Counted from the stretch's first letter, positions 1 to 64,000 are shown. The stretch is DNA of 64,000 nucleotides from Halorubrum tebenquichense DSM 14210 (GCF_000337415.1 NZ_AOJD01000047.1:1309-65308); one strand, 5' to 3'. The notes: generated by a model from the letters alone, not told the origin. Numbers and translations: made by a program.

Positions 1-431
1 GTTTTGAGAAGATCATTCCCGATCGGTGCGCCCCGTTCAGCTGCAAGTGCTCGAATCTCTTTCACTCCCCGTTCAACGGGTGACTGAAGTTCCTCGAATC
101 GTCCTTCATCTAATCGCGTTGGCTTGAACGTGCTTTCTGAGGGAAGATTGTCGAGGTCAAAACCCATAGCAGTGGCCAACTCTGGATTTGCTTCAAGTTG
201 GTCCGGGATCGTCGTCAAGGAGATATCCTCGGCTTTCGCCCACACGTATGCGAGAAACATCCGTGGAAACGGTGTGGCAGTGTGCCAATCTGGATACCTG
301 TCTCGTCGTTCAAATCGGTCGGTGTCACACTTATCAATGAGATCTATCCATTCTGTCTCTTCGTCGATGATCTCATCTGCTTGCTTTCCAAGGCCTGTGA
401 CCGGGGAGGAGGAGGTATCTGAGAGATTCAT
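1..431 (-). CDS. Putative DDE transposase, N-terminal part (runs off the window)
   Basis: The minus strand is open from an ATG at 431 to the window edge (143 codons), so the C-terminal catalytic part is outside. The translation has PRMFLAYVWAKAEDIS followed by a GFD-LP-ES-TFKP segment, which resembles the N-terminal region of haloarchaeal ISH-type transposases; I could not assign the IS family. GC is clearly lower than in the core genes further right, as expected for an acquired element. A palindrome lies about 28 bp upstream of the start (459-473), where an operator could sit. The DDE residues cannot be checked here, so an IS-associated accessory protein remains possible. Confidence 0.55.
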   Translation of the reverse strand, partial: MNLSDTSSSPVTGLGKQADEIIDEETEWIDLIDKCDTDRFERRDRYPDWHTATPFPRMFLAYVWAKAEDISLTTIPDQLEANPELATAMGFDLDNLPSESTFKPTRLDEGRFEELQSPVERGVKEIRALAAERGAPIGNDLLK

Positions 432-458
432 AACAAAATATTATTTTGTTGAATAGTA

Positions 459-473
459 GCTCAGAATCTGAGT
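459..473. promoter_or_regulatory. Palindromic operator-like site upstream of the transposase
   Basis: GCTCAGAATCTGAGT has perfect 6-bp arms (CTCAGA/TCTGAG) around one central base. It sits just upstream of the leftward transposase start and is nearly the reverse complement of the site at 608-622. Role is inferred from position and symmetry only. Confidence 0.45.
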
Positions 474-548
474 AAAGTGTATGGGTGTCGTTTCCGGAAA
501 CGAATTCATGTATGACGCGAGGTCTGGCTGCCAAATAAGTAGAATTCG

Positions 549-628
549 CTGAGTAGACTCCATCTCTGATACCCCTCAGCTGGTGAGCCAATTCCAAACC
601 AGATATAACTCAGATTCTGAGTAGACTC
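549..628. repeat. Direct repeat pair CTGAGTAGACTC
   Basis: The 12-mer CTGAGTAGACTC occurs at 549-560 and again at 617-628, with starts 68 bp apart, in the divergent intergenic region. Together with the palindromes at 459-473 and 608-622 it gives four related TGAGT-type elements in about 170 bp, as in a multi-site operator. Confidence 0.45.
608..622. promoter_or_regulatory. Perfect 15-bp palindrome upstream of the winged-helix gene
   Basis: ACTCAGATTCTGAGT has perfect 7-bp arms around a central T. The right arm runs into the 12-mer CTGAGTAGACTC (617-628), which is repeated at 549-560. The sites lie between two divergent genes, which fits an autoregulated operator region for the DNA-binding protein at 664. 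Confidence 0.5.
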
Positions 629-663
629 AAAATCTTAGTTGATGTCCCTCTACGACCTACCTG

Positions 664-1281
664 ATGACCAATCAAATCGCGGAATTTTTTAAGAGAGATG
701 GCGCAATTGGGTTGATTCTCGCAATTGGTCCTGAGAATGCCCGATTCAAAAAAATAGTATCTCAAGTAGCAGTAAGCCATGATACAGTGTCGAACCGGGT
801 CGAAGAGGCTCGCAATCTGGGATTGATCAAGGCAGAAGCTGTTTCAGATATTGGAACGAGCTTCACCAACAAACTCACACCAGTTGGAGAGATCTGTTAC
901 TGGGGGATGGTAGAATTAGGATTAGATGACGCATATACAGAATATGTTAACGCGATTGATAACTACAACAATTTATCAGACAGATACGCTCAACAGGTTG
1001 GTGACGAAGCTGAGTGGTTAGATTGGGTACTTGAGAGTGACGTTCGCGTGGATAACTTACTGACGAAGTTCGAGGCGCGAGGAGAAGATATGATACTACC
1101 TTTTTCAAGCTATCCAGAACCGGTTAAAGAGGCCCTCCGACAGCAGTCAGTTGAGCCACTCGAACAGATCGATCATAAGGACTTCTGGTTATGGCGTATC
1201 ATACAATATCCCCCAGAACCCGACCAAGACAATAGCCCGATACCACCGTATAACAACGATCACGACCCTGATAGTAAATAG
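664..1281 (+). CDS. Winged-helix DNA-binding protein (accessory island)
   Basis: 205 aa. The first ~70 residues read as a helix-turn-helix domain: an opening helix (IAEFFKRDGAIGLILAI), a recognition-like stretch around VAVSHDTVSNRVEEARNLGLI, then a short wing leading to LTPVGEICYW. This matches the usual haloarchaeal wHTH layout, in which a helix ending in GLI is followed by a strand pair and an 'LT..G' turn. The rest is acidic with no recognised domain and a Pro/Asp-rich tail. Low GC and A/T-ending codons set it apart from the core genes. It lies downstream of a cluster of palindromes and repeats (459-628), so self-regulation, or regulation of the divergent transposase, is likely but inferred. 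Specific function unknown. Confidence 0.6.
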   Translation: MTNQIAEFFKRDGAIGLILAIGPENARFKKIVSQVAVSHDTVSNRVEEARNLGLIKAEAVSDIGTSFTNKLTPVGEICYWGMVELGLDDAYTEYVNAIDNYNNLSDRYAQQVGDEAEWLDWVLESDVRVDNLLTKFEARGEDMILPFSSYPEPVKEALRQQSVEPLEQIDHKDFWLWRIIQYPPEPDQDNSPIPPYNNDHDPDSK

Positions 1282-1404
1282 TTAATTCTGTTGAACTCTA
1301 TCATAGACTGTAGGTTTTAACAGAATTAAAAGTTAGTAATATTTGCTTGAAGCCTAGTAGAATAAGACCAAAATATTTTTGTATATAGACATTATATTCC
1401 GGCT

Positions 1405-1737
1405 ATGATTAGCCCGGAATTGCGGATGAACCTCTCAAGACTCGGACTCGTTATTTTTGGTTTTATTGGATCAGTTCTTGTCTTCGTCGGACTCAACGAA
1501 TATGTATTGGGAACTCTTTTTTCATTAATTGCTGGGGCTGGTGTGTTCTTACTATTAGAAATGAGGAAAATATATTCTATCATTATGATAATAGTCGGAA
1601 TAATTGCTCTTCTATTCACTATTCTCCACTATCTAGATCATGGTATAGTAGCTCTCACGATTCTCTATACTCTCATCACAATATTGGGTATTGTTCGTGG
1701 GAGTCAAGCATATCAGACAATAGGACCAGATAGTTAA
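1405..1737 (+). CDS. Small four-helix membrane protein, function unknown
   Basis: 110 aa, almost entirely hydrophobic, with about four predicted membrane segments (around residues 10-30, 34-50, 54-72 and 78-97) and short charged loops. The ATG lies about 25 nt downstream of an AT-rich TATA-like stretch (1371-1387, TTTTTGTATATA), which fits a leaderless transcript and supports this start. Low GC places it with the island genes. No family recognised. The reverse strand here also stays open (1392-1619) but lacks a promoter, so I treat that as a shadow. Confidence 0.5.
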   Translation: MISPELRMNLSRLGLVIFGFIGSVLVFVGLNEYVLGTLFSLIAGAGVFLLLEMRKIYSIIMIIVGIIALLFTILHYLDHGIVALTILYTLITILGIVRGSQAYQTIGPDS

Positions 1738-2054
1738 TCGATCGTTTAATTTTAGCTGAACTTCCTATTAGAACAGTATTCTGTGGAGCGTTTTACTAAC
1801 TCTCTTTGAATGTGTGAGAATTTATCCACAATCCCAGTACTCTATTCCGGCGATTAGTATAATATGAACTAATATATCGTTTTTGAACGGGATATTTTAA
1901 AATACTTTATAAAACTAGATGATTTAGATATAATATTCTCTACTATATTAATACTAATCTATAGTTTAGACATAGATATAGTTCGAATTAGACCTGCGAG
2001 TATTATATTATCTTCGTGGCATAGAATTATATGTTAGTAGTATGTATGGTTAGT
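1738..2054. other. AT-rich intergenic stretch
   Basis: About 315 bp with very low GC and many TTATA/TATAA strings. I see no gene, repeat or strong hairpin. TATTATATT near 1998-2008 could be the TATA box of the following gene, since an ATG (2031) lies about 25 nt downstream. Confidence 0.4.
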
Positions 2055-2471
2055 ATGGAAATTAATAAGCGTGATTTCCTCAGGCGTGTCGGTGGTGGAG
2101 CAGGTGCTGTGGGCATGACAACACTTATAAGTACCACTGGAGCTGCGGAAGACGATAATGGCGGGACTCAGAAGCGTGCCATAGATTGTTACCCGAACGA
2201 ATCTGATGAAGTTATAGCGTTTCTCTCAATTGAAGATGACCGACGGTGCCTATTCATCGCATTTGGAATTAGTAATATTGATGAAAAAGCAGATGAAATC
2301 AAACAAATAACTGAGCCATCACAGGGATCTGTTTGGGATGTTCAGTGGGATAGTGGCAACTTGGAATTCTGGGTTGATGGGGAAATAAACCAAACAGAAT
2401 TCTCTATAAATAATAACAAAATAAAGGAAGAAAAAAAAGGTGGAGGAAGAATCTCTGCCTCCCACGCATGA
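2055..2471 (+). CDS. Tat-signal secreted protein (N-terminal half of a probable split gene)
   Basis: 138 aa from the ATG at 2055, which opens MEINKRDFLRRVGGG, a haloarchaeal Tat signal with a KR-type motif followed by a short hydrophobic core. An in-frame ATG at 2031, about 25 nt after a TATA-like box, is an alternative start adding 8 hydrophobic residues. The mature part is acidic with two Cys and has no recognised domain. The frame ends shortly after an A8 run (2431-2438). The next frame (2440-3057) lacks any export signal but ends in a membrane anchor, so the two are probably one gene divided by a frameshift. Low GC as in the rest of the island. Confidence 0.55.
   Translation: MEINKRDFLRRVGGGAGAVGMTTLISTTGAAEDDNGGTQKRAIDCYPNESDEVIAFLSIEDDRRCLFIAFGISNIDEKADEIKQITEPSQGSVWDVQWDSGNLEFWVDGEINQTEFSINNNKIKEEKKGGGRISASHA
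2431..2438 (+). repeat. A8 homopolymer at the junction of two frames
   Basis: Eight A residues, preceded by G and followed by GG. Losing one A joins the 2055 frame to the 2440 frame without an intervening stop. The run is a candidate frameshift or phase-variation site. Confidence 0.5.
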
Positions 2472-3057
2472 TCATAAAGATAATACAGAAGATGACAGCC
2501 AAATCTCTCCTGACGCAAATAACGAACCAATAGACGGTGGAGGAGGTGATACACCGGATTGGTGGGATGATCCTGAGTTTGAACAGCCGCCCGAGGAAAC
2601 GTGTGATTCGATCAGTAATTTGAACGTCGAATGGGCGGAATTCTGTGTTGAAACAAGTGGTCTTTCACCAAAGTTCTATACAAAGTCCTGTACTGGTTCA
2701 GGAACTCCACTTGTTGGTGCTACTATTAATGGACTTAACGTAACGACACCACTAGGGTCAACCTTCTTTGGATATGACATCTGGTTTGGGTTCAATCCAG
2801 AGAATAACTGTATTTATCTCGGTTCCGAGATCGTTGATGTGTGTGTAAATAACTGTGAACTCCCGCCAAATCCGGTATACTCTGAATTTGAGGATGCCTT
2901 GATAGATCCGCTTACTGATATAGTTGATCAAAGAGAAGGCCTCATAGATGATGCCCCTGGGATAAATACCTCTGAAGAAAATACCGTTATAGCTATTGTA
3001 GCTGGGGTGATCGCGTTGGTTCTATGGATTCTGTCTGGAGGAGCAATAGGCTCATAG
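2440..3057 (+). CDS. Cys-rich protein with C-terminal membrane anchor (second half of a probable split gene)
   Basis: 205 aa if read from the GTG at 2440, which overlaps the preceding frame by 32 bp. It opens with a charged, Asp/Glu/Pro-rich linker, continues with a Cys-rich globular region (about 8 Cys around residues 48-140) and ends with a single hydrophobic helix (about residues 180-200, TVIAIVAGVIALVLWIL). There is no signal peptide, although the Cys-rich domain and terminal anchor look extracellular. This fits the region being the distal part of the Tat-exported protein upstream. No family recognised. Confidence 0.5.
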   Translation: MEEESLPPTHDHKDNTEDDSQISPDANNEPIDGGGGDTPDWWDDPEFEQPPEETCDSISNLNVEWAEFCVETSGLSPKFYTKSCTGSGTPLVGATINGLNVTTPLGSTFFGYDIWFGFNPENNCIYLGSEIVDVCVNNCELPPNPVYSEFEDALIDPLTDIVDQREGLIDDAPGINTSEENTVIAIVAGVIALVLWILSGGAIGS

Positions 3058-3120
3058 ACTATTCTACATATTGACCAGCACCGAGTCAAAACCTATTATA
3101 TACAACATATTTCAACAATG

Positions 3121-3380
3121 GGCACTGTCAAGTTAAGCCAGTTTGAGAAGTGAGCAATTCGTTGGTTTTGGTGTCTATGCTCAACCAAGAACTGCTCACT
3201 GAGACGCTTGAGACGGCGAATGTTGAATGTTGGGAGCGTGAGCGGACGGCGACGCCCGTCAGGGCGTTCGCCGTCCGACTCCACGCGACCGGTTGTTCTC
3301 TCAGAGAAACACAAGAGATTCTTCGTCTCTTCGGCGTAGAGCGCTCTCATCAGGCGATTTTTCAATCGGTTCATCGAGTG
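3121..3380 (+). mobile_element. Remnant of an IS6-type haloarchaeal insertion sequence (left end only)
   Basis: Begins with GGCACTGTCAAGTTAAGCC (3121-3139), which looks like an IS6-family terminal inverted repeat, followed by the 5' part of a transposase frame. Homology stops near 3380, where unrelated minus-strand coding sequence takes over. No matching right end was found, so the element is truncated and cannot move by itself. Confidence 0.5.
3177..3380 (+). pseudogene. IS6-family transposase, N-terminal fragment
   Basis: From the ATG at 3177 the frame encodes about 67 residues. They include a WERERT segment, an RAFAVRLHATGCSLRETQ helix-turn-helix and FGVERSHQAIFQSVHRV, the arrangement seen at the N-terminus of haloarchaeal IS6 transposases. 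The catalytic DDE domain is missing: after about 3370 the frame enters unrelated DNA. The frame can be read on to 3746, but that extension is an antisense chimera. Confidence 0.5.
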
Positions 3381-3383
3381 CTT

Positions 3384-3591
3384 GGAGGACTTCGGGCCCA
3401 CGGTAGTACTGCCCCGTCAGTTCTTGAACTTGGTCCTCGATGGGCGTGGTCACCCCGTACCGCTCCTCGAGTTCGACCAGGGCTTCGTTCGCGAACGTTG
3501 CGAACTGATCGTCGCCGAGCCGGTCGATCTGGGCTTCGAGTTCCGCCTCGACGACATCGTAGTCGAGGCCAGCCTACACCAGCATGTTCAT
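3384..3591 (-). pseudogene. Decayed small gene with nonsense codon, cut at its 3' end
   Basis: The minus-strand frame from the ATG at 3591 reads MNMLV, then a TAG (3576-3574), then a well-formed acidic protein segment (GLDYDVVEAELEAQIDRLGD, an FANEALVELEERYG stretch, ending near YYRGPEVLQALDEP). The in-frame stop plus loss of the end at the IS6 junction (about 3384) marks it as dead. Its start overlaps the stop of the upstream wHTH remnant as ATGA, so the two were once an operon. Family not recognised. Confidence 0.45.
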
Positions 3592-3812
3592 GTCTCGATA
3601 TCGTCGTCGCGGCCGGCGTCCGTCCCGACAAGACCACGGTCGCGGAATCGCTTGAGGACACGGTTGACCGTATTCCGATAGTTATCGCTTCGGTCGGCGA
3701 TCTCGGCGACGGTTCGCGGCTGGTCAAAGGAGTGAGTGCGGAGTAATCGTAGAGCGGGTCTTTGACCTACTCGAAGCGGTTCAGCAGGATCTCGGTGGGA
3801 GTTATAGAGACC
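3588..3812 (-). pseudogene. Winged-helix regulator remnant, frameshifted
   Basis: The minus strand encodes a recognisable HTH: ALRLLRTHSFDQPRTVAEIA, then ADRSDNYRNTVNRVLKRFRD and RGLV, ending at 3588. The upstream part (a TEILLNRFE-like segment) sits in another frame with a stop, so the N-terminus is disrupted. It was presumably the partner of the decayed gene downstream. The frame stays open upstream to 3962, but only by overlapping the PIN gene. Confidence 0.4.
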
Positions 3813-3834
3813 GCAGCTCCAATCTCCATTATAA

Positions 3835-4446
3835 TCATGAAGGTGGAAGGAGATCCGAGTCAATGACGTCTGAGCAGTCGACTGGAATCCCCTCCCACGC
3901 AGCATCGACGGCGTGATAGCCTGTCCACCCTTCACTTTTGAGAAGTTCAGCACACGTTTCACAAAACGCTGTTCGCGAGATAAGATCGTTATCGTAGAGA
4001 ATGTAGAAGAGAAAAGTCGGTGGCACTACACGCGCCTCGAGGTCGCGGTTCTGAATCTCTCGACGGATCGAACGGCGGCCGTGAGCGTCCATCAACACTA
4101 CGTAATCGACCGCCTTTGGATGCTGCACGAGATGCTGTTCCAGCGATTGCTCACCGGCATCAGCCCCATGCGGCCGAGGGACACTCGTGACACGTGTCAA
4201 TGGTGTCTCTGTATCCTCAAGCGCATCAAGAACACGCGTACTACCGTGGTGAAGGCGATACGAGCGACTTCCTTCTGGAGCGTGAGAGCGGTTCTGCTCG
4301 TGATGGCGCTTTAGCTCCTGCTGGCAGACGTTCGTGGTCGTGAGTCCGATGTTCTCAGTAATACGATCCCACAGTGAGCTGTTCCCGACGGCGATCAGGG
4401 CGTCAGTATCGACGAGAATCGGATATTGCGGTTCATCAGTCGCCAT
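3835..4446 (-). CDS. PIN-domain-like nuclease, probable toxin of a toxin-antitoxin pair
   Basis: 203 aa. The N-terminus (YPILVDTDALIAVGNSSLW) is the opening strand of a PIN fold, with acidic residues D13 and D15. Further candidate metal ligands are E44 (CQQE), E99 and D114/D120 (AVDYVVLMDAHGRR), in PIN-like spacing. VapC-type PIN toxins cleave RNA; the target cannot be read from the sequence. At 203 aa it is longer than a minimal VapC (about 130 aa), with a C-terminal extension containing a CETC pair. The ATG directly follows the stop of the small upstream gene (TGA then ATG at 4449/4446), so both are translated from one message. PIN assignment rests on the acidic motif pattern. Confidence 0.6.
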   Translation of the reverse strand: MATDEPQYPILVDTDALIAVGNSSLWDRITENIGLTTTNVCQQELKRHHEQNRSHAPEGSRSYRLHHGSTRVLDALEDTETPLTRVTSVPRPHGADAGEQSLEQHLVQHPKAVDYVVLMDAHGRRSIRREIQNRDLEARVVPPTFLFYILYDNDLISRTAFCETCAELLKSEGWTGYHAVDAAWEGIPVDCSDVIDSDLLPPS

Positions 4447-4758
4447 TCAAACAAGATATTGGCTGGTATCATCCTCGGCTGCCGCGGCGAACTCCTCGAT
4501 ATCTTCCTGGAGGAGGTCGAACTCCTCGCCAAGCAGCAGGCGAGTAGCCTCCTCGGAGATCTCACCTGCCTTGTAGCGTTCATAGAGGGTGATTTTGTCC
4601 TCGTCAGTCATGGTCCGACGGAGCATATCTGCAAGCCCCGCTCGGGCGAGTTCGCTGATATTGATCCCACCGAGATGGATCGCATCGAGCTCGCCAGCCG
4701 CCTCTTTCAGCGCGCCCGCGCGGAATTTGATGGTATCGTCGTACGAGCCCTGACTCAT
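4447..4758 (-). CDS. Small antitoxin-like protein upstream of the PIN gene
   Basis: 103 aa from the ATG at 4758 (MSQGSYDDTIKFRAG). A start at 4824 would lie upstream of the promoter and is rejected. The protein is helical, with GGINISELARAGLADMLRR and a segment ERYKAGEISEEATRLLLG that recalls UPF0175-like antitoxins, plus an acidic tail. It immediately precedes the PIN gene, the usual antitoxin-first order. A TATA box (4781-4790) lies about 25 nt before the ATG, giving a leaderless transcript, and a 6+6 palindrome overlaps its upstream side, as expected for autoregulation. Family assignment tentative. Confidence 0.6.
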   Translation of the reverse strand: MSQGSYDDTIKFRAGALKEAAGELDAIHLGGINISELARAGLADMLRRTMTDEDKITLYERYKAGEISEEATRLLLGEEFDLLQEDIEEFAAAAEDDTSQYLV

Positions 4759-4779
4759 ATCTCTATGTACGGGCTGCTG

Positions 4780-4808
4780 CCAGTATAAATGTTCCCCCAG
4801 TTGGGAAC
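4780..4808 (-). promoter_or_regulatory. Promoter and operator of the toxin-antitoxin operon
   Basis: On the minus strand the TATA-like ATTTATACTG lies about 25 nt upstream of the ATG at 4758. Directly upstream is the inverted repeat GTTCCC (4791-4796), six bases, GGGAAC (4803-4808), covering the BRE position. A repressor bound there would block TFB/TBP, matching typical antitoxin autoregulation. Confidence 0.5.
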
Positions 4809-4824
4809 GCGTGGGTACAAACAA

Positions 4825-5142
4825 TTTGCTTGCGAGAGGATGTTTCTGGCCGCCTTAGTTGTTAGATAACTCATATTCTGAACAAGAATAATTATTTGTA
4901 GTCGATCCGGTATTGGATAGGCTACGACTTATTTCTCGCAATGGAACCGATATCGAATCGGGTACAAGAGCGGGTTTCTATGTAACCGACTGGAATTTGG
5001 CATATCTCCTCACGTTTTGTTAGACATCCGTTGTGAGAAAAAGAAGTCGTGAACGTTTCGTGTCGTTCGCAACTTAACAGGTCTCTGCCCGAAACGAGAC
5101 CGATTGAAGCCTTTTTGCCCCCGGCACTCGTTGAGACGCCCT
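4825..5142. other. Non-coding island edge
   Basis: About 320 bp without a gene I can support. Composition stays AT-rich up to about 5,050, then shifts abruptly to the high GC of the core. No tRNA or long direct repeat marks the edge, so the mechanism of island insertion is not visible. The T-run near 5,111-5,116 may belong to the promoter of the next gene. Confidence 0.45.
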
Positions 5143-5562
5143 ATGTACCATCGCGAGGTCGAACCCACGGCGGAGTACGTCGCGCGGTTCGAGACGGGGG
5201 CTGACTGGCGCGAGGAGATCGAGTCGCTGGCCCGCGAGGAGGACGTCGAGGCCGGCTGGTTCACGGCGCTCGGCGCGGTTCAGGACGCGGACGTCTGGTT
5301 CTACGACCAGGAGGACACCGAGTACCGGTCGGTCACCTTCGACGAGCCGCTGGAGGTGGCGGCCTGCGTGGGCAACGTCTCGCTGCTGGAGGGCGACGTG
5401 TTCGCGCACACCCACGCCGTGCTCTCGCGCCCGAGCGGGCAGGCGCTCGCGGGGCACCTCGACTCCGCGACCGTCTGGGCCGGCGAGTGCCACCTGCGCG
5501 CGTTCGCCGAGCCGCTGGAGCGCTCGCACGACGAGGCCACGGACCTGGACCTGTGGCTGTGA
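5143..5562 (+). CDS. PPC (DUF296) domain protein
   Basis: 139 aa from the ATG at 5143. It has the compact PPC/DUF296 fold seen alone in archaea and bacteria and fused to AT-hooks in plants: REEIESLAREEDVEAGWFTA near the start, the strand-turn GAVQDADVWFYD, and the hallmark DVFAHTHAVLSRPSG, whose His residues bind metal in solved family members. Length matches stand-alone members. It ends 40 bp before the PolD gene on the same strand and may share its message. DNA binding is often proposed for the family, but the role in haloarchaea is unknown. This is the first gene right of the island with core-like codon use. Confidence 0.8.
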   Translation: MYHREVEPTAEYVARFETGADWREEIESLAREEDVEAGWFTALGAVQDADVWFYDQEDTEYRSVTFDEPLEVAACVGNVSLLEGDVFAHTHAVLSRPSGQALAGHLDSATVWAGECHLRAFAEPLERSHDEATDLDLWL

Positions 5563-5602
5563 CCCGGAGCGCGCACCGCGCGGCCCCCGCGACCGACGCT
5601 CG

Positions 5603-8600
5603 ATGAGACCGGACGACGAGCGCTACTTCGCGCAGATCGAGGAGCGCCTCGACGAGGCGTGGGACGTGGCGGAGGCGGCCAAAGAGCAGGGTCGGGACCC
5701 GGAGCCGGAGATCGAGATCCCGGTCGCCCGCGACATGGCCGACCGCGTCGAGAACATCCTCGGGATCGACGGCGTCGCCGAGCGCGTCCGCGACCTCGAG
5801 GGCGAGATGTCCCGCGAGGAGGCGGCCCTGGAACTGGTCACCGACTTCGTCGACGGCAACGTCGGCGACTACGACTCCCGCGAGGGGAAGATCGAGGGGG
5901 CCGTCCGGACCGCGGTCGCCCTCCTGACCGAGGGGGTCGTCGCCGCGCCGATCGAGGGGATCGACCGCGTGGAGCTGTTGGAGAACGACGACGGCACCGA
6001 GTTCGTCAACGTCTACTACGCCGGCCCGATCCGCTCGGCGGGCGGGACCGCGCAGGCGCTCTCCGTGCTCGTCGCCGACTACGCACGGGCGCTGCTCGGC
6101 GTCGACGAGTACAAGCCCCGCGACATCGAGGTCGAGCGCTACGCCGAGGAGATCGCCCTCTACGACAAAGACACGGGGCTTCAGTACACGCCGAAGGACA
6201 AGGAGTCGAAGTTCATCGCCAAGCACATCCCGGTCATGCTCGACGGGGAGGCGACGAGCGACGAGGAGGTCTCCGGGTTCCGCGATCTGGAACGCGTCGA
6301 TACCAACTCCGCGCGCGGCGGGATGTGCCTCGTCGCCGCCGAGGGGATCGCGCTGAAGGCTCCGAAGATCCAGCGGTACACCCGCAACCTCGACGAGGTC
6401 GACTGGCCGTGGCTCCAGGACCTGATCGACGGCACGATCGGGAAGGACGGGGCGGGCGACGGCGACGGGGCGGCGGACGACGACGCGGACGAAGGCGGCG
6501 AGGGCGAGGGCGACGCGGACGACGCCGGAAGTGACGGCGAGGGAGACAGCTCGAGCGCGGACGAGCCGGCCGGGTCGGTCCGGGCCGACCCCTCACAGAA
6601 GTTCCTCCGCGACCTCATCGCGGGCCGCCCCGTGTTCACCCATCCGAGCGAGGCGGGCGGGTTCCGGCTCCGGTACGGTCGCGCGCGAAACCACGGGTTC
6701 GCGACCGGCGGCGTCCACCCCGCGACGATGCACATCGTCGACGACTTCCTCGCCGCCGGCACGCAGATCAAGACCGAGCGCCCCGGGAAGGCCCACGGCG
6801 TCGTTCCGGTCGACTCCATCGAGGGCCCGACGGTCCGGCTCGCGAACGGCGAGGTCCGGCGGATCGACGACCCCGAGGAGGCCAAGGAGATCCGCAACGG
6901 GATCGAGAAGGTGCTCGACCTCGGCGAGTACCTCGTCAACTACGGCGAGTTCATCGAGAACAACCACCCGCTCGCGCCCGCGTCGTACGCCCCCGAGTGG
7001 TGGGTCCAGGAGTTCGAGGCGGCCGGCGCGGACGTGGCGGCGCTGCGCGACGACCCCCACGTCGACCTCGAACACCCCGGCGTCGACGAGGCGCTCTCGT
7101 GGGCGCGCGAACACGACTGCCCGCTCCACCCCGAGTACACCTACCTCTGGCACGACGTGTCGGTCGACGCGTTCGAGGCGCTCGCCGACGCGGTCGCCGC
7201 GGGCGACGTCGTCGAGGGCGTCCTCGCCGTCGAGCGCACCGACCCGGTTCAGGACGCGCTGGAGTCGCTGCTCGTCGAACACGCGGCGACCCCGGACGCG
7301 CTCCGGATCCCGACGTGGCGGCCGCTCGCGCGTTCGCTCGGGGTCGACGACGGACTGCGGAAGGAGTGGGACGAGGCGGACCTCTCGGACGCCGCCCGCG
7401 AGTACGCCGACGGCGAGAACGCGATCCGCGCCGTCAACGAGGTCGCCCCCTTCGAGGTGCGCGAGCGCGCGCCGACCCGGATCGGCAACCGGATGGGCCG
7501 CCCGGAGAAGTCGGAGAGCCGCGACCTCTCGCCCGCGGTCCACACCCTGTTCCCGATCAACGAGGCGGGCGGCCCCCAGCGCGACGTCGCCGAGGCCGCG
7601 AACGTGATGGACGACACCGGGCACCGCGGGCGACACGACCTGGAGGTTTCCGACCGGGTCTGCCCCAACTGCGGCGAGCACACCTACGCCGCCCTGTGTC
7701 CCGACTGCGAGACGCACACGGAGCCGCACTACGAGTGTAACGACTGCGGCACCGTCTGCGAGCCGGACGAGGCCGGCCGCGTCGAGTGCCCGAACTGCGA
7801 GTGGGAGGTGACCGCCGCGACCTACCAGGAGGTCGACGTCAACGACGCGTACCGCTCCGCGCTGGAGACCGTCGGCGAGCGCGAGTCGGCCTTCGAGATC
7901 CTGAAGGGCGTTCAGGGGCTGACCTCGCGGAACAAGACTCCCGAGCCGATCGAGAAGGGCGTCCTCCGCGCGAAGAACGGCGTCACCTCGTTCAAGGACG
8001 GCACGGTCCGGTACGACATGACCGACCTCCCGGTGACGGCGGTCAAGCCCGAGGAGCTCGACGTCACCGCGGACCACTTCCGCGAACTCGGCTACGAGAC
8101 GGACGTCGACGGCGAGCCGCTGCGCCACGACGACCAAGTGGTCGAACTGCGCGTCCAGGACATCGTCCTCTCGGACGGCGCGGCCGAGCACATGCTGAAG
8201 ACCGCGGACTTCGTCGACGACCTCTTGGAGCAGTTCTACGGGCTCGACCGCTTCTACGAGGTGAACGAGCGCGACGACCTCGTCGGCGAACTCGTCTTCG
8301 GGATGGCACCCCACACGAGCGCGGCGACTGTCGGCAGAGTCGTAGGTTTCACGTCGGCCGCCGTCGGATACGCTCATCCGTACTTTCACGCCGCGAAACG
8401 GCGGAACTGCGACGGCGACGAGGACTGCGTAATGCTCCTCATGGACGGACTTCTCAACTTCTCGAAAGAATTTCTCCCCGACCAGCGCGGCGGGCGGATG
8501 GACGCGCCGCTCGTGATGTCCTCTCGGATCGACCCCTCCGAGATCGACGACGAGGCGCACAACGTCGACATCGTCCGGGAGTACCCGGTGGAGCTGTACG

Positions 8601-9160
8601 AGGCCTCGCGGGAGCTGGCCGACCCGGAGGAGGTAGAAGACCTGATCCAGATCGGCGAGGACACGCTCGGGACCGACGACGAGTACCACGGGTTCGACCA
8701 CACCCACGACACGACGGACATCGCGATGGGACCGGACCTGTCGGCGTACAAGACGCTCGGCGACATGATGGAGAAGATGGACGCGCAGCTGGAGCTGGCC
8801 CGGAAGCTCCGCGCGGTTGACGAGACGGACGTGGCCGAGCGGGTGATCGAGTACCACTTCCTGCCGGACATCATCGGGAACCTCCGGGCGTTCTCGCGGC
8901 AGGAGACGCGCTGTCTCGACTGCGGCGAGAAGTACCGCCGGATGCCCCTGACGGGCGAGTGCCGGGAGTGCGGCGGGCGGGTGAACCTCACCGTCCACGA
9001 GGGGTCGGTGAGCAAGTACGTCGACACCGCCATTGAGGTGGCCGAGCGGTTCGGCTGCCGGCCCTACACGAAACAGCGGCTGAAGGTGTTAGACCAGTCG
9101 CTGGAGTCGATCTTCGAGGACGACACGAACAAGCAGTCCGGCATCGCGGACTTCATGTGA
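5603..9160 (+). CDS. polC: DNA polymerase D large subunit DP2
   Basis: 1185 aa, the catalytic subunit of the archaeal replicative polymerase PolD; the small exonuclease subunit is not in the window. It opens MRPDDERYFAQIEERLDEAW as expected. It has a haloarchaeal acidic insertion (about residues 280-328), a four-Cys-pair zinc region (about 687-732), the strongly conserved NCDGDED catalytic block (935-941), a second zinc module (about 1104-1123) and a PIP-like tail (QSGIADFM) for PCNA. It is full length with no intein, although the NCDGDED site hosts inteins in relatives. The codons around that site (about 8324-8482) are noticeably less GC-rich than the rest of the gene. Confidence 0.97.
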   Translation: MRPDDERYFAQIEERLDEAWDVAEAAKEQGRDPEPEIEIPVARDMADRVENILGIDGVAERVRDLEGEMSREEAALELVTDFVDGNVGDYDSREGKIEGAVRTAVALLTEGVVAAPIEGIDRVELLENDDGTEFVNVYYAGPIRSAGGTAQALSVLVADYARALLGVDEYKPRDIEVERYAEEIALYDKDTGLQYTPKDKESKFIAKHIPVMLDGEATSDEEVSGFRDLERVDTNSARGGMCLVAAEGIALKAPKIQRYTRNLDEVDWPWLQDLIDGTIGKDGAGDGDGAADDDADEGGEGEGDADDAGSDGEGDSSSADEPAGSVRADPSQKFLRDLIAGRPVFTHPSEAGGFRLRYGRARNHGFATGGVHPATMHIVDDFLAAGTQIKTERPGKAHGVVPVDSIEGPTVRLANGEVRRIDDPEEAKEIRNGIEKVLDLGEYLVNYGEFIENNHPLAPASYAPEWWVQEFEAAGADVAALRDDPHVDLEHPGVDEALSWAREHDCPLHPEYTYLWHDVSVDAFEALADAVAAGDVVEGVLAVERTDPVQDALESLLVEHAATPDALRIPTWRPLARSLGVDDGLRKEWDEADLSDAAREYADGENAIRAVNEVAPFEVRERAPTRIGNRMGRPEKSESRDLSPAVHTLFPINEAGGPQRDVAEAANVMDDTGHRGRHDLEVSDRVCPNCGEHTYAALCPDCETHTEPHYECNDCGTVCEPDEAGRVECPNCEWEVTAATYQEVDVNDAYRSALETVGERESAFEILKGVQGLTSRNKTPEPIEKGVLRAKNGVTSFKDGTVRYDMTDLPVTAVKPEELDVTADHFRELGYETDVDGEPLRHDDQVVELRVQDIVLSDGAAEHMLKTADFVDDLLEQFYGLDRFYEVNERDDLVGELVFGMAPHTSAATVGRVVGFTSAAVGYAHPYFHAAKRRNCDGDEDCVMLLMDGLLNFSKEFLPDQRGGRMDAPLVMSSRIDPSEIDDEAHNVDIVREYPVELYEASRELADPEEVEDLIQIGEDTLGTDDEYHGFDHTHDTTDIAMGPDLSAYKTLGDMMEKMDAQLELARKLRAVDETDVAERVIEYHFLPDIIGNLRAFSRQETRCLDCGEKYRRMPLTGECRECGGRVNLTVHEGSVSKYVDTAIEVAERFGCRPYTKQRLKVLDQSLESIFEDDTNKQSGIADFM

Positions 9161-9263
9161 GCGCCGGGTCGGTCCGCCGCGGGGGCCGTGCGGGTCCGGC
9201 AGCGCGCTCTCCGGCCACGCGCCCTCCACCCGCGACTCGCCCCGAGTTCGGGAGCGTCCCGGC

Positions 9264-9569
9264 TCAGAGGTCCAACTGCGCGGCCGACTCTACCTCGAAC
9301 TGCCACACTTCCGGTTCCCCGGCGAGCAGGTCGGGGAGTGCCGCCTCGAACGCCTCGAAGTGGTCGGTCCCCGAGTGCGACTCGAACGCCTCGGCGTCCT
9401 CGTACCGCTCGAAGAACCGGAGCGTCGCCCCGTCTTCGACGTCTCTCGCGGCCCTGTAGTCGATAACGCCCTCCTCGCGGTTCGACTCCGCCACCAGGGT
9501 CTCGGCGTGGTCGAGCGCTTCGTCGATCCGGTCCGGGTCGATCGGGAACGCGGCGTGTACGACGAGCAT
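9264..9569 (-). CDS. Antibiotic biosynthesis monooxygenase (ABM) family protein
   Basis: 101 aa ferredoxin-like fold protein. The pattern VVHAAFPIDPDRIDEALDHA, then REEGVIDYRAARDVEDGATL, then FFERYEDAEAFESHSGTDHF matches the ABM/YgiN family of small dimeric monooxygenases and quinol-modifying enzymes. 'Y/F-ERYEDAEAFESH' is the typical core motif. The substrate is unknown and family members are diverse. It converges on the PolD gene, is transcribed with the same polarity as the KDPG aldolase upstream (45 bp gap), and may be cotranscribed with it. Confidence 0.75.
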   Translation of the reverse strand: MLVVHAAFPIDPDRIDEALDHAETLVAESNREEGVIDYRAARDVEDGATLRFFERYEDAEAFESHSGTDHFEAFEAALPDLLAGEPEVWQFEVESAAQLDL

Positions 9570-9614
9570 TGTCGACGCTACGCCGCGCGCTCTGAAAACT
9601 GGACGGGAGCGGTC

Positions 9615-10259
9615 TCAGTCGCCTCCGCGCGCCTCCTCGACCACCCGCGTGAACTCCCGGGCGGTCTCGGTGATGACCTCGTAGTCGCCGCGCTCGGCGG
9701 CGTCGTAGTCGACGAGCGCGCCGCCCGCGCCGACCGCGAACGCGCCCGCGTCGATGTAGTCGGCGGCGTTGTCCGGGCTGACGCCCCCGGTCGGCATCAT
9801 CGGGATCTGTCCGAGGGGCCCCTTCATCGCGCCGAGGTGGTCCGGGCCGACGGTTTTCGCGGGGAACACCTTCACGAAGTCGGCACCGGCCTCGTAGCCG
9901 CGGATCGCCTCGGTCGGCGTCATCACGCCCGGCGCGGTGACGGCACCGTACCGGTTGCACGTCTTGATCACGTCCTCGTGGAGGCTCGGCGAGACGACGA
10001 ACTCCGCGCCCGCCATCAGCGTGGTCCGGGCCGTCTCGCTGTCGAGGACCGTCCCGGTCCCGACGACGACCTCGTCGTCGAACGAGCCGGCGACCTCGCC
10101 GAGCTTCTCCGCCACGTCCGGCGTGTCGGCGGTGATCTCGACGGCGGTGACTCCGCCCTCGCGCAGCGCCTCGGTGATCCCGATGAGCTGGTCGGCCGGG
10201 ACCCCGCGCAACACCGCGACGACGCCGCTGTCGACGAGCCGTGAGAGCGTCTCGTTCAT
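9615..10259 (-). CDS. eda: KDPG aldolase (2-dehydro-3-deoxy-phosphogluconate aldolase)
   Basis: 214 aa from the ATG at 10259. It belongs to the bacterial-type class I KDPG/KHG aldolase family, which splits 2-keto-3-deoxy-6-phosphogluconate into pyruvate and glyceraldehyde 3-phosphate in the semi-phosphorylative Entner-Doudoroff route used by haloarchaea. Visible family motifs are [17 protein letters not shown] (catalytic Glu), [16 protein letters not shown], the Schiff-base Lys in [14 protein letters not shown], and [14 protein letters not shown]-like TTTTAAG (about 10283-10290) lies about 25 nt upstream, supporting a leaderless start here; the frame extends upstream to 10325 with no sign of being translated. 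Divergent from aEF-2. Confidence 0.92.
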
Positions 10260-10476
10260 GCGTCCCCGTTTCCCCAGTCGGAACTTAAAACCGCCCCGAT
10301 GCTTTCGGGCGGCTCCTCCGATCACCGTCGAGTCGGGGCCGCGGAACGGTCCGGCTCACCGATCGTGCCGTGACACCGACCGACACGAAATCGGCGGCGA
10401 TCGGGGGTACTCCCCCGCGAAACGGCCGCGACGAAACACTACCCTTTTGACCCTGCTTTCGGTAACACTCGGTATA

Positions 10477-12666
10477 ATGGGCCGACGCAAGAAGATCGTT
10501 CAGGAATGTGAGCGGCTGATGGACTCCCCGGAGAACATCCGGAACATCGCCATCGCCGCCCACGTCGACCACGGGAAGACGACGCTCTCCGACAACCTGC
10601 TGGCGGGCGCGGGCATGATCTCCGAGGACACCGCGGGCGAGCAGCTCGCGATGGACACGAAGGAGGACGAGCAGGAGCGCGGGATCACCATCGACGCGGC
10701 GAACGTCTCGATGACCCACGAGTACGAGGACACCAACCACCTCGTCAACCTCATCGACACCCCGGGCCACGTGGACTTCGGGGGCGACGTCACCCGCGCG
10801 ATGCGCGCGGTCGACGGCGCGCTGGTGGTCGTCGACGCCGTCGAGGGCGCGATGCCGCAGACGGAGACGGTGCTCCGGCAGGCGCTCCGCGAGGGCGTGA
10901 AGCCGACCCTGTTCATCAACAAGGTCGACCGCCTCATCTCGGAGCTCCAGGAGGGGCCCCAGGAGATGCAGGAACGGCTGATGTCGGTCATCGCCGACGT
11001 CAACGAGCTCATCCGCGGGATGGCCGAGAACATGGACGACATCCCCGAGGACTGGACCGTCTCCGTCGAGGACGGCACGGTCGGGTTCGGGTCCGCGCTG
11101 TACAAGTGGGGCGTCTCGATGCCCTCGATGCAGCGGACCGGGATGGACTTCGGCGACATCATGGAGCTGGAGCAGAACGACAAGCGGCAGGAGCTCCACG
11201 AGCGCACGCCGCTGTCGGACGTCGTGCTCGACATGGTCTGCGAGCACTTCCCGAACCCGGTCGACGCCCAGCCCCGCCGCGTTCCGCGCATCTGGCGCGG
11301 TGACCCGGACACCGAGCTGGCCGAGGGGATGCAGCTCGTCGACGAGGACGGCGACGTCGTCTTCATGGTCACGGACATCTCGATGGACCCGCACGCGGGC
11401 GAGATCGCGACGGGCCGCGTCTTCTCCGGCACGCTGGAGAAGGGTCAGGAGCTGTACGTCTCGGGGACGGCGGGCAAGAACCGCATCCAGAGCGTCGGCC
11501 TCTTCATGGGATCCGAACGCGAGGAGGTGGACCGCGTCCCGGCCGGGAACATCGCCTCGGTCACGGGACTGCGTGACGCCATCGCCGGCTCCACCGTCTC
11601 GTCCGTCGAGATGACGCCGTTCGAGTCGATCGAGCACATCTCCGAGCCGGTCATCACGAAGTCCGTCGAGGCGCAGAACATGGACGACCTGCCGAAGCTC
11701 ATCGAGACGCTCCAGCAGGTCGCCAAGGAGGACCCGACGATCCAGATCGAGATCAACGAGGACACCGGCGAGCACCTCATCAGCGGGCAGGGAGAGCTCC
11801 ACCTCGAAGTGATCACCCAGCGGATCCGCGACAACCAGGGCATCCCGGTCATCACCGGCGAGCCGATCGTCGTGTTCCGCGAGCAGCCCCAGGAGTCCTC
11901 GCGCGAGGTCGAGGGGCAGTCGCCGAACCGCCACAACAAGTTCTACATCACCGTCGAGCCGCTTGACCAGGAGATCGTCGACGCCATCCAGCTCGGCGAG
12001 GTCTCCATGGACATGCCCGAACTGGAGCGCCGCGAAGCGCTACAGGACGCCGGCATGGACAAGGACACCTCCCAGAACGTCGAGGACATCCACCGGACGA
12101 ACATCCTCATCGACGACACGAAGGGTATCCAGCACCTCAACGAGACGATGGAGCTGGTCCTGGAGGGGCTTCAGGAGGCGCTCGACGACGGCCCGCTGGC
12201 CGCCGAGCCGGTCCAGGGGTCGCTGTTCCGCCTCCACGACGCGAAGCTCCACGAGGACACCATCCACCGCGGTCCGGCGCAGGTCATCCCCGCGGTCCGC
12301 GACGCGGTCCACCGCGCGCTGATCGACGGCGAGGTCCGCCTGCTTGAGCCGATCCAAGACGTTCGGATCGACGTGCCCTCCGAGCACATGGGCGCGGCGT
12401 CCGGCGAGATCCAGGGCCGCCGCGGCCGCGTCGACGACATGTACCAGGAAGGCGACCTCATGGTCGTCGAGGGTATCGCGCCCGTCGAGGAGATGATCGG
12501 GTTCTCCTCCGACATCCGCTCGGCCACCGAGGGCCGCGCCTCGTGGAACACCGAGAACGCGGGCTTCCGCGTCCTCGTCGACAACCTCCAGCGCGAGAAG
12601 ATCATGGAGATCCGCGAGCGCAAGGGCATGAAGCTCGAACTGCCGCAGTCGATCGACTACTTCTAA
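10477..12666 (+). CDS. fusA: Translation elongation factor aEF-2
   Basis: 729 aa GTPase that drives ribosomal translocation. It starts [20 protein letters not shown], with the P-loop [10 protein letters not shown] (about residues 27-36), a switch region around [12 protein letters not shown], and the DTPGHVDF and NKVDR nucleotide-binding motifs. The segment around [17 protein letters not shown] (about residue 600) contains the His expected to carry diphthamide, the diphtheria-toxin target of archaeal and eukaryotic EF-2. The ATG at 10477 is the family start; the frame runs open upstream to 9937 only through the antisense of eda. A TATA-like CCCTTTTGACC lies about 25-30 nt upstream. Confidence 0.97.
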
Positions 12667-12778
12667 GTCGGCGACGCGGTCCGCGGGCTCTGCGGTTTCC
12701 TTCTGCGAGCTTCTCTCTCGACGCCTCCGTCCGAAGCGCCCCCGCCGTCAGGACGGGTCCGCCCTCTCGCCGGCCTCG

Positions 12779-13273
12779 TCAGCCGCGGACGCGCCGGAGC
12801 GCCACCCGCGCGCCGACGAACGCGAACAGCAGTCCGGTCACGACCGCGACGAGCGGGGCGTTCGACGTCTCGGACCGCAGGAACGCCCCGTCGGGGTCCG
12901 ACGGGTCGACGTACGCGGTGGCGGGCTCGCCGACGGCGTAGCCGTCGAGGGCCTCGCGCGCCGCCGACTCGGTGTCGTAGTCGGACGTGATCGTCGACGG
13001 GAACAGGTTCGTCCCCGCGTACTCGGTGCCCTCGTACTCGTAGGTGAACCGGACCGTCGGTCGATAGTCAACGTCCCGGCTGCTACCGCTCGACGTCGAC
13101 TCCACGTCGAGTTCGGTGATCGTCGCGTCGACCTCGACGGCGTCGTCCACGGCGTTTGACTGCTGGGTGTAGTCGTACGCGCCGTACCCGGTCACCGCGA
13201 GCCCGATGAGCAGCACGGCGGCCGCGCCCTTGAGCGTCTTCGGGCCGTTGACGGAGAGGCCGCCGTCGCTCAT
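12779..13273 (-). CDS. DUF3592-like membrane protein
   Basis: 164 aa. It has an N-terminal membrane helix (about residues 16-33), an extracellular beta-rich domain with VDATITELDVESTSSGSSRD, PTVRFTYEYEGTEYAGT and the GEPATAYVDPSDPDGAFL turn, then a C-terminal helix (about 139-158) ending in Arg-rich GARVALRRVRG. This TM-domain-TM plan with a 'Y-VG-A-YVDP-DP' motif is the DUF3592 pattern. Function unknown. The ATG at 13273 gives the natural N-terminus; the longer upstream frame is antisense to the leader region of the next operon. It converges on aEF-2. Confidence 0.75.
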   Translation of the reverse strand: MSDGGLSVNGPKTLKGAAAVLLIGLAVTGYGAYDYTQQSNAVDDAVEVDATITELDVESTSSGSSRDVDYRPTVRFTYEYEGTEYAGTNLFPSTITSDYDTESAAREALDGYAVGEPATAYVDPSDPDGAFLRSETSNAPLVAVVTGLLFAFVGARVALRRVRG

Positions 13274-13503
13274 GTGGATCGACGACCCCCGTTCGGCGGA
13301 CGGCGACCCGACTGACGGTAACTCTGTGCGGCGAATCGCGTCCCGACGCTCGACGGGACTCGTGGAGGGTAGCACACGCCCAGCCGTCGGTCCGGGTCTC
13401 GGATAACTGTGTGGGTGAGGGCGTCCCTTCGAGGCGGGCTCACCCGACTCCGTGAGGCACGTTGACAACCACGGCGGCGAGGCAACGCCTGCCCCCGCCG
13501 AAG

Positions 13504-13535
13504 GCTTATACCGGATCGTCCGACTCCGTTCGGGT
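13504..13535 (+). promoter_or_regulatory. Promoter of the ACT-homoserine dehydrogenase operon
   Basis: GCTTATACC (about 13505-13512) is a good haloarchaeal TATA box. Transcription would start about 25 nt downstream, at or next to the ATG at 13536, giving a leaderless upstream ORF. The ACT gene starts 137 nt further on. Confidence 0.5.
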
Positions 13536-13676
13536 ATGCAGACGGGCACGACTCCCCTCTGGCGCGCCGCGGCGGAGCCACCGAGCGATCGCTCCACGTC
13601 GGGGACAGGAACGTGTCCGCGGACGCCGAACCGCGACCGAACCGCCCGCGATGGGGTCGCGGAGGTGGCGGCGTGA
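13536..13676 (+). CDS. Threonine-rich upstream ORF (candidate leader peptide)
   Basis: 46 codons from ATG 13536 to TGA 13676. The predicted transcription start coincides with the ATG, so it should be translated as a leaderless ORF. Its TGA overlaps the GTG of the ACT gene (GTGA, 13673-13676), a geometry suited to termination-reinitiation coupling. Eight of 46 residues are Thr, three of them among residues 3-6. The downstream operon contains homoserine dehydrogenase, on the route to threonine, so this resembles a Thr-sensing leader in logic. That is an inference: archaeal peptide-leader attenuation is not well established, and the ORF could be an accidental open frame in GC-rich DNA. Confidence 0.35.
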   Translation: MQTGTTPLWRAAAEPPSDRSTSGTGTCPRTPNRDRTARDGVAEVAA

Positions 13677-14281
13677 GCGACGGTCGCGACGGGGTCCCCG
13701 AGACCGCGTCCGACGAGCCGGAGTCGTCGGCCCCGGGCGCGTCTCCGGACGGGGGTCACGCGGCCGCGACGCCCTCGACGCACACGGTCCGGCTGGAGCT
13801 CGTCGACGAGCCGGGCCAGCTGCTCGCCGCGCTCCACCCGATCGCGGACAACGGCGGGAACCTCCTGTCGATCTACCACGAGCGCGGGAACAAGACCCCC
13901 CGCGGCCGGATCCCGGTCGAGGTCGACTTCGAGGCGACCGCGGAGCGGTTCGAGGGGATCGTCGACGCCCTCCGCAGTGAGGGCGTGAACGTGATGCAGG
14001 CGGGGACGGAGCGGTACGCCGAGGAGGTGACGATCCTCCTGTTCGGCCACCTCATCGACACGGACCTCTCGGACACGCTCTCGCGGATCGAGGCCTGCGA
14101 GTCGGCCTCGGTCGCCGACGTGTCGCTGGCGGCCCCGCAGGGGACCGAGGAGGTGTCGAGCGCGCGGCTCCGGCTCGAAGCCCGCGCGGGCGAGACGGAC
14201 GCGGCGATCGCGGCCGTCCGAGACCTCGCGGCCGACAAGGAGCTCCGCGTCGTCGAGCCGCTCACGGGGGTGGACGCGTGA
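13673..14281 (+). CDS. ACT-domain amino-acid-binding protein
   Basis: 202 aa from the GTG at 13673, chosen because GGAGGTG lies 5 nt upstream and because it forms a GTGA overlap with the leader ORF; a GTG at 13613 in the same frame is an alternative. After a disordered acidic N-terminus (about 35 residues) comes a typical ACT opening, TVRLELVDEPGQLLAALHPI then ADNGGNLLSIYHERG, and probably a second ACT-like half near residues 130-200. ACT domains bind amino acids and give feedback control. It overlaps the homoserine dehydrogenase gene by 4 bp, so it is probably the regulatory partner of that enzyme, which lacks its own ACT domain. Confidence 0.8.
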   Translation: MSDGRDGVPETASDEPESSAPGASPDGGHAAATPSTHTVRLELVDEPGQLLAALHPIADNGGNLLSIYHERGNKTPRGRIPVEVDFEATAERFEGIVDALRSEGVNVMQAGTERYAEEVTILLFGHLIDTDLSDTLSRIEACESASVADVSLAAPQGTEEVSSARLRLEARAGETDAAIAAVRDLAADKELRVVEPLTGVDA

Positions 14282-15264
14282 GACTCGCCGTTATCGGGGC
14301 GGGCGCGGTCGGGCGCTCCGTCGTCGAACTCGCGGGCGAATACGGCCACGAGGTCGTCGCCGTCGCCGACTCGTCGAGCGCGGTCGTCGCGGACGGAGGC
14401 GGGACCGCGAGTACCGGGGTCGACCCCGACGCCGTCGTCGCGCGGAAGGCGGAACGCGGGATCGTCGGCGACGACGACCCGGACGACGCGCTCGCGGCGG
14501 ACTACGACGTCCTCGTCGAGGCGACGCCGACGACGCTCGACGACGCCGAGCCCGGCTTCTCGCACGTGACCCGCGCGCTGGAGCGCGACCGCCACGCCGT
14601 CCTCGCGAACAAGGGGCCGGTCGCGGAGCGGTTCGGCGACCTGCGTGCGGCCGTCGCGGACAGCGACGGCGAGATCCGGTTCGAGGCCACGGTCGGCGGC
14701 GCGATTCCGGCGGTGTCGACCGTCGAGGACATCGAGCCGGGCCACGTCACCGCGGTCCGCGGCGTGCTCAACGGGACGGCGAACTTCATCCTCACGCGGA
14801 TGGCCGCGGAGGGGCTCGACTACGACCACGTGCTCGCGGAGGCGCAGGACCTCGGCGTCGCCGAGGCGGACCCCTCCTTCGACGTGGACGGGACCGACGC
14901 GGCGCTGAAGTGCGTCATCCTCGCGAACGTCCTCTCGTTCGGCGCGGCGGACGACCCGGCGGACGCGCGGGAGTTCACGCTCGCGGACGCGGACGTGGAA
15001 GGGATCCGCGACGTGCCCGGCTCGGCGCTCCGGCTCGCGGCCGAGGACGGGCGGACGGTGCGGCTCATCGGCGAGGCGACCGGCGACACGGTCCGCGTCG
15101 CGCCGCGGCTCGTCCCAGAGAACGGAACGCTCGCGGTCTCCGGGACCCAGAACATCGTCCAGATAGAGACCTCTCACGCCGGTCGGCTCAACATCTCCGG
15201 GCGCGGCGCGGGCGGCCCCGAGACCGCGAGCGCGGTCCTCGGTGACGTGGGGCGGCTGGAGTAA
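14278..15264 (+). CDS. hom: Homoserine dehydrogenase
   Basis: 328 aa NAD(P)-dependent enzyme that reduces aspartate semialdehyde to homoserine, the branch point to threonine and methionine. The Rossmann motif [16 protein letters not shown] opens the protein, [10 protein letters not shown] follows, [15 protein letters not shown] carries the conserved Lys, and [16 protein letters not shown] with [15 protein letters not shown] is the family signature. [20 protein letters not shown] covers the catalytic lid. It ends with a Gly-rich [15 protein letters not shown] segment and has no C-terminal ACT domain; the separate ACT protein overlaps it by 4 bp upstream (GTGA). Starts with GTG. Confidence 0.93.
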
Positions 15265-15442
15265 TCGCGCCCACGATCGACCCCCCTATCGGTCGGTCGG
15301 CCTTCGCGTGCGGCGGCGTGGCGTGCCCCGCGTTGTCGAGAATCGCCGGACTGCGGCCCGATACTCTGTGGTACGTATCGAAACCGTTTTAGTGGAATCA
15401 ACCGAAACTTACTCACAGAGCGCCTTAGCGCGTGATTACCCC

Positions 15443-16708
15443 ATGAGTGACAAACCGCACCAGAATCTGGCCATCATCGGCCACGTCGACCACGGCAAGA
15501 GTACGCTCGTGGGTCGCCTCCTCTTCGAGACGGGGAGCGTCCCCGAGCACGTAATCGAGCAGCACCGCGAGGAAGCCGAAGAGAAGGGCAAGGGCGGCTT
15601 CGAGTTCGCCTACGTGATGGACAACCTCGCCGAGGAGCGCGAGCGCGGCGTCACGATCGACATCGCCCATCAGGAGTTCGACACCGACGAGTACTACTTC
15701 ACCATCGTCGACTGTCCGGGCCACCGTGACTTCGTGAAGAACATGATCACGGGTGCCTCGCAGGCCGACAACGCGGTGCTCGTCGTCGCGGCCGACGACG
15801 GCGTCGCGCCCCAGACCCGAGAGCACGTGTTCCTGGCCCGCACGCTGGGCATCAACGAGCTCATCATCGGCGTCAACAAGATGGACCTGGTCGACTACCA
15901 GGAGTCCTCCTACAAGGAGGTCATCGGCGAGGTCGAGGACCTGCTCAACCAGGTCCGCTTCGCGACCGACGACACCACGTTCGTGCCGATCTCGGCGTTC
16001 GAGGGCGACAACGTCGCCGAGGAGTCCGAGAACACCGACTGGTTCGACGGGCCGACTCTGCTGGAGGCGCTGAACGACCTGCCGGAGGCCGAGCCGCCGA
16101 CGGACGCGCCGCTCCGCCTCCCCATCCAGGACGTCTACACCATCTCCGGTATCGGGACCGTCCCCGTGGGACGCGTCGAGACCGGGATTCTCAACACCGG
16201 CGACAACGTCTCCTTCCAGCCGTCCGACGTGGGCGGCGAGGTGAAGACGGTCGAGATGCACCACGAAGAGGTGCCCAAGGCCGAGCCCGGTGACAACGTC
16301 GGGTTCAACGTCCGCGGCATCGGCAAGGACGACATCCGCCGCGGTGACGTCTGTGGCCCGGCCGACGACCCGCCGAGCGTCGCCGAGACGTTCCAGGCGC
16401 AGGTCGTCGTCATGCAGCACCCGTCGGTCATTACGGCCGGCTACACGCCGGTCTTCCACGCCCACACGGCGCAGGTCGCCTGTACGATCGAGTCCATCGA
16501 TCAGAAGATCGACCCCTCGTCCGGTGAGGTCGCCGAGGAGAACCCGGACTTCATCAAGTCCGGCGACGCCGCGGTCGTCACCGTGCGCCCGCAGAAGCCG
16601 CTCAGCATCGAGCCGTCCGGCGAGATTCCGGAACTCGGCAGCTTCGCCATCCGCGACATGGGTCAGACCATCGCGGCCGGCAAGGTGCTGGAAGTCAACG
16701 AGCGATAA
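15443..16708 (+). CDS. tuf: Translation elongation factor aEF-1 alpha
   Basis: 421 aa GTPase that carries aminoacyl-tRNA to the ribosome. [20 protein letters not shown] gives the P-loop at residues 13-21. [33 protein letters not shown] and VNKMDLVD are the remaining GTPase motifs. Domains 2 and 3 follow, with the tRNA-binding family signatures around [17 protein letters not shown] and [12 protein letters not shown]. Ends GKVLEVNER. The ATG at 15443 is the family start; the frame extends upstream over non-coding sequence. The S10 gene starts 3 bp downstream, the standard archaeal arrangement, so they are cotranscribed. A TATA-like CCGTTTTAG lies at about 15386-15394. Confidence 0.97.
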
Positions 16709-16711
16709 TCG

Positions 16712-17020
16712 ATGCAGCAGGCACGCGTCCGCCTCGCCGGCACGAGCCCCGAGGACCTCGACGACATCTGCGACGACGTCCGCGAGATCGCGGACTCGAC
16801 GGGAGTCGCCCTGTCGGGCCCGATCCCGCTGCCGACGAAGACGCTCGAGATCCCGTCGCGAAAGTCCCCGGACGGTGAGGGGACGGCGACGTGGGAGCAC
16901 TGGGAGATGCGCGTCCACAAGCGTCTGATCGACATCGACGCCGACGAACGCGCGCTCCGCCAGCTCATGCGCGTCCAAGTGCCGAACGACGTCAGCATCG
17001 AGATCGTTCTGGAAGACTGA
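16712..17020 (+). CDS. rpsJ: 30S ribosomal protein S10
   Basis: 102 aa, the normal length for archaeal S10 (uS10). [40 protein letters not shown], and the [19 protein letters not shown] helix followed by VPNDVSIEI are family hallmarks. It begins 3 bp after aEF-1 alpha and must share its message. Downstream DNA is pyrimidine-rich with a TTTGTTTT tract that could terminate transcription. Confidence 0.97.
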
Positions 17021-17035
17021 GCGCTAGGGCGTTTC

Positions 17036-17057
17036 TCTACCCCCTCTTTGTTTTCAC
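17036..17057 (+). terminator. Candidate oligo-T terminator after rpsJ
   Basis: The pyrimidine-rich segment CTCTTTGTTTTCACC lies 20-35 nt after the S10 stop and before a convergent gene. Archaeal RNA polymerase terminates at T-rich tracts without needing a hairpin. Confidence 0.35.
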
Positions 17058-17103
17058 CCGCCGAGCGACTGCGCCGGCGACGCCGCGGGGGCGGGACTCG
17101 GCT

Positions 17104-17664
17104 TCACCGCGCGTCGAGGAGTCCGACCCGACCGGCCGCGAGCCCGCAGAACGCGCCGGTCGCGTGCGCTATCAGCGCGACGCCCGGCGCGGCCGTCGTG
17201 ACGGTGAGGGCGACGGCGACGAGACCGAACAGCAGGAACTGGACGCGCGGCGAGAGCCGCAGGCGGTCGAACAGCGTCGCGCTCACGACGTTGCCCGCGA
17301 GCAGGTAGCCGCCGAGCGCGAAGACTGCGCCGCTGAGTCCGAGGACGGCGGCCCGGGGACCGAGCAGGCCGCCGACGGTCACCTGCGCGAGGCCCGCGAG
17401 CGCGCCGGTGGTCACGACGAACGCGTGGAAGCGGACGCGGGTCGTCCGCCGCTCGACGAGGGGACCGACGAGCAGCAGCGAGAGGGCGTTCGCCAGCAGG
17501 TGACTCACGGAGGCGTGCGCGTACACGCTGGTGACGAGCGTCCACGGGGCGACGGACACCGGAGTCGACAGCGCGAACAGCCCCGCGAGACCGACGACGC
17601 CGAGCGCGGCCTGAACAGCGCCGACGAGGAGGGCGATTCCGAGCGTTTCGAGGGTCGCACGCAT
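17104..17664 (-). CDS. Rhomboid family intramembrane serine protease
   Basis: 186 aa with about six membrane helices. Family features are HLLANALSLLL (H55, N59) in the second helix region, the catalytic serine in GLSGAVFALGGYL (S111) and the partner His in LIAHATGAFCGLAAG (H167). All dyad residues are present, so it is probably active, cleaving membrane proteins within the bilayer. Substrates are unknown. It converges on rpsJ. Confidence 0.85.
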   Translation of the reverse strand: MRATLETLGIALLVGAVQAALGVVGLAGLFALSTPVSVAPWTLVTSVYAHASVSHLLANALSLLLVGPLVERRTTRVRFHAFVVTTGALAGLAQVTVGGLLGPRAAVLGLSGAVFALGGYLLAGNVVSATLFDRLRLSPRVQFLLFGLVAVALTVTTAAPGVALIAHATGAFCGLAAGRVGLLDAR

Positions 17665-17733
17665 CGAGCGGCTGTTGGACCCGAGCGGTGAAAAGGGTGT
17701 GCGGGGTCGCTCGCGGATCCGCGTCGACCGTCG

Positions 17734-18027
17734 TCAGATCACGTCGTCGGGGTCGTGCGCGTCCGCCATCCGCGTCGCCTCCGCGGCGTACCGCTTGCGG
17801 TCGTCGGGGTCATCGACGGTTCCGACGTTCGACGGCGGCGCGTCGACGGCGGCCGTGGTGTCGCGCACGTCCGCGAAGGAGGTGAGCGCCCGCTCCTTGC
17901 GGAAGTAGCGCTCGCCGTCCGGCGTCGCGTACGTGAGGATCACCATGTTCTGCTCGTCGTCGGAGTACGTGCGCTCGACGAGCCACATTCGAACCCCGTC
18001 GCCATCGGTCGCTTCGCTCGCGTTCAT
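17734..18027 (-). CDS. Conserved-type haloarchaeal protein of unknown function
   Basis: 97 aa from the ATG at 18027 (MNASEATDGDG). It is acidic and soluble. A central beta-rich segment (MWLVERTYSDDEQNMVILTY, TPDGERYFRKERALTSF) looks like a small folded domain and is followed by an acidic helical tail. I do not recognise a family. It is divergent from the iron-box-controlled flippase gene; the box at 18124 is about 100 bp upstream and closer to the other gene, so control by the same site is doubtful. Confidence 0.6.
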   Translation of the reverse strand: MNASEATDGDGVRMWLVERTYSDDEQNMVILTYATPDGERYFRKERALTSFADVRDTTAAVDAPPSNVGTVDDPDDRKRYAAEATRMADAHDPDDVI

Positions 18028-18123
18028 GACGTGTCGTTCGACACCAACGAGCAAACGCGTTACGCCGGGACGCCGTCGGTCTCGGCCCGAGACTCGCCTC
18101 CCCGAACCGCCAGCGTTATGTTC

Positions 18124-18139
18124 TTTAGGGCGACCTAAA
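18124..18139 (+). promoter_or_regulatory. Iron-box-like operator A
   Basis: TTTAGG-GCGA-CCTAAA, a perfect 6+6 palindrome with 4-bp spacer, ending 3 nt before the ATG at 18143. A TATA-like GCGTTATG lies just upstream (about 18113-18120). Identical half-sites recur four more times in the next 9 kb. The half-site matches the DtxR/IdeR consensus core (TTAGG..CCTAA). Confidence 0.75.
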
Positions 18140-18142
18140 CAA

Positions 18143-19279
18143 ATGATGAATCCGCGCGTCGCCGCCGCTCGGCTCCGCGAGCGACTTTCCGGAATCCGCG
18201 AGCGCCTCCCGCGGGGCTCTATCGCGGTCGCGGGGACGGTCCTCGTTCTCGCCGTCGGCGGCGCGGTGCTGGCGCGGACGCTGGACGTCGGGGCCGTCGT
18301 CGGGGCCGCGGCCGCCGCGGACCCGCGACTCCTCCTCGCGGCGCTCGTCGTCTACCTGCTGTCGTGGCCGGTCCGGGGCCGGCGGTACGGCGATATTCTC
18401 GCGCCCATGGGACACCGCTGTCGGACCGGCTTCCTCACGGCGGCCGTGTTCGCCAGCCAGACCGCGAACCTGATCGTCCCCGCGCGGGCGGGCGACGGGG
18501 TCCGCGCGTACCTCCTGAAGCGCCGGCGCGAGGTGCCGTACCCGACCGGCGTCGCGTCGCTGGCGGTCGAGCGCGCCTTCGACCTGGTCGCGCTCGGCGC
18601 GCTGGGCGGGGCCGCGCTCGCGGCCCTCCTCGCCGGCGGCCGGTCCGTGCCCCCGGACGGGTCGGGGCGGGCGGTCGCGGCCGCCGCCGGGACCGCGTTC
18701 GCGGCCGCGGCGTTCTCCGTCGTCGCCGTCGCGGTCGCTCGCACCGACCGTCGGTTCGGTCCGGCCCTCCGCGAGCGCACGGCCGGATCCCGGCTTTCGG
18801 GGGTCGTCGACGCCGCCGTCCGGTTCGGTGCCGCCGTCCGGGTCGTCGCCGCCGACGCCGGGGCGGTCGCTCGGGTGTCGCTCGCGAGCGGCGTCGTGTG
18901 GGCGGCCGACGCCCTGACCGCGGTGCTCGTGCTCGCCGCGCTCGTCGGCGGATTCGGCGGCGGGGTCGACCCCGCGACGCTCCTCGTCGTCGGCACGCTC
19001 GCGGTCTCGGCCGGGAACCTCGCGAAGGTGCTGCCGCTCTCGCAAGGCGGGATCGGACTGTACGAGGCGGCGTTCACCGGAATCGTCGTCGCGACCACCC
19101 CGATTCCGGCCGAGACCGCGCTCGCCGCGGCGGCGCTCGACCACGCGCTGAAAAACGCCGTCACGCTCGCTGGCGGGGGCGTCGTCGCGGCCGCGTTCGA
19201 CCTCTCGGTCACCCGCTCCCCGGACGAACCGGAGCCGGAACCGGACGCGGCCGCGACGCGGTCGGCGTCGGACCGCTAA
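18143..19279 (+). CDS. Flippase-like / UPF0104 (LPG synthase TM-type) membrane protein
   Basis: 378 aa from the ATG at 18143 (a second ATG at 18146 is equivalent). About eight membrane helices. YLLSWPVRGRRYGDILAPMG, FASQTANLIVPARAGDGVRA, YLLKRRREVPYPTGVASLAV with ERAFDL, and LPLSQGGIGLYEAAFTGIV are the signatures of the UPF0104/lysylphosphatidylglycerol-synthase-TM family, which includes the C-terminal part of AglD and flippase-like proteins. A role in moving or modifying lipid-linked sugars is inferred from family and neighbours. It begins 3 nt after operator A, and its stop is 3 nt before the flank of operator B. Confidence 0.8.
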   Translation: MMNPRVAAARLRERLSGIRERLPRGSIAVAGTVLVLAVGGAVLARTLDVGAVVGAAAAADPRLLLAALVVYLLSWPVRGRRYGDILAPMGHRCRTGFLTAAVFASQTANLIVPARAGDGVRAYLLKRRREVPYPTGVASLAVERAFDLVALGALGGAALAALLAGGRSVPPDGSGRAVAAAAGTAFAAAAFSVVAVAVARTDRRFGPALRERTAGSRLSGVVDAAVRFGAAVRVVAADAGAVARVSLASGVVWAADALTAVLVLAALVGGFGGGVDPATLLVVGTLAVSAGNLAKVLPLSQGGIGLYEAAFTGIVVATTPIPAETALAAAALDHALKNAVTLAGGGVVAAAFDLSVTRSPDEPEPEPDAAATRSASDR

Positions 19280-19282
19280 ACT

Positions 19283-19298
19283 TTTAGGTAAGCCTAAA
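19283..19298 (+). promoter_or_regulatory. Iron-box-like operator B
   Basis: TTTAGG-TAAG-CCTAAA, extended by one more T and A on each side. It lies between the flippase-like gene and the GT75-like gene, 11 nt before the ATG at 19310, so the second gene can be controlled independently of the first. Confidence 0.75.
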
Positions 19299-19309
19299 AA
19301 CAAGCTCGT

Positions 19310-20491
19310 ATGGATGCGACCGCCTCGGACCGCGACGGTCCGGACACCTGCGTGATCGTCCCGACGATCCGGGAGTACGAGTGCGTCCGCGCGTACGTCG
19401 AGAACGCCCGCGACCACGGGTTCGACGTCTCGCGGCTCCACTTCGTCCTGGTAACTGAGGACTTCTGTGAGACCGACGAGATGCGTGCGATGCTCGACGA
19501 CCTGGGCGTCTCCGGCGAGGTGTTCGACGGGACCCGCCGCGAGGAGTGGTACGAGGCGAACGGCGCGGCGGCGTACGGTCACGTCGTTCCGGCCGCGAGC
19601 CACGCCGAGACGAGCTTCGGCCTCCTCTACATGTGGGCCGACGAGTCGTTCGACTACGGCGTGTTCATCGACGACGACACGCTGCCCCACGACGACGTCG
19701 ACTACTTCGGCCGTCACATGGAGAACCTCGCGTTCGGCGGCGAGATCGAGCGCGTCAGCTCCGACGAGGACTGGGTCAACGTCCTCTATCAGAACGCCGA
19801 CGAACACGGGCTCTACCCCCGCGGCTACCCCTACGCCGCGATGGACGAGACGGTCGAGACGGACTCGGTCGGAGTCGAGGCCGGCGAGGTCGTCGCCTCG
19901 CAGGGGTTGTGGACCAATGTCCCAGACCTCGACGCCGTTCGGATCCTGATGGACGGCGACCTCGAAGGGCAGGCGCAGACCCGCACGAGCGCCGACGACT
20001 TCGAGCGCGACTTCGTCGCCGCGCGCGGGAACTACCTCACCGTCTGCTCGATGAACCTCGCGTTCCGCCGGGAGGTGATCCCCGCGTTCTACCAGCTCCC
20101 GATGGACGACAACGAGTGGGACGTGGGCCGGTTCGACGACATCTGGTCGGGGCTGTTCCTGAAACGCGCCTGCGACGTGCTGGGCAAGCGGATCTACAAC
20201 GGCGACCCGCTGTGTAAGCACAACAAGGCCCCGCGCTCGACGTTCGACGACCTCGCGAACGAGGTGGCCGGGCTGGAGCTGAACGAACACGTCTGGGAAG
20301 TGGTTGACGAGGCGGGCGACGACGCCGACTCGTACGCCGCCGTCTTCGCCGCGATGGCGGACGCGCTCGCCGAGGGCGAGTTCGACGAGTGGAACAACGG
20401 CGCGTTCCTCAACCACTGCGGCGAGTACATGCGCGACTGGCTCGACTGCCTCGACGCGGTCAGCCGGACGCCGGCGGTCGCGGACGACTGA
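19310..20491 (+). CDS. GT75/RGP-like protein (UDP-sugar mutase or self-glucosylating type)
   Basis: 393 aa. The layout matches the reversibly glycosylated polypeptide family: CVIVPTIREYECVRAYVENA near the start, an acidic triad in YGVFIDDDTLPHDD (D121-D123), GLYPRGYPYAAMDE, an SQGLWTNVPDLDAVRIL segment, GNYLTVCSMNLAFRREVIPA, and a DDIWSGLFLKRACD block. Plant members interconvert UDP-arabinopyranose and furanose or self-glycosylate; archaeal members are often labelled alpha-1,4-glucan-protein synthase. The actual sugar is unknown here. It has its own operator B and sits between a flippase-like protein and an iron-binding lipoprotein, pointing to an iron-controlled surface glycan. Confidence 0.8.
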   Translation: MDATASDRDGPDTCVIVPTIREYECVRAYVENARDHGFDVSRLHFVLVTEDFCETDEMRAMLDDLGVSGEVFDGTRREEWYEANGAAAYGHVVPAASHAETSFGLLYMWADESFDYGVFIDDDTLPHDDVDYFGRHMENLAFGGEIERVSSDEDWVNVLYQNADEHGLYPRGYPYAAMDETVETDSVGVEAGEVVASQGLWTNVPDLDAVRILMDGDLEGQAQTRTSADDFERDFVAARGNYLTVCSMNLAFRREVIPAFYQLPMDDNEWDVGRFDDIWSGLFLKRACDVLGKRIYNGDPLCKHNKAPRSTFDDLANEVAGLELNEHVWEVVDEAGDDADSYAAVFAAMADALAEGEFDEWNNGAFLNHCGEYMRDWLDCLDAVSRTPAVADD

Positions 20492-20510
20492 ACCGACACG
20501 ACTAAAACCA

Positions 20511-20526
20511 TTTAGGCAAGCCTAAA
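20511..20526 (+). promoter_or_regulatory. Iron-box-like operator C
   Basis: TTTAGG-CAAG-CCTAAA, ending 4 nt before the ATG at 20531. An AT-rich ACTAAAACC (about 20501-20509) upstream could be the TATA box, placing the operator over the transcription start of the binding-protein gene. Confidence 0.78.
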
Positions 20527-20530
20527 ACAC

Positions 20531-21655
20531 ATGACGAACCACGACCTCACGAACCCGAACCGCAGGCGGTTCCTCGCGAGCGCCGCCGCGGTCGGCGCGG
20601 TCGGCCTCGCTGGCTGTAGCGGGACGACAGATGACTCCGACGGCGACGCGCAGTCGAACATCGGACAGATCGGTTCCGGCCGCGAGGGGCGGGGGCTCCC
20701 GGGCGGCACGCCGGTCTCGGAGATGCCCGACCTCTCGGGCGAACTGACGGTGTACTCCGGCCGCAACGAGTTCCTCGTCGGGCCGCTCGTCGGGTACATC
20801 GACGACCAGTACCCGGACCTCGACCTGACCGTCCGGTACGCCGACTCCACCGACCACGTCAACGCGATCCTCAACGAGGGCGAGGGGTCGCCGGCGGACG
20901 TGTTCTACTCCGTCAACGCCGGGTCGCTCGGCGCGCTCGCCGACGAGGGGCGCACGCAGGCGGTCCCGAGCGACGTCGCGGAACTGGTCCGCGAGGAGTT
21001 CCGGACCGACCAGTGGATCGGTACCTCCGGGCGCGCTCGGACGGTCCCGTACGACAGCGACGAGTACGACGCCGCCGACGTACCCAGCGACATCATGGCG
21101 TTCCCCGAAGAGTTCGACGGCGACCTCGCGTGGGCCCCCTCGTACGGGTCCTGTCAGGCGTTCGTCACCGCGATGCGGATCCTCGAAGGCGACGAGACCA
21201 CCCGCGAGTGGCTCGAAGCCGTCGTCGAATCGGGCGCGACGGCCTACGACGACGAGTTCCGGGTCTGCGAGGAGATCGCGAACGGGACCGTCGACGCCGG
21301 GTTCACGAACCACTACTACATCCAGCGCGTCCTCGACGGCAGCTCGGACGCGGCGATAGACACCGCCTTCACCGAGGGCGACGCCGGCGCGGTGTTCAAC
21401 GTCGCGGGCGCTGCGATCGTCGACAGCGCTTCGGACGTCGACCTCGCTGGGAACTTCGTCCGGCACCTGCTGTCCGCGGAGGCGCAGGACTACTTTGCGC
21501 GCTCGACGTTCGAGTACCCGCTCATCCCCGACGTGGAGCCGATCGGCGATCTCCCGACGATCGACGAACTCGACGTGCCGGACATCGACCTGACGGAGCT
21601 GTCCGACCTGGAGGCGACCGTCGACCTCATGCGCGAGGCCGGCGTCGACATCTGA
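20531..21655 (+). CDS. Fe3+-type ABC transporter substrate-binding lipoprotein
   Basis: 374 aa. The N-terminus has a Tat motif (NRRRFLAS, residues 10-17) and a lipobox with Cys29 (GLAGC), so it is exported folded and lipid-anchored. GELTVYSGRNEFLVGPLV and SPADVFYSVNAGSLGALADE are typical of the FbpA/FutA group of ferric-ion binding proteins, and the tyrosine pair in TNHYYIQRVL (Y262, Y263) is the position used for Fe3+ in that group. Iron is the likely cargo, and control by a DtxR-type box fits this. The gene is followed after 13 bp by a large glycosyltransferase-like gene. The candidate permease is 6 kb away (27418). Confidence 0.85.
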   Translation: MTNHDLTNPNRRRFLASAAAVGAVGLAGCSGTTDDSDGDAQSNIGQIGSGREGRGLPGGTPVSEMPDLSGELTVYSGRNEFLVGPLVGYIDDQYPDLDLTVRYADSTDHVNAILNEGEGSPADVFYSVNAGSLGALADEGRTQAVPSDVAELVREEFRTDQWIGTSGRARTVPYDSDEYDAADVPSDIMAFPEEFDGDLAWAPSYGSCQAFVTAMRILEGDETTREWLEAVVESGATAYDDEFRVCEEIANGTVDAGFTNHYYIQRVLDGSSDAAIDTAFTEGDAGAVFNVAGAAIVDSASDVDLAGNFVRHLLSAEAQDYFARSTFEYPLIPDVEPIGDLPTIDELDVPDIDLTELSDLEATVDLMREAGVDI

Positions 21656-21668
21656 CGCGTCCCGCCCC

Positions 21669-23894
21669 GTGTCGTCCCGTCCCGTCCCGTCCCCTCTCGC
21701 GCGGTCCGCGTCTTGGTTCCGCCAGCGGCTCGCTCACGCGGACCGGACGACCGCCGCCGCGGTCTGCGTCTCGCTCGCCGCGGGGCTCCTCACGTTCGCG
21801 GTCGCCGCCACCCTGTTCTCGCACCACTCCGCGAACCACGACGAGGGCGTCTACCTCACGCAGGCCGCGCTCCTGCTCGGCGGCCAACTGGAGTTCCACG
21901 CCGGGCCGCTCGCCGACGCCGTCCACCCGTGGTTCTTCGTCGAGGACGGCGGACGGCTCTACCCGAAGTACAGCCCCGTCCCGGCGGCGACGTACGCGAT
22001 CACCACGGCCCTGTTCGACGAGCCGCGGGTGACCCTCGCCGCGGTCGCCGCGGGCAACGCCGCGCTCGTCTACCTGCTCGGCGCGATGACCGCCGGTCGG
22101 CGGGCCGGCCTCGCGGCGGCCGTCCTGTTCGCGGCGTCGCCGATGGCGGTCCTCACCGGCGCGACGTTCCTCCCCTACGCGCCGACGACGCTTTTCAACC
22201 TCCTGTTCGCGGTCGCGTACCTCCGGAGCGTCCGCGACGGGTTGACCGCGGCCGCCGGGGTCGCCGGGGTCGCGATCGGGGTCGCCTTCTTCGCGCGCCC
22301 GTTCACCGCGGTGCTGTTCGCGGCCCCGTTCATCGCCCACGCGCTGTGGCGGGTGGGGTCGGCGGTCGCGGCCGAGGGCCTGAACCTCCCGACGCTCCCC
22401 GCCCCGGTCCGCAGGCACGGCCTGACGGCGCTGTTCGGGACGCTGTTCGTCGGCGTCACGCTCGCGTACAACCTGCGGGTGACCGGCTCCGCGCTCACCT
22501 TCCCGTACCAGGCGTTCGCGCCCATGGACGGGCCGGGCTTCGGCCAGCGCCGCATCCTCGGCCACTCGGTCGAGTACACGCCCGCGCTGGCGCTCGAATC
22601 GAACGGGTACGCGCTGTGGGAGCTCGCGACCCGGTGGGTCGCGGCGGGACCGGTCGGGACGCTGCTCGCGCTCGCCGGCGGCGCGGTCGCGGTCCGGCGG
22701 TGGCGCGCCGGTCTCGACCTCGCCCCGGCCGCCGCTCGCGGTGACGGCTCGTCCGGCTCGTCCGGCTCGCCCGGGTCGCGGGCGTTCCGGCGGACGGCGG
22801 CCCTGCTCGTCGCCGGCGTCGTCCCAACCGTCGTCGTCGGCAACCTGTTCTTCTGGGGGACGCACAACGCGCTCGCGACGCTGTCGGACCCGACCGACGG
22901 GCTGGCGTCGCTGTTCGGCCCGTTCTACCACTTCGACCTGCTCGTGCCGCTGTCGCTGTTCGGCGGGGTCGCCGTCGCCGCCGGAGCGCGGTCGCTGCCG
23001 CGGCTCCGCGCGCGGATCGCGGACCGGACCGGCTCCGACGGGGGCGCGCGCGTCGCGGCCGCGCTCGTCGTCGCGGTCGCGCTCGTCGCCGCCGGCGGAG
23101 CCGCGGTCGCGACCGCCTCGGAGCCGGTCGAGCGCAACGCGGCGGTCGACGCCAAACACGAGGCCGCCTACGCGCCGTTCGAGGAGGCCGAGTTCGAGGA
23201 CGCGCTGGTGTTCGTCCCCACGCCGTACGGCGAGTGGCTCAACCACCCGTTCCAGGGGCTTCGGAACGAGCCCGGGCTCGACGGCGACGCGGTGTACGCG
23301 CTCGACCGCGACCCGGTCGAGGACTTCGCGGTCCTCGACGCCTACCCGAACCGCACCCACTACCGCTACGGCTACCGCGGGGCGTGGACCGCGGACCCGG
23401 ACGACCGCGTCACGCCGAAACTGGAGCCGATCGCGGTGCGGTCCGGCTCGCGCGTGGACGCCGAGACGACGGTGGGGGTCCCCGAGCGCGTCGACACCGC
23501 CCGGGTCCGGGTCGAGACGCGCCGCGGCGAGGGCCGGGCGGCGTACACGGTGAGCGACCCCGTCGCCGGCGACCCGCTCGCCGTCGAGTGGTCGATCGAA
23601 GGGGACGGGATCCGGCTGGCGGGCGCGCCGAACGGCTCGGCGTCGATCGATCCGTCCGGCGACGTGGCTGTCCTCACCGTGACGCTGGTCGCGCCCGACG
23701 GCTCGACGTTCACATACCGGCAGGAGGCGACGGTCCGCACGGCCGACTCCGGTCGCGTCGAGGTCGTCTGGCCGCCCGAGCGATCGGTGTGCCGGCTCGT
23801 CACGGAGTGCGGGAACGAGGGGACGTACCTCCCCGACAGCCCGGACGAGCACTCGGAGTGGGTGGTCTTCGAGACGGTCGCCGAGACTGACTGA
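21669..23894 (+). CDS. GT39/ArnT-like membrane glycosyltransferase
   Basis: 741 aa from a GTG at 21669 (start uncertain; no ATG nearby). An N-terminal half with about 10-12 membrane helices is followed by an extracellular C-terminal domain (about residues 480-741). SANHDEGVYLTQAALLLGG in the first loop has the Asp-Glu pair seen in PMT/ArnT/OST-type enzymes, which transfer sugar from polyprenyl phosphate at the outer membrane face. YPKYSPVPAATYAITTALFD and PFTAVLFAAPFIAHALW fit the fold. It follows the iron-binding lipoprotein by 13 bp and is probably in its operon. Three CCCGT copies (21676-21690) lie in its first codons. Confidence 0.7.
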   Translation: MSSRPVPSPLARSASWFRQRLAHADRTTAAAVCVSLAAGLLTFAVAATLFSHHSANHDEGVYLTQAALLLGGQLEFHAGPLADAVHPWFFVEDGGRLYPKYSPVPAATYAITTALFDEPRVTLAAVAAGNAALVYLLGAMTAGRRAGLAAAVLFAASPMAVLTGATFLPYAPTTLFNLLFAVAYLRSVRDGLTAAAGVAGVAIGVAFFARPFTAVLFAAPFIAHALWRVGSAVAAEGLNLPTLPAPVRRHGLTALFGTLFVGVTLAYNLRVTGSALTFPYQAFAPMDGPGFGQRRILGHSVEYTPALALESNGYALWELATRWVAAGPVGTLLALAGGAVAVRRWRAGLDLAPAAARGDGSSGSSGSPGSRAFRRTAALLVAGVVPTVVVGNLFFWGTHNALATLSDPTDGLASLFGPFYHFDLLVPLSLFGGVAVAAGARSLPRLRARIADRTGSDGGARVAAALVVAVALVAAGGAAVATASEPVERNAAVDAKHEAAYAPFEEAEFEDALVFVPTPYGEWLNHPFQGLRNEPGLDGDAVYALDRDPVEDFAVLDAYPNRTHYRYGYRGAWTADPDDRVTPKLEPIAVRSGSRVDAETTVGVPERVDTARVRVETRRGEGRAAYTVSDPVAGDPLAVEWSIEGDGIRLAGAPNGSASIDPSGDVAVLTVTLVAPDGSTFTYRQEATVRTADSGRVEVVWPPERSVCRLVTECGNEGTYLPDSPDEHSEWVVFETVAETD

Positions 23895-23994
23895 GACCCG
23901 GAGGACGGTCGCGCTCGCGGTACCGAATCGAGCAGGGAGGCCGTCGGATTCTCAGCCGCTCACTACGACGTGATTCGTTCCGGTGACACGGCCG

Positions 23995-24235
23995 CCGAAG
24001 CCCCAGCCGCGAGGACTCGCGCGGCTCGCCGCGCGCTTCAGTCGCTCACTCCGTTCGCTCCTTCCAGTGCTTGCTTCGCCGTGCTTCGTCCTCCCGACTG
24101 CCCCTTCGAGTCCCACCTGACCGCACAGCACCTCACGCCTCCCCAGCCTCGCGGCTCCCTCCGGTCGCCGCGTCCCTCGCGCGTGCGACTCGCGCCCTGT
24201 GGGCGCTCGTCGGCACGCGCCACCGCAGATGGTTT
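23995..24235 (+). repeat. Structured intergenic repeat element, copy 1
   Basis: About 240 bp between two convergent genes, sharing ordered blocks with 30178-30445: CCGAAGCCCCAG-CGCGAGG, then GACTGCCCCTTCGAGTCCC, CGCACAGCACC, CACGCCTCCCCAGCCTCG, CTCGCGCGTGC and GGCACGCGCCACCGC. Two hairpins are visible: a long imperfect one between the first two blocks, and a second with outer stem 24179-24186/24213-24220 and inner stem GCGCCC/GGGCGC (24192-24197/24201-24206, TGT loop). Frames through it are open but unlike proteins. It fills the gap 23895-24253, with nothing else supported. Confidence 0.75.
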
Positions 24236-24253
24236 AAAAAGAGTCGTCGCCGC

Positions 24254-25039
24254 TCAGAACCGTCGGAGCTGCTCTTCGAGGCAGACGGTGACGATCGACT
24301 TCGCGATGGCGGCCCCGCCGCCGATCGGGTCGAGTTTCGTCTCGCCGAGGCGCTCGGCGTAGCGGATCGGGCGCTCACGCACGTCGTAGCCGCGCATCAG
24401 CGGCCGGATGAGGAGTTCGGCGGAGAGGCCGGTGTTCTCGGTCCAGCCGATGTCCTCGACGACCTCGCGGCGGTACGCGCGCATTCCGGTGGTGGTGTCG
24501 TGGACGCGCTCGCCCATCAGGAGGGAGGCGAGCGCCGCGAACGCGTGGTTGCCGAACCGGTTGAACGCGGGCATCGCTTCCGCGCCGTGGTAGAGCCGGT
24601 CGCCGCTCACCACGTCCGCGCCGTCGTTGATCTCGGCGAGGAACTCCGGGAGCGCCTCCATCGGATACGTGTCGTCGCAGTCGGTCGTGACGACCACGGG
24701 GCGGTCGGGCGTCAAGACCGCCTCCCGAACGGCGACGCCGTACCCCTGCGGCTCCTGCTCGATGACCGTCGCGCCGTGTCCCCGTGCGATTTCCGGCGTC
24801 CGGTCCGAGGAGCCGTCGACGCAGACGACCTCCGCCTCCCCGTCGGTGACCTCGTCGATGTCCTCAAGGACCGTCGCGATCGCCTCCTCCTCGTTGTACG
24901 TTCCCATCACGACGCTGAGGTCCGCGAAGGTGTACGGTTCGGCGGCCTCGTCGGTCGCCTCGTCCGCGTCGCTCGCCGCGTCGGCGTCGCCGTCGACGGC
25001 GGCCGCGGACCCGTTCGTCGCGTGCGCTGAGTCGCTCAT
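24254..25039 (-). CDS. Polyprenyl-phosphate glycosyltransferase, GT2 (Dpm1/AglJ-like)
   Basis: 261 aa from the ATG at 25039; the longer frame to 25060 lacks support. After a disordered acidic N-terminus (about 40 residues) comes a GT2 A-fold: LSVVMGTYNEEEAIATVLED, VVCVDGSSDRTPEIARGHGA, GYGVAVREAV, VVTTDCDDTYPMEALPEFLA (DCDD in place of DXD), and DTTTGMRAYRREVVEDIGW. It lacks membrane helices, as the soluble dolichyl-phosphate hexose synthases do. It likely makes a lipid-linked sugar donor that a GT39-like enzyme could use outside. Operator D sits 33-48 nt upstream of the start. Confidence 0.85.
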   Translation of the reverse strand: MSDSAHATNGSAAAVDGDADAASDADEATDEAAEPYTFADLSVVMGTYNEEEAIATVLEDIDEVTDGEAEVVCVDGSSDRTPEIARGHGATVIEQEPQGYGVAVREAVLTPDRPVVVTTDCDDTYPMEALPEFLAEINDGADVVSGDRLYHGAEAMPAFNRFGNHAFAALASLLMGERVHDTTTGMRAYRREVVEDIGWTENTGLSAELLIRPLMRGYDVRERPIRYAERLGETKLDPIGGGAAIAKSIVTVCLEEQLRRF

Positions 25040-25071
25040 TACCCGGAACTCCGCCCGCACGCACTTGACTT

Positions 25072-25087
25072 TTTAGGTTTACCTAAA
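25072..25087 (-). promoter_or_regulatory. Iron-box-like operator D
   Basis: TTTAGG-TTTA-CCTAAA on the plus strand, in the 65-bp gap between the GMC oxidoreductase stop (25105) and the glycosyltransferase start (25039). On the minus strand CTAATTTAGG covers the left flank and may double as TATA element. It would regulate the glycosyltransferase separately from the genes upstream. Confidence 0.75.
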
Positions 25088-25104
25088 TTAGTGGCGGCGA
25101 GCCG

Positions 25105-26754
25105 TCACGTCCGGTCGCCGAGCCAGCCGGCCACGTCGTCGCCGACGCGGAGCGCGAGCGCGGCGATGGTGAGCGTGGGGTTCATCGCGCCGCTCGTCGG
25201 GAAGACGGAGCTGGAGGCGATCCAGCAGTTTTCGAGGTCGTGAGTCCGGCAGTCGGCGTCGACGACGCCCCGATCGGGGTCGTCGCTCATCCGCGTCGTC
25301 CCCATGTGGTGGTAGGCGGGTCCGGTGGCGTCCGGGCCGGCGACCCACTCGACGTCGGCCCCGAGTTCTTCGAGGACCTCCACTTGGATCTCGTTGGCCC
25401 GTTCGATCGTGTCGAGCGCGCGGTCGCCGACGGTCCAGTCGATCTCGGGGATGGGGTTGCCGCGGTCGTCGGTCCGGTCGTCGGCGAGCGTGATCCGGCT
25501 GTCGGCGTCGGGGAGCTGCTCGACGAGCGCGCCCATCGCGACGTGGTTCCCGTACTCGCCGCGCAGGCGCTCTAAGAGGGGGTCGCCCCAGTCGTCGCCC
25601 GTCAGCGCCGACTCCACCGGCGAGGGGCCGGCGTAGTTGAAGAACTCCAGTTTGAACGGAGCCTGCGTCTCGTCGGCCTCGTCGTAGAACTGGTCGCAGG
25701 CGCTGGTGTAGAAGCCGACGTGGTTCTGTCGCGTCGGCTCGTCGAGCGTCCCGCCCGCCCCCGCGAACAGGTGGTCCATGAAGAACCGCCCGACCGCCCC
25801 GCTGGCGTTCGCCAGCCCGTCGGGGTAGCGGTCGGACGCGGAGAGCAGGAGGAGCCGCGGCGTCTCCACCCCGCCGGCGGCGACGACGAACGCGTCCGCT
25901 TCCTGTCTGTGCGTCTCGCCGTCGGGCGTCGCGTAGACGGCCGCGGTCACCCGGTCGTCGCCGTCGTGGTCGAGCCGCTCGACCGGCGCGCGGTCGATCA
26001 CGGTCGCGCCCGCGTCCTCGGCGCGCTCGACGTGGACCGTCGCGTCGTACTTCGCGCCCGAGGGACACACCGGCTGGCAGGTGCCGTAGCCGACGCAGGC
26101 CGACCGCCCGTCGTACGCCTCGGAGTTGCGCGCGTTCGGCACCGAGTGCATGTCGATCCCGACCGCCTCGCAGGCCTCGGCGAACAGCGAGTCGCTGTGG
26201 GACGGCTCGAACGCCGGCATCGGGTGCGGCTCCTCCCGGGGCGGCGCGTAGGGGTTGTCGGACGCGCCCGCGACGCCGAGTTCGCGCTCCGCCTCGGCGT
26301 AGTAGGGCCGCAGGTCCGCGTAGTCGATCGGCCAGTCGGGACCCGCGCCGCGCTCGGCTCCGGAGTTGAAGTCGTCCTCGTGGAGCCGCATCACCATCCC
26401 CTGCCAGTGGAGCGTCGACCCGCCGACGCCCTTCACGCGGGCGTGGTTCAGCGGGTAATCCCACTCCGTCGACCCGGCGTTCTCGTAGGCGTCGCGCGCG
26501 CCGCCCACGTCCCACACGTCGGGGCGGCCGTAGGACGGCCGGATCGCCCGCTCCTGTCGCGCGAGCCGGTCCGCGGGATCGAAGCGCGGCCCGGCGTCGA
26601 GTATCACCACCTCGCGGTCGCCCGCCAGCCGGTCGGCGACGAGCGCCCCCGCGGGCCCCGCGCCGACGACGCAGACGTCCGCGTCGGCGACGGGCGTCCG
26701 GTCCACCGCGGCCGCGTTCCCGGCGCTCCCCGCCGGCCCGTCTCCCGCGCTCAT
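25105..26754 (-). CDS. GMC-family FAD oxidoreductase (gluconate/sugar dehydrogenase flavoprotein type)
   Basis: 549 aa. The FAD-binding motif is VCVVGAGPAGALVADRLAGD; KGVGGSTLHWQGMVMRLHED is the GMC substrate/flavin signature. A CVGYGTCQPVCPSGAKYDAT stretch has three closely spaced Cys, as in gluconate 2-dehydrogenase large subunits. The C-terminal part includes YHHMGTTRMSDDPDRGVV with the catalytic His region and NPTLTIAALALRVGDD. It overlaps the subunit-3-like gene by 4 bp (ATGA), so the two form a complex-encoding operon. The partner carries a Tat signal and this subunit does not, suggesting co-export. Electron acceptor and sugar are unknown; no cytochrome subunit is nearby. Confidence 0.85.
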   Translation of the reverse strand: MSAGDGPAGSAGNAAAVDRTPVADADVCVVGAGPAGALVADRLAGDREVVILDAGPRFDPADRLARQERAIRPSYGRPDVWDVGGARDAYENAGSTEWDYPLNHARVKGVGGSTLHWQGMVMRLHEDDFNSGAERGAGPDWPIDYADLRPYYAEAERELGVAGASDNPYAPPREEPHPMPAFEPSHSDSLFAEACEAVGIDMHSVPNARNSEAYDGRSACVGYGTCQPVCPSGAKYDATVHVERAEDAGATVIDRAPVERLDHDGDDRVTAAVYATPDGETHRQEADAFVVAAGGVETPRLLLLSASDRYPDGLANASGAVGRFFMDHLFAGAGGTLDEPTRQNHVGFYTSACDQFYDEADETQAPFKLEFFNYAGPSPVESALTGDDWGDPLLERLRGEYGNHVAMGALVEQLPDADSRITLADDRTDDRGNPIPEIDWTVGDRALDTIERANEIQVEVLEELGADVEWVAGPDATGPAYHHMGTTRMSDDPDRGVVDADCRTHDLENCWIASSSVFPTSGAMNPTLTIAALALRVGDDVAGWLGDRT

Positions 26755-27317
26755 CGCGGCCCCCGCCGGTAGCTCTCTGCGCCGCCCGGATGCCCCTGCG
26801 GGTTCTCGATGCCCACCAGTTCGCCGCCGGTCGGGGAGGCGTAGAACGCGAGCAGCAGTTCGTTGACGACGTAGTAGCGGACCCGCTCGGCGGTCGTCCC
26901 GTCCGGGTCCTCGTCGGCGATATCAGCGCCGACCTCCCTGAGGTGTCGGTCGCGGACCGCGGGGTCGAGGTCGGCGACCGCGCCGCCGTGCCACGACCGG
27001 GCGAGCCGGTTCAGCTCCGCGACCGCCTCGCGGACGCCCGCCGCGTGCGCGGAGCCGTCGAGCCTGCCGTCGAGGAACCCGTCGACGAACTCCTCGACCC
27101 CAGTGGCGTCGTCGGGGTAGACGACCGCCGCGACGGCGGTCAGGGTCTCGCGGACCGTCTCGTCGTCGGCGGGCGCGTCGTCTCCGGTCCCGTCGCCTCC
27201 CGAGTCGCCGCCGGCGTCGCGGCCGCGGTCCGCGGCGACGCGCGCGCCGAGCGCGACCCCGCCGCTCGCGCCGAGGGCGGCCAGCGCCGCCGCCGCGTCG
27301 CGCCGCGTCAGTTCCAT
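26751..27317 (-). CDS. Gluconate 2-dehydrogenase subunit 3-like protein with Tat signal
   Basis: 188 aa from the ATG at 27317. MELTRRDAAAALAALGASGG is a Tat signal with its twin arginines, so the protein and probably the bound flavoprotein are exported. The mature part has the helical pattern of the subunit 3 family (LTAVAAVVYPDDATGVEEFV, then VREAVAELNRLARSWHGGAV, ending with ELVGIENPQGHPGGAESYRR). The longer frame to 27332 would start inside operator E and is rejected. Operator E ends 7 nt upstream and a TATA-like TATATTAAT lies further upstream, giving a leaderless message. Confidence 0.8.
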   Translation of the reverse strand: MELTRRDAAAALAALGASGGVALGARVAADRGRDAGGDSGGDGTGDDAPADDETVRETLTAVAAVVYPDDATGVEEFVDGFLDGRLDGSAHAAGVREAVAELNRLARSWHGGAVADLDPAVRDRHLREVGADIADEDPDGTTAERVRYYVVNELLLAFYASPTGGELVGIENPQGHPGGAESYRRGPR

Positions 27318-27323
27318 AGAGGT

Positions 27324-27339
27324 TTTAGGCATCCCTAAA
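27324..27339 (-). promoter_or_regulatory. Iron-box-like operator E
   Basis: TTTAGG-CATC-CCTAAA between a minus-strand TATA-like element (TATATTAAT, about 27340-27349) and the ATG at 27317. It lies in the divergent region shared with the permease gene (start 27418), so it might also affect the permease promoter, though it is about 80 bp from that start. Confidence 0.75.
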
Positions 27340-27417
27340 TTAATATATCCGTCGGAGCGCGATCGGAACCCCTAACGGCGGTTGCGTCCATCCTTCGACC
27401 GACAGGCGTCCCCGACC

Positions 27418-29028
27418 ATGAGCCCGATAACCCGGATCCGCGACCGGCTGACCGACGGGGAGGACCGAGTACCGCTGGGGCTGACGCTGCTGTGTGCGGC
27501 GATCGCGGCCGTCCTCGTCTTCCCGCTGGCGTGGCTCGTGATCGAGGCGGTCACCGTCGATCCCGCGCGCGCCGTCGAACTCACCCTCAGCGTCCGCACC
27601 GCCGAGACCGTCGTCAACAGCCTCCTCCTGATGGTCGGCGTCACGGCGCTGTCGATCGCGATCGGCGTCCCGCTCGCGTACCTCACCGCCCGGACCGACC
27701 TCCCGTTCCGGCGGTTCTGGGCGGTGGCGGCCGCCCTCCCGCTCGTCGTGCCCAGCTACGTCGGCGCGTTCTCGTTCGTCTCCGCGTTCGGCCCCCGCGG
27801 GGAGTTCCACGAGATTCTCTCGCCGCTCGGGATCGAGCGGGTTCCGGAGATATACGGCCTCCCCGGGTCGATACTCGTCATCACGCTGTACACGTACCCC
27901 TACGTCTACCTGACGACGCGGGCCGCGCTGCTGTCGTTCGACACCACGCTGTTGGAGGCGGCGCGGACGCTGAACCACGGTCGCCTCGCGTCGTTCCGCC
28001 GGGTGACGCTGCCCGCGATCCGCCCGGCGATCGCCGCCGGGTCGCTGCTCGCGGCGCTGTACGCGGTCTCCGACTTCGGGACGCCGTCGATCATGCGGCT
28101 GTCGGTGTTCACCCGGCAGATATACGTCGAGTACAACTCCTTCGGGAGCGACTACGCCGCGCTGCTCTCCTTACAGCTGCTCGTCGTCGTGCTGTTCGTG
28201 CTCGCGCTGGAGTGGCTCGTGCGCTCCGACGCGTCCTCGCACGGCGACGACGCGGGCCGCACCGACGATCGGGTGTCGCTCGGCCGCCTCCGGTGGCCGG
28301 CGACGCTCCTACCCGCGGGGGTGTCCGCGCTCGCGCTCCTCGTCCCGCTGTGGATCCTCGGCCTGTGGCTGCTCCGGTCGGAGGCGGGCCGCCGCCCGTC
28401 GATGGCGTTCGAGCCGGTCTACGTGCTCAACTCGCTGTCGGTGTCGCTGGCGGCGGCGGTCGTCGCCGCGCTGGCGGCAATCCCCATCGCGTACTTCGCC
28501 GCGAACCACGACTCGCGGCTCGCCGTCCTCTTCGAGCGCGCGACGTACGTCGGCTTCGCGGTGCCCGGTATCGTCCTCGCGCTGGCGCTCGTCTACTTCG
28601 GCTCCGGCTACCTGCCGTGGATCTACCAGACGCTGCCGCTCCTCGTGTTCGCGTACGTCGTGCGTTTCCTCCCGCAGGCGGTCGGGTCGAGCCGCACGTC
28701 GATCCTCCAGGTCGACCCCCGGCTCGTGGAGGCGGGCCGGACGCTCGGCGAGTCCTCGATGGGGGCGTTCAAGCGGGTCACGCTCCCGCTCACCCGGTCG
28801 GGGATCGTCGCCGGGGCCGCCCTGGTGTTCCTCACCGCGATGAAGGAACTCCCCGTCACGCTGATCCTCCGCCCCTCCGGGTTCGAGACGATCGTCACCC
28901 AGATCTGGCGCGCGCAGGCGTCCGCGCTGTACCAGTACGCCGTGGTGCCGACGCTGATCCTGCTCGTCATCTCCGGCCTCTCGATGGTCGTCCTCCTCTC
29001 GCAAGAGGGCGGTCAAGAGGGACTGTAA
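27418..29028 (+). CDS. Fe3+-type ABC transporter permease (fused double domain)
   Basis: 536 aa from the ATG at 27418. About 12 membrane helices in two homologous halves. Each half has an EAA-type loop contacting the ATPase: around LLEAARTLNHGRLASFRRVT in the first and RLVEAGRTLGESSMGAFKRV in the second. This double-length FbpB/HitB/ThiP-like plan fits import of ferric iron or a small anion with the binding protein at 20531. A normal system needs an ATP-binding subunit; none lies in the neighbourhood, so it must be supplied from elsewhere. Divergent from the oxidoreductase operon with operator E between. Confidence 0.85.
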   Translation: MSPITRIRDRLTDGEDRVPLGLTLLCAAIAAVLVFPLAWLVIEAVTVDPARAVELTLSVRTAETVVNSLLLMVGVTALSIAIGVPLAYLTARTDLPFRRFWAVAAALPLVVPSYVGAFSFVSAFGPRGEFHEILSPLGIERVPEIYGLPGSILVITLYTYPYVYLTTRAALLSFDTTLLEAARTLNHGRLASFRRVTLPAIRPAIAAGSLLAALYAVSDFGTPSIMRLSVFTRQIYVEYNSFGSDYAALLSLQLLVVVLFVLALEWLVRSDASSHGDDAGRTDDRVSLGRLRWPATLLPAGVSALALLVPLWILGLWLLRSEAGRRPSMAFEPVYVLNSLSVSLAAAVVAALAAIPIAYFAANHDSRLAVLFERATYVGFAVPGIVLALALVYFGSGYLPWIYQTLPLLVFAYVVRFLPQAVGSSRTSILQVDPRLVEAGRTLGESSMGAFKRVTLPLTRSGIVAGAALVFLTAMKELPVTLILRPSGFETIVTQIWRAQASALYQYAVVPTLILLVISGLSMVVLLSQEGGQEGL

Positions 29029-29129
29029 CCCCCACCCCGGCCGGTTGGAGGAACGACCGCGCTCGACGTACCCCACCGACCGCGCTCGCGATCCCACACG
29101 TACTTACCCGCCACCGCCGACAGACCGGT

Positions 29130-30065
29130 ATGAAACTCGCCGATTCGCGCGTCCTCGTCACCGGCGGAGCCGGGCTGGTCGGAAGCCACCTCGCCGCGAG
29201 CCTGCTCGACCGCGGGGCGACCGTCCGCGTCGCCGACGACCTCTCGAAGGGGGCCCGCGACCGCGTGCCGGACGGGGCCGCGTTCGTCGAGGCGGACCTG
29301 ACCGACCCCGACGAGGTCGCCCGCGCGGTGACCGGCGACCTCGACATCGTCTTCCACTTCGCGGCGTACACGGACACGAACTACGACGACGACCGCGTCC
29401 TCTTCGAGGAGAACACCGAGATGACGTACAACGTCTTAGACCGGATGCGCGAGATCGGTATCGACCGCTTCGCGTTCACCTCCTCGTCGACCGTGTACGG
29501 CGAAGCGCCGCGGCCGACCCCGGAGGACTACGCCCCCCTCGAACCCATCTCGATCTACGGCTCCTCGAAGCTCGCCGACGAGGGGTTGATCTCGACGCAC
29601 GCCCACTCGTACGGGATTCAGTCGTGGGTGTTCCGGTTCGCGAACATCGTCGGGCCGCACCAGCGCGGGAACGTGATCCCCGACTTCATCGAGAAGCTGG
29701 ACGCCGACCCGAGCGACCTCGAGATCCTCGGCGACGGCCGGCAGGAGAAGTCGTACATGCACGTCACCGAGTGTGTCGACGCCATCCGGCACGTCGTCGA
29801 GACCGCGGACGACGAGTACAACGTCTACAATCTCGGGACGCGGACGACCACGTCGGTGACACGAATCGCGGACATCGTCAGCGAGGAGCTGGGCGTCGCC
29901 CCCGAGTACTCCTACACCGGCGGCGACCGCGGGTGGACGGGCGACGTGCCGAAGATGCGGCTGTCGATCGAGAACCTGTCCGCGTTGGGGTGGGACCCCT
30001 CTATCGAGAGCGACGAGGCGGTCCGGCGCGCGGCGCGGCAGTTGATCGACGAAATCGTCGACTGA
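29130..30065 (+). CDS. NAD-dependent sugar epimerase/dehydratase (GalE-like SDR)
   Basis: 311 aa extended SDR. RVLVTGGAGLVGSHLAASLL is the NAD-binding motif, DIVFHFAAYTDTNYDDDRVL follows, AFTSSSTVYGEA holds the catalytic Ser/Thr, and PISIYGSSKLADEGL holds the YxxxK pair. NIVGPHQRGNVIPDFIEKL and the late LGWDPSIESDEAVRRAARQL segment are as in UDP-glucose 4-epimerase relatives. It probably converts a nucleotide sugar. It is placed right after the permease (about 100 bp) and could serve the same glycan pathway, but it has no iron box of its own. Confidence 0.82.
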   Translation: MKLADSRVLVTGGAGLVGSHLAASLLDRGATVRVADDLSKGARDRVPDGAAFVEADLTDPDEVARAVTGDLDIVFHFAAYTDTNYDDDRVLFEENTEMTYNVLDRMREIGIDRFAFTSSSTVYGEAPRPTPEDYAPLEPISIYGSSKLADEGLISTHAHSYGIQSWVFRFANIVGPHQRGNVIPDFIEKLDADPSDLEILGDGRQEKSYMHVTECVDAIRHVVETADDEYNVYNLGTRTTTSVTRIADIVSEELGVAPEYSYTGGDRGWTGDVPKMRLSIENLSALGWDPSIESDEAVRRAARQLIDEIVD

Positions 30066-30126
30066 GACCCGGACGAGCGGCGGTACGTGGCTGTCTTCGT
30101 CGAGATTGACTCTATACCCGAGACCA

Positions 30127-30142
30127 CCGAAGCCCCAGTCGC
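30127..30142 (+). repeat. Partial duplicate of the intergenic repeat start
   Basis: CCGAAGCCCCAGTCGC occurs here and again 51 bp downstream at 30178 as the start of repeat copy 2, so the 5' end of the element is duplicated in tandem. Confidence 0.6.
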
Positions 30143-30177
30143 TCGGCTATACGTGACTCTCTCCGAGAACACGACTG

Positions 30178-30445
30178 CCGAAGCCCCAGTCGCGAGGCGG
30201 GCAGACGCTCGTTGCGCTCCTCGCTCGCGTTGCTCGCTGCGGTGCTTCCGTCGCCTCTGCCCGCCTCGCGACTGCCCCTTCGAGTCCCGCCCGCACCGCT
30301 CCGCACAGCACCGCACGCCTCCCCAGCCTCGTCGCTCGCTCCGGGCTCCCTTCGGTCGCCCGTCCGCTCGCGACTCCCTCGCGCGTGCCGTCTCGCGGTC
30401 GCCGGAGGCGACCGCTCTCGGGCACGCGCCACCGCGGATCGGTTG
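30178..30445 (+). repeat. Structured intergenic repeat element, copy 2
   Basis: About 270 bp between the epimerase and argS, in the same orientation as copy 1. A perfect 19-bp stem pairs 30187-30205 with 30256-30274 (CAGTCGCGAGGCGGGCAGA with its complement) around a 50-nt loop. A second hairpin has outer stem GCGCGTGCC/GGCACGCGC (30381-30389/30421-30429) and inner stem GCGGTCGCC/GGCGACCGC (30395-30403/30407-30415, GGA loop). The inner stem differs entirely from that of copy 1 yet still pairs perfectly. It fills the gap 30066-30519 along with the partial duplicate at 30127. Confidence 0.78.
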
Positions 30446-30519
30446 GTTCCGTAGCGTCCCCTCGTTCGCCGCCGAGCCGCTTCGGAAGGGCCTTTTAACC
30501 CGCCCGTCGAACGGACGGT

Positions 30520-32328
30520 ATGTTCAGGCAGTTCCGGTCGGAGGTCGAGGCCGCGGTCGAAGCGGCGCTCGCCGACCTCGACCTCCCGACCGACGACCTC
30601 GGCATCGAACGCCCGCCGGAGGAGATGGACGCGACGCTCGCCTCCAGCGTCGCCTTCCGACTCGCCGGCGAGGTCGGCGACGCCCCGCCGAACGTCGCGG
30701 CGACGGTCGCCGAGGCCGTCGACGTCTCGGGGACCGACTACGTCGACTCGGTCGACACCGCCGGCCCGTACGTCAACTTCCACGCGAACGCGCGCTACCT
30801 CGCCGACACGCTCGACGCGGCGGCCGCCGACGCCGGCTACGGCGCGCTCCCGGACAGGGAGACCTCGGTCGTGGTCGAACACACCAGCGCGAACCCGACG
30901 GGGCCGGTCCACGTCGGCCGCGCGCGGAACCCCATCGTCGGCGACGCGGTCGCGAACCTGCTCGAGTACGCCGGCTACGACGTCGACCGCCACTACTACG
31001 TCAACGACGCCGGCCGGCAGATGGCGGTGTTCACGTGGGCCTACGAGCGGTTCGACGAGTCCGACCTGGAGAGCGAGCCGGCCCGCGACCGCGCCGAGTA
31101 CGACCTCGTGCGCTACTACCGGAAGGGGAACGCCTACTTGGAGGAGGCCGACGAGGACGCCGTCGAGGCGGCCGAAGCAGAGATCCAGTCGATCCTCCAG
31201 GGGCTCGAGGCCGGCGACGAGGAGACCTACGAGCGCGTCGGCGAGGTCGTCGACGCCGTCCTCGGCGGGATGAAGGACTGTCTCGCCCGGCTGCCCGCCG
31301 AGTTCGACGAGTTCGTCAAGGAGACGCGGTTCATGCGCGACGGCTCGACGGACGACATCGCCGAGCGGCTCAAGGAGACCGATCAGGCCGTCTACGAGGA
31401 GGACGCCTGGCAGCTCGAACTCGACGAGTGGGGGATCGACAAGAACCTCGTCTTCCTGCGCTCGGACGACACGAGCCTCTACACCACCCGCGACCTGGCC
31501 CACCACGAGTGGAAGTTCGCGAACTACGACCGCGCGGTCACCGTCCTCGGCGAGGACCACAAGCTCCAGGCCGACCAGCTGGACGCGACGCTCGAACTGC
31601 TCGGCAACGACACCGACCGCCTCGGCAACGTCATCTACTCGTACGTCAACCTCCCCGACGGGAAGATGTCCACCCGTCGGGGGACCGGCGTGATGCTCGA
31701 CGACCTGCTCGACGAGGCGATCGACCGCGCCCGCGACGCCGTCGAGTCCCGGATGGACGACCGCATCCGCGACGACGACCTCACCGAGGAAGACGTCGAG
31801 CGCATCGCCCATCAGGTCGGGATCGGTGCGGTCCGGTACGACATCGTCTCCAAACAGCCCGCGAAGGCGATCACCTTCGAGTGGGAGGACGCGCTCGACT
31901 TCGAGGCCCAGTCGGCCCCGTTCGTCCAGTACGTCCACGCGCGCTGCGCCGGCATCCTGAGCGAGGCCGCGGCCGCCGGTATCGACGTGCCGGGCGTGAC
32001 GGCGGACGCCGACGGCGCGGTCGACGCCGAAGCGCTCGACGTGGACGCGAGCGACCTCGAGACCGACGCGGCCCGCGACCTCCTCCGCGAGGTCGCGCGG
32101 TTCCCCGCGGCGATCGAGGCCGCCGCGGAGGACTTGGAGCCCCACACGATCGCGACGTTCACCCGCGAGTTCGCCGACGCCTACAACGCGTTCTACCGCG
32201 AGTGCCCGGTCGTGACCGCCGAGACGGACGACCTGCGCGCCGCCCGCCTCGCGGTCGTCGCGGCCGCGAAGCACACGATGGCGAACGCGCTCGACGTGCT
32301 GGGCGTCGACGCGCCGGAGTCGATGTAA
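30520..32328 (+). CDS. argS: Arginyl-tRNA synthetase
   Basis: 602 aa class I enzyme charging tRNA-Arg. An N-terminal additional domain (about residues 1-110) for tRNA recognition precedes the catalytic core. The HIGH-type motif is HVGR in [39 protein letters not shown] is the family signature, and the KMSKS counterpart is KMSTRRG. The C-terminal DALR anticodon-binding domain ends near [12 protein letters not shown]. The ATG at 30520 is the family start, about 30 nt after a CCTTTTAACC promoter-like element. Confidence 0.95.
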
Positions 32329-32439
32329 CCCCCTCCGGACCGCCTCGCCCCCGAACTTCCGTCCCCTCCGCCCCGTTTCCCGGGCGACGCGTCTCGCAGG
32401 TCAAAGCTTACTTACCGGCACGCCGCCGTAGTTTCGACA

Positions 32440-33690
32440 ATGAGTAGCGACGCACAGGAGGCGAACGAGGACCGCCGGAAGTACGAGTTCCGCAAGGTGA
32501 TCGAGGAACTCAAAGACTTCGAGGGCTCCGGCACCCAGCTCGTCACCATCTACATCCCCGAGGACAAGCAGATATCCGACGTGGTGGCCCACGTCACCCA
32601 AGAGCACAGCGAGGCGTCGAACATCAAGTCCAAGCAGACCCGGACCGCCGTTCAGGACGCGCTCACCTCGATCAAGGACCGACTGCGCTACTACGACACC
32701 TTCCCGCCGGAGAACGGGATCGTGATCTTCTCCGGCGCGATCAACGCCGGCGGCGGACAGACCGACATGGTCACCCGCACGCTGGAGTCCCCCCCGCAGC
32801 CGGTGACGTCGTTCCGCTACCACTGCGACTCCGAGTTCCTCACCGAGCCGCTCGAACACATGCTCGAAGACACCGGGCTCTTCGGGCTCATCGTCCTCGA
32901 CCGCCGCGAGGCGAACGTCGGCTGGCTGAAGGGGAAACGCGTCGAGCCGGTCAAGTCCGCCTCCTCGCTCGTCCCCGGCAAACAGCGGAAGGGGGGGCAG
33001 TCCGCACAGCGGTTCGCCCGCCTGCGCTTGGAAGCCATCGACAACTTCTATCAGGAGGTCGCGGGGATGGCCGACGACCTGTTCGTCGACAAGCGCCACG
33101 AGCTCGACGGCATCCTCGTCGGCGGCCCGTCGCCGACGAAAGACGAGTTCCTCGACGGCGACTACCTCCACCACGAGCTCCAGGACAAGGTCCTCGGCAA
33201 GTTCGACGTCGCCTACACCGACGAGTCCGGCCTGACGGACCTCGTCGACAACGCCAGCGAGGTGCTCGCCGATCAGGAGATCGTCGAGGACAAACGCGAG
33301 ATGGAGACGTTCTTCGAGAACCTCAACACCGGCGAGGAGGCGACGTACGGGTTCGAACAGACCCGCCGGAACCTGATCATGGGGTCGGTCGACCGACTCC
33401 TCATCTCCGAGGACCTCCGCTCGGACGTCGTGGTCTACGAGTGTCCCAACGGCCACGAGGAGTACGAGGTGATCGACTCCCGGCACTCGACGCCCGACCA
33501 CGAGTGTAGCGAGTGCGGCGAGCCGGCCGAGGTCGACGAGCGCGAGGACGTCATCGAGCACCTGATGGCCATCGCCGAACAGCGCGGCACGGACACGAAG
33601 TTCATCTCCACGGACTTCGAGAAGGGCGAACAGCTGCTCGACGCGTTCGGCGGCATCGCCGGCATCCTGCGGTACTCGACGGGCGTCTGA
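32440..33690 (+). CDS. prf1: Peptide chain release factor aRF1
   Basis: 416 aa. It recognises all three stop codons and triggers peptide release. NIKS (in EASNIKSKQTR, near residue 63) is the stop-codon-reading motif, and GGQ (in QRKGGQSAQRFARLRLEA, near residue 185) is the catalytic motif. The C-terminal domain contains the Cys motif CSECGE expected in archaeal forms. Length is normal. A TATA-like AAGCTTACTTA lies about 30 nt upstream of the start. Confidence 0.97.
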   Translation: MSSDAQEANEDRRKYEFRKVIEELKDFEGSGTQLVTIYIPEDKQISDVVAHVTQEHSEASNIKSKQTRTAVQDALTSIKDRLRYYDTFPPENGIVIFSGAINAGGGQTDMVTRTLESPPQPVTSFRYHCDSEFLTEPLEHMLEDTGLFGLIVLDRREANVGWLKGKRVEPVKSASSLVPGKQRKGGQSAQRFARLRLEAIDNFYQEVAGMADDLFVDKRHELDGILVGGPSPTKDEFLDGDYLHHELQDKVLGKFDVAYTDESGLTDLVDNASEVLADQEIVEDKREMETFFENLNTGEEATYGFEQTRRNLIMGSVDRLLISEDLRSDVVVYECPNGHEEYEVIDSRHSTPDHECSECGEPAEVDEREDVIEHLMAIAEQRGTDTKFISTDFEKGEQLLDAFGGIAGILRYSTGV

Positions 33691-33715
33691 CCGCTGGAAA
33701 TCTCCGCGTTCGTCG

Positions 33716-34159
33716 CTACTGCTTTTCGGGTTCAACCGGCGTCGGCGCGATCTCCAGACACGCGCAGGCGTCCGACTCGGGGTCGAAGCAGTCCGGACAC
33801 TCCGGCTGCCGGTCGATGATCGTGTCGAGCCGCTCGGCGACCGTGTCGTCGATGACGGCCTCCAGCTCACGGGCCTCGGCTTGGAAGTCCTCGACCGCGA
33901 GGACGTTCGCGAGGAACCGCTCGATGATACAGTAGGTCTGGAGGGCGTCTCGCGCCCGCACGATGCCGTCGTCGGTAAGCGTGACGCCCTTGTACTTCTC
34001 GTGTTCCGCGAGCCCGCGCTCCTCGAGCTTGCCGATCATCTCGTTGGCGCTGGCCGGGCTGACACCGAGCGCGTCGGCTATCGACCCGGTCGACGCGGGG
34101 CCGTCTTCGCTGTCCTGTACGACGTATATCGTCTTGAGGTACTGATCTGCGGTGTTCAC
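33716..34159 (-). CDS. DtxR/SirR-family metal-dependent transcriptional repressor
   Basis: 147 aa. The N-terminal winged helix matches DtxR: TADQYLKTIYVVQDSEDGPA, STGSIADALGVSPASANEMI, KLEERGLAEHEKYKGVTLTD. The dimerisation/metal-binding domain follows (ARDALQTYCIIERFLANVLA with its Cys/Glu ligand region, EARELEAVIDDTVAERLD). It ends with a Cys-rich tail, PECPDCFDPESDACACL. Such proteins bind palindromes of the TTAGG..CCTAA type when iron or manganese is replete. It is a plausible but unproven regulator of operators A-E, 6-16 kb away. Its own upstream DNA lacks such a box. It lies 43 bp after a ferritin-like gene on the same strand. Confidence 0.9.
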   Translation of the reverse strand: MNTADQYLKTIYVVQDSEDGPASTGSIADALGVSPASANEMIGKLEERGLAEHEKYKGVTLTDDGIVRARDALQTYCIIERFLANVLAVEDFQAEARELEAVIDDTVAERLDTIIDRQPECPDCFDPESDACACLEIAPTPVEPEKQ

Positions 34160-34202
34160 GGCTGTCCTCCGTCTGCGCTCGTCGGCGACTCGTCTGCCCG
34201 GT

Positions 34203-34697
34203 TCATCGGCGCTCCATGACCTCCGTGACCTCGCGCACTCCCTCGGCCTCCTCGTCGCGGATCGTCGTCAGGGTCGTGAGCAGCTCCTCGCGGTCGATCG
34301 AGAACACCGCGTCCGACCCCTCGATCGCCTCGATGAGGTCGTCGTAGAACTTGTAGGCAGTCTCCTCGTTACACAGCTGGTCGTACAACACGTCGTCGAA
34401 GTCCTCCGGTCGCGTCCGGCCGTAGCGGGCGTCGACCAGCGACTCGATCTCGCCGAACGGGACGCTCTCCACGCCTAGCCCCTCGATGAGGGCCTCGAGG
34501 CGCTCGCGGTGGTCGGCCGACTCCTCGGCCGCGTCCGCGAGCAGCGTCTCCACCTCCGCGTCGAGTTCGGCGTCCAACTGCTGGTAGTGCCGATGTGTTC
34601 GCGCTTCGACGACCTCCTCCAGCACGATTCCGATCTGGAGCAGCCGCGCGAGTTGGTCGTCGGAGGCGACCCGCTGGCTCACGCTCACCGCGACCAC
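34203..34697 (-). CDS. Ferritin-like/rubrerythrin-like helical protein
   Basis: 164 aa, all helical. It shows repeated carboxylate/His spacing (VLEEVVEARTHRHYQQLDAE, ADAAEESADHRERLEALIEG, LCNEETAYKFYDDLIEAIEG, TTIRDEEAEGVREVTEVMER), with ExxH-like pairs on helices 2 and 4 as in ferritin-like di-iron proteins. Iron storage or detoxification is inferred. Start codon uncertain: GTG at 34697 or GTG at 34688, both in frame. It precedes the DtxR gene by 43 bp and probably shares its message, linking iron handling with sensing. Confidence 0.75.
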   Translation of the reverse strand: MVAVSVSQRVASDDQLARLLQIGIVLEEVVEARTHRHYQQLDAELDAEVETLLADAAEESADHRERLEALIEGLGVESVPFGEIESLVDARYGRTRPEDFDDVLYDQLCNEETAYKFYDDLIEAIEGSDAVFSIDREELLTTLTTIRDEEAEGVREVTEVMERR

Positions 34698-34846
34698 CCG
34701 AGACGGTACGACACGCGGGTTCGCATACCTCCGTCTCGGGCGTGGGCGGTCTTAAGCGGTTCCCCTCGCGGGTCGGCCGCTCCGCTCTCGGAGCGGAACG
34801 CCGCGCCAGTCGAAAAACCGAATCCGGGCCGAGCGGTGCCGGCGGT

Positions 34847-36061
34847 CTACTGGAGCCGCTCGACGACGAGGTCCTCGACGTCGTCGCGGAACTCGTCGAC
34901 CGCGATCTCCTCTAAGACGGGCACGAAGAAGCCCTCGACGAGCATGTTCCGCGCCGTCCGGGAGTCGATCGACCGGCTCTCTAGGTAGAACAGGTCCTCG
35001 GCGTCGACCTGTCCGACCGTGGCCGAGTGCGAGGCCTCGGTGTCGTGGTTGTGGATGATCAGCTTCGGCGACGCGTCCGCTTCCGCGTCGTCCGACAGCA
35101 TCAGCGTGTTCTCGCGCTGGTAGCTGGAGGTGTTCCACGCGTCCTCGCCGACGTCCTGAACCCCCTCGTACACCGAGCGGGCCACGTCGTCGAGCACGCC
35201 GCGCGTGACGAGGTCGGCGGTCGTCTGCTCCGCCTGGTGCCAGACGCGGGCGTTGATGTCGAAGTGCTGGTCGTCGGTGCCGAAGAACGTCCCGACGATC
35301 TGGCTCTCCGAGCCGTCGCCGTCGAGTTCGGTCTCGATGTCCGACCGGGTGAGCTTCGAGCCGAAGTTGCTCTCGATCCAGTCGACCGTCGCGTACGTGT
35401 CCGTCACGGCGCGCTTCAGCGAGTAGGTGTACGAGTCGGTGTCGAGGTTCTGGAGCGAGCCGAACTGGACGTTCGCGTTCTCGCCCGCGACGACCTCGAC
35501 GAGGTTCGAGAAGTACCGGTCGTCGGCGACCTCGCTATCCCCCGTCTCGATCGATTCGAGGATCGTCACCGACGAGGACTCCTCGGCGACGACGAGCGTC
35601 TGGCTGAAAAGCGAGCGGGAGTTCATCTCCGCGCGCACCGTCACGTCCTCGACGTCGACGCCCTCGGGGACGTAGACGAACGTACCCGTGGTGAACAGCG
35701 CGACCGAAAGCGCCGTGAGGTAGTTGTGTTCGGGGTCGAGGACGGAGCCGAAGTTCGCCTCGATCACGTCGCCGTACTCGGCGAGCGCCTCGGTGAACGG
35801 GAGGACGACGACCTCGTCGTCGCCCGCGGTCCGCTCGGTCTCGTCCGCCTGGTTCAGCGGGTCGACGAGCGCCTCGAAGTCCAGCGCCTCCAGATCGGTC
35901 CAGCGGCGGCCGGGCGTCTGGATGACGTCCGGTAGCTCCGCCGTCTCCAGCGCGGCGAGCGCGTCGAGACGCGTCTTCAGGAGCCACTCGGGCTCGTCGC
36001 GTTCGTCCGCGATGCGTCGTACCGTGTCCTCCGAGAGGCTCTCGATTGCTTGCGTGCTCAT
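34847..36061 (-). CDS. sufD: Fe-S cluster assembly protein SufD
   Basis: 404 aa. It has the right-handed beta-helix scaffold of SufB/SufD: FVYVPEGVDVEDVTVRAEMN, ETGDSEVADDRYFSNLVEVV, SLQNLDTDSYTYSLKRAV and the closing HSATVGQVDAEDLFYLESRS, then SIDSRTARNMLVEGFFVPVL. It forms the SufBCD complex that builds Fe-S clusters in the cytoplasm. It starts 1 bp after the SufB stop and is the last gene of sufCBD. Confidence 0.93.
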   Translation of the reverse strand: MSTQAIESLSEDTVRRIADERDEPEWLLKTRLDALAALETAELPDVIQTPGRRWTDLEALDFEALVDPLNQADETERTAGDDEVVVLPFTEALAEYGDVIEANFGSVLDPEHNYLTALSVALFTTGTFVYVPEGVDVEDVTVRAEMNSRSLFSQTLVVAEESSSVTILESIETGDSEVADDRYFSNLVEVVAGENANVQFGSLQNLDTDSYTYSLKRAVTDTYATVDWIESNFGSKLTRSDIETELDGDGSESQIVGTFFGTDDQHFDINARVWHQAEQTTADLVTRGVLDDVARSVYEGVQDVGEDAWNTSSYQRENTLMLSDDAEADASPKLIIHNHDTEASHSATVGQVDAEDLFYLESRSIDSRTARNMLVEGFFVPVLEEIAVDEFRDDVEDLVVERLQ

Positions 36062-36062
36062 G

Positions 36063-37493
36063 TTATCCGAGCGAACCCTCCATTTCGAGCTCGACGAGCC
36101 GGTTGAGCTCGACGGCGTACTCGATCGGTAGCTCCTCCGTGATCGGCTCGATGAACCCCGAGACGATCATCTGTTTGGCGTCGTCGTCGTCCAGCCCGCG
36201 CGACTGGAGGTAGAAGATATCCTCGTCGCCGATTTTCCCGACGGTCGCCTCGTGGGCGACGTCGACCTTCGACTCGTTGATCTCCATGTACGGCATCGTG
36301 TCCGAGGTCGACTCGTTGTCGAACATCAGCGCGTCGCACTCCACGGCCGTCGAGGAGTTCTCCGCGCCGTCGGCGATGTGGACGAGCCCGCGGTAGTTCG
36401 TGCGGCCGCCGTCCTTCGCGATCGACTTCGACTCGACGGTGGACTTCGTCTCCGGCGCGTTGTGGTACACCTTCGCGCCGGTGTCGATGTCCTGCCCCTC
36501 GCCCGCGAAGGCGATGGTGATGTGGTTGTCGGACGCGCCGCGGCCCTTCAGGATCGTCGACGGGTACAGCATCGTCGCCTTCGACCCCATCGAGCCGGAG
36601 ATCCACTCCATGCGCCCGCCCTTCTCGGCGATGGCGCGCTTGGTGTTCAGGTTGTACGTGTTCTTCGACCAGTTCTGGACGGTCGAGTACTGAACGTGCG
36701 CGTCCTCGCCGACGAACACTTCGACGCCGCCCGAGTGGAGGTTGAACGCCGAGTACTTCGGCGCGGAACAGCCCTCGATGTAGTGGACTTCCGAGCCCTC
36801 CTCGGCGATGATGAGCGTGTGCTCGAACTGGCCCATCCCCTCGGAGTTCATCCGGAAGTACGCCTGGATCGGCATCTCCACGGTGGTGTTCTCCGGGACG
36901 TAGACGAACGAGCCGCCAGACCAGATCGCGCCGTGGAGCGCGGCGAACTTGTTGTCGCTCGGCGGGACGCACTTCGTCATGAAGTGCTCGCGGACGATCT
37001 CCTCGTGGTCACGGACGGCCTTGTCCATGTCACAGAAGATGACGCCCTTCTCCTCCCACCGCTCTTGCATGTTCTGGTAGACGATCTCGGACTCGTACTG
37101 CGCGCCGACGCCCGAGAGCGCGTTCTTCTCGGCCTCCGGGATGCCGAGCTTGTCGAACGTGTCTTGGATCTCTTCCGGGAGGTCCTCCCAGCTCTCCGCG
37201 CCGCCGCGGACGTCGATGTCCGGACGGATGTACGGTACGATCTCGTCGATGTCGATCTCCGAGAGGTCCGGCTGGCCGGGCCAGTCGGTCGGCATCGGCA
37301 TCTCCTGGAACTGCTCGAGCGCGCGCAGGCGGCGCTCCAGCATCCACTCCGGTTCGTCCTTGTCCTCCGAGATGACGCGGACCGTCTCCTCGGTGAGGCC
37401 CTTCTCGCTTTTGAAGGCGGACTTCTCCTCCTTCTTGAATTCGAAGCGGGCCTCGGTGTCTGTCTCCTTGAGGTCGTCCTGTTGTGAACTCAT
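36063..37493 (-). CDS. sufB: Fe-S cluster assembly protein SufB
   Basis: 476 aa, the normal length, with no intein although SufB is a frequent intein host. VRVISEDKDEPEWMLERRLR, KCVPPSDNKFAALHGAIWSG, SFVYVPENTTVEMPIQAYFR, HYIEGCSAPKYSAFNLHSGG (with its conserved Cys) and HEATVGKIGDEDIFYLQSRG are SufB signatures. Scaffold subunit of the SufBCD complex. It lies 52 bp after SufC and 1 bp before SufD. Confidence 0.95.
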   Translation of the reverse strand: MSSQQDDLKETDTEARFEFKKEEKSAFKSEKGLTEETVRVISEDKDEPEWMLERRLRALEQFQEMPMPTDWPGQPDLSEIDIDEIVPYIRPDIDVRGGAESWEDLPEEIQDTFDKLGIPEAEKNALSGVGAQYESEIVYQNMQERWEEKGVIFCDMDKAVRDHEEIVREHFMTKCVPPSDNKFAALHGAIWSGGSFVYVPENTTVEMPIQAYFRMNSEGMGQFEHTLIIAEEGSEVHYIEGCSAPKYSAFNLHSGGVEVFVGEDAHVQYSTVQNWSKNTYNLNTKRAIAEKGGRMEWISGSMGSKATMLYPSTILKGRGASDNHITIAFAGEGQDIDTGAKVYHNAPETKSTVESKSIAKDGGRTNYRGLVHIADGAENSSTAVECDALMFDNESTSDTMPYMEINESKVDVAHEATVGKIGDEDIFYLQSRGLDDDDAKQMIVSGFIEPITEELPIEYAVELNRLVELEMEGSLG

Positions 37494-37545
37494 AGTGTCT
37501 TGTTACGGTTTTGCGTGTTTACGTGTGTCGCGTTACCACATTCGG

Positions 37546-38463
37546 TTACGCCGCCTCGAAGGCGTCCTCGCGGACCCAGTCGTACCCCTCGTCTTCGAGC
37601 TTCTCGGCGAGCTCCGCGCCGCCGCTTTTCACGACCTCGCCGTCGAGCATGACGTGGACGTGGTCCGGTTCGACGTAGTCGAGGATGCGCTGGTAGTGAG
37701 TGATCTGGAGGATGCCCGTGCCCTGCTCGTCACGGAGCGCGTTGATCCCCTTCGAGACGTCCTTCAGGCGGTCGATGTCGAGCCCGGAGTCGATCTCGTC
37801 GAGCACGGCGACGCTCGGCTCAAGCATTGCGGCCTGGAGGACCTCGTTCTGCTTCTTCTCGCCGCCGGAGAAGCCGGCGTTGAGGTAGCGCTGCATGAAC
37901 TTCTCGTCCATGTCGAGCAGCTCCATCTTCTCCGAGAGGATCTCCTGGAACTCGGCGACGCCGATCTCGCCGTCGTCCGCGGGGCCCTCCATCGGGGAGG
38001 TCTCGTAGCCCTCGTCGTCCTCGTCGGCCTCGGCCTCCTCCTCTTCCTCGCCGAACAGCTCCTCGCGCTCGTCCGCCTTCGCGTTGAGCGCCTGCCGGAG
38101 GAAGTTCGTCATGGTGACGCCCTCGATCTCCGCGGGGTACTGGAAGCCGAGGAAGATGCCGAGCGCGGCGCGCTCGTTCGGTTCTAGATCCAGCAGTTCC
38201 CAGTGGTAGTCCTCGTCGTCGAGGTCAAGGTCGACGTCGGCGACGTCCTCCTCGCTGAGGTGGAGGAGGATCTCGCCGTCGGTCACCTCGTAGGCGGGAT
38301 GGCCGGCAATGACCTTCGCGAGCGTCGATTTCCCGGACCCGTTCGGTCCCATCAGCGCGTGGATGTCGCCGGACTCGACGGTCAGGTCGACCCCGAGAAG
38401 GATGCGTTCGCCGCCCTCTTCCGCCACTCGTGCGTGGAGATTGTTGATTTCGAGAGTAGCCAT
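37546..38463 (-). CDS. sufC: Fe-S cluster assembly ATPase SufC
   Basis: 305 aa ABC-type ATPase. Walker A GPNGSGKST (residues 39-47), signature FSGGEKKQNE, Walker B AVLDEIDSGLD and the H-loop ILQITHYQRIL are intact. It is longer than bacterial SufC (about 250 aa) because of an acidic insertion (about residues 135-165, Glu/Asp-rich) typical of haloarchaeal adaptation. It powers SufBCD. First gene of sufCBD; a TTAAC element about 25 nt upstream of the ATG could be its TATA box. No iron box was found upstream. Confidence 0.95.
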   Translation of the reverse strand: MATLEINNLHARVAEEGGERILLGVDLTVESGDIHALMGPNGSGKSTLAKVIAGHPAYEVTDGEILLHLSEEDVADVDLDLDDEDYHWELLDLEPNERAALGIFLGFQYPAEIEGVTMTNFLRQALNAKADEREELFGEEEEEAEADEDDEGYETSPMEGPADDGEIGVAEFQEILSEKMELLDMDEKFMQRYLNAGFSGGEKKQNEVLQAAMLEPSVAVLDEIDSGLDIDRLKDVSKGINALRDEQGTGILQITHYQRILDYVEPDHVHVMLDGEVVKSGGAELAEKLEDEGYDWVREDAFEAA

Positions 38464-38565
38464 ATGTATTCTCGTGCCTCGTACGTTAACGGTAGGAGTT
38501 GAGGGGGTTAATGGTTACGCATCTCCCCGTCAAAACTCGCAGATTGACCAAGAAATTTTCTACCG

Positions 38566-38584
38566 ATCGAAAACTGCTTTCGAT
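38566..38584 (-). terminator. Hairpin after polB (possible terminator)
   Basis: ATCGAAA and TTTCGAT pair around a 5-nt loop, 26 nt past the polB stop on the minus strand. Beyond it on that strand lies an A/T-rich AGAAAATTTCTT run. It may end polB transcription before the suf promoter; it could equally be an operator for sufC. Confidence 0.35.
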
Positions 38585-38609
38585 AGGCGTGGTTTTCGCT
38601 CGCCAACGG

Positions 38610-41420
38610 TCACATGAACGAGCCGAGTCCGGTCTGTTCTTGCCCCGTCTTGACCTCCTCCCACGACATCCCGAGCGCCTCGATCACGCGCTCTATCGGC
38701 CCTTTCAGCGTCTTGTCGAGCATCTTCTCCCAGTCGACCTCGAACTCCTCGGGCACCTGGTCCGCGTACTCGAAGCAGATCACGTCCGGGTCGCGCTTGA
38801 ACTCCCCATAGAGGCGGTCGCGCTGCGGGTCGAGATCCTCCTCGTCCTCCATCCGCGCCCAGAAGTCGGGATGGACCTTCTCGATGTACAGCCGCTTCGG
38901 CTTTGACCCGCTCCCGAAGTTGGTCCCGAGCATCATGTTGGCGTACTTCGCCCCGCGGACCTGTGCGGTCGGCGTCTCGTAGGCGTCGAGCTTCTTCCCG
39001 ATCCCGCCCGGGATCCCGATCTCCTCGACGCTTATCTCGCCGTCGAGCACCTCGGCGATCACGTCCACGAGGTACGACTTCACCTCCTGCATGTCCTCGT
39101 CGATGTTATCGCCCGTCACGATCGTCTCGATGACGTTCTGCTGGACCTCCTTGGTGATTCCCGCGATGTCCGAGCGCTTGTACTCGAAGCCGGTGATGTC
39201 GATGTCGTCGACGTCTTTCCCCTCCTTCCAGACGATGTGGCCCGCGTACCGCTTCTTCTTGCCCGCCTGGAAGAACCGCCGGTAGAGCTTCTCGAACTCG
39301 ATCTCGAAGCGGTGCGAGTCGGCGTTCAGCTCCTCGCGCGCGAAGTCGTCGTATCGGCTGTTGATGTGGTCCGCTATCTCGAAGGAGGTGTCGATCGCCG
39401 CCTCCTTCGACAGGTCCCCGAGCGAGAGCATGACGCTGTCCGTATCTCCATATGTAACTTTCCTGTCGAGTTCGTCGGTCACGTCCGCGGTGAAGGCGAT
39501 CACCTCACGGTTGGTGGAGGTGACGCCGGCGCTCATCTCGCGGTCGTACAGGCGGAACCGATCCCACCCGAAAACGCCGTACAGCGAGTTCATCAGAACC
39601 TTGACAGCTCCCTGCTGGCGGTCGTACTGCTCGTACGCCTCGGTCCCCGGGTCGTGTTCGTTCCGGAGCGCCTTTTTTTCCTCGCGCTCGTCGAGCAGTT
39701 CGGTCACCATCTCCCGGATGATCCCGTCCGGCTCCTTCCGGAAGTGGACGCCCGTCGGCGTGCGGTACGTCTCGCCGTCGTACTCCTCGGGGTCGACCTT
39801 CGTCTCCGGCGAGGCGTTGATCGTCACCATCGACATGGGGTAGAGGCTCTTCAGGTCGAGCACGCTCACCATCTCGCGGACGCCGGAGATCGGCTCGAAC
39901 ACCGCGCCGCCCTCGAACTCCTCGGCCTCCTGTTGGCCCTTCGACGGGAGCGCGAAGTTCCCGTACGCCATGTGGAGTACGTACATGTCGACCGCGTCGC
40001 CGGGCGTCGTCGCGTCCTCCAGCTTACAGCCGACGATCTTCCGGGCGTCGTCCCAGAAGGCGATCACGTCCTGCGCCCGGTCGATCTCGACGCACAGCTC
40101 CACGTCGCGGATGCTGTACTCAAGGAGGCGCTCGGGGTCCTGCTCCCAGAGGTCGCCGATGTCGCCCGTGTACCGCTCCTTGCCGACGCCGAGTTCGCGT
40201 TCCCCGACCGCGTCGAGCCGGTACGATTCGAGTTCCGTGAACATCGTGCGCTTGTAGGCGTACAGCAGGTCGAAGACGACCCGGCCCTTGATGTCCGGGC
40301 CGCCCCAGCCGGAGCGCCACACCTCGCCGATGCGGGAGAGCCGGTCGACGGAGAGGTCGTACTGGCTCCCGTCGTCGAGCACCTCCAGCCGGTCGAGGAC
40401 GTACGGCGCGTCGAAGTCCTCGAAGTTCCACCCGGTCAGCACGTCCGGGTCCGTCTCGTCGATGTACGCGACGAACGCGTCGAGCATCGCGGCCTCCTCC
40501 TCGAAGGTGCGGACCTCGAAGTCGAGCGATCCCCCGCCGTCCCCGTCGTCGACAATCCCCTCGTAGTCGGGGAGGTCCTGCGGGGACGGCACCTCCGCCT
40601 CCGGGGCGTCGTACAGCCAGACGACGTACTCGTCGTCGTAGGAGTCGTGGCTGGTGAGACAGATGATCGGTTCCTCGCCGTCCTCGGGGAACCCCCGGCG
40701 GTCGTCGACCTCGATGTCGAAGGTGTTCACCCGGAGGTCGGCGTCGACGTCGGCGGGTTCGAGGTGGCCCTGATGGACCTGGATCGTCCCGTCCTCGTCG
40801 TCGAGCCGCCGCTCCTCGACGCGGATCCCGCCGTTGATCCCGTTGTCGATCAGGAATCGGTTCGGGAAGAGGATGTCCGCCTCGAACGTCGTCCGGAAGT
40901 CGTCGCGGATGTTCCCCACGTCGCGGGGCGTCCGCGTGACGATCCGGGTGAGCGGCTCGCCGCGGATGCTCTCGTACTGCTCGCCGTCGGGGTCCTGCTC
41001 GCGGGTCCCGATCACCACGTCGTACTCCTCGACGGGGTCGCGGTCGAGGTCGGCCGTGGGGACGTAGAAGTACGGCTCCACGCCGAGCACCCGGACGTGT
41101 TCGACGGTGTCGTGCTCGGCGTCCCCGTCGACGTCTTCGGCCGGCCGCCGCCCGAACACGTGGACGACGGGGTACTCGTCGCTGCCGTACCCCTCGACGG
41201 CGTAGTCGATCTGGGTGATCATCAGCTCGACGGTCCCCGTCGACTCCGGGAACTTCGCCTCGTCGACGTCGACCACGTCGCTGACGCGCCCGCGCCCGCC
41301 GCCGGCGACGACGGCCGCCTCCTGTGCGGCCAGTTCCTCCCGTTCGGTGTCCGTGTCGCCGTCGGCCCCGCCGCCCGCGTCCCCGGTCGACGAGAAGTCC
41401 GACAGCCCCGACTGAGTCAT
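38610..41420 (-). CDS. polB: Family B DNA polymerase (PolB)
   Basis: 936 aa. The 3'-5' exonuclease motifs (NTFDIEVDDRRGFP, LTGWNFEDFDAPYVLDRLEV) and polymerase motifs (VLDLKSLYPMSMVTINASPE, KVLMNSLYGVFGWDRF, KVTYGDTDSVMLSLGD, KKRYAGHIVWKEGKD) are intact, and no intein interrupts them. QTGLGSFM at the C-terminus fits a PCNA-binding PIP box, and QSGLSDFS at residues 3-10 is a second PIP-like sequence. The N-terminus is acidic and low in complexity. Codons around KVLMNS and YGDTDS are unusually A/T-rich for this gene. Confidence 0.96.
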   Translation of the reverse strand: MTQSGLSDFSSTGDAGGGADGDTDTEREELAAQEAAVVAGGGRGRVSDVVDVDEAKFPESTGTVELMITQIDYAVEGYGSDEYPVVHVFGRRPAEDVDGDAEHDTVEHVRVLGVEPYFYVPTADLDRDPVEEYDVVIGTREQDPDGEQYESIRGEPLTRIVTRTPRDVGNIRDDFRTTFEADILFPNRFLIDNGINGGIRVEERRLDDEDGTIQVHQGHLEPADVDADLRVNTFDIEVDDRRGFPEDGEEPIICLTSHDSYDDEYVVWLYDAPEAEVPSPQDLPDYEGIVDDGDGGGSLDFEVRTFEEEAAMLDAFVAYIDETDPDVLTGWNFEDFDAPYVLDRLEVLDDGSQYDLSVDRLSRIGEVWRSGWGGPDIKGRVVFDLLYAYKRTMFTELESYRLDAVGERELGVGKERYTGDIGDLWEQDPERLLEYSIRDVELCVEIDRAQDVIAFWDDARKIVGCKLEDATTPGDAVDMYVLHMAYGNFALPSKGQQEAEEFEGGAVFEPISGVREMVSVLDLKSLYPMSMVTINASPETKVDPEEYDGETYRTPTGVHFRKEPDGIIREMVTELLDEREEKKALRNEHDPGTEAYEQYDRQQGAVKVLMNSLYGVFGWDRFRLYDREMSAGVTSTNREVIAFTADVTDELDRKVTYGDTDSVMLSLGDLSKEAAIDTSFEIADHINSRYDDFAREELNADSHRFEIEFEKLYRRFFQAGKKKRYAGHIVWKEGKDVDDIDITGFEYKRSDIAGITKEVQQNVIETIVTGDNIDEDMQEVKSYLVDVIAEVLDGEISVEEIGIPGGIGKKLDAYETPTAQVRGAKYANMMLGTNFGSGSKPKRLYIEKVHPDFWARMEDEEDLDPQRDRLYGEFKRDPDVICFEYADQVPEEFEVDWEKMLDKTLKGPIERVIEALGMSWEEVKTGQEQTGLGSFM

Positions 41421-41522
41421 ACCCGTGCTTCGGCGTCACCCGGCTAAAAAACTCGGCTTTCGGGTCCGGCGAGGTCTCCCGCCACGGAAAGGCATTTAAT
41501 GTGTGACGGCTTACCAAGGGGT

Positions 41523-41696
41523 ATGTCTTCGGACCCACGTTCCGAATCTCAGGCGGCTCGCCCGGCCGATCCCGACGCGGTCGACGACGAGGTGGAGGTG
41601 TACGAGGACGACGGGAACGTGGTGATTTTCGACGCCACGAACCCCCTCGCGTGGGTCGAGGCGAGCCGAACGGTGCGGCTCGCCGACGCGGTCTGA
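41523..41696 (+). CDS. Small acidic haloarchaeal protein
   Basis: 57 aa from the ATG at 41523. After a disordered N-terminus it has VEVYEDDGNVVIFDATNPLA then WVEASRTVRLADAV, a compact beta-turn-helix I recognise as a recurrent small haloarchaeal protein (possibly a DUF7331-type family, from memory). A TATA-like TTTAATG stretch (about 41493-41499) lies about 25 nt upstream, consistent with leaderless transcription. Function unknown. Divergent from polB. Confidence 0.65.
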   Translation: MSSDPRSESQAARPADPDAVDDEVEVYEDDGNVVIFDATNPLAWVEASRTVRLADAV

Positions 41697-41832
41697 CTGC
41701 GAGCGCCGCGCGCCGCCCCTCGACGCTTCCGCGGTCCCGCTCGCCCGCCCGACGTTTCTGCGGCCCCGCCGGTTCCCGTCAGCGCCGCGTCCGGACGGAA
41801 CCCCTTTGCCCCGGCGCGGCGTAGTCTCGGAC

Positions 41833-42261
41833 GTGTTCAGCCTCGACGAGGACGACGAGGGCGAGATCTCCGTCGGCGAGAGCTCCGACGCCGAGCGCGA
41901 GATGACGCCTGACATCCCCGAGGCACCCTCGGTGAAGACGTTCGACGACGGCGGGGACTTCGAGGGCGCGAGCGACGTCGACTCCGGCACGCTCCGCGCC
42001 TTCGTCGTCGCGGTGATCTACGCCAACGCCGCCGTCCTCCTCGTCGCGCTCGGCCCGATGGTGTGGTTCTTCGAGGGCTGGTCGCGGATCGGTGCCGGCC
42101 TGTTCGTCGGCGGCCTCCTCGCGGGCGTCCGGACCTACCAGACGTACCGGGCGTGGGAGCGGTCCCGGGACGACGCCGACAAGTCGGACTCCGAAGGCGG
42201 TCCCGACGGCGGCCACTCGGACGCCGACACGGACGCGGACGCGACTCCCCCGCAACCGTAA
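41833..42261 (+). CDS. Two-helix membrane protein with acidic tails
   Basis: 142 aa from the GTG at 41833, about 25 nt after a TATA-like CCCCTTTGCC; a TTG at 41806 would lie in the promoter. An acidic N-terminal region (about 60 residues) precedes two membrane helices (about 62-82 and 90-108), then a short Arg/Trp-rich segment and an acidic C-terminus. The fold is common in haloarchaea but unassigned; function unknown. Its TAA overlaps the reading of the next gene by one base (TAATG). Confidence 0.6.
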   Translation: MFSLDEDDEGEISVGESSDAEREMTPDIPEAPSVKTFDDGGDFEGASDVDSGTLRAFVVAVIYANAAVLLVALGPMVWFFEGWSRIGAGLFVGGLLAGVRTYQTYRAWERSRDDADKSDSEGGPDGGHSDADTDADATPPQP

Positions 42262-42287
42262 TGCCCACGCGACCGCTTCCCCCGACC

Positions 42288-42737
42288 ATGCAGACGGTCC
42301 GCGACGACGACGGCGAGACGTACCTCCTCGTGAAACGCTCCGCCGAGTCGAGCCGGGTGCGCGACCCAAAAACCGGTGAGGAGCGGTACGTCGACAACGA
42401 CGACCTCCGCGTCGTCGACGGCGAGTCGCCGCTCGCGACCGCCGCCTCGGGCGTCCCCGAGCCGGTCCGGCGGACGCTCGGTGCGGTCCGCGACGACCGG
42501 TCGCTCGGCCTGCTCGCGGTGGTCGTCGACGAGGGGCCGATCGCCGCGATCGACCTCCTCGACGCGGCCGACATGTGCGAGTCCGACCTCCACGGCGCGC
42601 TCTCCGAGTTCCGCGCCGCCGGACTGGTCGCGGAGGCCGAGGTCGCGCGCCGGCGCGGCTACGAGGCGACCCCGGTCGCGGTCGAGGCGATAGCGTCGCT
42701 CCGGGGCGACCGCGGTGGCGAGCGTGACGACGATTGA
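42288..42737 (+). CDS. Winged-helix-like haloarchaeal protein
   Basis: 149 aa from the ATG at 42288 (MQTVRDDDGETYLLVKRSAE), which gives the conserved-looking N-terminus; an ATG at 42261 would add 9 residues. The N-terminal third is a small beta domain with 'RVRDPKTGEERYVDNDDLRV'. The C-terminal half reads as a winged helix (LGLLAVVVDEGPIAAIDLLD, AADMCESDLHGALSEFRAAG, LVAEAEVARRRGYEATPVAV). It probably binds DNA. Directly downstream of the membrane protein and likely cotranscribed. Target unknown. Confidence 0.65.
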   Translation: MQTVRDDDGETYLLVKRSAESSRVRDPKTGEERYVDNDDLRVVDGESPLATAASGVPEPVRRTLGAVRDDRSLGLLAVVVDEGPIAAIDLLDAADMCESDLHGALSEFRAAGLVAEAEVARRRGYEATPVAVEAIASLRGDRGGERDDD

Positions 42738-42803
42738 ATCCGGCGGATCTGCGCGTTCGACGCCGACAGAAAGCACTTACCGCCCTTCCGGCTATCTCCG
42801 TTC

Positions 42804-43082
42804 ATGACGCTTCGGCCGGATCGTCGCGTCACCGCCGGACTCCTCGCGGTCTGTTGCGGGCTCCTCTCTCCGCTCGTCTCGGAACGGGTCCTGGCCCATC
42901 GACTCGGACTGGCGGGACCGCCCGTGCTGTACGCGTCCGTCGGCCTCGCGGGAGTCGCCGCGGCGGGCGCGTTCCGGTACTCCTCGACCGGTTCGTGGCT
43001 GTATCTCTCTTTGTAAGGCGGGCTGGCCGTCGGCGGCGCTCTCGGCGCGTTCGTCTACGCGTTCAGCCTGACGCAGGCGTAG
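42804..43082 (+). pseudogene. Small membrane protein gene with in-frame TAA (likely inactivated)
   Basis: The ATG at 42804 starts 70 codons with two membrane helices, ending at TAA 43014-43016 directly after SWLYLSL. The same frame then continues with GGLAVGGALGAFVYAFSLTQ and A to a TAG at 43080-43082, adding a third convincing hydrophobic helix. A single base change in a Tyr codon (TAT/TAC to TAA) would explain the break. Full length would be 92 aa. Either a recent nonsense mutation, a sequencing error, or a shorter functional product. Family unknown. Confidence 0.5.
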
Positions 43083-43160
43083 CCGCCGACGCCAACGGAC
43101 CGACCCCGCCCGTACCCGGCCGGTCCGACCGGGAGTCGTCCCGTCCGCCGCGACGCCCGC

Positions 43161-45854
43161 TCAGTCGTCGGCGAGTTCCGCGACGCCGAGCTCCGCCGCG
43201 TCCTCCCGGCGAACGGTCGAGCGGTTCGAGCGCGGGTCCTTCTCGACGGTGACCAGTTCGTCGGCCGCGCCCACGAGCTCGTCGTCGTGGCTCACGATGA
43301 CGATCTGGGCCACGCCGAAGCCGCGCATCTCCTCGACGAGCCGGACGAGCCGCGAGACGTGGCCGGAGTCGAGGAAGACGGTCGGCTCGTCGAGGATGAG
43401 CGGCGGGGTCGGGGCCGCCCCCTCGATGCCCTCCGAGAGCAGCCGGTAGATCGCACAGCGCAGCGAGAGGTTGAACAGGGCTCGCTCGCCGCCGGAGAGC
43501 TGCTCCGGGTCGAGCGGCTCGCCGTCCTTCTGGTAGACCGTGAGGACGTACTCGCCGTCGAGCTCGATGTGCGAGTAGGCGTCGTTGCCGTACACCAGTT
43601 CGAACGTCTCGTTCAGGGTGCGCTCCAGCTCGGTGACGTTGCGCTGGCGGAGCTCCGCGCGCAGGTCGCCGTACATCGACTCCAGCTCGCTCGTCTCGTC
43701 GTGGAGGGCTTCGAGCGCCCCGACTCGGTCGCCGAGCGCCTCGCGTTCCTCGCGGAGCTCCGACAGCTCGCGGAGCTCGCCTTTCACGCCCCCGATCGCG
43801 TTCTGGAGTTCGGTCCGTCGCTCGTCGAGGCGGTCGAGTTCTTCGGCGACCTCTTCGAGGTACCGTTCGGCGTCCTGCTTCCGCTCTCTCGCCGCCTCGA
43901 CCGCGGACTCGTCGACCGCGTCGGCGAGCTCGTCGCGGCGCTCGCGCTTGTCCGCGAGCCGGTCGCGCCGCTCGTCGTTCACCTCCTTCAGGTTCTCGCG
44001 CTTCTCGCGCCGGCGCTCGATCTCGTCTTCCGCGTCGGCGATCGCCGCGCGCCGCTCTTCGACCGCAGTCACCGCCTCGCGGGCGTCGCCAACCGCCGAC
44101 AGCGACGCCTCAAGCTTCTCGACCCGCTCCGCAGCCGCCTCTGCCTCCTCGCGCTTCTCCGCGGCGACCTCGCGGGTCCCCTCGGCCTCCTCGCGGAGGT
44201 CGGCGGCGCGCTCGCGCTTCTCCGCCGCCGCCTCGCGCTTCCGCTCCGCCGCCTCGCGCTTCTCCGCCGCCCGGTCCCCGAGGGTCTCGACCGCCTCGTC
44301 GATCTCGTCGAGCCGGTCGGCGGCGCTCGCAAGCTCGTCGAGCTCCGCGATCCGCTCGTCGAGGGCCGCCTCGCGCTCGCGGGCCTCCTCCAGCTCCGCC
44401 TCCAGCTCCGCGACGCCCTCGCGGTCCTCGTCGATCCCGCTCGCGTGCGGCGAGTCCTCGACCGGCTGCCCGCACTCGGGGCACTTCCCCGCCGCGAGCA
44501 GTTCCTCGGCCTCCGCGACGCGCTCGCGGGCGTTCTTCAGCTCCGTCGACAGCTCCGCGACCCGCTCGCGGACCTCGCCGCGCTCGTCGCGCAGCGCCTC
44601 CCGCTTCCCGTCGACACCGTCGCGGTCGACGTCGGCGTCGGCCGCCGCGAACCGCTCGCGCAGCGCCTCCGCCTCGTCGGTCAGTTCCTCGATCGACGAC
44701 TCCCGGTCGTCGGCCGCCTCCTCGGCCGCCTCGGCCTCGTCGGCGAGGTCGTCGGCCTCGGACTCGATCTCGCCGGCCCGTTCGACGCGGTCGTCGGCCT
44801 TCCCGGCGAGGTTCGTCGCCTGATTGCGGAGCGCCTCGGCGTTCACCCGCTCCTCGTCGAGGTCGTCGCGGATCTCGGCCTCCCGGTCGTCGAGATTGGC
44901 GCGCCGCTCGGCGATCGCCGCCTCGCTCGCCGCGCCGAGGCCGGCGTCGTCGAGCCGCTCGCCGATCGCGGCCTCGATCTCCTCGATCCGCTCGCGGGTC
45001 TCGCGGATCGCGTCGCGGTGGTCGTCGCGCTCGCGCTCGGCGCTCCGGATCGACGCCTCGATCTCGTCGATCTCCGACTCGACCGCCTCCAGCTTCTCGC
45101 GCTTCTCGGCGTACGTCGACAGCGTCTCCGCGGCGGCCTCGCGCGTCTCCTTCGCCTGCTCCCGCTGGGTCTCGTAGCGCTCGATCTCCTCGGTCACATC
45201 GCCGAGTTCGCTCTCCAGTTCGTTGAGCCGGCCGTGGAGGTCCCGGTCCTCCTTCGCGGCGATCTGCTCGTCGAGCTGGTCGAGCCGCCCGCGCCGGTTC
45301 TCCAGCACGTCTTCGACGCCGAGCCGGGCGTCGCCGGCGCGCTCGCGGTACTCCTCTAGCTTCCCAAGTTGGAGCAGGTCGTCGATCGTGTCCTGTCGCT
45401 CCCGCGGGGTGGCGTTGATCAGCTTGTTCACCTCCCCCTGCCGGACGTACGCGCAGTTGACGAACGCCTCGGCGTCCATCCGCAACAGCTCCGTGACGAA
45501 CTCGCGGACCGCCCGCGCGCCGTCGCGTGTCACGTCGCTCCCGTCGGTCGATTCGAGCGTACACTGGTGGTCGATCCGGCCGTCGTAGGACTTGAGCCGT
45601 CGCTCGACGCGGTAGGGGACGCCGTCGTGGGTGAACCACAGTTCGACCTCGGTCTCCTCCTCGCCGTTCGTGATGACGTCTTCGAGGGTGCCGTCGAGCG
45701 CCTTCGAGCCGTACAGCGCGAAGAAGCAGCCCTCCAACAGCGAGGACTTCCCGCTGCCGTTGAGCCCGTGGATGACGGTGACGCCCTCGGTCAGTCGCAG
45801 GTCGGCGTCGCCGTACGGCTTGAAGTTGACGAGCCGGACGCGGTCGAACTTCAC
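43161..45854 (-). CDS. rad50: DNA double-strand break repair ATPase Rad50
   Basis: 897 aa SMC-like ATPase. Walker A is in VTVIHGLNGSGKSSLLEGCF, followed by the Q-loop region YVRQGEVNKLINATPRERQD. Two long coiled-coil arms flank the zinc hook CPECGQ (Cys458 and Cys461), which dimerises molecules through zinc. The C-terminal lobe has the signature DPEQLSGGERALFNLSLR and Walker B LILDEPTVFLDSG. It works with Mre11 in end processing. The GTG start overlaps the Mre11 stop by 4 bp (GTGA). Confidence 0.96.
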   Translation of the reverse strand: MKFDRVRLVNFKPYGDADLRLTEGVTVIHGLNGSGKSSLLEGCFFALYGSKALDGTLEDVITNGEEETEVELWFTHDGVPYRVERRLKSYDGRIDHQCTLESTDGSDVTRDGARAVREFVTELLRMDAEAFVNCAYVRQGEVNKLINATPRERQDTIDDLLQLGKLEEYRERAGDARLGVEDVLENRRGRLDQLDEQIAAKEDRDLHGRLNELESELGDVTEEIERYETQREQAKETREAAAETLSTYAEKREKLEAVESEIDEIEASIRSAERERDDHRDAIRETRERIEEIEAAIGERLDDAGLGAASEAAIAERRANLDDREAEIRDDLDEERVNAEALRNQATNLAGKADDRVERAGEIESEADDLADEAEAAEEAADDRESSIEELTDEAEALRERFAAADADVDRDGVDGKREALRDERGEVRERVAELSTELKNARERVAEAEELLAAGKCPECGQPVEDSPHASGIDEDREGVAELEAELEEAREREAALDERIAELDELASAADRLDEIDEAVETLGDRAAEKREAAERKREAAAEKRERAADLREEAEGTREVAAEKREEAEAAAERVEKLEASLSAVGDAREAVTAVEERRAAIADAEDEIERRREKRENLKEVNDERRDRLADKRERRDELADAVDESAVEAARERKQDAERYLEEVAEELDRLDERRTELQNAIGGVKGELRELSELREEREALGDRVGALEALHDETSELESMYGDLRAELRQRNVTELERTLNETFELVYGNDAYSHIELDGEYVLTVYQKDGEPLDPEQLSGGERALFNLSLRCAIYRLLSEGIEGAAPTPPLILDEPTVFLDSGHVSRLVRLVEEMRGFGVAQIVIVSHDDELVGAADELVTVEKDPRSNRSTVRREDAAELGVAELADD

Positions 45855-47206
45855 AGGTAGTCCTCCATTGAGACCTGTCCGTCGGTCGACGCCGGGTCAG
45901 GGGCCGACTCGTCGGTATCTGATTCGCCGGTATGCGGTTCGTCGGCGTTTGCTTCGTCCGAAGCGTCGCTCTCGTCGTTTCCGCCGTCGCCGTCGGGCTC
46001 CTGCTCCGCTTCGTCGCCGTTGGCTTCCTCCTCTCTTCCACCGACCTCGTCCGTCTCGGTGTCCGGACCGACGGGGTCGAACGCGTCGAGATCAGCCTCT
46101 TCGTCGAGCCGCTCCTCGACCCGGCGTTTCACCGTCTCGCGGACGTTGGCGTCGGGGACGGTGTCCGAGCGGACCGCCGACTCGACGTCGCGCGCGGCGG
46201 TCGAAAGCGACATCTCGTCCAGCCGGTCGCGGACGGCGTCCTCGGGGTCCGCGAAGCTCACGTCCACATCGCCGTCGGTCTCGACGTCGCGGCGGTCGAC
46301 GACGCGCGGGACCAGCGCTCCCCGCTCGGTCGCGAACTCCTCGATCGCCGCCGGCGTCACCGGGTCGCCCTCGCCGGTGATCTCCACGTGGACGACCGCG
46401 TCCGTGAGGTCGTACTCGCGAACGCGCTCGCGGACTCGGGACTCGCCTTCCCCCTCGCGGAGTTCGACCTCGACGAAGACGAAGGGGCGCGTGTCGAGCG
46501 CGCGACGCCGGACCTCGACGACGTCGTCGCCGCCGGCCGCGTCCCCGTCGAAGACGACGAGGTTGTAGCCGCGCCCCTCGCGCTCGTCCGCGCTCGCGCG
46601 CTCGGTCGACCCCGGATACGTGACCCACGTGCCAGCGACCTCGGCGGTGTCCGGCGTGTGGTTGTCGCCGAGCAGCATCGCGTCGAAGTCCACGTCGCTC
46701 TCGGTCAGCACGGTCTCGGTGTCCCAGTCGGCGTAGCCGAACGGCTCGAAGAGGCCGTGCGCGACGAGGGCGGCGTACTCGGCGTCGTGGTCGGCGAACG
46801 CGTAGTCGAGGTCGTCGCGCCGCGAGACGGGGACGTGGTCGAGCCCGTAGAAGGCGGTGTCGCCCGCGACGACCGGCTCGTCGCCCAGCCGGGTGGCGAG
46901 GCCGAGCCGCTCGAAGAGGTCGAGCCACTGCCCGCCCCGGGTCGACTCGTGGTTGCCGACGACCGCGAGGAAGGGGACTCCGGCGTCGTCGAGCCGGCGG
47001 AGGACGGAGATGGTCCCCATGAGGTCCCGTAGCTCCGGTCGGCGGTCGTGGAAGAGGTCGCCCGCGTGGACGACGGCGTCGACGCCGTCGTCGACCGCGT
47101 CGTCGACCACGGCCTCGAACGCGTCGAGGAAGTCCTGCCGTCTGACCGGCGAGTGGTACTGCGAGTACCCGATGTGGGTGTCGCCGGTGTGGATCACCCG
47201 TGTCAT
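45851..47206 (-). CDS. mre11: DNA double-strand break repair nuclease Mre11
   Basis: 451 aa Mn-dependent nuclease partner of Rad50. The phosphoesterase motifs are all present: GDTHIGYSQYHSPVRRQDF, VHAGDLFHDRRPE, FLAVVGNHEST, LVAHG and MLLGDNHTPD. A C-terminal region of about 100 residues is very acidic, low in complexity and probably disordered, ending with a conserved-looking QVSMEDYL. Both neighbours overlap it by 4 bp, so the three genes form one operon. Confidence 0.95.
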   Translation of the reverse strand: MTRVIHTGDTHIGYSQYHSPVRRQDFLDAFEAVVDDAVDDGVDAVVHAGDLFHDRRPELRDLMGTISVLRRLDDAGVPFLAVVGNHESTRGGQWLDLFERLGLATRLGDEPVVAGDTAFYGLDHVPVSRRDDLDYAFADHDAEYAALVAHGLFEPFGYADWDTETVLTESDVDFDAMLLGDNHTPDTAEVAGTWVTYPGSTERASADEREGRGYNLVVFDGDAAGGDDVVEVRRRALDTRPFVFVEVELREGEGESRVRERVREYDLTDAVVHVEITGEGDPVTPAAIEEFATERGALVPRVVDRRDVETDGDVDVSFADPEDAVRDRLDEMSLSTAARDVESAVRSDTVPDANVRETVKRRVEERLDEEADLDAFDPVGPDTETDEVGGREEEANGDEAEQEPDGDGGNDESDASDEANADEPHTGESDTDESAPDPASTDGQVSMEDYL

Positions 47207-47574
47207 CTGTCCGCGTTTTGGCCGGTGTCCGGCTTAGGGATTCCGGGGCCGGGGCGGAAGTGGTCGCCGGCGTCGGTCGCGACCCCTCCGTCGCCGGTTC
47301 CCTCCGCTTCCGTGGCGGCCCGCCGGAACTCCCGGTATGCGTCGAGCGCCGCTCGGCCCCGTTCGGCGGCGTCGGCGTCGCCCGCGCCCTCGGCGGTGTC
47401 GACCGCGTCCGCGAGCCGGTCGAGACCGCCGGAGTCGACGAACCCCGCCGCGCGCCGCAGGTCGGTTCGCGCGACGTCGGCCTCCTCGATCACGGCGGCG
47501 TACGGTCGCCTCGCGGTGTCTGTGCGGGTCGCGAGCGCGGCCAACGCGCGCTTGACGGCGGTAGTCGAGACCAC
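47203..47574 (-). CDS. Hypothetical protein, first gene of the mre11-rad50 operon
   Basis: 123 aa from a GTG at 47574, about 25-30 nt after a TATA-like GGTTTATCACC (47598-47608), so probably leaderless. Mostly helical (VKRALAALATRTDTARRPYA, VARTDLRRAAGFVDSGGLDR, GRAALDAYREFRRAATEAEG), ending in a Gly/Pro-rich tail. It overlaps Mre11 by 4 bp (ATGA). No family recognised. Obligate translation with the repair genes suggests an accessory role in break repair, but this is inference by position. Confidence 0.6.
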   Translation of the reverse strand: MVSTTAVKRALAALATRTDTARRPYAAVIEEADVARTDLRRAAGFVDSGGLDRLADAVDTAEGAGDADAAERGRAALDAYREFRRAATEAEGTGDGGVATDAGDHFRPGPGIPKPDTGQNADR

Positions 47575-47670
47575 GGGACGACTGGCGCGGTATCGGTGAT
47601 AAACCGTCGCTCGCCCGGCATCCGACCGGGCGAGGCTCGACAGACCGGACGGCCAGCGCGGCCCGTCGGA

Positions 47671-47934
47671 TCAGACGGAGAGCGAGTACAGCCGCTTGCG
47701 CGCGTCGGTGAACGAGAATCGGGAGTCGACGACGCCCTCGTCCTCGAGCCGCGACAGCGCGTACCGAACGGTTCGCGGCGGGAGCAGCGTCTCCTCCGCC
47801 AGCTCGCTCTGGGTGAGCGTGTCGTTGTAGTCCAGCACCTTCGCGACTAGCTTCGCGCTCGGCGGCAGGTCGCGAACGGCGGCCCAGCGGTCCGCGGTCC
47901 CGTCGTCAGCGGTGACGGCATCGGTCGTGCTCAT
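47671..47934 (-). CDS. Winged-helix transcriptional regulator (MarR-like)
   Basis: 87 aa. It is a single winged helix: PPSAKLVAKVLDYNDTLTQS, ELAEETLLPPRTVRYALSRL and EDEGVVDSRFSFTDARKRLY. The size and 'LLPPRTVRYALSRLE' recognition helix are typical of a haloarchaeal MarR-like family. A strong TATA-like ATAATATTTAC (about 47962-47972) lies upstream. It is divergent from the PAN gene and could regulate it. Confidence 0.8.
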   Translation of the reverse strand: MSTTDAVTADDGTADRWAAVRDLPPSAKLVAKVLDYNDTLTQSELAEETLLPPRTVRYALSRLEDEGVVDSRFSFTDARKRLYSLSV

Positions 47935-48129
47935 GCGTGGTTCGATCGTTGGGATGCCGCATGATAATATTTACTATCCGCTGAGATTACTGTAAGACAT
48001 TAATACGGCGGAGGTGACCGAGGCTATCGGCGGTGCGCTCCCGCGCAGTCCGGCGTCGACGCCGGCGAAACGGGCCGTGTCGTTCCCCCACCCGAAGCCT
48101 CTTATCCGCGAGACGCCTTCATAAACACA

Positions 48130-49347
48130 ATGAGCGACACGGTCGATGACGTCGACATGCCCTACGACGAGGGCTCGGCGTCGAAACAGGAGAAGATCGA
48201 CTCCTTACAGGAGCGGCTCGACGTCTTAGAGTCGCAGAACGAGGAGATGCGCGACAAGCTCCTCGACGCCAACGCGGAGAACAACAAGTACCAGCAGAAG
48301 CTCGAACGGCTCACCCACGAGAACAAGAAGCTGAAACAGTCCCCGCTGTTCGTGGCGACGGTCCAGGAGATCACGCCCGACGGCGCGGTGATCAAACAGC
48401 ACGGGAACAACCAGGAGGCGCTCACCGAGATCACCGACGAGCTGCGCGAGAAGCTCGACCCCGACGACCGCGTCGCGGTCAACAACTCGCTGTCGGTCGT
48501 CAAGAAACTGGAGAAGGAGACCGACGTCCGCGCCCGCGTGATGCAGGTCGAGCACTCACCGGACGTCACCTACGCCGACATCGGCGGCCTCGAAGACCAG
48601 ATGCAGGAGGTCCGCGAGACCGTCGAGATGCCGCTCGAACACCCCGACATGTTCGAGGACGTCGGCATCCAGCCCCCGAGCGGCGTGCTGCTGTACGGCC
48701 CGCCCGGGACGGGCAAGACGATGCTCGCGAAGGCGGTCGCCAACGAGACGGACGCGACGTTCATCAAGATGGCCGGCTCGGAGCTGGTCCACAAGTTCAT
48801 CGGGGAGGGCGCGAAGCTCGTCCGTGACCTCTTCGAGGTCGCGCGCGAGAACCAGCCCGCCGTCCTCTTCATCGACGAGATCGACGCGATCGCCTCGAAG
48901 CGGACCGACTCGAAGACCTCGGGCGACGCCGAGGTCCAGCGGACGATGATGCAGCTGCTCTCGGAAATGGACGGCTTCGACGAGCGGGGCGAGGTCCGGA
49001 TCATCGCCGCGACCAACCGCTTCGACATGCTCGACCCCGCCATCCTCCGGCCGGGCCGCTTCGACCGCCTCATCGAGGTGCCCAAGCCGGAGACCGCGGG
49101 CCGCGAGATCATCTTCCAGATCCACACGCGCAACATGAACCTCGCCGACGGAGTCGACTTCGGCGAGCTCGCCGAGCTGACCCCCGAGGCCTCCGGGGCC
49201 GACATCAAGGCGATCTGTACGGAGGCCGGGATGTTCGCCATCCGCGACGACCGCACGGAGGTCACGCTCGACGACTTCCTCGAAGCCCACGAGAAGCTCC
49301 AACAGGACGAGGAGTCGAACGCCGACGACTCGCTGGCGTTCGCCTGA
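48130..49347 (+). CDS. pan: Proteasome-activating nucleotidase PAN
   Basis: 405 aa AAA+ ATPase that unfolds substrates for the 20S proteasome. An N-terminal coiled coil (about residues 15-65) precedes an OB domain, then the AAA module: Walker A GPPGTGKT (about 190-197), Walker B VLFIDEIDAIASKR (about 246), and arginine-finger region DPAILRPGRFDRLIEVPKPE. The C-terminus ends SLAFA. The family normally closes with HbYX, which docks into the proteasome; here Phe replaces Tyr (AFA). A TATA-like CTCTTATCCG lies about 25 nt upstream of the start. Confidence 0.96.
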   Translation: MSDTVDDVDMPYDEGSASKQEKIDSLQERLDVLESQNEEMRDKLLDANAENNKYQQKLERLTHENKKLKQSPLFVATVQEITPDGAVIKQHGNNQEALTEITDELREKLDPDDRVAVNNSLSVVKKLEKETDVRARVMQVEHSPDVTYADIGGLEDQMQEVRETVEMPLEHPDMFEDVGIQPPSGVLLYGPPGTGKTMLAKAVANETDATFIKMAGSELVHKFIGEGAKLVRDLFEVARENQPAVLFIDEIDAIASKRTDSKTSGDAEVQRTMMQLLSEMDGFDERGEVRIIAATNRFDMLDPAILRPGRFDRLIEVPKPETAGREIIFQIHTRNMNLADGVDFGELAELTPEASGADIKAICTEAGMFAIRDDRTEVTLDDFLEAHEKLQQDEESNADDSLAFA

Positions 49348-49413
49348 TCGGCCCAGCCGGCCGCTCTCGACGCCGTCTCCAGTTCTCACGCCGTTTTGCC
49401 CCGAGAGCTCCCG

Positions 49414-49545
49414 CTACAGCGCCGCGACCGCCAGGTACGGCGCGACGAAGAACAGGAGGAACACCAGCCCGACCGCGAGCGCGTAGCCGGCCCCCACGCC
49501 GACGAGCGCCAGCCAGCCGTCGTCGACCGCGTCAGCAACACTCAT
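49414..49545 (-). CDS. 43-aa single-helix membrane protein
   Basis: From ATG 49545 to TAG 49414 the minus strand encodes MSVADAVDDGWLALVGVGAG followed by a continuous hydrophobic helix with LVFLLFFVAPYLAVAAL to the end. The coding look (GC-rich third positions, clean TM) and a TATAATT-like element just upstream (AAGTCCC..TTATAA, about 49568-49575) support a real small gene. It is convergent with PAN. Family not recognised. Confidence 0.5.
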   Translation of the reverse strand: MSVADAVDDGWLALVGVGAGYALAVGLVFLLFFVAPYLAVAAL

Positions 49546-49582
49546 AATCCACCCACCGCGGCCCGGGACTTATAATTCGCGC

Positions 49583-50758
49583 TCACACGTCGCCGGCCAT
49601 CGCCCGGAACAGGCCGTCGGCGAGCGCGTCGCGGTCGACGGTCGTCGACTCGCCCTCTCCCGTCGGATCGATCTCCGGCTCGATCGTTCCGCCGCCCATC
49701 CGAGAGTGTCCGCCCCCGTTCCCGTTGTCGACGTCGTCCAACACCGCCGCTATCGCGTTGCCCATGTGGACCCTGTCGTCGCGCGACCGCCCCGAGAGGT
49801 GGACGGTCCCGTCCCGCTCGCCGATCACCACGACCGCGCTGACCCCCTCCAGCTGGATCAGCTCGTCCGCGGCCTGCGGGATCGCGTCGACGTTGTTCAC
49901 GCCGCCGACGTCGGCGACCCCGAACGACCCCTCAACACGCCGCCCCGCGATGGCGCGGGCCTTCACCTCCAGCACCTCCGCGTCGACCGCGGGGTTCGCG
50001 ATCCGGTCGAGCCGGTCCTGGTCGACGCCGGGGTAGAGGTACGCGGCCGCCGCGAAGTCCGGCTCGCTGGCCCCCACGGTGAGGTGTTTCGTGTCCGACA
50101 GTATCCCGTACAGCAGTCCCGTCGCGGTGTCGGTCGACAGCGTCAGGTCGCTCGCCGTCTCGCTCGCGTGTTTGTCGGGCGGCACGGGGACCGCGTCGTT
50201 GTCCTGAAAGTACTCGGCGACGACCGACGCGCTCGCGCCGTAGTCGGTCCGCACGTCGGTGAACGACTCGCCCGCGCCGTCGCCCGGGTGGTGGTCGACG
50301 ACCGCGATCGGCAACACGCCGTCGGCCCCGGCGAACCCCCGCGGCTCGTTGTGATCGACCAGGACGACCGACTCCGCCGCGAGGTCGCTCACGTGTTCGA
50401 TCGGCTCCAGTTCGAGGTCGAGGACGGTCCGGAACGCGCGGTTCTCCTGATGACGGATCTGTCCGGGGTACTGGACGGTCGCGTCGACGTCGACCTGGTC
50501 GGCGAGGGAGGCCACCCCGACGGCGGCCGACATCGCGTCGGGGTCCGGGTTCGGGTGCATCAGCACCGTGATATCCTCCTCGTCGGCCAACAGCCGTCGG
50601 AACCTGACGCCCGGCGTCCGACGGGCGCGGAACACGACGACGGCGACCGCGACGGCGATTAGGGCGACGATCGCCAGCCCGACGGCGATCTCCGGGTTCT
50701 CCCGGAGCACGGCTCGCGCCCGCGAGAACCCGTCACCGGCCGCGCTCATCGCTCGCAT
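49583..50758 (-). CDS. Membrane-anchored DHH family phosphoesterase
   Basis: 391 aa with an N-terminal membrane helix (about residues 25-45) and a cytoplasmic DHH-DHHA1 body. Metal-binding motifs are ITVLMHPNPDPDAMSAAVGV, VVLVDHNEPRGF, AVVDHHPGDG, GLLYGILSDTKHLTVGA; the DHHA1 GGGH motif is in DNGNGGGHSRMGGGTIEPEI. The family includes RecJ-like nucleases, nanoRNases and cyclic-di-AMP phosphodiesterases. Membrane anchoring plus DHH-DHHA1 recalls GdpP, so c-di-AMP or short-RNA hydrolysis is possible. Starts at ATG 50758 or 50749. Confidence 0.85.
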   Translation of the reverse strand: MRAMSAAGDGFSRARAVLRENPEIAVGLAIVALIAVAVAVVVFRARRTPGVRFRRLLADEEDITVLMHPNPDPDAMSAAVGVASLADQVDVDATVQYPGQIRHQENRAFRTVLDLELEPIEHVSDLAAESVVLVDHNEPRGFAGADGVLPIAVVDHHPGDGAGESFTDVRTDYGASASVVAEYFQDNDAVPVPPDKHASETASDLTLSTDTATGLLYGILSDTKHLTVGASEPDFAAAAYLYPGVDQDRLDRIANPAVDAEVLEVKARAIAGRRVEGSFGVADVGGVNNVDAIPQAADELIQLEGVSAVVVIGERDGTVHLSGRSRDDRVHMGNAIAAVLDDVDNGNGGGHSRMGGGTIEPEIDPTGEGESTTVDRDALADGLFRAMAGDV

Positions 50759-50881
50759 GGGTTGTAGCCACTCGCCCCCGACACATGAACCTTCGTTGCC
50801 GTTCCGACGGACTGGAAGCGACGGAACCGAACGCGATCGGGTGGCCCAGGGGCCGCGTGGCCCCCGACCCGCGGAGTCGCG

Positions 50882-51784
50882 CTACTCGGTCGCGGCCCGG
50901 AACGCGCGCACGGCCTCCCGGTACCCCGACCGGAACGTCGGATGGACGAACTCGTAGCCGAGGTCGCGGAGCAGCGCGTTCGAACACCGCTTGCTCGTTC
51001 GGATCCGACGCTCCGCGGGCGCGGAGAGGTCCCCGGCCGCGATCCGCTCGTCCTTCGACAGCTTCTCCGGACGCGCCACGTCGCAGGCGTCCGCGAGCCA
51101 GTCGGCGAACGCGTGTTTGTCGACAGGTTCGTCGTCGACGACGAGGACGGCGCGGTCGCGCGCGCGGTCCGCCTCCAACAGGTGCCGGATCGACCCCGCC
51201 GCGTCGTCGCGGTGGACCATGTTCAGGTAGCCGGCGGTCACCGGCCCCTCCACGTACCGTTCCAGCCTGTACCGGTCCGGGCCGTACAGCCCCGCGAACC
51301 GAACGACGGTCCCGTCGATCCCTGCGTCTCCGGCGCGCTCCGTCGCGATCCGTTCGGCCTCGGCGAGGACGCGCGTCTTCTCCGTGGCGGGCTCGACCGG
51401 CGTCTCCTCGTCGACCCACCCGCCGTCGTGGTCGCCGTACACGCCGGTCGAGGAGGTGTACACCAGCCTGTCCGGCGGTGACGCCCGCGAGCCGTACTCG
51501 TCGACGACGTTCGCCAGTCCGTCGACGTACACGTCCCGCGCCGCGTCCGCGCCGCGACCGCCGGAACTGGCCGCGAAGACGACCGCGTCCGCGTCCGGCA
51601 GGGCGGCCAGCGACTCCGGCTCGGTCGCGTCCGCGCGGACGGCCTCGACGTCGGGGCCGACGGCAGAGACCGCGTCGAGGCCGGCGTCGGACCGCCGGAC
51701 GCCGGTCACCGCGTGGCCGCGGGAGTCGAGCTGGTCCGAAAGCGCCAGTCCGACGTAGCCGCAGCCGACGACGACGACCTTCAT
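50882..51784 (-). CDS. NAD(P)-dependent SDR/epimerase-like protein
   Basis: 300 aa. The N-terminal dinucleotide motif is VVVVGCGYVGLALSDQLDSRG, which is closer to the YeeZ-like/atypical SDR group than to classic GalE. LVYTSSTGVYGDHDGGWVDE, RFAGLYGPDRYRLERYVEGP and GYLNMVHRDDAAGSIRHLLE follow. The YxxxK pair is replaced (TEKTRVLAEAE), as in atypical SDRs, so it may bind cofactor without normal catalysis. Substrate unknown. Its ATG overlaps the stop of the upstream gene (ATGA). Confidence 0.78.
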   Translation of the reverse strand: MKVVVVGCGYVGLALSDQLDSRGHAVTGVRRSDAGLDAVSAVGPDVEAVRADATEPESLAALPDADAVVFAASSGGRGADAARDVYVDGLANVVDEYGSRASPPDRLVYTSSTGVYGDHDGGWVDEETPVEPATEKTRVLAEAERIATERAGDAGIDGTVVRFAGLYGPDRYRLERYVEGPVTAGYLNMVHRDDAAGSIRHLLEADRARDRAVLVVDDEPVDKHAFADWLADACDVARPEKLSKDERIAAGDLSAPAERRIRTSKRCSNALLRDLGYEFVHPTFRSGYREAVRAFRAATE

Positions 51785-52233
51785 GGCTTCCGGCGTTCGA
51801 TCACCGCGAGTATCTCCGCGAGCTGTCCGAGCGTCATCGCGGTCCGCCCCTCCAGCGCCTGCTGTACCTCCTGTCCGGTGAGGTCGGCGTCGATCTTCGC
51901 GGCGATCGCGTCGACGTCGAGGACGGCGGTCGCCATCCCCATCAGCAGGTGGTCGCGAATTTCCGCGACCATCGCGTTGGCGTCGCGGTCCCCGTCGGCC
52001 GTCGCGAGGACGGCCGCGGCGTCCGCGACCGACATCCCATCGACCTCTCCGTCGCGGACGGCGGTCGCGTCCGCCTCGCTCAGCCCGGCCTCGCCGACGA
52101 GCCGGTCGACCTCCACGCTCGCCGCCGCCTCCGTCACTATCGACTCGAACGCGTCGAGCAGGTCCGCCGCCGTCGGCTCGTCGGCGTCGACGGAATCGAA
52201 CCCGGACCCGTTCTCGACGACCTCGTGGAACAT
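51781..52233 (-). CDS. DUF5791-like haloarchaeal protein
   Basis: 150 aa, acidic and helical. Segments TAADLLDAFESIVTEAAASV, VDRLVGEAGLSEADATAVRD, MVAEIRDHLLMGMATAVLDV and DADLTGQEVQQALEGRTAMT with LGQLAEILAVIE match my memory of a conserved haloarchaeal family (DUF5791). Function unknown. It overlaps the SDR gene by 4 bp and is probably translated with it. Confidence 0.65.
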   Translation of the reverse strand: MFHEVVENGSGFDSVDADEPTAADLLDAFESIVTEAAASVEVDRLVGEAGLSEADATAVRDGEVDGMSVADAAAVLATADGDRDANAMVAEIRDHLLMGMATAVLDVDAIAAKIDADLTGQEVQQALEGRTAMTLGQLAEILAVIERRKP

Positions 52234-52323
52234 GGTTCCACTCCGTCGCGGCGTCTCAAAACGCCTGCGGTCGGACTCGTTCCGGCCGTTCCGCGTCTCG
52301 GCCTCCCGGTCACACTCCGCCGC

Positions 52324-55300
52324 TCACCCCTCCGTACACTCGTCAGCTTCCGACGGCGACGCGGTCAGCGGTCCCGGGCACGGCCAGCCGCCGGACGCCT
52401 CATCGCGCGTCCCGTCGACGTCGCCGACGCCCGGCGGGCCCGCCGGGACGGCCACGGCGACGACCGTGCGCGTCTCGAATGCGACGGGTTCTGTGGTGCC
52501 GAGCGCGACGGACTCGCCGCCCACGTCGACCCGGACCTCGCCCGCCTCCCTGACGTACTCGAACGGACGCCCGGGCGTGCCGACGTCCGCCCGGAGCGCG
52601 AACCGCGGGTACTCGCCTCGTACCTGAACGTTCCACGCGTTGACCGTCGCCACCCAGTACCCCGGAACCGGCGCGACCGGCAGCCCGGCCCCGACGGTCC
52701 GAACGGGCTTCGGAACGCGGTCGTCCGGTACCGACGCCACTCCCTCCTTCGCGCGGGCCTCGATCGCCGATTCGACCTCGTCCCGTCGGATCTTCCGGGA
52801 CGCGGCCGTGGTCGAATCGACGAAGCGAGCGGGGATCCGGACCGCGTCGCGCCCCGCCGCCGTCCGCGTCTCCACGCGGAGGTGCGCCGCGAGTCCGATC
52901 CGTTCGGCCCTCGACAGCGATCCGACCCCGGCCGCCTCCCTCGCGACCCGGTCCGGGTACTCGCCCTCACCGACCGCGACCGCCCTGTCGCCGAGCGAGT
53001 CGTATTCCGAGGCGGCGCGTTCCAACACTGTGCGGCGCTGTTCGCGCGAGAGGTCGGTCCGGTCCGCGAGCCGCGCCGCCAGCGCGTCGTCGACGCGCCG
53101 CAGCGACTCCTCGATCCGCCCGGCGAGCGCGCGCCGGTCCGCGCGCAGGTCGTCGCTGTCGGCCGCGGCGAGCGCCTCGTCCGCGGCGAGGAGCGACCGC
53201 CCGGCGACGTCGGGGCGGACCGTGTCGTCGGTGCCGAGGATCCGGTCGGCGATCCCGCCGGACACGTCGCTGTACGGGAGCGTGACGTAGTTCACGTTCC
53301 GCGTCGCGAGCGGTCGCGTCGTCGTGCAGTCGACGCCCGCGACGCGCTCGCCGTCGACCGCCGTCCGCGGGAGGTACCCGGGCGACCCCTCCGGGGCGAA
53401 CGTGACCTCGCCGCCCGGCCCCCCGTCGCCGACCGCGTAGGTCCCGGGGTCGCGGGCGGCCTCGCGGCTGGCGATCACCTCGCCCACCGACGGGCCGCCG
53501 AACGCGTCGTTCACCCGGTCGAGCACGCCGTCGGCCGCCTCCTCTCGGTCCTCGGCGGCCGCCTCTAACTCCTCGATCACGGCGTCGAGGTACGCGGTCC
53601 GGGCGGCGACCCGACCCCGGTCGACTGCCCCGTCGTACCGCGACGGCGCGTCCCGGAGCGCGTCGCGCCGCTCGCGCACGGTCGCGGCGAGGTCCCGGTA
53701 CGGGGTCGACTCGCCGACCGCGGCGTCGGTCATCGACGCTTCGGTCTCCAGACCGCGGACGCGCTCCGACAGCGACGAGACATCGGACGCGATCCGGTCG
53801 AGGTCCGCGTCGGACCGCACCCCGTACACGACGGCCGTTCGCCGCTCGTCCCCGCCCTCGACGGCGTCGCGCGCGAACCGATCGACGCCGCCGGCCGTCT
53901 CGACGTTCAACTCGGCGGCCGCGGCGGCCGGGGCGTCTGCGAGGTCCGGCCCGTCGACACCCCGGCCGCCGCCGAACGTCGCCGTCGGTCTGTCGGGCGC
54001 GCCGTCCCGCGGCGCGTACGTCCCGGTCAGCGAGACCCGGACGCGGTACCGGTCCGTCGCCTCGTCGCGCGTCACGGTGCGGTCGACGTTCACGTTCTGG
54101 ACCGTTCCGTTCGGTCCGCGCTCGACGATCCGCCGCTCCCACGTCGCCGTCGCCGCGCGCTCGACGACGACCTCCCGCGTTGCCTCCCCGAACGGCACCG
54201 ATTCGCCGGCCGACACCGTTTCCCCGTCGGCCCCCGGTTCGAGACCGCTGCCGTCCGCGACGCGGACCCGCTCCGTCCGCGATCCGTCGACCCGCCGCCA
54301 GGGTTCGTCGCGAAGCGAACGCGGGCGCGCCGGCGTCACCGGCCCCCCGTCGCGGATCCGAGTCGTCTCCGTCTCCGCGCTCGCCTCGACGCGGTGGCTC
54401 TGCCGCACGATCCCGTCGAGGTCGTCGTGGATCTTGGTCGCGGCGCGGTCGGCCGCGTGGCCGACTTCGACCGACGCGCTCCGCTCCGCCGGCTCCGCCG
54501 ACGGCTCGAACGCCGCGTCCTCGCTCGGGTTCCGATCCCCGTCCGCCGCCGCATCCGCCCCGTCGCCTCCCCTCGTCGGTGTCGGCGCGCCGAGGACGGC
54601 GTCCGTCCAGGAGGCCTCGTGGACGCCGGTCGGCGACAGCAGGTCCGTCACGCCCGTTCGGGCGGTTGCGCGGGCGACGCCGCCGCGCGCGTCGGGGTCG
54701 CTGGCACCGAACACGTCGCGCTGGACGCGGACGATACCGGCGTTCGTCGCCAGCTCGACGTGGCGGTTCGCGACGACGTTCTCGACGGGCGCGCCAGCGT
54801 ACTGCCCGTACCCGCGTGCCCACGCCATCGCGTAGAGGCTCGCCGTGAGCTGTCGACCGAGTCCCGCCCCCTCGACGGGGCCGCGGTCGAGGCGCGTCTC
54901 GAACCGCTCCGTCCGCTCGTGAGCGGCCAGCGTCGGCACGGCGACCGTGACGGTCCGCGGTCGGGTCCTGCTCACGACGGTGCGGCCGTCTCGGGTCGCG
55001 GTCGTCGCGACGCCCTCGAAGGTCACCCGCACCGCGGTTCCGTTCGCGACCGGTTCGACTCGGACGCGCTCCCGAGCGGCGACGAGGTCGTCGGCCGACT
55101 CGACCCCCGGCAGCGAGGCGTCCGCCTCGACCCCGCCGACGTCGCTCTCGACCGCGTTCAGCGCCTCCGTTCCGGCGAGCGCGAGCCGTATCCGGAACGC
55201 GTCCTCGAAGGCCGAGCGCTCCCGAACGGCCCGGGACACCGGTCCAGATCTGTCCGGCGCGCGCGTCACGGGCTCCGCCGCCGCGTCGTGGGCCGCCTCC

Positions 55301-55536
55301 CGAGCCGCGCTCCTGAGCGCGGCGGTGGCGTCGGCGTCGACTCGCTCGACGGCCCGCTCGACGCGGCGGTCCTCGCCGACCAGCCCCTGATCGGCGAGTC
55401 CGGCGGCGTACGCCGAACTCGTCACGAGCAGCAGCACGCCGACGAGCGCGAAGGGAACCCGCGCCCGCTCGTCGACGACGAACGTCCGCTGGCGTCGACC
55501 GCGCGACCGATCGCCGCGGTGGCTCCCCACGCTCAC
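52324..55536 (-). CDS. Large extracellular membrane-anchored protein of the pilus/Tad-like cluster (DUF7286-like)
   Basis: 1070 aa from the GTG at 55536, chosen because it overlaps the previous stop as GTGA; a longer frame to 55785 is antisense-like. A pseudopilin-like N-terminal helix (RVPFALVGVLLLVTSSAYAA, about residues 28-50) is followed by about 900 residues of Arg/Asp/Glu-rich extracellular sequence with coiled-coil stretches and repeated short beta segments, then a second hydrophobic segment near the C-terminus. This is the largest cluster protein and a candidate adhesin or filament-cap component. The DUF number is from memory. Confidence 0.6.
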   Translation of the reverse strand: MSVGSHRGDRSRGRRQRTFVVDERARVPFALVGVLLLVTSSAYAAGLADQGLVGEDRRVERAVERVDADATAALRSAAREAAHDAAAEPVTRAPDRSGPVSRAVRERSAFEDAFRIRLALAGTEALNAVESDVGGVEADASLPGVESADDLVAARERVRVEPVANGTAVRVTFEGVATTATRDGRTVVSRTRPRTVTVAVPTLAAHERTERFETRLDRGPVEGAGLGRQLTASLYAMAWARGYGQYAGAPVENVVANRHVELATNAGIVRVQRDVFGASDPDARGGVARATARTGVTDLLSPTGVHEASWTDAVLGAPTPTRGGDGADAAADGDRNPSEDAAFEPSAEPAERSASVEVGHAADRAATKIHDDLDGIVRQSHRVEASAETETTRIRDGGPVTPARPRSLRDEPWRRVDGSRTERVRVADGSGLEPGADGETVSAGESVPFGEATREVVVERAATATWERRIVERGPNGTVQNVNVDRTVTRDEATDRYRVRVSLTGTYAPRDGAPDRPTATFGGGRGVDGPDLADAPAAAAAELNVETAGGVDRFARDAVEGGDERRTAVVYGVRSDADLDRIASDVSSLSERVRGLETEASMTDAAVGESTPYRDLAATVRERRDALRDAPSRYDGAVDRGRVAARTAYLDAVIEELEAAAEDREEAADGVLDRVNDAFGGPSVGEVIASREAARDPGTYAVGDGGPGGEVTFAPEGSPGYLPRTAVDGERVAGVDCTTTRPLATRNVNYVTLPYSDVSGGIADRILGTDDTVRPDVAGRSLLAADEALAAADSDDLRADRRALAGRIEESLRRVDDALAARLADRTDLSREQRRTVLERAASEYDSLGDRAVAVGEGEYPDRVAREAAGVGSLSRAERIGLAAHLRVETRTAAGRDAVRIPARFVDSTTAASRKIRRDEVESAIEARAKEGVASVPDDRVPKPVRTVGAGLPVAPVPGYWVATVNAWNVQVRGEYPRFALRADVGTPGRPFEYVREAGEVRVDVGGESVALGTTEPVAFETRTVVAVAVPAGPPGVGDVDGTRDEASGGWPCPGPLTASPSEADECTEG

Positions 55537-56168
55537 CACCTCCGAACGACGATCCGAACGACGCCCTCTGACGACCGGACACCGTCTCGATCCCGGCCGA
55601 CAGCAGTCGGTATCGGCTGTCTGACGACGGCGAGAGTGACGTCCGCGTTCCGCGGCGGCTCGGGGCCGACGGCGACCGCGTCCGAGCGCTCGTTCGACTT
55701 CCCCTCCGATACCCGTCCGTCGGCCGCCCATCCCGGAACCGCGGTGTCGGCGATCGGACGCGGGAACGACCCACGCTCCACCCACGCGGGACGGGGCGCG
55801 TCGCGCGACGAGAGCGCTGGAGGGCCGCCCGCGTCCCGCTCGCCGCCCCTTTCCACTGTCACGTCGACCCGCGTCCGCGGATCGAGCCCCGCGCGAACGG
55901 TCTCGGTGACTCGGCGGTCGAACGCGTCCTCCGCGTCCCGCTCGGCAACCAACGCGAGCAGTTCCGCCCGGGTCGCGTGGACGCGTCGCGTTCCGTTCGG
56001 CGCGTCGGAATCAGCGTACGTCACGCTCGCGGTCTCGGTGACCAGCCGGTCCGCCGCGTCGCTCGCGCCCGGGCCGTCGGGGCCGCCGGCGTCGCTCGCT
56101 CCGAGCGCGACGACGCTCGCGGAGACACAGAGCAGCAGGACGGTCACATCGAGGACGGTGCTAGTCAC
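55533..56168 (-). CDS. Pseudopilin-like cluster protein (DUF7284-like)
   Basis: 211 aa from the GTG at 56168, which overlaps the previous TGA as GTGA; a GTG at 56174 would add two residues. The N-terminus TSTVLDVTVLLLCVSASVVA is one hydrophobic helix without a classic signal peptide, then an extracellular domain with ETVRAGLDPRTRVDVTVERG. The single-helix plan is pilin-like. It overlaps the next large gene by 4 bp. DUF label from memory. Confidence 0.6.
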   Translation of the reverse strand: MTSTVLDVTVLLLCVSASVVALGASDAGGPDGPGASDAADRLVTETASVTYADSDAPNGTRRVHATRAELLALVAERDAEDAFDRRVTETVRAGLDPRTRVDVTVERGGERDAGGPPALSSRDAPRPAWVERGSFPRPIADTAVPGWAADGRVSEGKSNERSDAVAVGPEPPRNADVTLAVVRQPIPTAVGRDRDGVRSSEGVVRIVVRRW

Positions 56169-56626
56169 CGCCACACCACCGCTCGGAGCGTTCCGCGGAC
56201 GTTCCTCCCGGGCCCCACTCGGACGGTCACCCGCCGCTCCGCGACCGCGACCGCCCCCGGCGACCGGACTCCGGGCGGTCCCGGTGCGTCGGGGCCCGAC
56301 GCGGCCAGCCAGCGCTCGCCGTTCGCCTCCAGTTCGACCGCGGTCGCCGTCCCCGGGGCCTCGACCCGTCGCAACCGGTCGGGGTCGACGACGCCGCCGA
56401 CGGTCACCGCGCGCTCAACGCGGTCGAGCGCCGCGTCCGCGGACTGCCGGGACCGATCGGGCGCGGCGTCGTCGAGCGCCCCGGCGTACAGCCCCAGGGC
56501 GAGCCCGACGACGACCACCGCGACGAGCCCGGCGACCGGTTCGACGGCCGCCCGGTCGGCGGCGGAGAAGGGGGCGGTCGGTCTGTCGGTGGCCTCCGAC
56601 GCGCTCGGGAGAAGGTCTCGAGACAC
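56165..56626 (-). CDS. Pseudopilin-like cluster protein (DUF7285-like)
   Basis: 153 aa. After about 25 residues comes SAADRAAVEPVAGLVAVVVV, which resembles a class III (type IV pilin) signal: a charged end (DR), small residues, then Glu five residues into the hydrophobic run, and a long helix. A beta-rich extracellular domain follows (ATAVELEANGERWLAASGPD, RVTVRVGPGRNVRGTLRAVV). It lies 6 bp after its upstream neighbour and overlaps the next gene by 4 bp. A minor pilin role is inferred. Confidence 0.6.
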   Translation of the reverse strand: MSRDLLPSASEATDRPTAPFSAADRAAVEPVAGLVAVVVVGLALGLYAGALDDAAPDRSRQSADAALDRVERAVTVGGVVDPDRLRRVEAPGTATAVELEANGERWLAASGPDAPGPPGVRSPGAVAVAERRVTVRVGPGRNVRGTLRAVVWR

Positions 56627-56632
56627 GCGGGA

Positions 56633-57127
56633 TCACCCGACGAGCGTGACGCGGACCTCACCGTAGTGGACCCGTCGCACCGTGACCCGGTCCGGAGCCG
56701 GGACCCATCCCGGGTCGGTCGCTCGCGCGCGCTCGGCCGCCGCCGCGAACGCCGCCGGATCGTCGAACGCGGCGTCGGGGGGGACGCCGTCGAGCACCCG
56801 ACGGAGTCGCGCGTCCGTCGTCGCGTTCGCGGTCGCTCCCGACCGTACCACCGGCGTGATCCGCGGGGCGTCGAGCGTCGCCCGCGCCGTTCCCCGGTCG
56901 TCGCCGAGCGAGACGGAACCGTCCGTAAGCCGGAGCCGGTCCGCCGTGATTCCGTGTTCGGCCGTCGCAGGGTACTCCCCGTCGGCCACCGAGTCGACCG
57001 TGCGCGCGACGCCGCCGGCGTCGGGCGGCGGCGAGGCCGGGAACGCCGCGGCCACGCCGGCGGTCGCGACGCTCACGACGGCCAAGCCGAGCCACGCGTA
57101 CGTGGCGTCGAGGTGCGTCTCGAACAT
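56633..57127 (-). CDS. Pseudopilin-like cluster protein (DUF7283-like)
   Basis: 164 aa from the ATG at 57127. One N-terminal hydrophobic helix (TYAWLGLAVVSVATAGVAAA, residues 9-28) followed by an acidic extracellular domain (LRLTDGSVSLGDDRGTARAT, DRVTVRRVHYGEVRVTLVG). It has its own leaderless promoter P2 (57128-57164) and leads a block of four overlapping genes. It is probably a minor pilin or pseudopilin. DUF label from memory. Confidence 0.6.
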   Translation of the reverse strand: MFETHLDATYAWLGLAVVSVATAGVAAAFPASPPPDAGGVARTVDSVADGEYPATAEHGITADRLRLTDGSVSLGDDRGTARATLDAPRITPVVRSGATANATTDARLRRVLDGVPPDAAFDDPAAFAAAAERARATDPGWVPAPDRVTVRRVHYGEVRVTLVG

Positions 57128-57164
57128 GGGGCGGCTGGCCGCGGCTTCGCATATAAATGATCGC
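57128..57164 (-). promoter_or_regulatory. Pilus-cluster promoter P2
   Basis: Minus strand, ATG-proximal: GATCATTTATA, then GCCGCGGCCA, then 8 nt to the ATG at 57127. It matches P1 at 26 of 37 positions without gaps; the spacing between TTTA and GCGGCCA is identical in P1, P2 and P3. Confidence 0.6.
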
Positions 57165-57211
57165 CGGACGCGCGTGCGTTCTGCCGCCGCCCCGCTCCCG
57201 GTGTCTCCCGC

Positions 57212-59005
57212 TCAAAACAGGAGTCCGGCACCGGCGAACGCGACGAGGAACGTCGCGGTGGCGGTCGGCAGCGCGATCCCGACCCGGTAGGCCACGAGCG
57301 TCCGGTCGAACCCGCGCTCCAACCCGGTCGCCAGCCCGGTGAGCAGCGCGGCGAGCAGCAGCACATACGTTCCCACGATCCGTCCGAGGACCGGGACCGA
57401 CAGCGCCCCCCCGCCTGTCGCGCCGCCTCCACCCGCCGCCGTCCCGGCTCCCGCCGCCGTCGCTCCGCCGGACGCGCTCAGACCGCCGCCGAGGGCGTCC
57501 GCGCCGGCCGCCGCGCCGGCACCGAGGCTGCCGACGTCGGCGGCGTCGATCCCGGTCGCGAGCGCGACGGTCGCCCCGCCCACGAGCGGCGCGAACACCG
57601 CCGCCGTGTTCGAGAGCGTCCCGGTCACAGTCGCCAGCTGACGGCGGGCGTCGCGTTCGAGCTCCCGGAGTGACTCAAGCTGGTCCGCGAGCTCCAACAG
57701 GACGTCGCCGGCGGGGCGACCCTCCCGCGCGGCGACGGCGAGCAGCGCGATCGCACCGTGGAGCCGGGGCGACGGGACCGCCGCCGCCGGTCCGCCCCGC
57801 CCGAGGAACGCCTCGCGGACGCTCACCCGAAGGGTGTCGGTGCGCCGCCCGGCGCGCTCGAACACGTCGCCGGTCGCGCCGTCAAGCCGCTCGCCGGCGT
57901 TCGCGACCGCGGTCTCGACGGCGACGCCCTCGGCCACGTCGCCGCCGATCACGGTCATCGCGTCCGGGAGCCCGCGTTCGATCTCGCGGACGTCCGATAG
58001 CACCGCCCGGCGGGGCTGTGCGAGGACGAAGAGCGCGGACCCGACCCCGACGCCGACCCCGGCGACCGGCCACGCCCACGGCGCGACCGCGCGCGCGGCG
58101 ACGACGGCCGCCACAGCGCCGAGGGCGCAGCCGACGAGAAGCGCGCGCCCCCGCCGGTTCGGCACGTCGGGGTGGTCGCGGCCGATCCGCGGCGGCGGGA
58201 ACGCGACGGGACGGCGCGAGAGCAGCCACGCCGAGGCGGCCACCAGCCCTCCGGGGAGCGCGACGAGGTACAGGCCGGCGACGACTCCGGGTCCGATCGC
58301 GACGCCGGCGGCAGCGCCGGCCGGCAGCAGCGCGATGAGCGCCAGCGGCAGCAGCACGCCGAAGGCGTACAGCGCGGAGACCGGTCCCCGAACCGCCCCG
58401 ACGAACTCCGCGAGCCGGTCCGTTGTCCCCGACAGCGTCGCGTCGAGCGCGCGGTCAAGACACCGCCCGCGGCGTTCCGGCGGCGCGGTCGCCGCGGTTC
58501 GCACGAGCGCGGCGGCGCGGTCGATCGCCGGGAACCAGGGCCGCCACTCCCGGGCGAACGCCTGAAGGCCGCTCGTCGGTCCGTCGGCGCTCCCGCGTTC
58601 GTGCCGGGACAGCGCCGCGGCCAGCGGCCCGTCGCCGGTCCGGGCGGCGAACCCCACCGCGCGCTCCGTCGAGGGGTCGAGCCGCATCCGCAACACCAGC
58701 CGTCCGACGAGCCCCGGGGCAGCGCCGAGCGCGCGCGTCCGCCGGAGCGACGCGAGCCACACCGGCGCTCGGTGGACCGCGTGGACCCCGCCGACGGCGG
58801 CGGCCAGCCCCGCCGGTCCGGCCGCGACCGCGCCGGCGACGGCCCCCGCGACGACCGTGACGACGAGGCCGACGGCGACCCCGACTCGGTACCCGATGTC
58901 GACGACGCGCTCCGCGGTGACGTCCCACCCGAGGAACGCGATCGCCCGCCGGAGCTCCGCCGACGCGGTCGAGTCGTCCGCGCCCCCCGACCCGCTCTCG
59001 ATCAT
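57212..59005 (-). CDS. Type II/IV secretion system membrane protein, TadC/GspF-like
   Basis: 597 aa from the ATG at 59005, which overlaps the ATPase stop as ATGA. It has eight or more membrane helices in two GspF-like halves; each half carries a cytoplasmic helical bundle (about residues 120-190 and 355-450), including SDVREIERGLPDAMTVIGGD and RPAGDVLLELADQLESLREL. This is the platform protein that couples the ATPase to filament assembly. A Gly/Ala-rich linker (about 500-545) near the end is unusual and low in complexity. Confidence 0.85.
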   Translation of the reverse strand: MIESGSGGADDSTASAELRRAIAFLGWDVTAERVVDIGYRVGVAVGLVVTVVAGAVAGAVAAGPAGLAAAVGGVHAVHRAPVWLASLRRTRALGAAPGLVGRLVLRMRLDPSTERAVGFAARTGDGPLAAALSRHERGSADGPTSGLQAFAREWRPWFPAIDRAAALVRTAATAPPERRGRCLDRALDATLSGTTDRLAEFVGAVRGPVSALYAFGVLLPLALIALLPAGAAAGVAIGPGVVAGLYLVALPGGLVAASAWLLSRRPVAFPPPRIGRDHPDVPNRRGRALLVGCALGAVAAVVAARAVAPWAWPVAGVGVGVGSALFVLAQPRRAVLSDVREIERGLPDAMTVIGGDVAEGVAVETAVANAGERLDGATGDVFERAGRRTDTLRVSVREAFLGRGGPAAAVPSPRLHGAIALLAVAAREGRPAGDVLLELADQLESLRELERDARRQLATVTGTLSNTAAVFAPLVGGATVALATGIDAADVGSLGAGAAAGADALGGGLSASGGATAAGAGTAAGGGGATGGGALSVPVLGRIVGTYVLLLAALLTGLATGLERGFDRTLVAYRVGIALPTATATFLVAFAGAGLLF

Positions 59006-60981
59006 TCGCGCCCTCCGTTGCATCCGCCCGTCGCACCTTCGAGCGCATCGTTACCGACGTACCGCTTCGGTGCGGTTCGCCCCGCCCGGACCGCCTCTCG
59101 AATCCGGTCCGTCCGGCGGTCGACGGCCTCTAGAACCGCCGCGTACGACTCGTCCGATCCGGCCAGCCCGTCCATCAGGCGGCTCTCACCGCGGTCGACC
59201 CGCCCCGTTCCGACGAGTCCCCGGTCGGTCCGCTCGAACAGCGGATCGAAGCTCACGCCGCCGTCGCGGTCGCCGACCTCGACGATCGACTCGACGCGGT
59301 GGGAGTCGAGGACGGTGATCAGGTCGGTCGCGGCGAACGACGAGCGAGCGACGCCGAGGTCGGTGACGACGCGCTCCTCGACCGCTTCCGGGTCCTCGCC
59401 GTGGATCGTCCCGAGCACCGTCTCCCCGGCGGCACCCACGCGCATCGCCTCGTACAGCGCCTGCGCCTCCTCGCCGCGGACCTCGCCGACGGCGATCGCG
59501 CCGCCACCCATGCGGAGCGCCGTCCGGACCGCGTCCGCCGGCGCGAGCTCCGCGCCGTCCCCGACGCGGAGGCGCTGGACGTCCCGCCCCCCGTCGGCGA
59601 GCGCCCCGACGGGGAGTTCCGGCGTGTCCTCGATCGCGATCGCCCGCGTCTCCGCGGGGAGCTCCCACAGCAGCGACCCGAGCGCGGTCGTCTTCCCGGC
59701 CGCCCGCCCCCCGGCGATCAGGCCCGTCACGCCGCGCTCGACGGCGACCGACAACAGCCCGGCCGCCGCGGGCGTGAGCGTGTCGACGGACACGAGCCGG
59801 GCGAGCGTCCACGCCTCCGGGTCGCCGCGCCGAAAGGTGAACGAGAGCCCGTCGCTGGCCGGGTCCGTGGCCGCGGCGACCCTGACCCGCCCGGTCTCCG
59901 ACTCGATCGTCGCGTCGAGGGTCGGCGTCGCCCGCGAGAAGGCGCGCCCGCTCGCCCGCCGGAGCCGCGACGCCAGCGTGGCGGCCCCCTCCGGCGGGAG
60001 TCGCACGTTCGTCCGGCACCGGTCGCCGTCGAGGACCACCCGAAGCGGATTCTCGGCGACCGGCGCGGTCACCGTCGCGTCGCTCACTCGCTCGTCGGCG
60101 AAGACGTGTTCGAACGCGCCGTAGCCGTGCGTGTGTCGCCGCAGTATCTCCGTGAGATCCGCGACCGGGGCGTCGCCGTCCGCGGCCGCCCGCACCGCCC
60201 GCCCCGGTGCCCTGTCCCCCCCGGCGGGGTCGTCGAGCAGCCGGTCCCGCGCGGCGGCCAGCGTGGCCACGTCGTCGGCGTCTAGGTCGACGGTCGGCGG
60301 CGTGAGGTGATAGGTGTCGAGCGCGTCGTCGCCCTCGTAGCGCCGGACCGTCGCCCCGGTCGGGACGGTCCACCTGTCGACCAGCGTCGCGCCCGGCGGC
60401 GGCGCGGCCGCGACGCGCGCGGTCGCGGCTGTCGGCCCGACGTGCGCGCGGAGGACGTCTTTTAGGCGGGGGCCCTCACCGGACTCGTCGGCATTTCCCG
60501 CGAGCGCCTCGGCCGCCGCCGACAGCCCCGTCTCGGCCGCGATCCGCTTCGCGGCTCCCGCACGCCCCGCCGCCTCCCTCGCCGCGCCGAGCGGGTCCCG
60601 GGCCACGCGGTCGGCGAGCCGCTCCTCGTGGAACCCGATCCGCTCCCGGAACTGTCCCGCCGCGACCAAGAGATCCGCCGCAGCGTCCGCATAGGACCGT
60701 TCTCGTCCCCGATAACGGGTTCGAACCACGTCGGCGTCGCGGTCGGTCAGCGCCTCGACGACGGCCGCGAGACAGGCCGGACTCGCGGCCAGGTCGCCCC
60801 GCCCGGGACAGTCGTCCGCGTCGACGTCGAGGACCACCCGGTCCTTCACGCCCGTCCCGACCGGTTCGCGAAACGTCGGCTCGCAGCGACACTCGTCGGC
60901 GTCCTCGTCGACCCACGGAAGCGCCCGCAGCGGCGTCTCTCCGGCAGCGTCGGCGACCCGCGCGGTGAGACCGAAGTTCAT
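59002..60981 (-). CDS. Type II/IV secretion system ATPase (TadA/GspE/PilB-like)
   Basis: 659 aa from the ATG at 60981. Motifs: Walker A-like GLIAGGRAAGKTTALGSLLW, Asp box AIAIEDTPELPVGALADGGR, Walker B GGGAIAVGEVRGEEAQALYE, His box TVLGTIHGEDPEAVEERVVT. In Walker A the usual 'GPTGSGKT' appears as GGRAAGKT, which keeps the GKT. The N-terminal third has Cys pairs (ECRCEP, near residue 30) not seen in bacterial forms. The start is supported by promoter P1; a GTG at 61059 overlapping the previous stop is an alternative and would add 26 residues. Confidence 0.9.
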   Translation of the reverse strand: MNFGLTARVADAAGETPLRALPWVDEDADECRCEPTFREPVGTGVKDRVVLDVDADDCPGRGDLAASPACLAAVVEALTDRDADVVRTRYRGRERSYADAAADLLVAAGQFRERIGFHEERLADRVARDPLGAAREAAGRAGAAKRIAAETGLSAAAEALAGNADESGEGPRLKDVLRAHVGPTAATARVAAAPPPGATLVDRWTVPTGATVRRYEGDDALDTYHLTPPTVDLDADDVATLAAARDRLLDDPAGGDRAPGRAVRAAADGDAPVADLTEILRRHTHGYGAFEHVFADERVSDATVTAPVAENPLRVVLDGDRCRTNVRLPPEGAATLASRLRRASGRAFSRATPTLDATIESETGRVRVAAATDPASDGLSFTFRRGDPEAWTLARLVSVDTLTPAAAGLLSVAVERGVTGLIAGGRAAGKTTALGSLLWELPAETRAIAIEDTPELPVGALADGGRDVQRLRVGDGAELAPADAVRTALRMGGGAIAVGEVRGEEAQALYEAMRVGAAGETVLGTIHGEDPEAVEERVVTDLGVARSSFAATDLITVLDSHRVESIVEVGDRDGGVSFDPLFERTDRGLVGTGRVDRGESRLMDGLAGSDESYAAVLEAVDRRTDRIREAVRAGRTAPKRYVGNDALEGATGGCNGGRE

Positions 60982-61018
60982 GCCGGGCGTGGCCGCGGCA
61001 TCAGTTATAAACGATCGC
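60982..61018 (-). promoter_or_regulatory. Pilus-cluster promoter P1
   Basis: Minus strand: GATCGTTTATAACTGATG, then CCGCGGCCA, then 8 nt to the ATG at 60981. The TATA box is about 25-30 nt upstream of the ATG. It aligns without gaps to P2 (57128-57164) and shares TTTA-N11-GCGGCCA with P3. Confidence 0.6.
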
Positions 61019-61055
61019 TCGCCCTGTCGCCCGGCTCCCGCTTCCGCCCGCCGCC

Positions 61056-61520
61056 TCACCCGATCCGATCGACCCGGACGGTCGGCCCGTCGTCGTCGAC
61101 GTAGCGGAGGCGAACGCGGCTCGTTCCGCCCGGCCGGAGTTCGATCGGCGCGTCGACGAGGTGGACGGTCGCCGGGACGGGGCCCGTCCCGATCCGGAAC
61201 GCGCGCTCCGGTCCGCCGTCGACCCGATACGCGAGCGCGACGCCGTCGGGTCGGTCCGGCGGCTCGACGAGCGCGACCCGGTCGAGGTCCGCCGCGGCAA
61301 ACCCGCTCGGTGCGCGGACGAGCGCGGTCGTCCGCGCCGCGGTCGCGGGGTCGCTCACTGGCGTCGACCCGGCGACCACGTCGCCGATCGCGCGCTCCAG
61401 CCGATCGGCCTCCGTACCGATCCGCTCCGCCGTCGTCGCGGTCCTGGCCGTCTCGACCGCGGGCATCGACGCGGCCAGCAGCGCGACCGCAACGAGGACG
61501 GTGAGCACCACGCGGATCAC
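61056..61520 (-). CDS. Pseudopilin-like cluster protein (DUF7311-like)
   Basis: 154 aa. It begins MIRVVLTVLVAVALLAASMP, a hydrophobic N-terminal helix, then AVETARTATTAERIGTEADR as an amphipathic stem and a beta-rich extracellular domain (RVALVEPPDRPDGVALAYRV, GTSRVRLRYVDDDGPTVRVD). This resembles a minor pilin or TadE-like protein. It sits between the coiled-coil protein and the ATPase. DUF label from memory. Confidence 0.6.
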   Translation of the reverse strand: MIRVVLTVLVAVALLAASMPAVETARTATTAERIGTEADRLERAIGDVVAGSTPVSDPATAARTTALVRAPSGFAAADLDRVALVEPPDRPDGVALAYRVDGGPERAFRIGTGPVPATVHLVDAPIELRPGGTSRVRLRYVDDDGPTVRVDRIG

Positions 61521-61527
61521 GGCTCGG

Positions 61528-62082
61528 TCACAGCGACTCCCGGAGTCGGCTCAGCGCGTCCTCCGCCCACGCGCCGCCGTCCCCGTCGTCGCCGTCTCCG
61601 CTTCCGCCGCGGCTGTCTCGCCCGTCGCTGCGGCCGGCTCCGCCGTCGCCGTTGCTCCGGCCCCCCGACGAGGGACGGTCGTCCGGGAGCGCGGCGTCCA
61701 GCGCGCTCTCCGAGGGCACGGCCCCGTCGGCGTCGTTCCCGCGTTCCGCCGCCGTCGCCCGCGACAGCGCGAGGTCGGCCCGGCGCTCCACCTCGCGGTT
61801 GACGGCCCTGACCGCTCCGACGTACCCGCGGACCGCCTGCGTCGCCGCCTCCAGCTCCGCGACGCGCTCCTCAAGATCGTCGAGCCGCGATTCAAGCCGC
61901 TCGCGCTCGGCGGTCGCCGTCGCGTCGTCGGCGACATCTGCCGGGCGCGCGTCGTTCCCGGTCACCGCGCGCTCGACGGCGCGGAGCCGGGACTCGATCC
62001 GATCGTTCGGGGCGCTCGCTCCCGCCGAAAGCGATTCCGCTCCCGCCGTGGGGGAGTCGGCGTCCCCTGCGTGATCCGCCAT
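61528..62082 (-). CDS. Coiled-coil protein of the pilus cluster (DUF7310-like)
   Basis: 184 aa, very acidic. A central coiled coil ([20 protein letters not shown] then [20 protein letters not shown], about residues 55-110) is flanked by disordered Asp/Ser/Gly-rich regions; the C-terminal tail ends [10 protein letters not shown]. It is soluble and probably a cytoplasmic organiser of the assembly machine. First gene of the cluster behind promoter P3. DUF label from memory. Confidence 0.6.
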
Positions 62083-62117
62083 GCGGCCGGTTGGCCGCGC
62101 TTTCGTTCTTAAACGTC
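62083..62117 (-). promoter_or_regulatory. Pilus-cluster promoter P3
   Basis: Minus strand: GACGTTTAAGAACGAAA, then GCGCGGCCA, then 9 nt to the ATG at 62082. TTTA and GCGGCCA are spaced exactly as in P1 and P2. It is divergent from the CetZ gene 75 bp away. Confidence 0.55.
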
Positions 62118-62156
62118 GGGGAAACAGTATTATCGCGGGGAACGGTACGTTGGGAC

Positions 62157-63236
62157 ATGAAAGCAGTCCTCCTCGGCGTCGGACAGGCGGGCGGCAAACT
62201 CACGACCGCCCTCGCGGAGTTCGACGCCGACGCCGGCTACGGCGCGGTCCTCGACGCGCTCGCCGTCAACACCGCCGCCGCCGACCTCGACCCCCTCCCG
62301 CTCGAAACGGTCCTCGTCGGCCAGTCGCGCGTCAACGGCCACGGCGTCGGCGGCGACAACGAACTCGGCGCGGAGGTGATGGACGAGGACGCCGTCGAGA
62401 TCCTCGACGCGCTCGCGCCGAAGGTCACCGCGGAGGCCGAGGCCGTGTTCGTCGTCGCCGGGCTCGGCGGCGGGACGGGATCGGGCGGCGCGCCGGTCCT
62501 CGTCCGGGAGCTGAACCGGGTGTACGACGTCCCCGTCTACGCGATCGGAATCCTCCCGGGCCGCGACGAGGGGACGATGTACCAAGTGAACGCCGGGCGG
62601 TCGCTGAAGACGTTGGTCCGCGAGGCGGACGCGACGATTCTGCTCGACAACGACGCGTGGCGGTCCGCGGGCGAGTCCGTCGAGGGCGGCTACGAGGCGA
62701 TCAACGCCTCGATGGCGAAGCGTATCGGCCTCCTCCTCGCCGCCGGCGAAGCGGTCGAGGGGGTCGCGGAGTCCGTCGTCGACACCAGCGAGGTGATAAA
62801 CACGCTCCGCGCGGGCGGGATGGCCGCGGTTGGCTTCGCGTCCGCGCCAGCGGCCGAGGACCCGCAGGAGAACGTCACCACCGTGACGAGCGCGGTGCGC
62901 AGCGCGGTGATGACCGGACTCTCCCTGCCGAGCGCAACCGACGCCGACGCCGCGCTCGTCGCGGTCGCCGGCGACCCGGACCGGATCTCCCGGAAGGGCG
63001 CGGAGAAGGCCCGCAAGTGGCTCCAAGAGGAGACCGGCTCGATGCAGGTCCGGGGCGGCGACTTCCCGCTCGATTCCGACCGGATCGCGGCTCTCGTCCT
63101 CCTCACTGGCGTCGAGCGGTCCCAACGCGTCGAGGCGTTCTTAGAGCGCGCCCGGCAGGCGGTCCGCGACGAGCGCGAGGAGAAGCCGGACCCCGCGGCC
63201 GCGTTCGAGAACGACGAGATAGACGACCTGCTGTGA
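62157..63236 (+). CDS. cetZ: CetZ-type tubulin/FtsZ superfamily GTPase
   Basis: 359 aa from the ATG at 62157; the frame extends upstream to 62091 over the divergent promoter. The GTP-binding T4 loop [20 protein letters not shown] (GGGTGSG at residues 104-110) and the N-terminal [20 protein letters not shown] loop are characteristic of CetZ rather than FtsZ1/2. NINTL-type contacts include [20 protein letters not shown]. CetZ proteins control cell shape and motility in haloarchaea. The C-terminal tail is acidic (ENDEIDDLL). The subfamily number cannot be fixed by eye. Divergent from the pilus cluster. Confidence 0.88.
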
Positions 63237-63334
63237 TCGCGCCGGGGACGACGGGCGAGTCCGCCGGCGAGCGCGCCCCGACCGGCGGGACAGGTTCCGC
63301 ACCTTTTTGTTCACGCCCGGTGGAGTCTCGCCCG

Positions 63335-64000
63335 ATGACCAACCCGTGGGACGACTGGGACCACGTGCTGAAGGTCGACCCCGACAAGGACCTCCGGCCG
63401 GGCGAGACCTTCGAGGACGTCTGCCGGACCGGGACGGACGCGATCGAGATCGGCGGGACCCTCGACGTCACCGCGGAGAAGATGAGCCGCGTCGTCGACG
63501 CCGCCGCGGAGTACGACGTGCCGCTGTACCAGGAGCCGTCGAATCCGGGCGTCGTCATCGACTCGCCCGCGCTCGACGGCTACCTGATCCCGACCGTGTT
63601 CAACGCGGGCGGTCCCTTCTGGATCACCGGCGCGCACAAGGAGTGGGTCCGCATCGACGATCTCGACTGGAGCCGGACCCACACCGAGGCGTACATCGTG
63701 CTGAACCCCGACGCGTCGGTCGCCCAGCTGACCGAGGCCGACTGCGACCTCACCGCCGACGACGTGGGGGCGTACGCGAAGGTGGCCGAGCGCATGTTCG
63801 GCCAAGAGATCGTCTACGTCGAGTACTCCGGCACGTTCGGGGACACGGAGAAGGTCGCGGCCGCCGGCGACGCCTTAGACGACGCCACCCTCTTTTACGG
63901 CGGCGGTATCCACGACTACGAGTCGGCCAACGAGATGGCCGCCCACAGCGACGTGATCGTCGTCGGTGACCTGCTCCACGAGGAGGGCGTCGACGCCGTC
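63335..64000 (+). CDS. Geranylgeranylglyceryl phosphate synthase (partial, 3' end outside)
   Basis: 222 codons before the window ends. The TIM-barrel pattern [91 protein letters not shown] and [20 protein letters not shown] matches phosphoglycerol geranylgeranyltransferase, which makes the first ether bond of archaeal membrane lipids from sn-glycerol-1-phosphate and geranylgeranyl-PP. The phosphate-binding YGGGI segment is present. The ATG at 63335 lies about 25 nt after an ACCTTTTTGTTC promoter-like stretch. Confidence 0.92.

Follow-up and report, generated by a model that had tools for sequence, protein, structure and literature searches.

Why do the hairpins of a repeat stay paired while the sequences of their stems change? 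The question is raised by two intergenic repeat copies in a 64,000-nt stretch of the genome of Halorubrum tebenquichense DSM 14210 (hereafter, the window). A preliminary description of this DNA had read the compensating changes as a signature of selection on structure, and had offered a non-coding RNA (ncRNA) or a mobile element of the MITE or REP type among the possible explanations. Here, we report that both copies are members of a large family of interspersed non-coding repeats, and we consider how pairing is preserved in this family and what the elements may be.

Anatomy of the Two Copies

The copies lie at about 23994-24226 (copy 1) and 30177-30435 (copy 2) and, as originally described, have the ordered blocks GCCGAAGCCCCAG, CTGCCCCTTCGAGTCCC, CGCACAGCACC, CACGCCTCCCCAGCCTC, TCCCTCGCGCGTGC, and GCACGCGCCACCGC in common; the first of these blocks has three matches within the window, against 0.04 expected by chance. 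In the plus orientation, the element consists of a leader (...AACACCNCC), the long hairpin H1, whose foot CGAAG/CTTCG carries an invariant C4/C4 bubble, the core CTGCCCCTTCGAGTCCC, a C-rich linker, CACGCCTCCCCAGCCTC, hairpin H2, TCCCTCGCGCG, hairpin H3, and ACCGC (Table 1). H1 alone occupies about 110 nt and the whole element about 250 bp. In other words, there are three hairpins and not the two of the earlier layout, which had overlooked the middle one, H2, the most variable of the three, and had also lacked the conserved 5' leader that precedes H1. In H3, the inner stems agree exactly with those first noted. The first hairpin is indeed paired in copy 2 and imperfect in copy 1, and its arms in copy 2, previously given as a perfect 19-bp stem, were measured as 30 nt with 87% complementarity (inverted repeat I17). 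Folded as single strands, copy 2 is clearly above chance (z = -4.1) and copy 1 marginal (z = -1.7); the proof of structure comes from the family, not from the two window copies. Copy 1 is flanked by two convergent genes, which encode a PMT_2/DUF7846 protein and a glycosyltransferase of family 2, and copy 2 lies between argS and a gene ending at 30065, by eye a putative NAD-dependent epimerase/dehydratase, whose scanned frame had no Pfam match.

Table 1. Features of the two repeat copies, in window coordinates.
Feature	Position	Strand	Basis
Copy 1, conserved 5' leader (-18..-1; family consensus TCGACACGAACACCNCC)	23979..23996	+	position frequencies, 75 + 68 copies
Copy 1, hairpin H1, imperfect; base CGAAG/CTTCG, C4/C4 bubble	23996..24108	+	family alignment A1, helices 1-4
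Copy 1, core linker CTGCCCCTTCGAGTCCCACC, overlaps 3' foot of H1	24098..24117	+	near-invariant columns; CCCCTTTCAGTCCCACC outside genus
Copy 1, linker CACGCCTCCCCAGCCTC	24134..24150	+	shared block, family alignment
Copy 1, hairpin H2 (CGCGGC/GCCGCG)	24150..24172	+	arm-swap tests; changed apex and adjacent 49-bp insert in G015 orthologue
Copy 1, linker TCCCTCGCGCG	24173..24183	+	family alignment
Copy 1, hairpin H3: outer GCGCGTGC/GCACGCGC, inner GCGCCC/GGGCGC	24179..24220	+	sequence, family covariation
Copy 1, 3' end motif ACCGC(A)	24221..24226	+	position frequencies
Partial extra unit CCGAAGCCCCAGTCGCTCGG...ACACGACTGCC preceding copy 2	30126..30179	+	third match in the window, with 3 mismatches; other copies preceded by comparable tandem units
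Copy 2, conserved 5' leader	30162..30179	+	position frequencies
Copy 2, hairpin H1	30179..30282	+	inverted repeat I17, family covariation, folding
Copy 2, core linker CTGCCCCTTCGAGTCCCGCC	30272..30291	+	family alignment
Copy 2, linker CACGCCTCCCCAGCCTC	30314..30330	+	shared block
Copy 2, hairpin H2 (GTCGC...GCGAC)	30331..30374	+	arm-swap tests
Copy 2, linker TCCCTCGCGCG	30375..30385	+	family alignment
Copy 2, hairpin H3: outer GCGCGTGCC/GGCACGCGC, inner GCGGTCGCC/GGCGACCGC	30381..30429	+	sequence, family covariation, folding
Copy 2, 3' end motif ACCGC	30431..30435	+	position frequencies

Size and Distribution of the Family

The genome of origin contains at least 46 matches (40 of 239 candidates were scored), and the family is present in all 53 genomes of the genus that were searched. 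The main census was a profile search of the first 2.4 Mb of a nearly complete relative (G015), in which genes were predicted with a codon-based caller made for this analysis. The 136 profile hits correspond to 115 loci, 95 of them longer than 200 bp, with 57 on the plus and 58 on the minus strand; none of the 115 overlaps a predicted gene, though 81% of the sequence is coding. Even spacing along the chromosome, tested over the 2.4 Mb, was not significant. The first 100 kb of G015 (C1:1-100000) is without any element, and each subsequent bin of 100 kb contains 2-8. The matches listed for nine nearly complete genomes are on the large chromosomal contigs. Hits on plasmids were few and partial, most of them on large replicons and only one on a Halorubrum plasmid, and the phage and viral-contig collections searched gave no matches.

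Beyond the genus, the core takes the form CCCCTTTCAGTCCCACC. This sequence was looked for by exact matching in a 257-Gb genome collection, and at least 120 stretches were found; among the 80 listed by title, 79 are haloarchaeal, and the single exception (L327) has no hairpin foot. In relatives, the unit of H1 and core may stand singly, form inverted pairs (Haloarcula L254), or be joined by H2 and H3 (Halobaculum, Haloparvum, and Haladaptatus). The inverted pairs of core units in L254, L261, L265, L269, and L281 (Haloarcula and others) have a spacer of about 30 nt and ends reading AACAGC..GAAAGCCCC and GGGGCTTTC..GCTGTT; the pair in Haloarcula L254 forms a very stable DNA fold (z = -11.6).

An Rfam search of the window and related loci found no RNA family that matches the element. 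It should be mentioned that the S15-Halobacteria ribosomal leader (Rfam RF03143), a known cis-regulatory RNA, lies near an element in another haloarchaeon (L247:39-100, minus strand). Openly accessible papers were searched by motif letters and by topic, and no description of the family was found; these hairpin elements are apparently previously undescribed.

Covariation between the Arms

Column covariation was measured on 54 aligned copies with shuffled controls. Standard pairs are formed by 96.9% of the stem cells, against 84.1% after shuffling, and cells changed on both sides number 299, against 91.3 (sd 7.0), a value reached in none of 500 shuffles. When the partner is slid by one column, pairing falls to about 30%. 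Because H2 is beyond the reach of column alignment, its pairing was covered by arm-swap tests, in which the transfer of an arm from one copy to another carries a penalty of 0.10-0.16 kcal/mol per nt for H1, H2, and H3 alike. The family tests thus bear out a structured, non-coding, interspersed, intergenic repeat with very strong covariation between its arms. The two findings that were to overturn this claim, a lack of covariation or an existing description, were both looked for: the covariation is significant, and no description was found.

One-sided stem changes are rare in the family alignment. They were counted per alignment column, because hairpin classes share systematic mismatches. On the plus strand, 12 changes give G·U and 31 give A·C when three register-shift columns are left out (32 and 34 with these columns included), and this excess of A·C has p = 0.005. 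The tRNA stems of the same genome, which served as a control, give 24 and 4, and the plus-strand counts depart from a tRNA-like ratio with p = 1.6e-17. The missing G·U excess disfavours the ncRNA reading for the plus strand.

Conserved Sites and Exchanged Hairpins

Twenty-five loci of the H. tebenquichense genome, copy 1 counted, have both flanks alignable to one place in G015, and 22 of these places are occupied by an element in the same orientation. The flanks are mostly 90-98% identical and are often alignable up to the element boundary. Among the 19 orthologous pairs that were parsed, three are identical or nearly so, six are mosaics, and ten are as different as random paralogues in all four segments. 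Copy 1 differs from its orthologue in the H1 arms, the H2 apex, and H3. In the L030 pair (G015 2014866), H2 alone differs, and its apex recurs at G015 569619. Exact H2 twins are found within G015 at 961969 and 2061027, 315099 and 1680372, 237442 and 452796, 2108699 and 1233625, and 1253524 and 999816; the H2 modules at 961969, 315099, 1680372, 237442, 2108699, and 1253524, each with its twin elsewhere in that genome, are all unlike their orthologues. The H2 of copy 2 recurs as an identical 42-nt module in L009 and L013, beside different H1 and H3. At the site upstream of argS, about 20 of 30 genomes have an element and the intact copies bear different hairpin sets; for example, L067 and L068 have near-identical abutting flanks and different hairpins. 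The H1, H2, and H3 distances are uncorrelated among 70 G015 copies (rho -0.04 to 0.00), and the linkers are nearly invariant across copies.

Hairpins are thus replaced as whole modules, both arms together, at conserved sites. Whole swaps with exact twins elsewhere in the genome imply that the arms travel together, and hairpins exchanged as units keep their pairing without new compensatory mutations. Covariation by itself is therefore no demonstration here of the selection on structure that had been concluded from it, since entire hairpins pass from one copy to another at sites that are fixed.

Identical H2 modules are shared by 76 per 10^4 pairs within G015, only slightly above the 55 between the two species. 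As these values are nearly equal, they do not require exchange to be recent or restricted to a single genome, and this comparison gives no clear support for recent concerted evolution within one genome. The H. tebenquichense assembly is of draft quality and a few of its copies contain Ns (L004 and L026), so that some mosaics could be assembly errors; the same mosaic pattern is seen in the nearly complete G015 and in other genomes at the argS site. Ns and short duplications occur within or beside the copies L004, L026, L051, L073, and L085, which suggests that draft assemblies break or become joined at their GC-rich hairpins.

A Small Double-Hairpin Element

A second repeat, 49-55 bp long, is composed of two hairpins with variable stems and a fixed linker, TGGCAG or TGGCTC. 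Of the 15 double hairpins in the 2.4 Mb of G015, 14 are located within or next to a three-hairpin element (1.8% of the sequence), and the same search with eight control linkers of like composition found none. The G015 orthologue of copy 1 (near 968500) has a 49-bp double-hairpin insert next to H2 that the window copy does not have; other examples are located at G015 822147, 1520506, and 128123, and in L025, L028, L061, L062, and L064. Insertion has occurred repeatedly at the same linkers (GACTC^CAGCGA...GAC^CTCGCGCG and GCGTCG^TCATCAG...GTGAAC^GCCTGCG). Like SMR-A of Haloquadratum (PMC3119063), the double hairpins are small, palindromic, and target another repeat; they are about half as long as SMR-A and have the fixed linker, and the likeness considered here is one of behaviour.

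Mobility and Comparison with Known Repeats

At the three sites that are empty in G015 (L007, L025, and L028), the entire intergenic region has been replaced, and comparison with G015 revealed no clean junction or target duplication. No Y1 transposase was matched in G015, and the 1.5 kb around each of 30 Y1 genes of the genus contained no element, where 4.8 were expected. Terminal inverted repeats were not seen in the Halorubrum form. In other words, transposition at present was not seen at the sites compared between species, and past spread is suggested by the copy number. The anatomy proposed for a MITE or REP fits the family; the terminal inverted repeats, clean insertions, target duplications, and associated Y1 transposase that would go with it were not found.

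PATEs are palindrome-associated transposable elements of Haloquadratum and other haloarchaea, whose near-terminal palindromes resemble the ends of IS605-type transposons and which show strain-specific insertions (PMC3119063); a PATE is also present in HRTV-DL1 (PMC10544981). Both they and the present elements are haloarchaeal, short, non-coding, and heterogeneous in sequence, have palindromes near their ends (here H1 and H3) without terminal inverted repeats or target duplications, and are targeted by small palindromic elements; at about 250 bp, with no locus overlapping a gene, our elements are too short for a transposase. In contrast to PATEs, the two outer hairpins H1 and H3 have no relation to each other, exchange affects the hairpins as modules, the sites are fixed between species (the three empty ones not being clean insertions), strain-specific insertion was not seen in this between-species comparison, and neither a Y1 link nor clean insertion was found. 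The REP/BIME repeats of bacteria, which are associated with RAYT transposases, are likewise GC-rich extragenic bubble hairpins with about a hundred copies per genome, and the Haloarcula-type relatives, outside the genus, form similar inverted pairs with a short spacer. Our elements, in contrast, are archaeal and far longer, with three different hairpins; H1 is not a palindrome of 20-40 nt with a conserved 5' tetranucleotide and has no GTAG-type foot, and no RAYT (Y1) gene flanked by the repeat was found in G015 or at the 30 Y1 loci. MITEs are also short, non-coding, and dispersed, and the inverted-pair forms of Haloarcula have inverted ends (AACAGCCAGAAAGCCCC...GGGGCTTTCTGGCTGTT); in the Halorubrum form, at the sites compared, terminal inverted repeats shared with a transposon and target duplications were absent, and no parent transposon was found. 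By anatomy, REP/BIME and PATE are the closest kinds, and the family, in which defining features of each were looked for and not found, is placed here among interspersed hairpin repeats and in neither of these kinds.

Genomic Context and Possible Role

The gene ends facing an element are 3' ends in 134 of 230 cases (p = 0.015), and convergent intergenic regions are occupied more often than divergent ones (35/384 vs. 16/392, p = 0.006). Tandem intergenic regions show no orientation bias (37 vs. 27, p = 0.26), and without such a bias a simple one-directional terminator is not favoured. The 3'-end excess, the convergent preference, and the orientation neutrality lend weak support to a strand-independent boundary role. 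We tentatively suggest a strand-independent boundary of transcription or a chromosome-structure site as the likeliest role, which is the weakest step of our explanation.

In 6 of 75 copies, the motif TTTATAA lies precisely at position -32; other copies have it at +11 to +14. It may mark a promoter, serve as an AT-rich site of opening, or have some other role; at -32 it looks promoter-like, and it plays no part in the DNA-element reading. A 47-63-nt unit that starts with CCGAAGCCCCAGYCGCTCGG, often contains TTTATAA, and ends in ...GACACGAACACCNCC is seen in tandem, sometimes exact, directly 5' of the element, not only before copy 2 (Table 1) but also at L006, L007, and L010 and at G015 1228072, 999816, and 787134.

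Proposed Explanation and Alternatives

We regard the family, with a probability of roughly 0.6, as old, chromosome-fixed DNA hairpin elements of a REP/PATE-like kind, for which transposition is not seen at present and which are reshuffled by ectopic gene conversion. The basic unit consists of H1, whose foot has the fixed C4/C4 bubble, and the core CCCCTT(T/C)(C/G)AGTCCC behind it; in this genus, H2 and H3 are attached as further hairpins. We infer that the initial spread was that of non-autonomous hairpin elements, in the manner of REPs and PATEs, and that the elements are now immobile. Haloarchaea are polyploid and have efficient gene conversion (PMC8223754, PMC11276520). Homologous ectopic exchange of this type between copies, with the conserved linkers serving as homology, would replace hairpins, and by carrying both arms at once it would keep pairing perfect while the sequence changes; that it acts on these elements is our reading of the swapped modules. 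The elements are probably retained as paired intergenic DNA hairpins, useful or harmless.

An unlikely alternative, in favour of which the massive covariation can be cited, is a multicopy family of structured ncRNA genes, expressed from a leader promoter on the plus strand or from the minus strand, with RNA structure under selection. The conserved leader, with its few TTTATAA motifs at -32, and the larger free space on the 5' than on the 3' side of the element agree with such genes, and the A·C excess on the plus strand, which is a G·U excess on the minus strand, would fit a minus-strand RNA. However, the leader and TATA box point to the plus strand, where G·U is not in excess; most copies have no strict TATA box, no Rfam family matches, entire stems have been substituted, and some of the linkers vary freely in length, as do some hairpins in general. 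Still less probable is that pairing is upheld purely by the mutational process (quasi-palindrome correction through template switching), without selection or exchange; we consider this very improbable. Double changes do far outnumber one-sided ones and A·C is as common as G·U, but switching within a hairpin can match its arms and cannot bring in the stem of another copy, whereas the replaced hairpins differ in length and are matched by twins at other loci, and the unpaired linkers are nonetheless invariant.

That the elements are still mobile, as non-autonomous transposons of the PATE or MITE type with a transposase acting in trans, also seems improbable. Their size, intergenic dispersal, hairpins near both ends, and lack of coding capacity would suit this reading, as would the small double hairpins that target the family as SMR-A targets PATEs in Haloquadratum (PMC3119063). 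On the contrary, the conservation of 22 of 25 sites between species, the replacement of whole intergenic regions at the other three, and the lack of terminal inverted repeats in the Halorubrum form, of Y1 in G015, of elements near Y1 loci, and of matches in phage and viral collections, with the one Halorubrum plasmid hit, all speak against present mobility. Comparably improbable is a bolder reading, in which a dedicated haloarchaeal system would both insert and exchange DNA hairpins with arbitrary stems at fixed linkers; each element would then be a changeable tandem of hairpin cassettes, and the three-hairpin elements and small double hairpins (hairpin-TGGCAG-hairpin) would be its products, with the linkers as its recognition sites.

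Implications

If old, fixed hairpin elements reshuffled by gene conversion are the correct explanation, a hairpin element not described before is present in more than 100 copies in haloarchaeal chromosomes, at intergenic sites that have stayed fixed in evolution. The family would also be a caution for RNA discovery, in that the exchange of whole hairpins between repeat copies can yield overwhelming covariation, and it is the missing G·U excess that exposes the exchange. In polyploid archaea, the dispersed copies would serve as natural markers by which ectopic gene conversion can be measured. The elements may also represent a class of archaeal transcription-boundary or chromosome-structure sites that can be tested by deletion.
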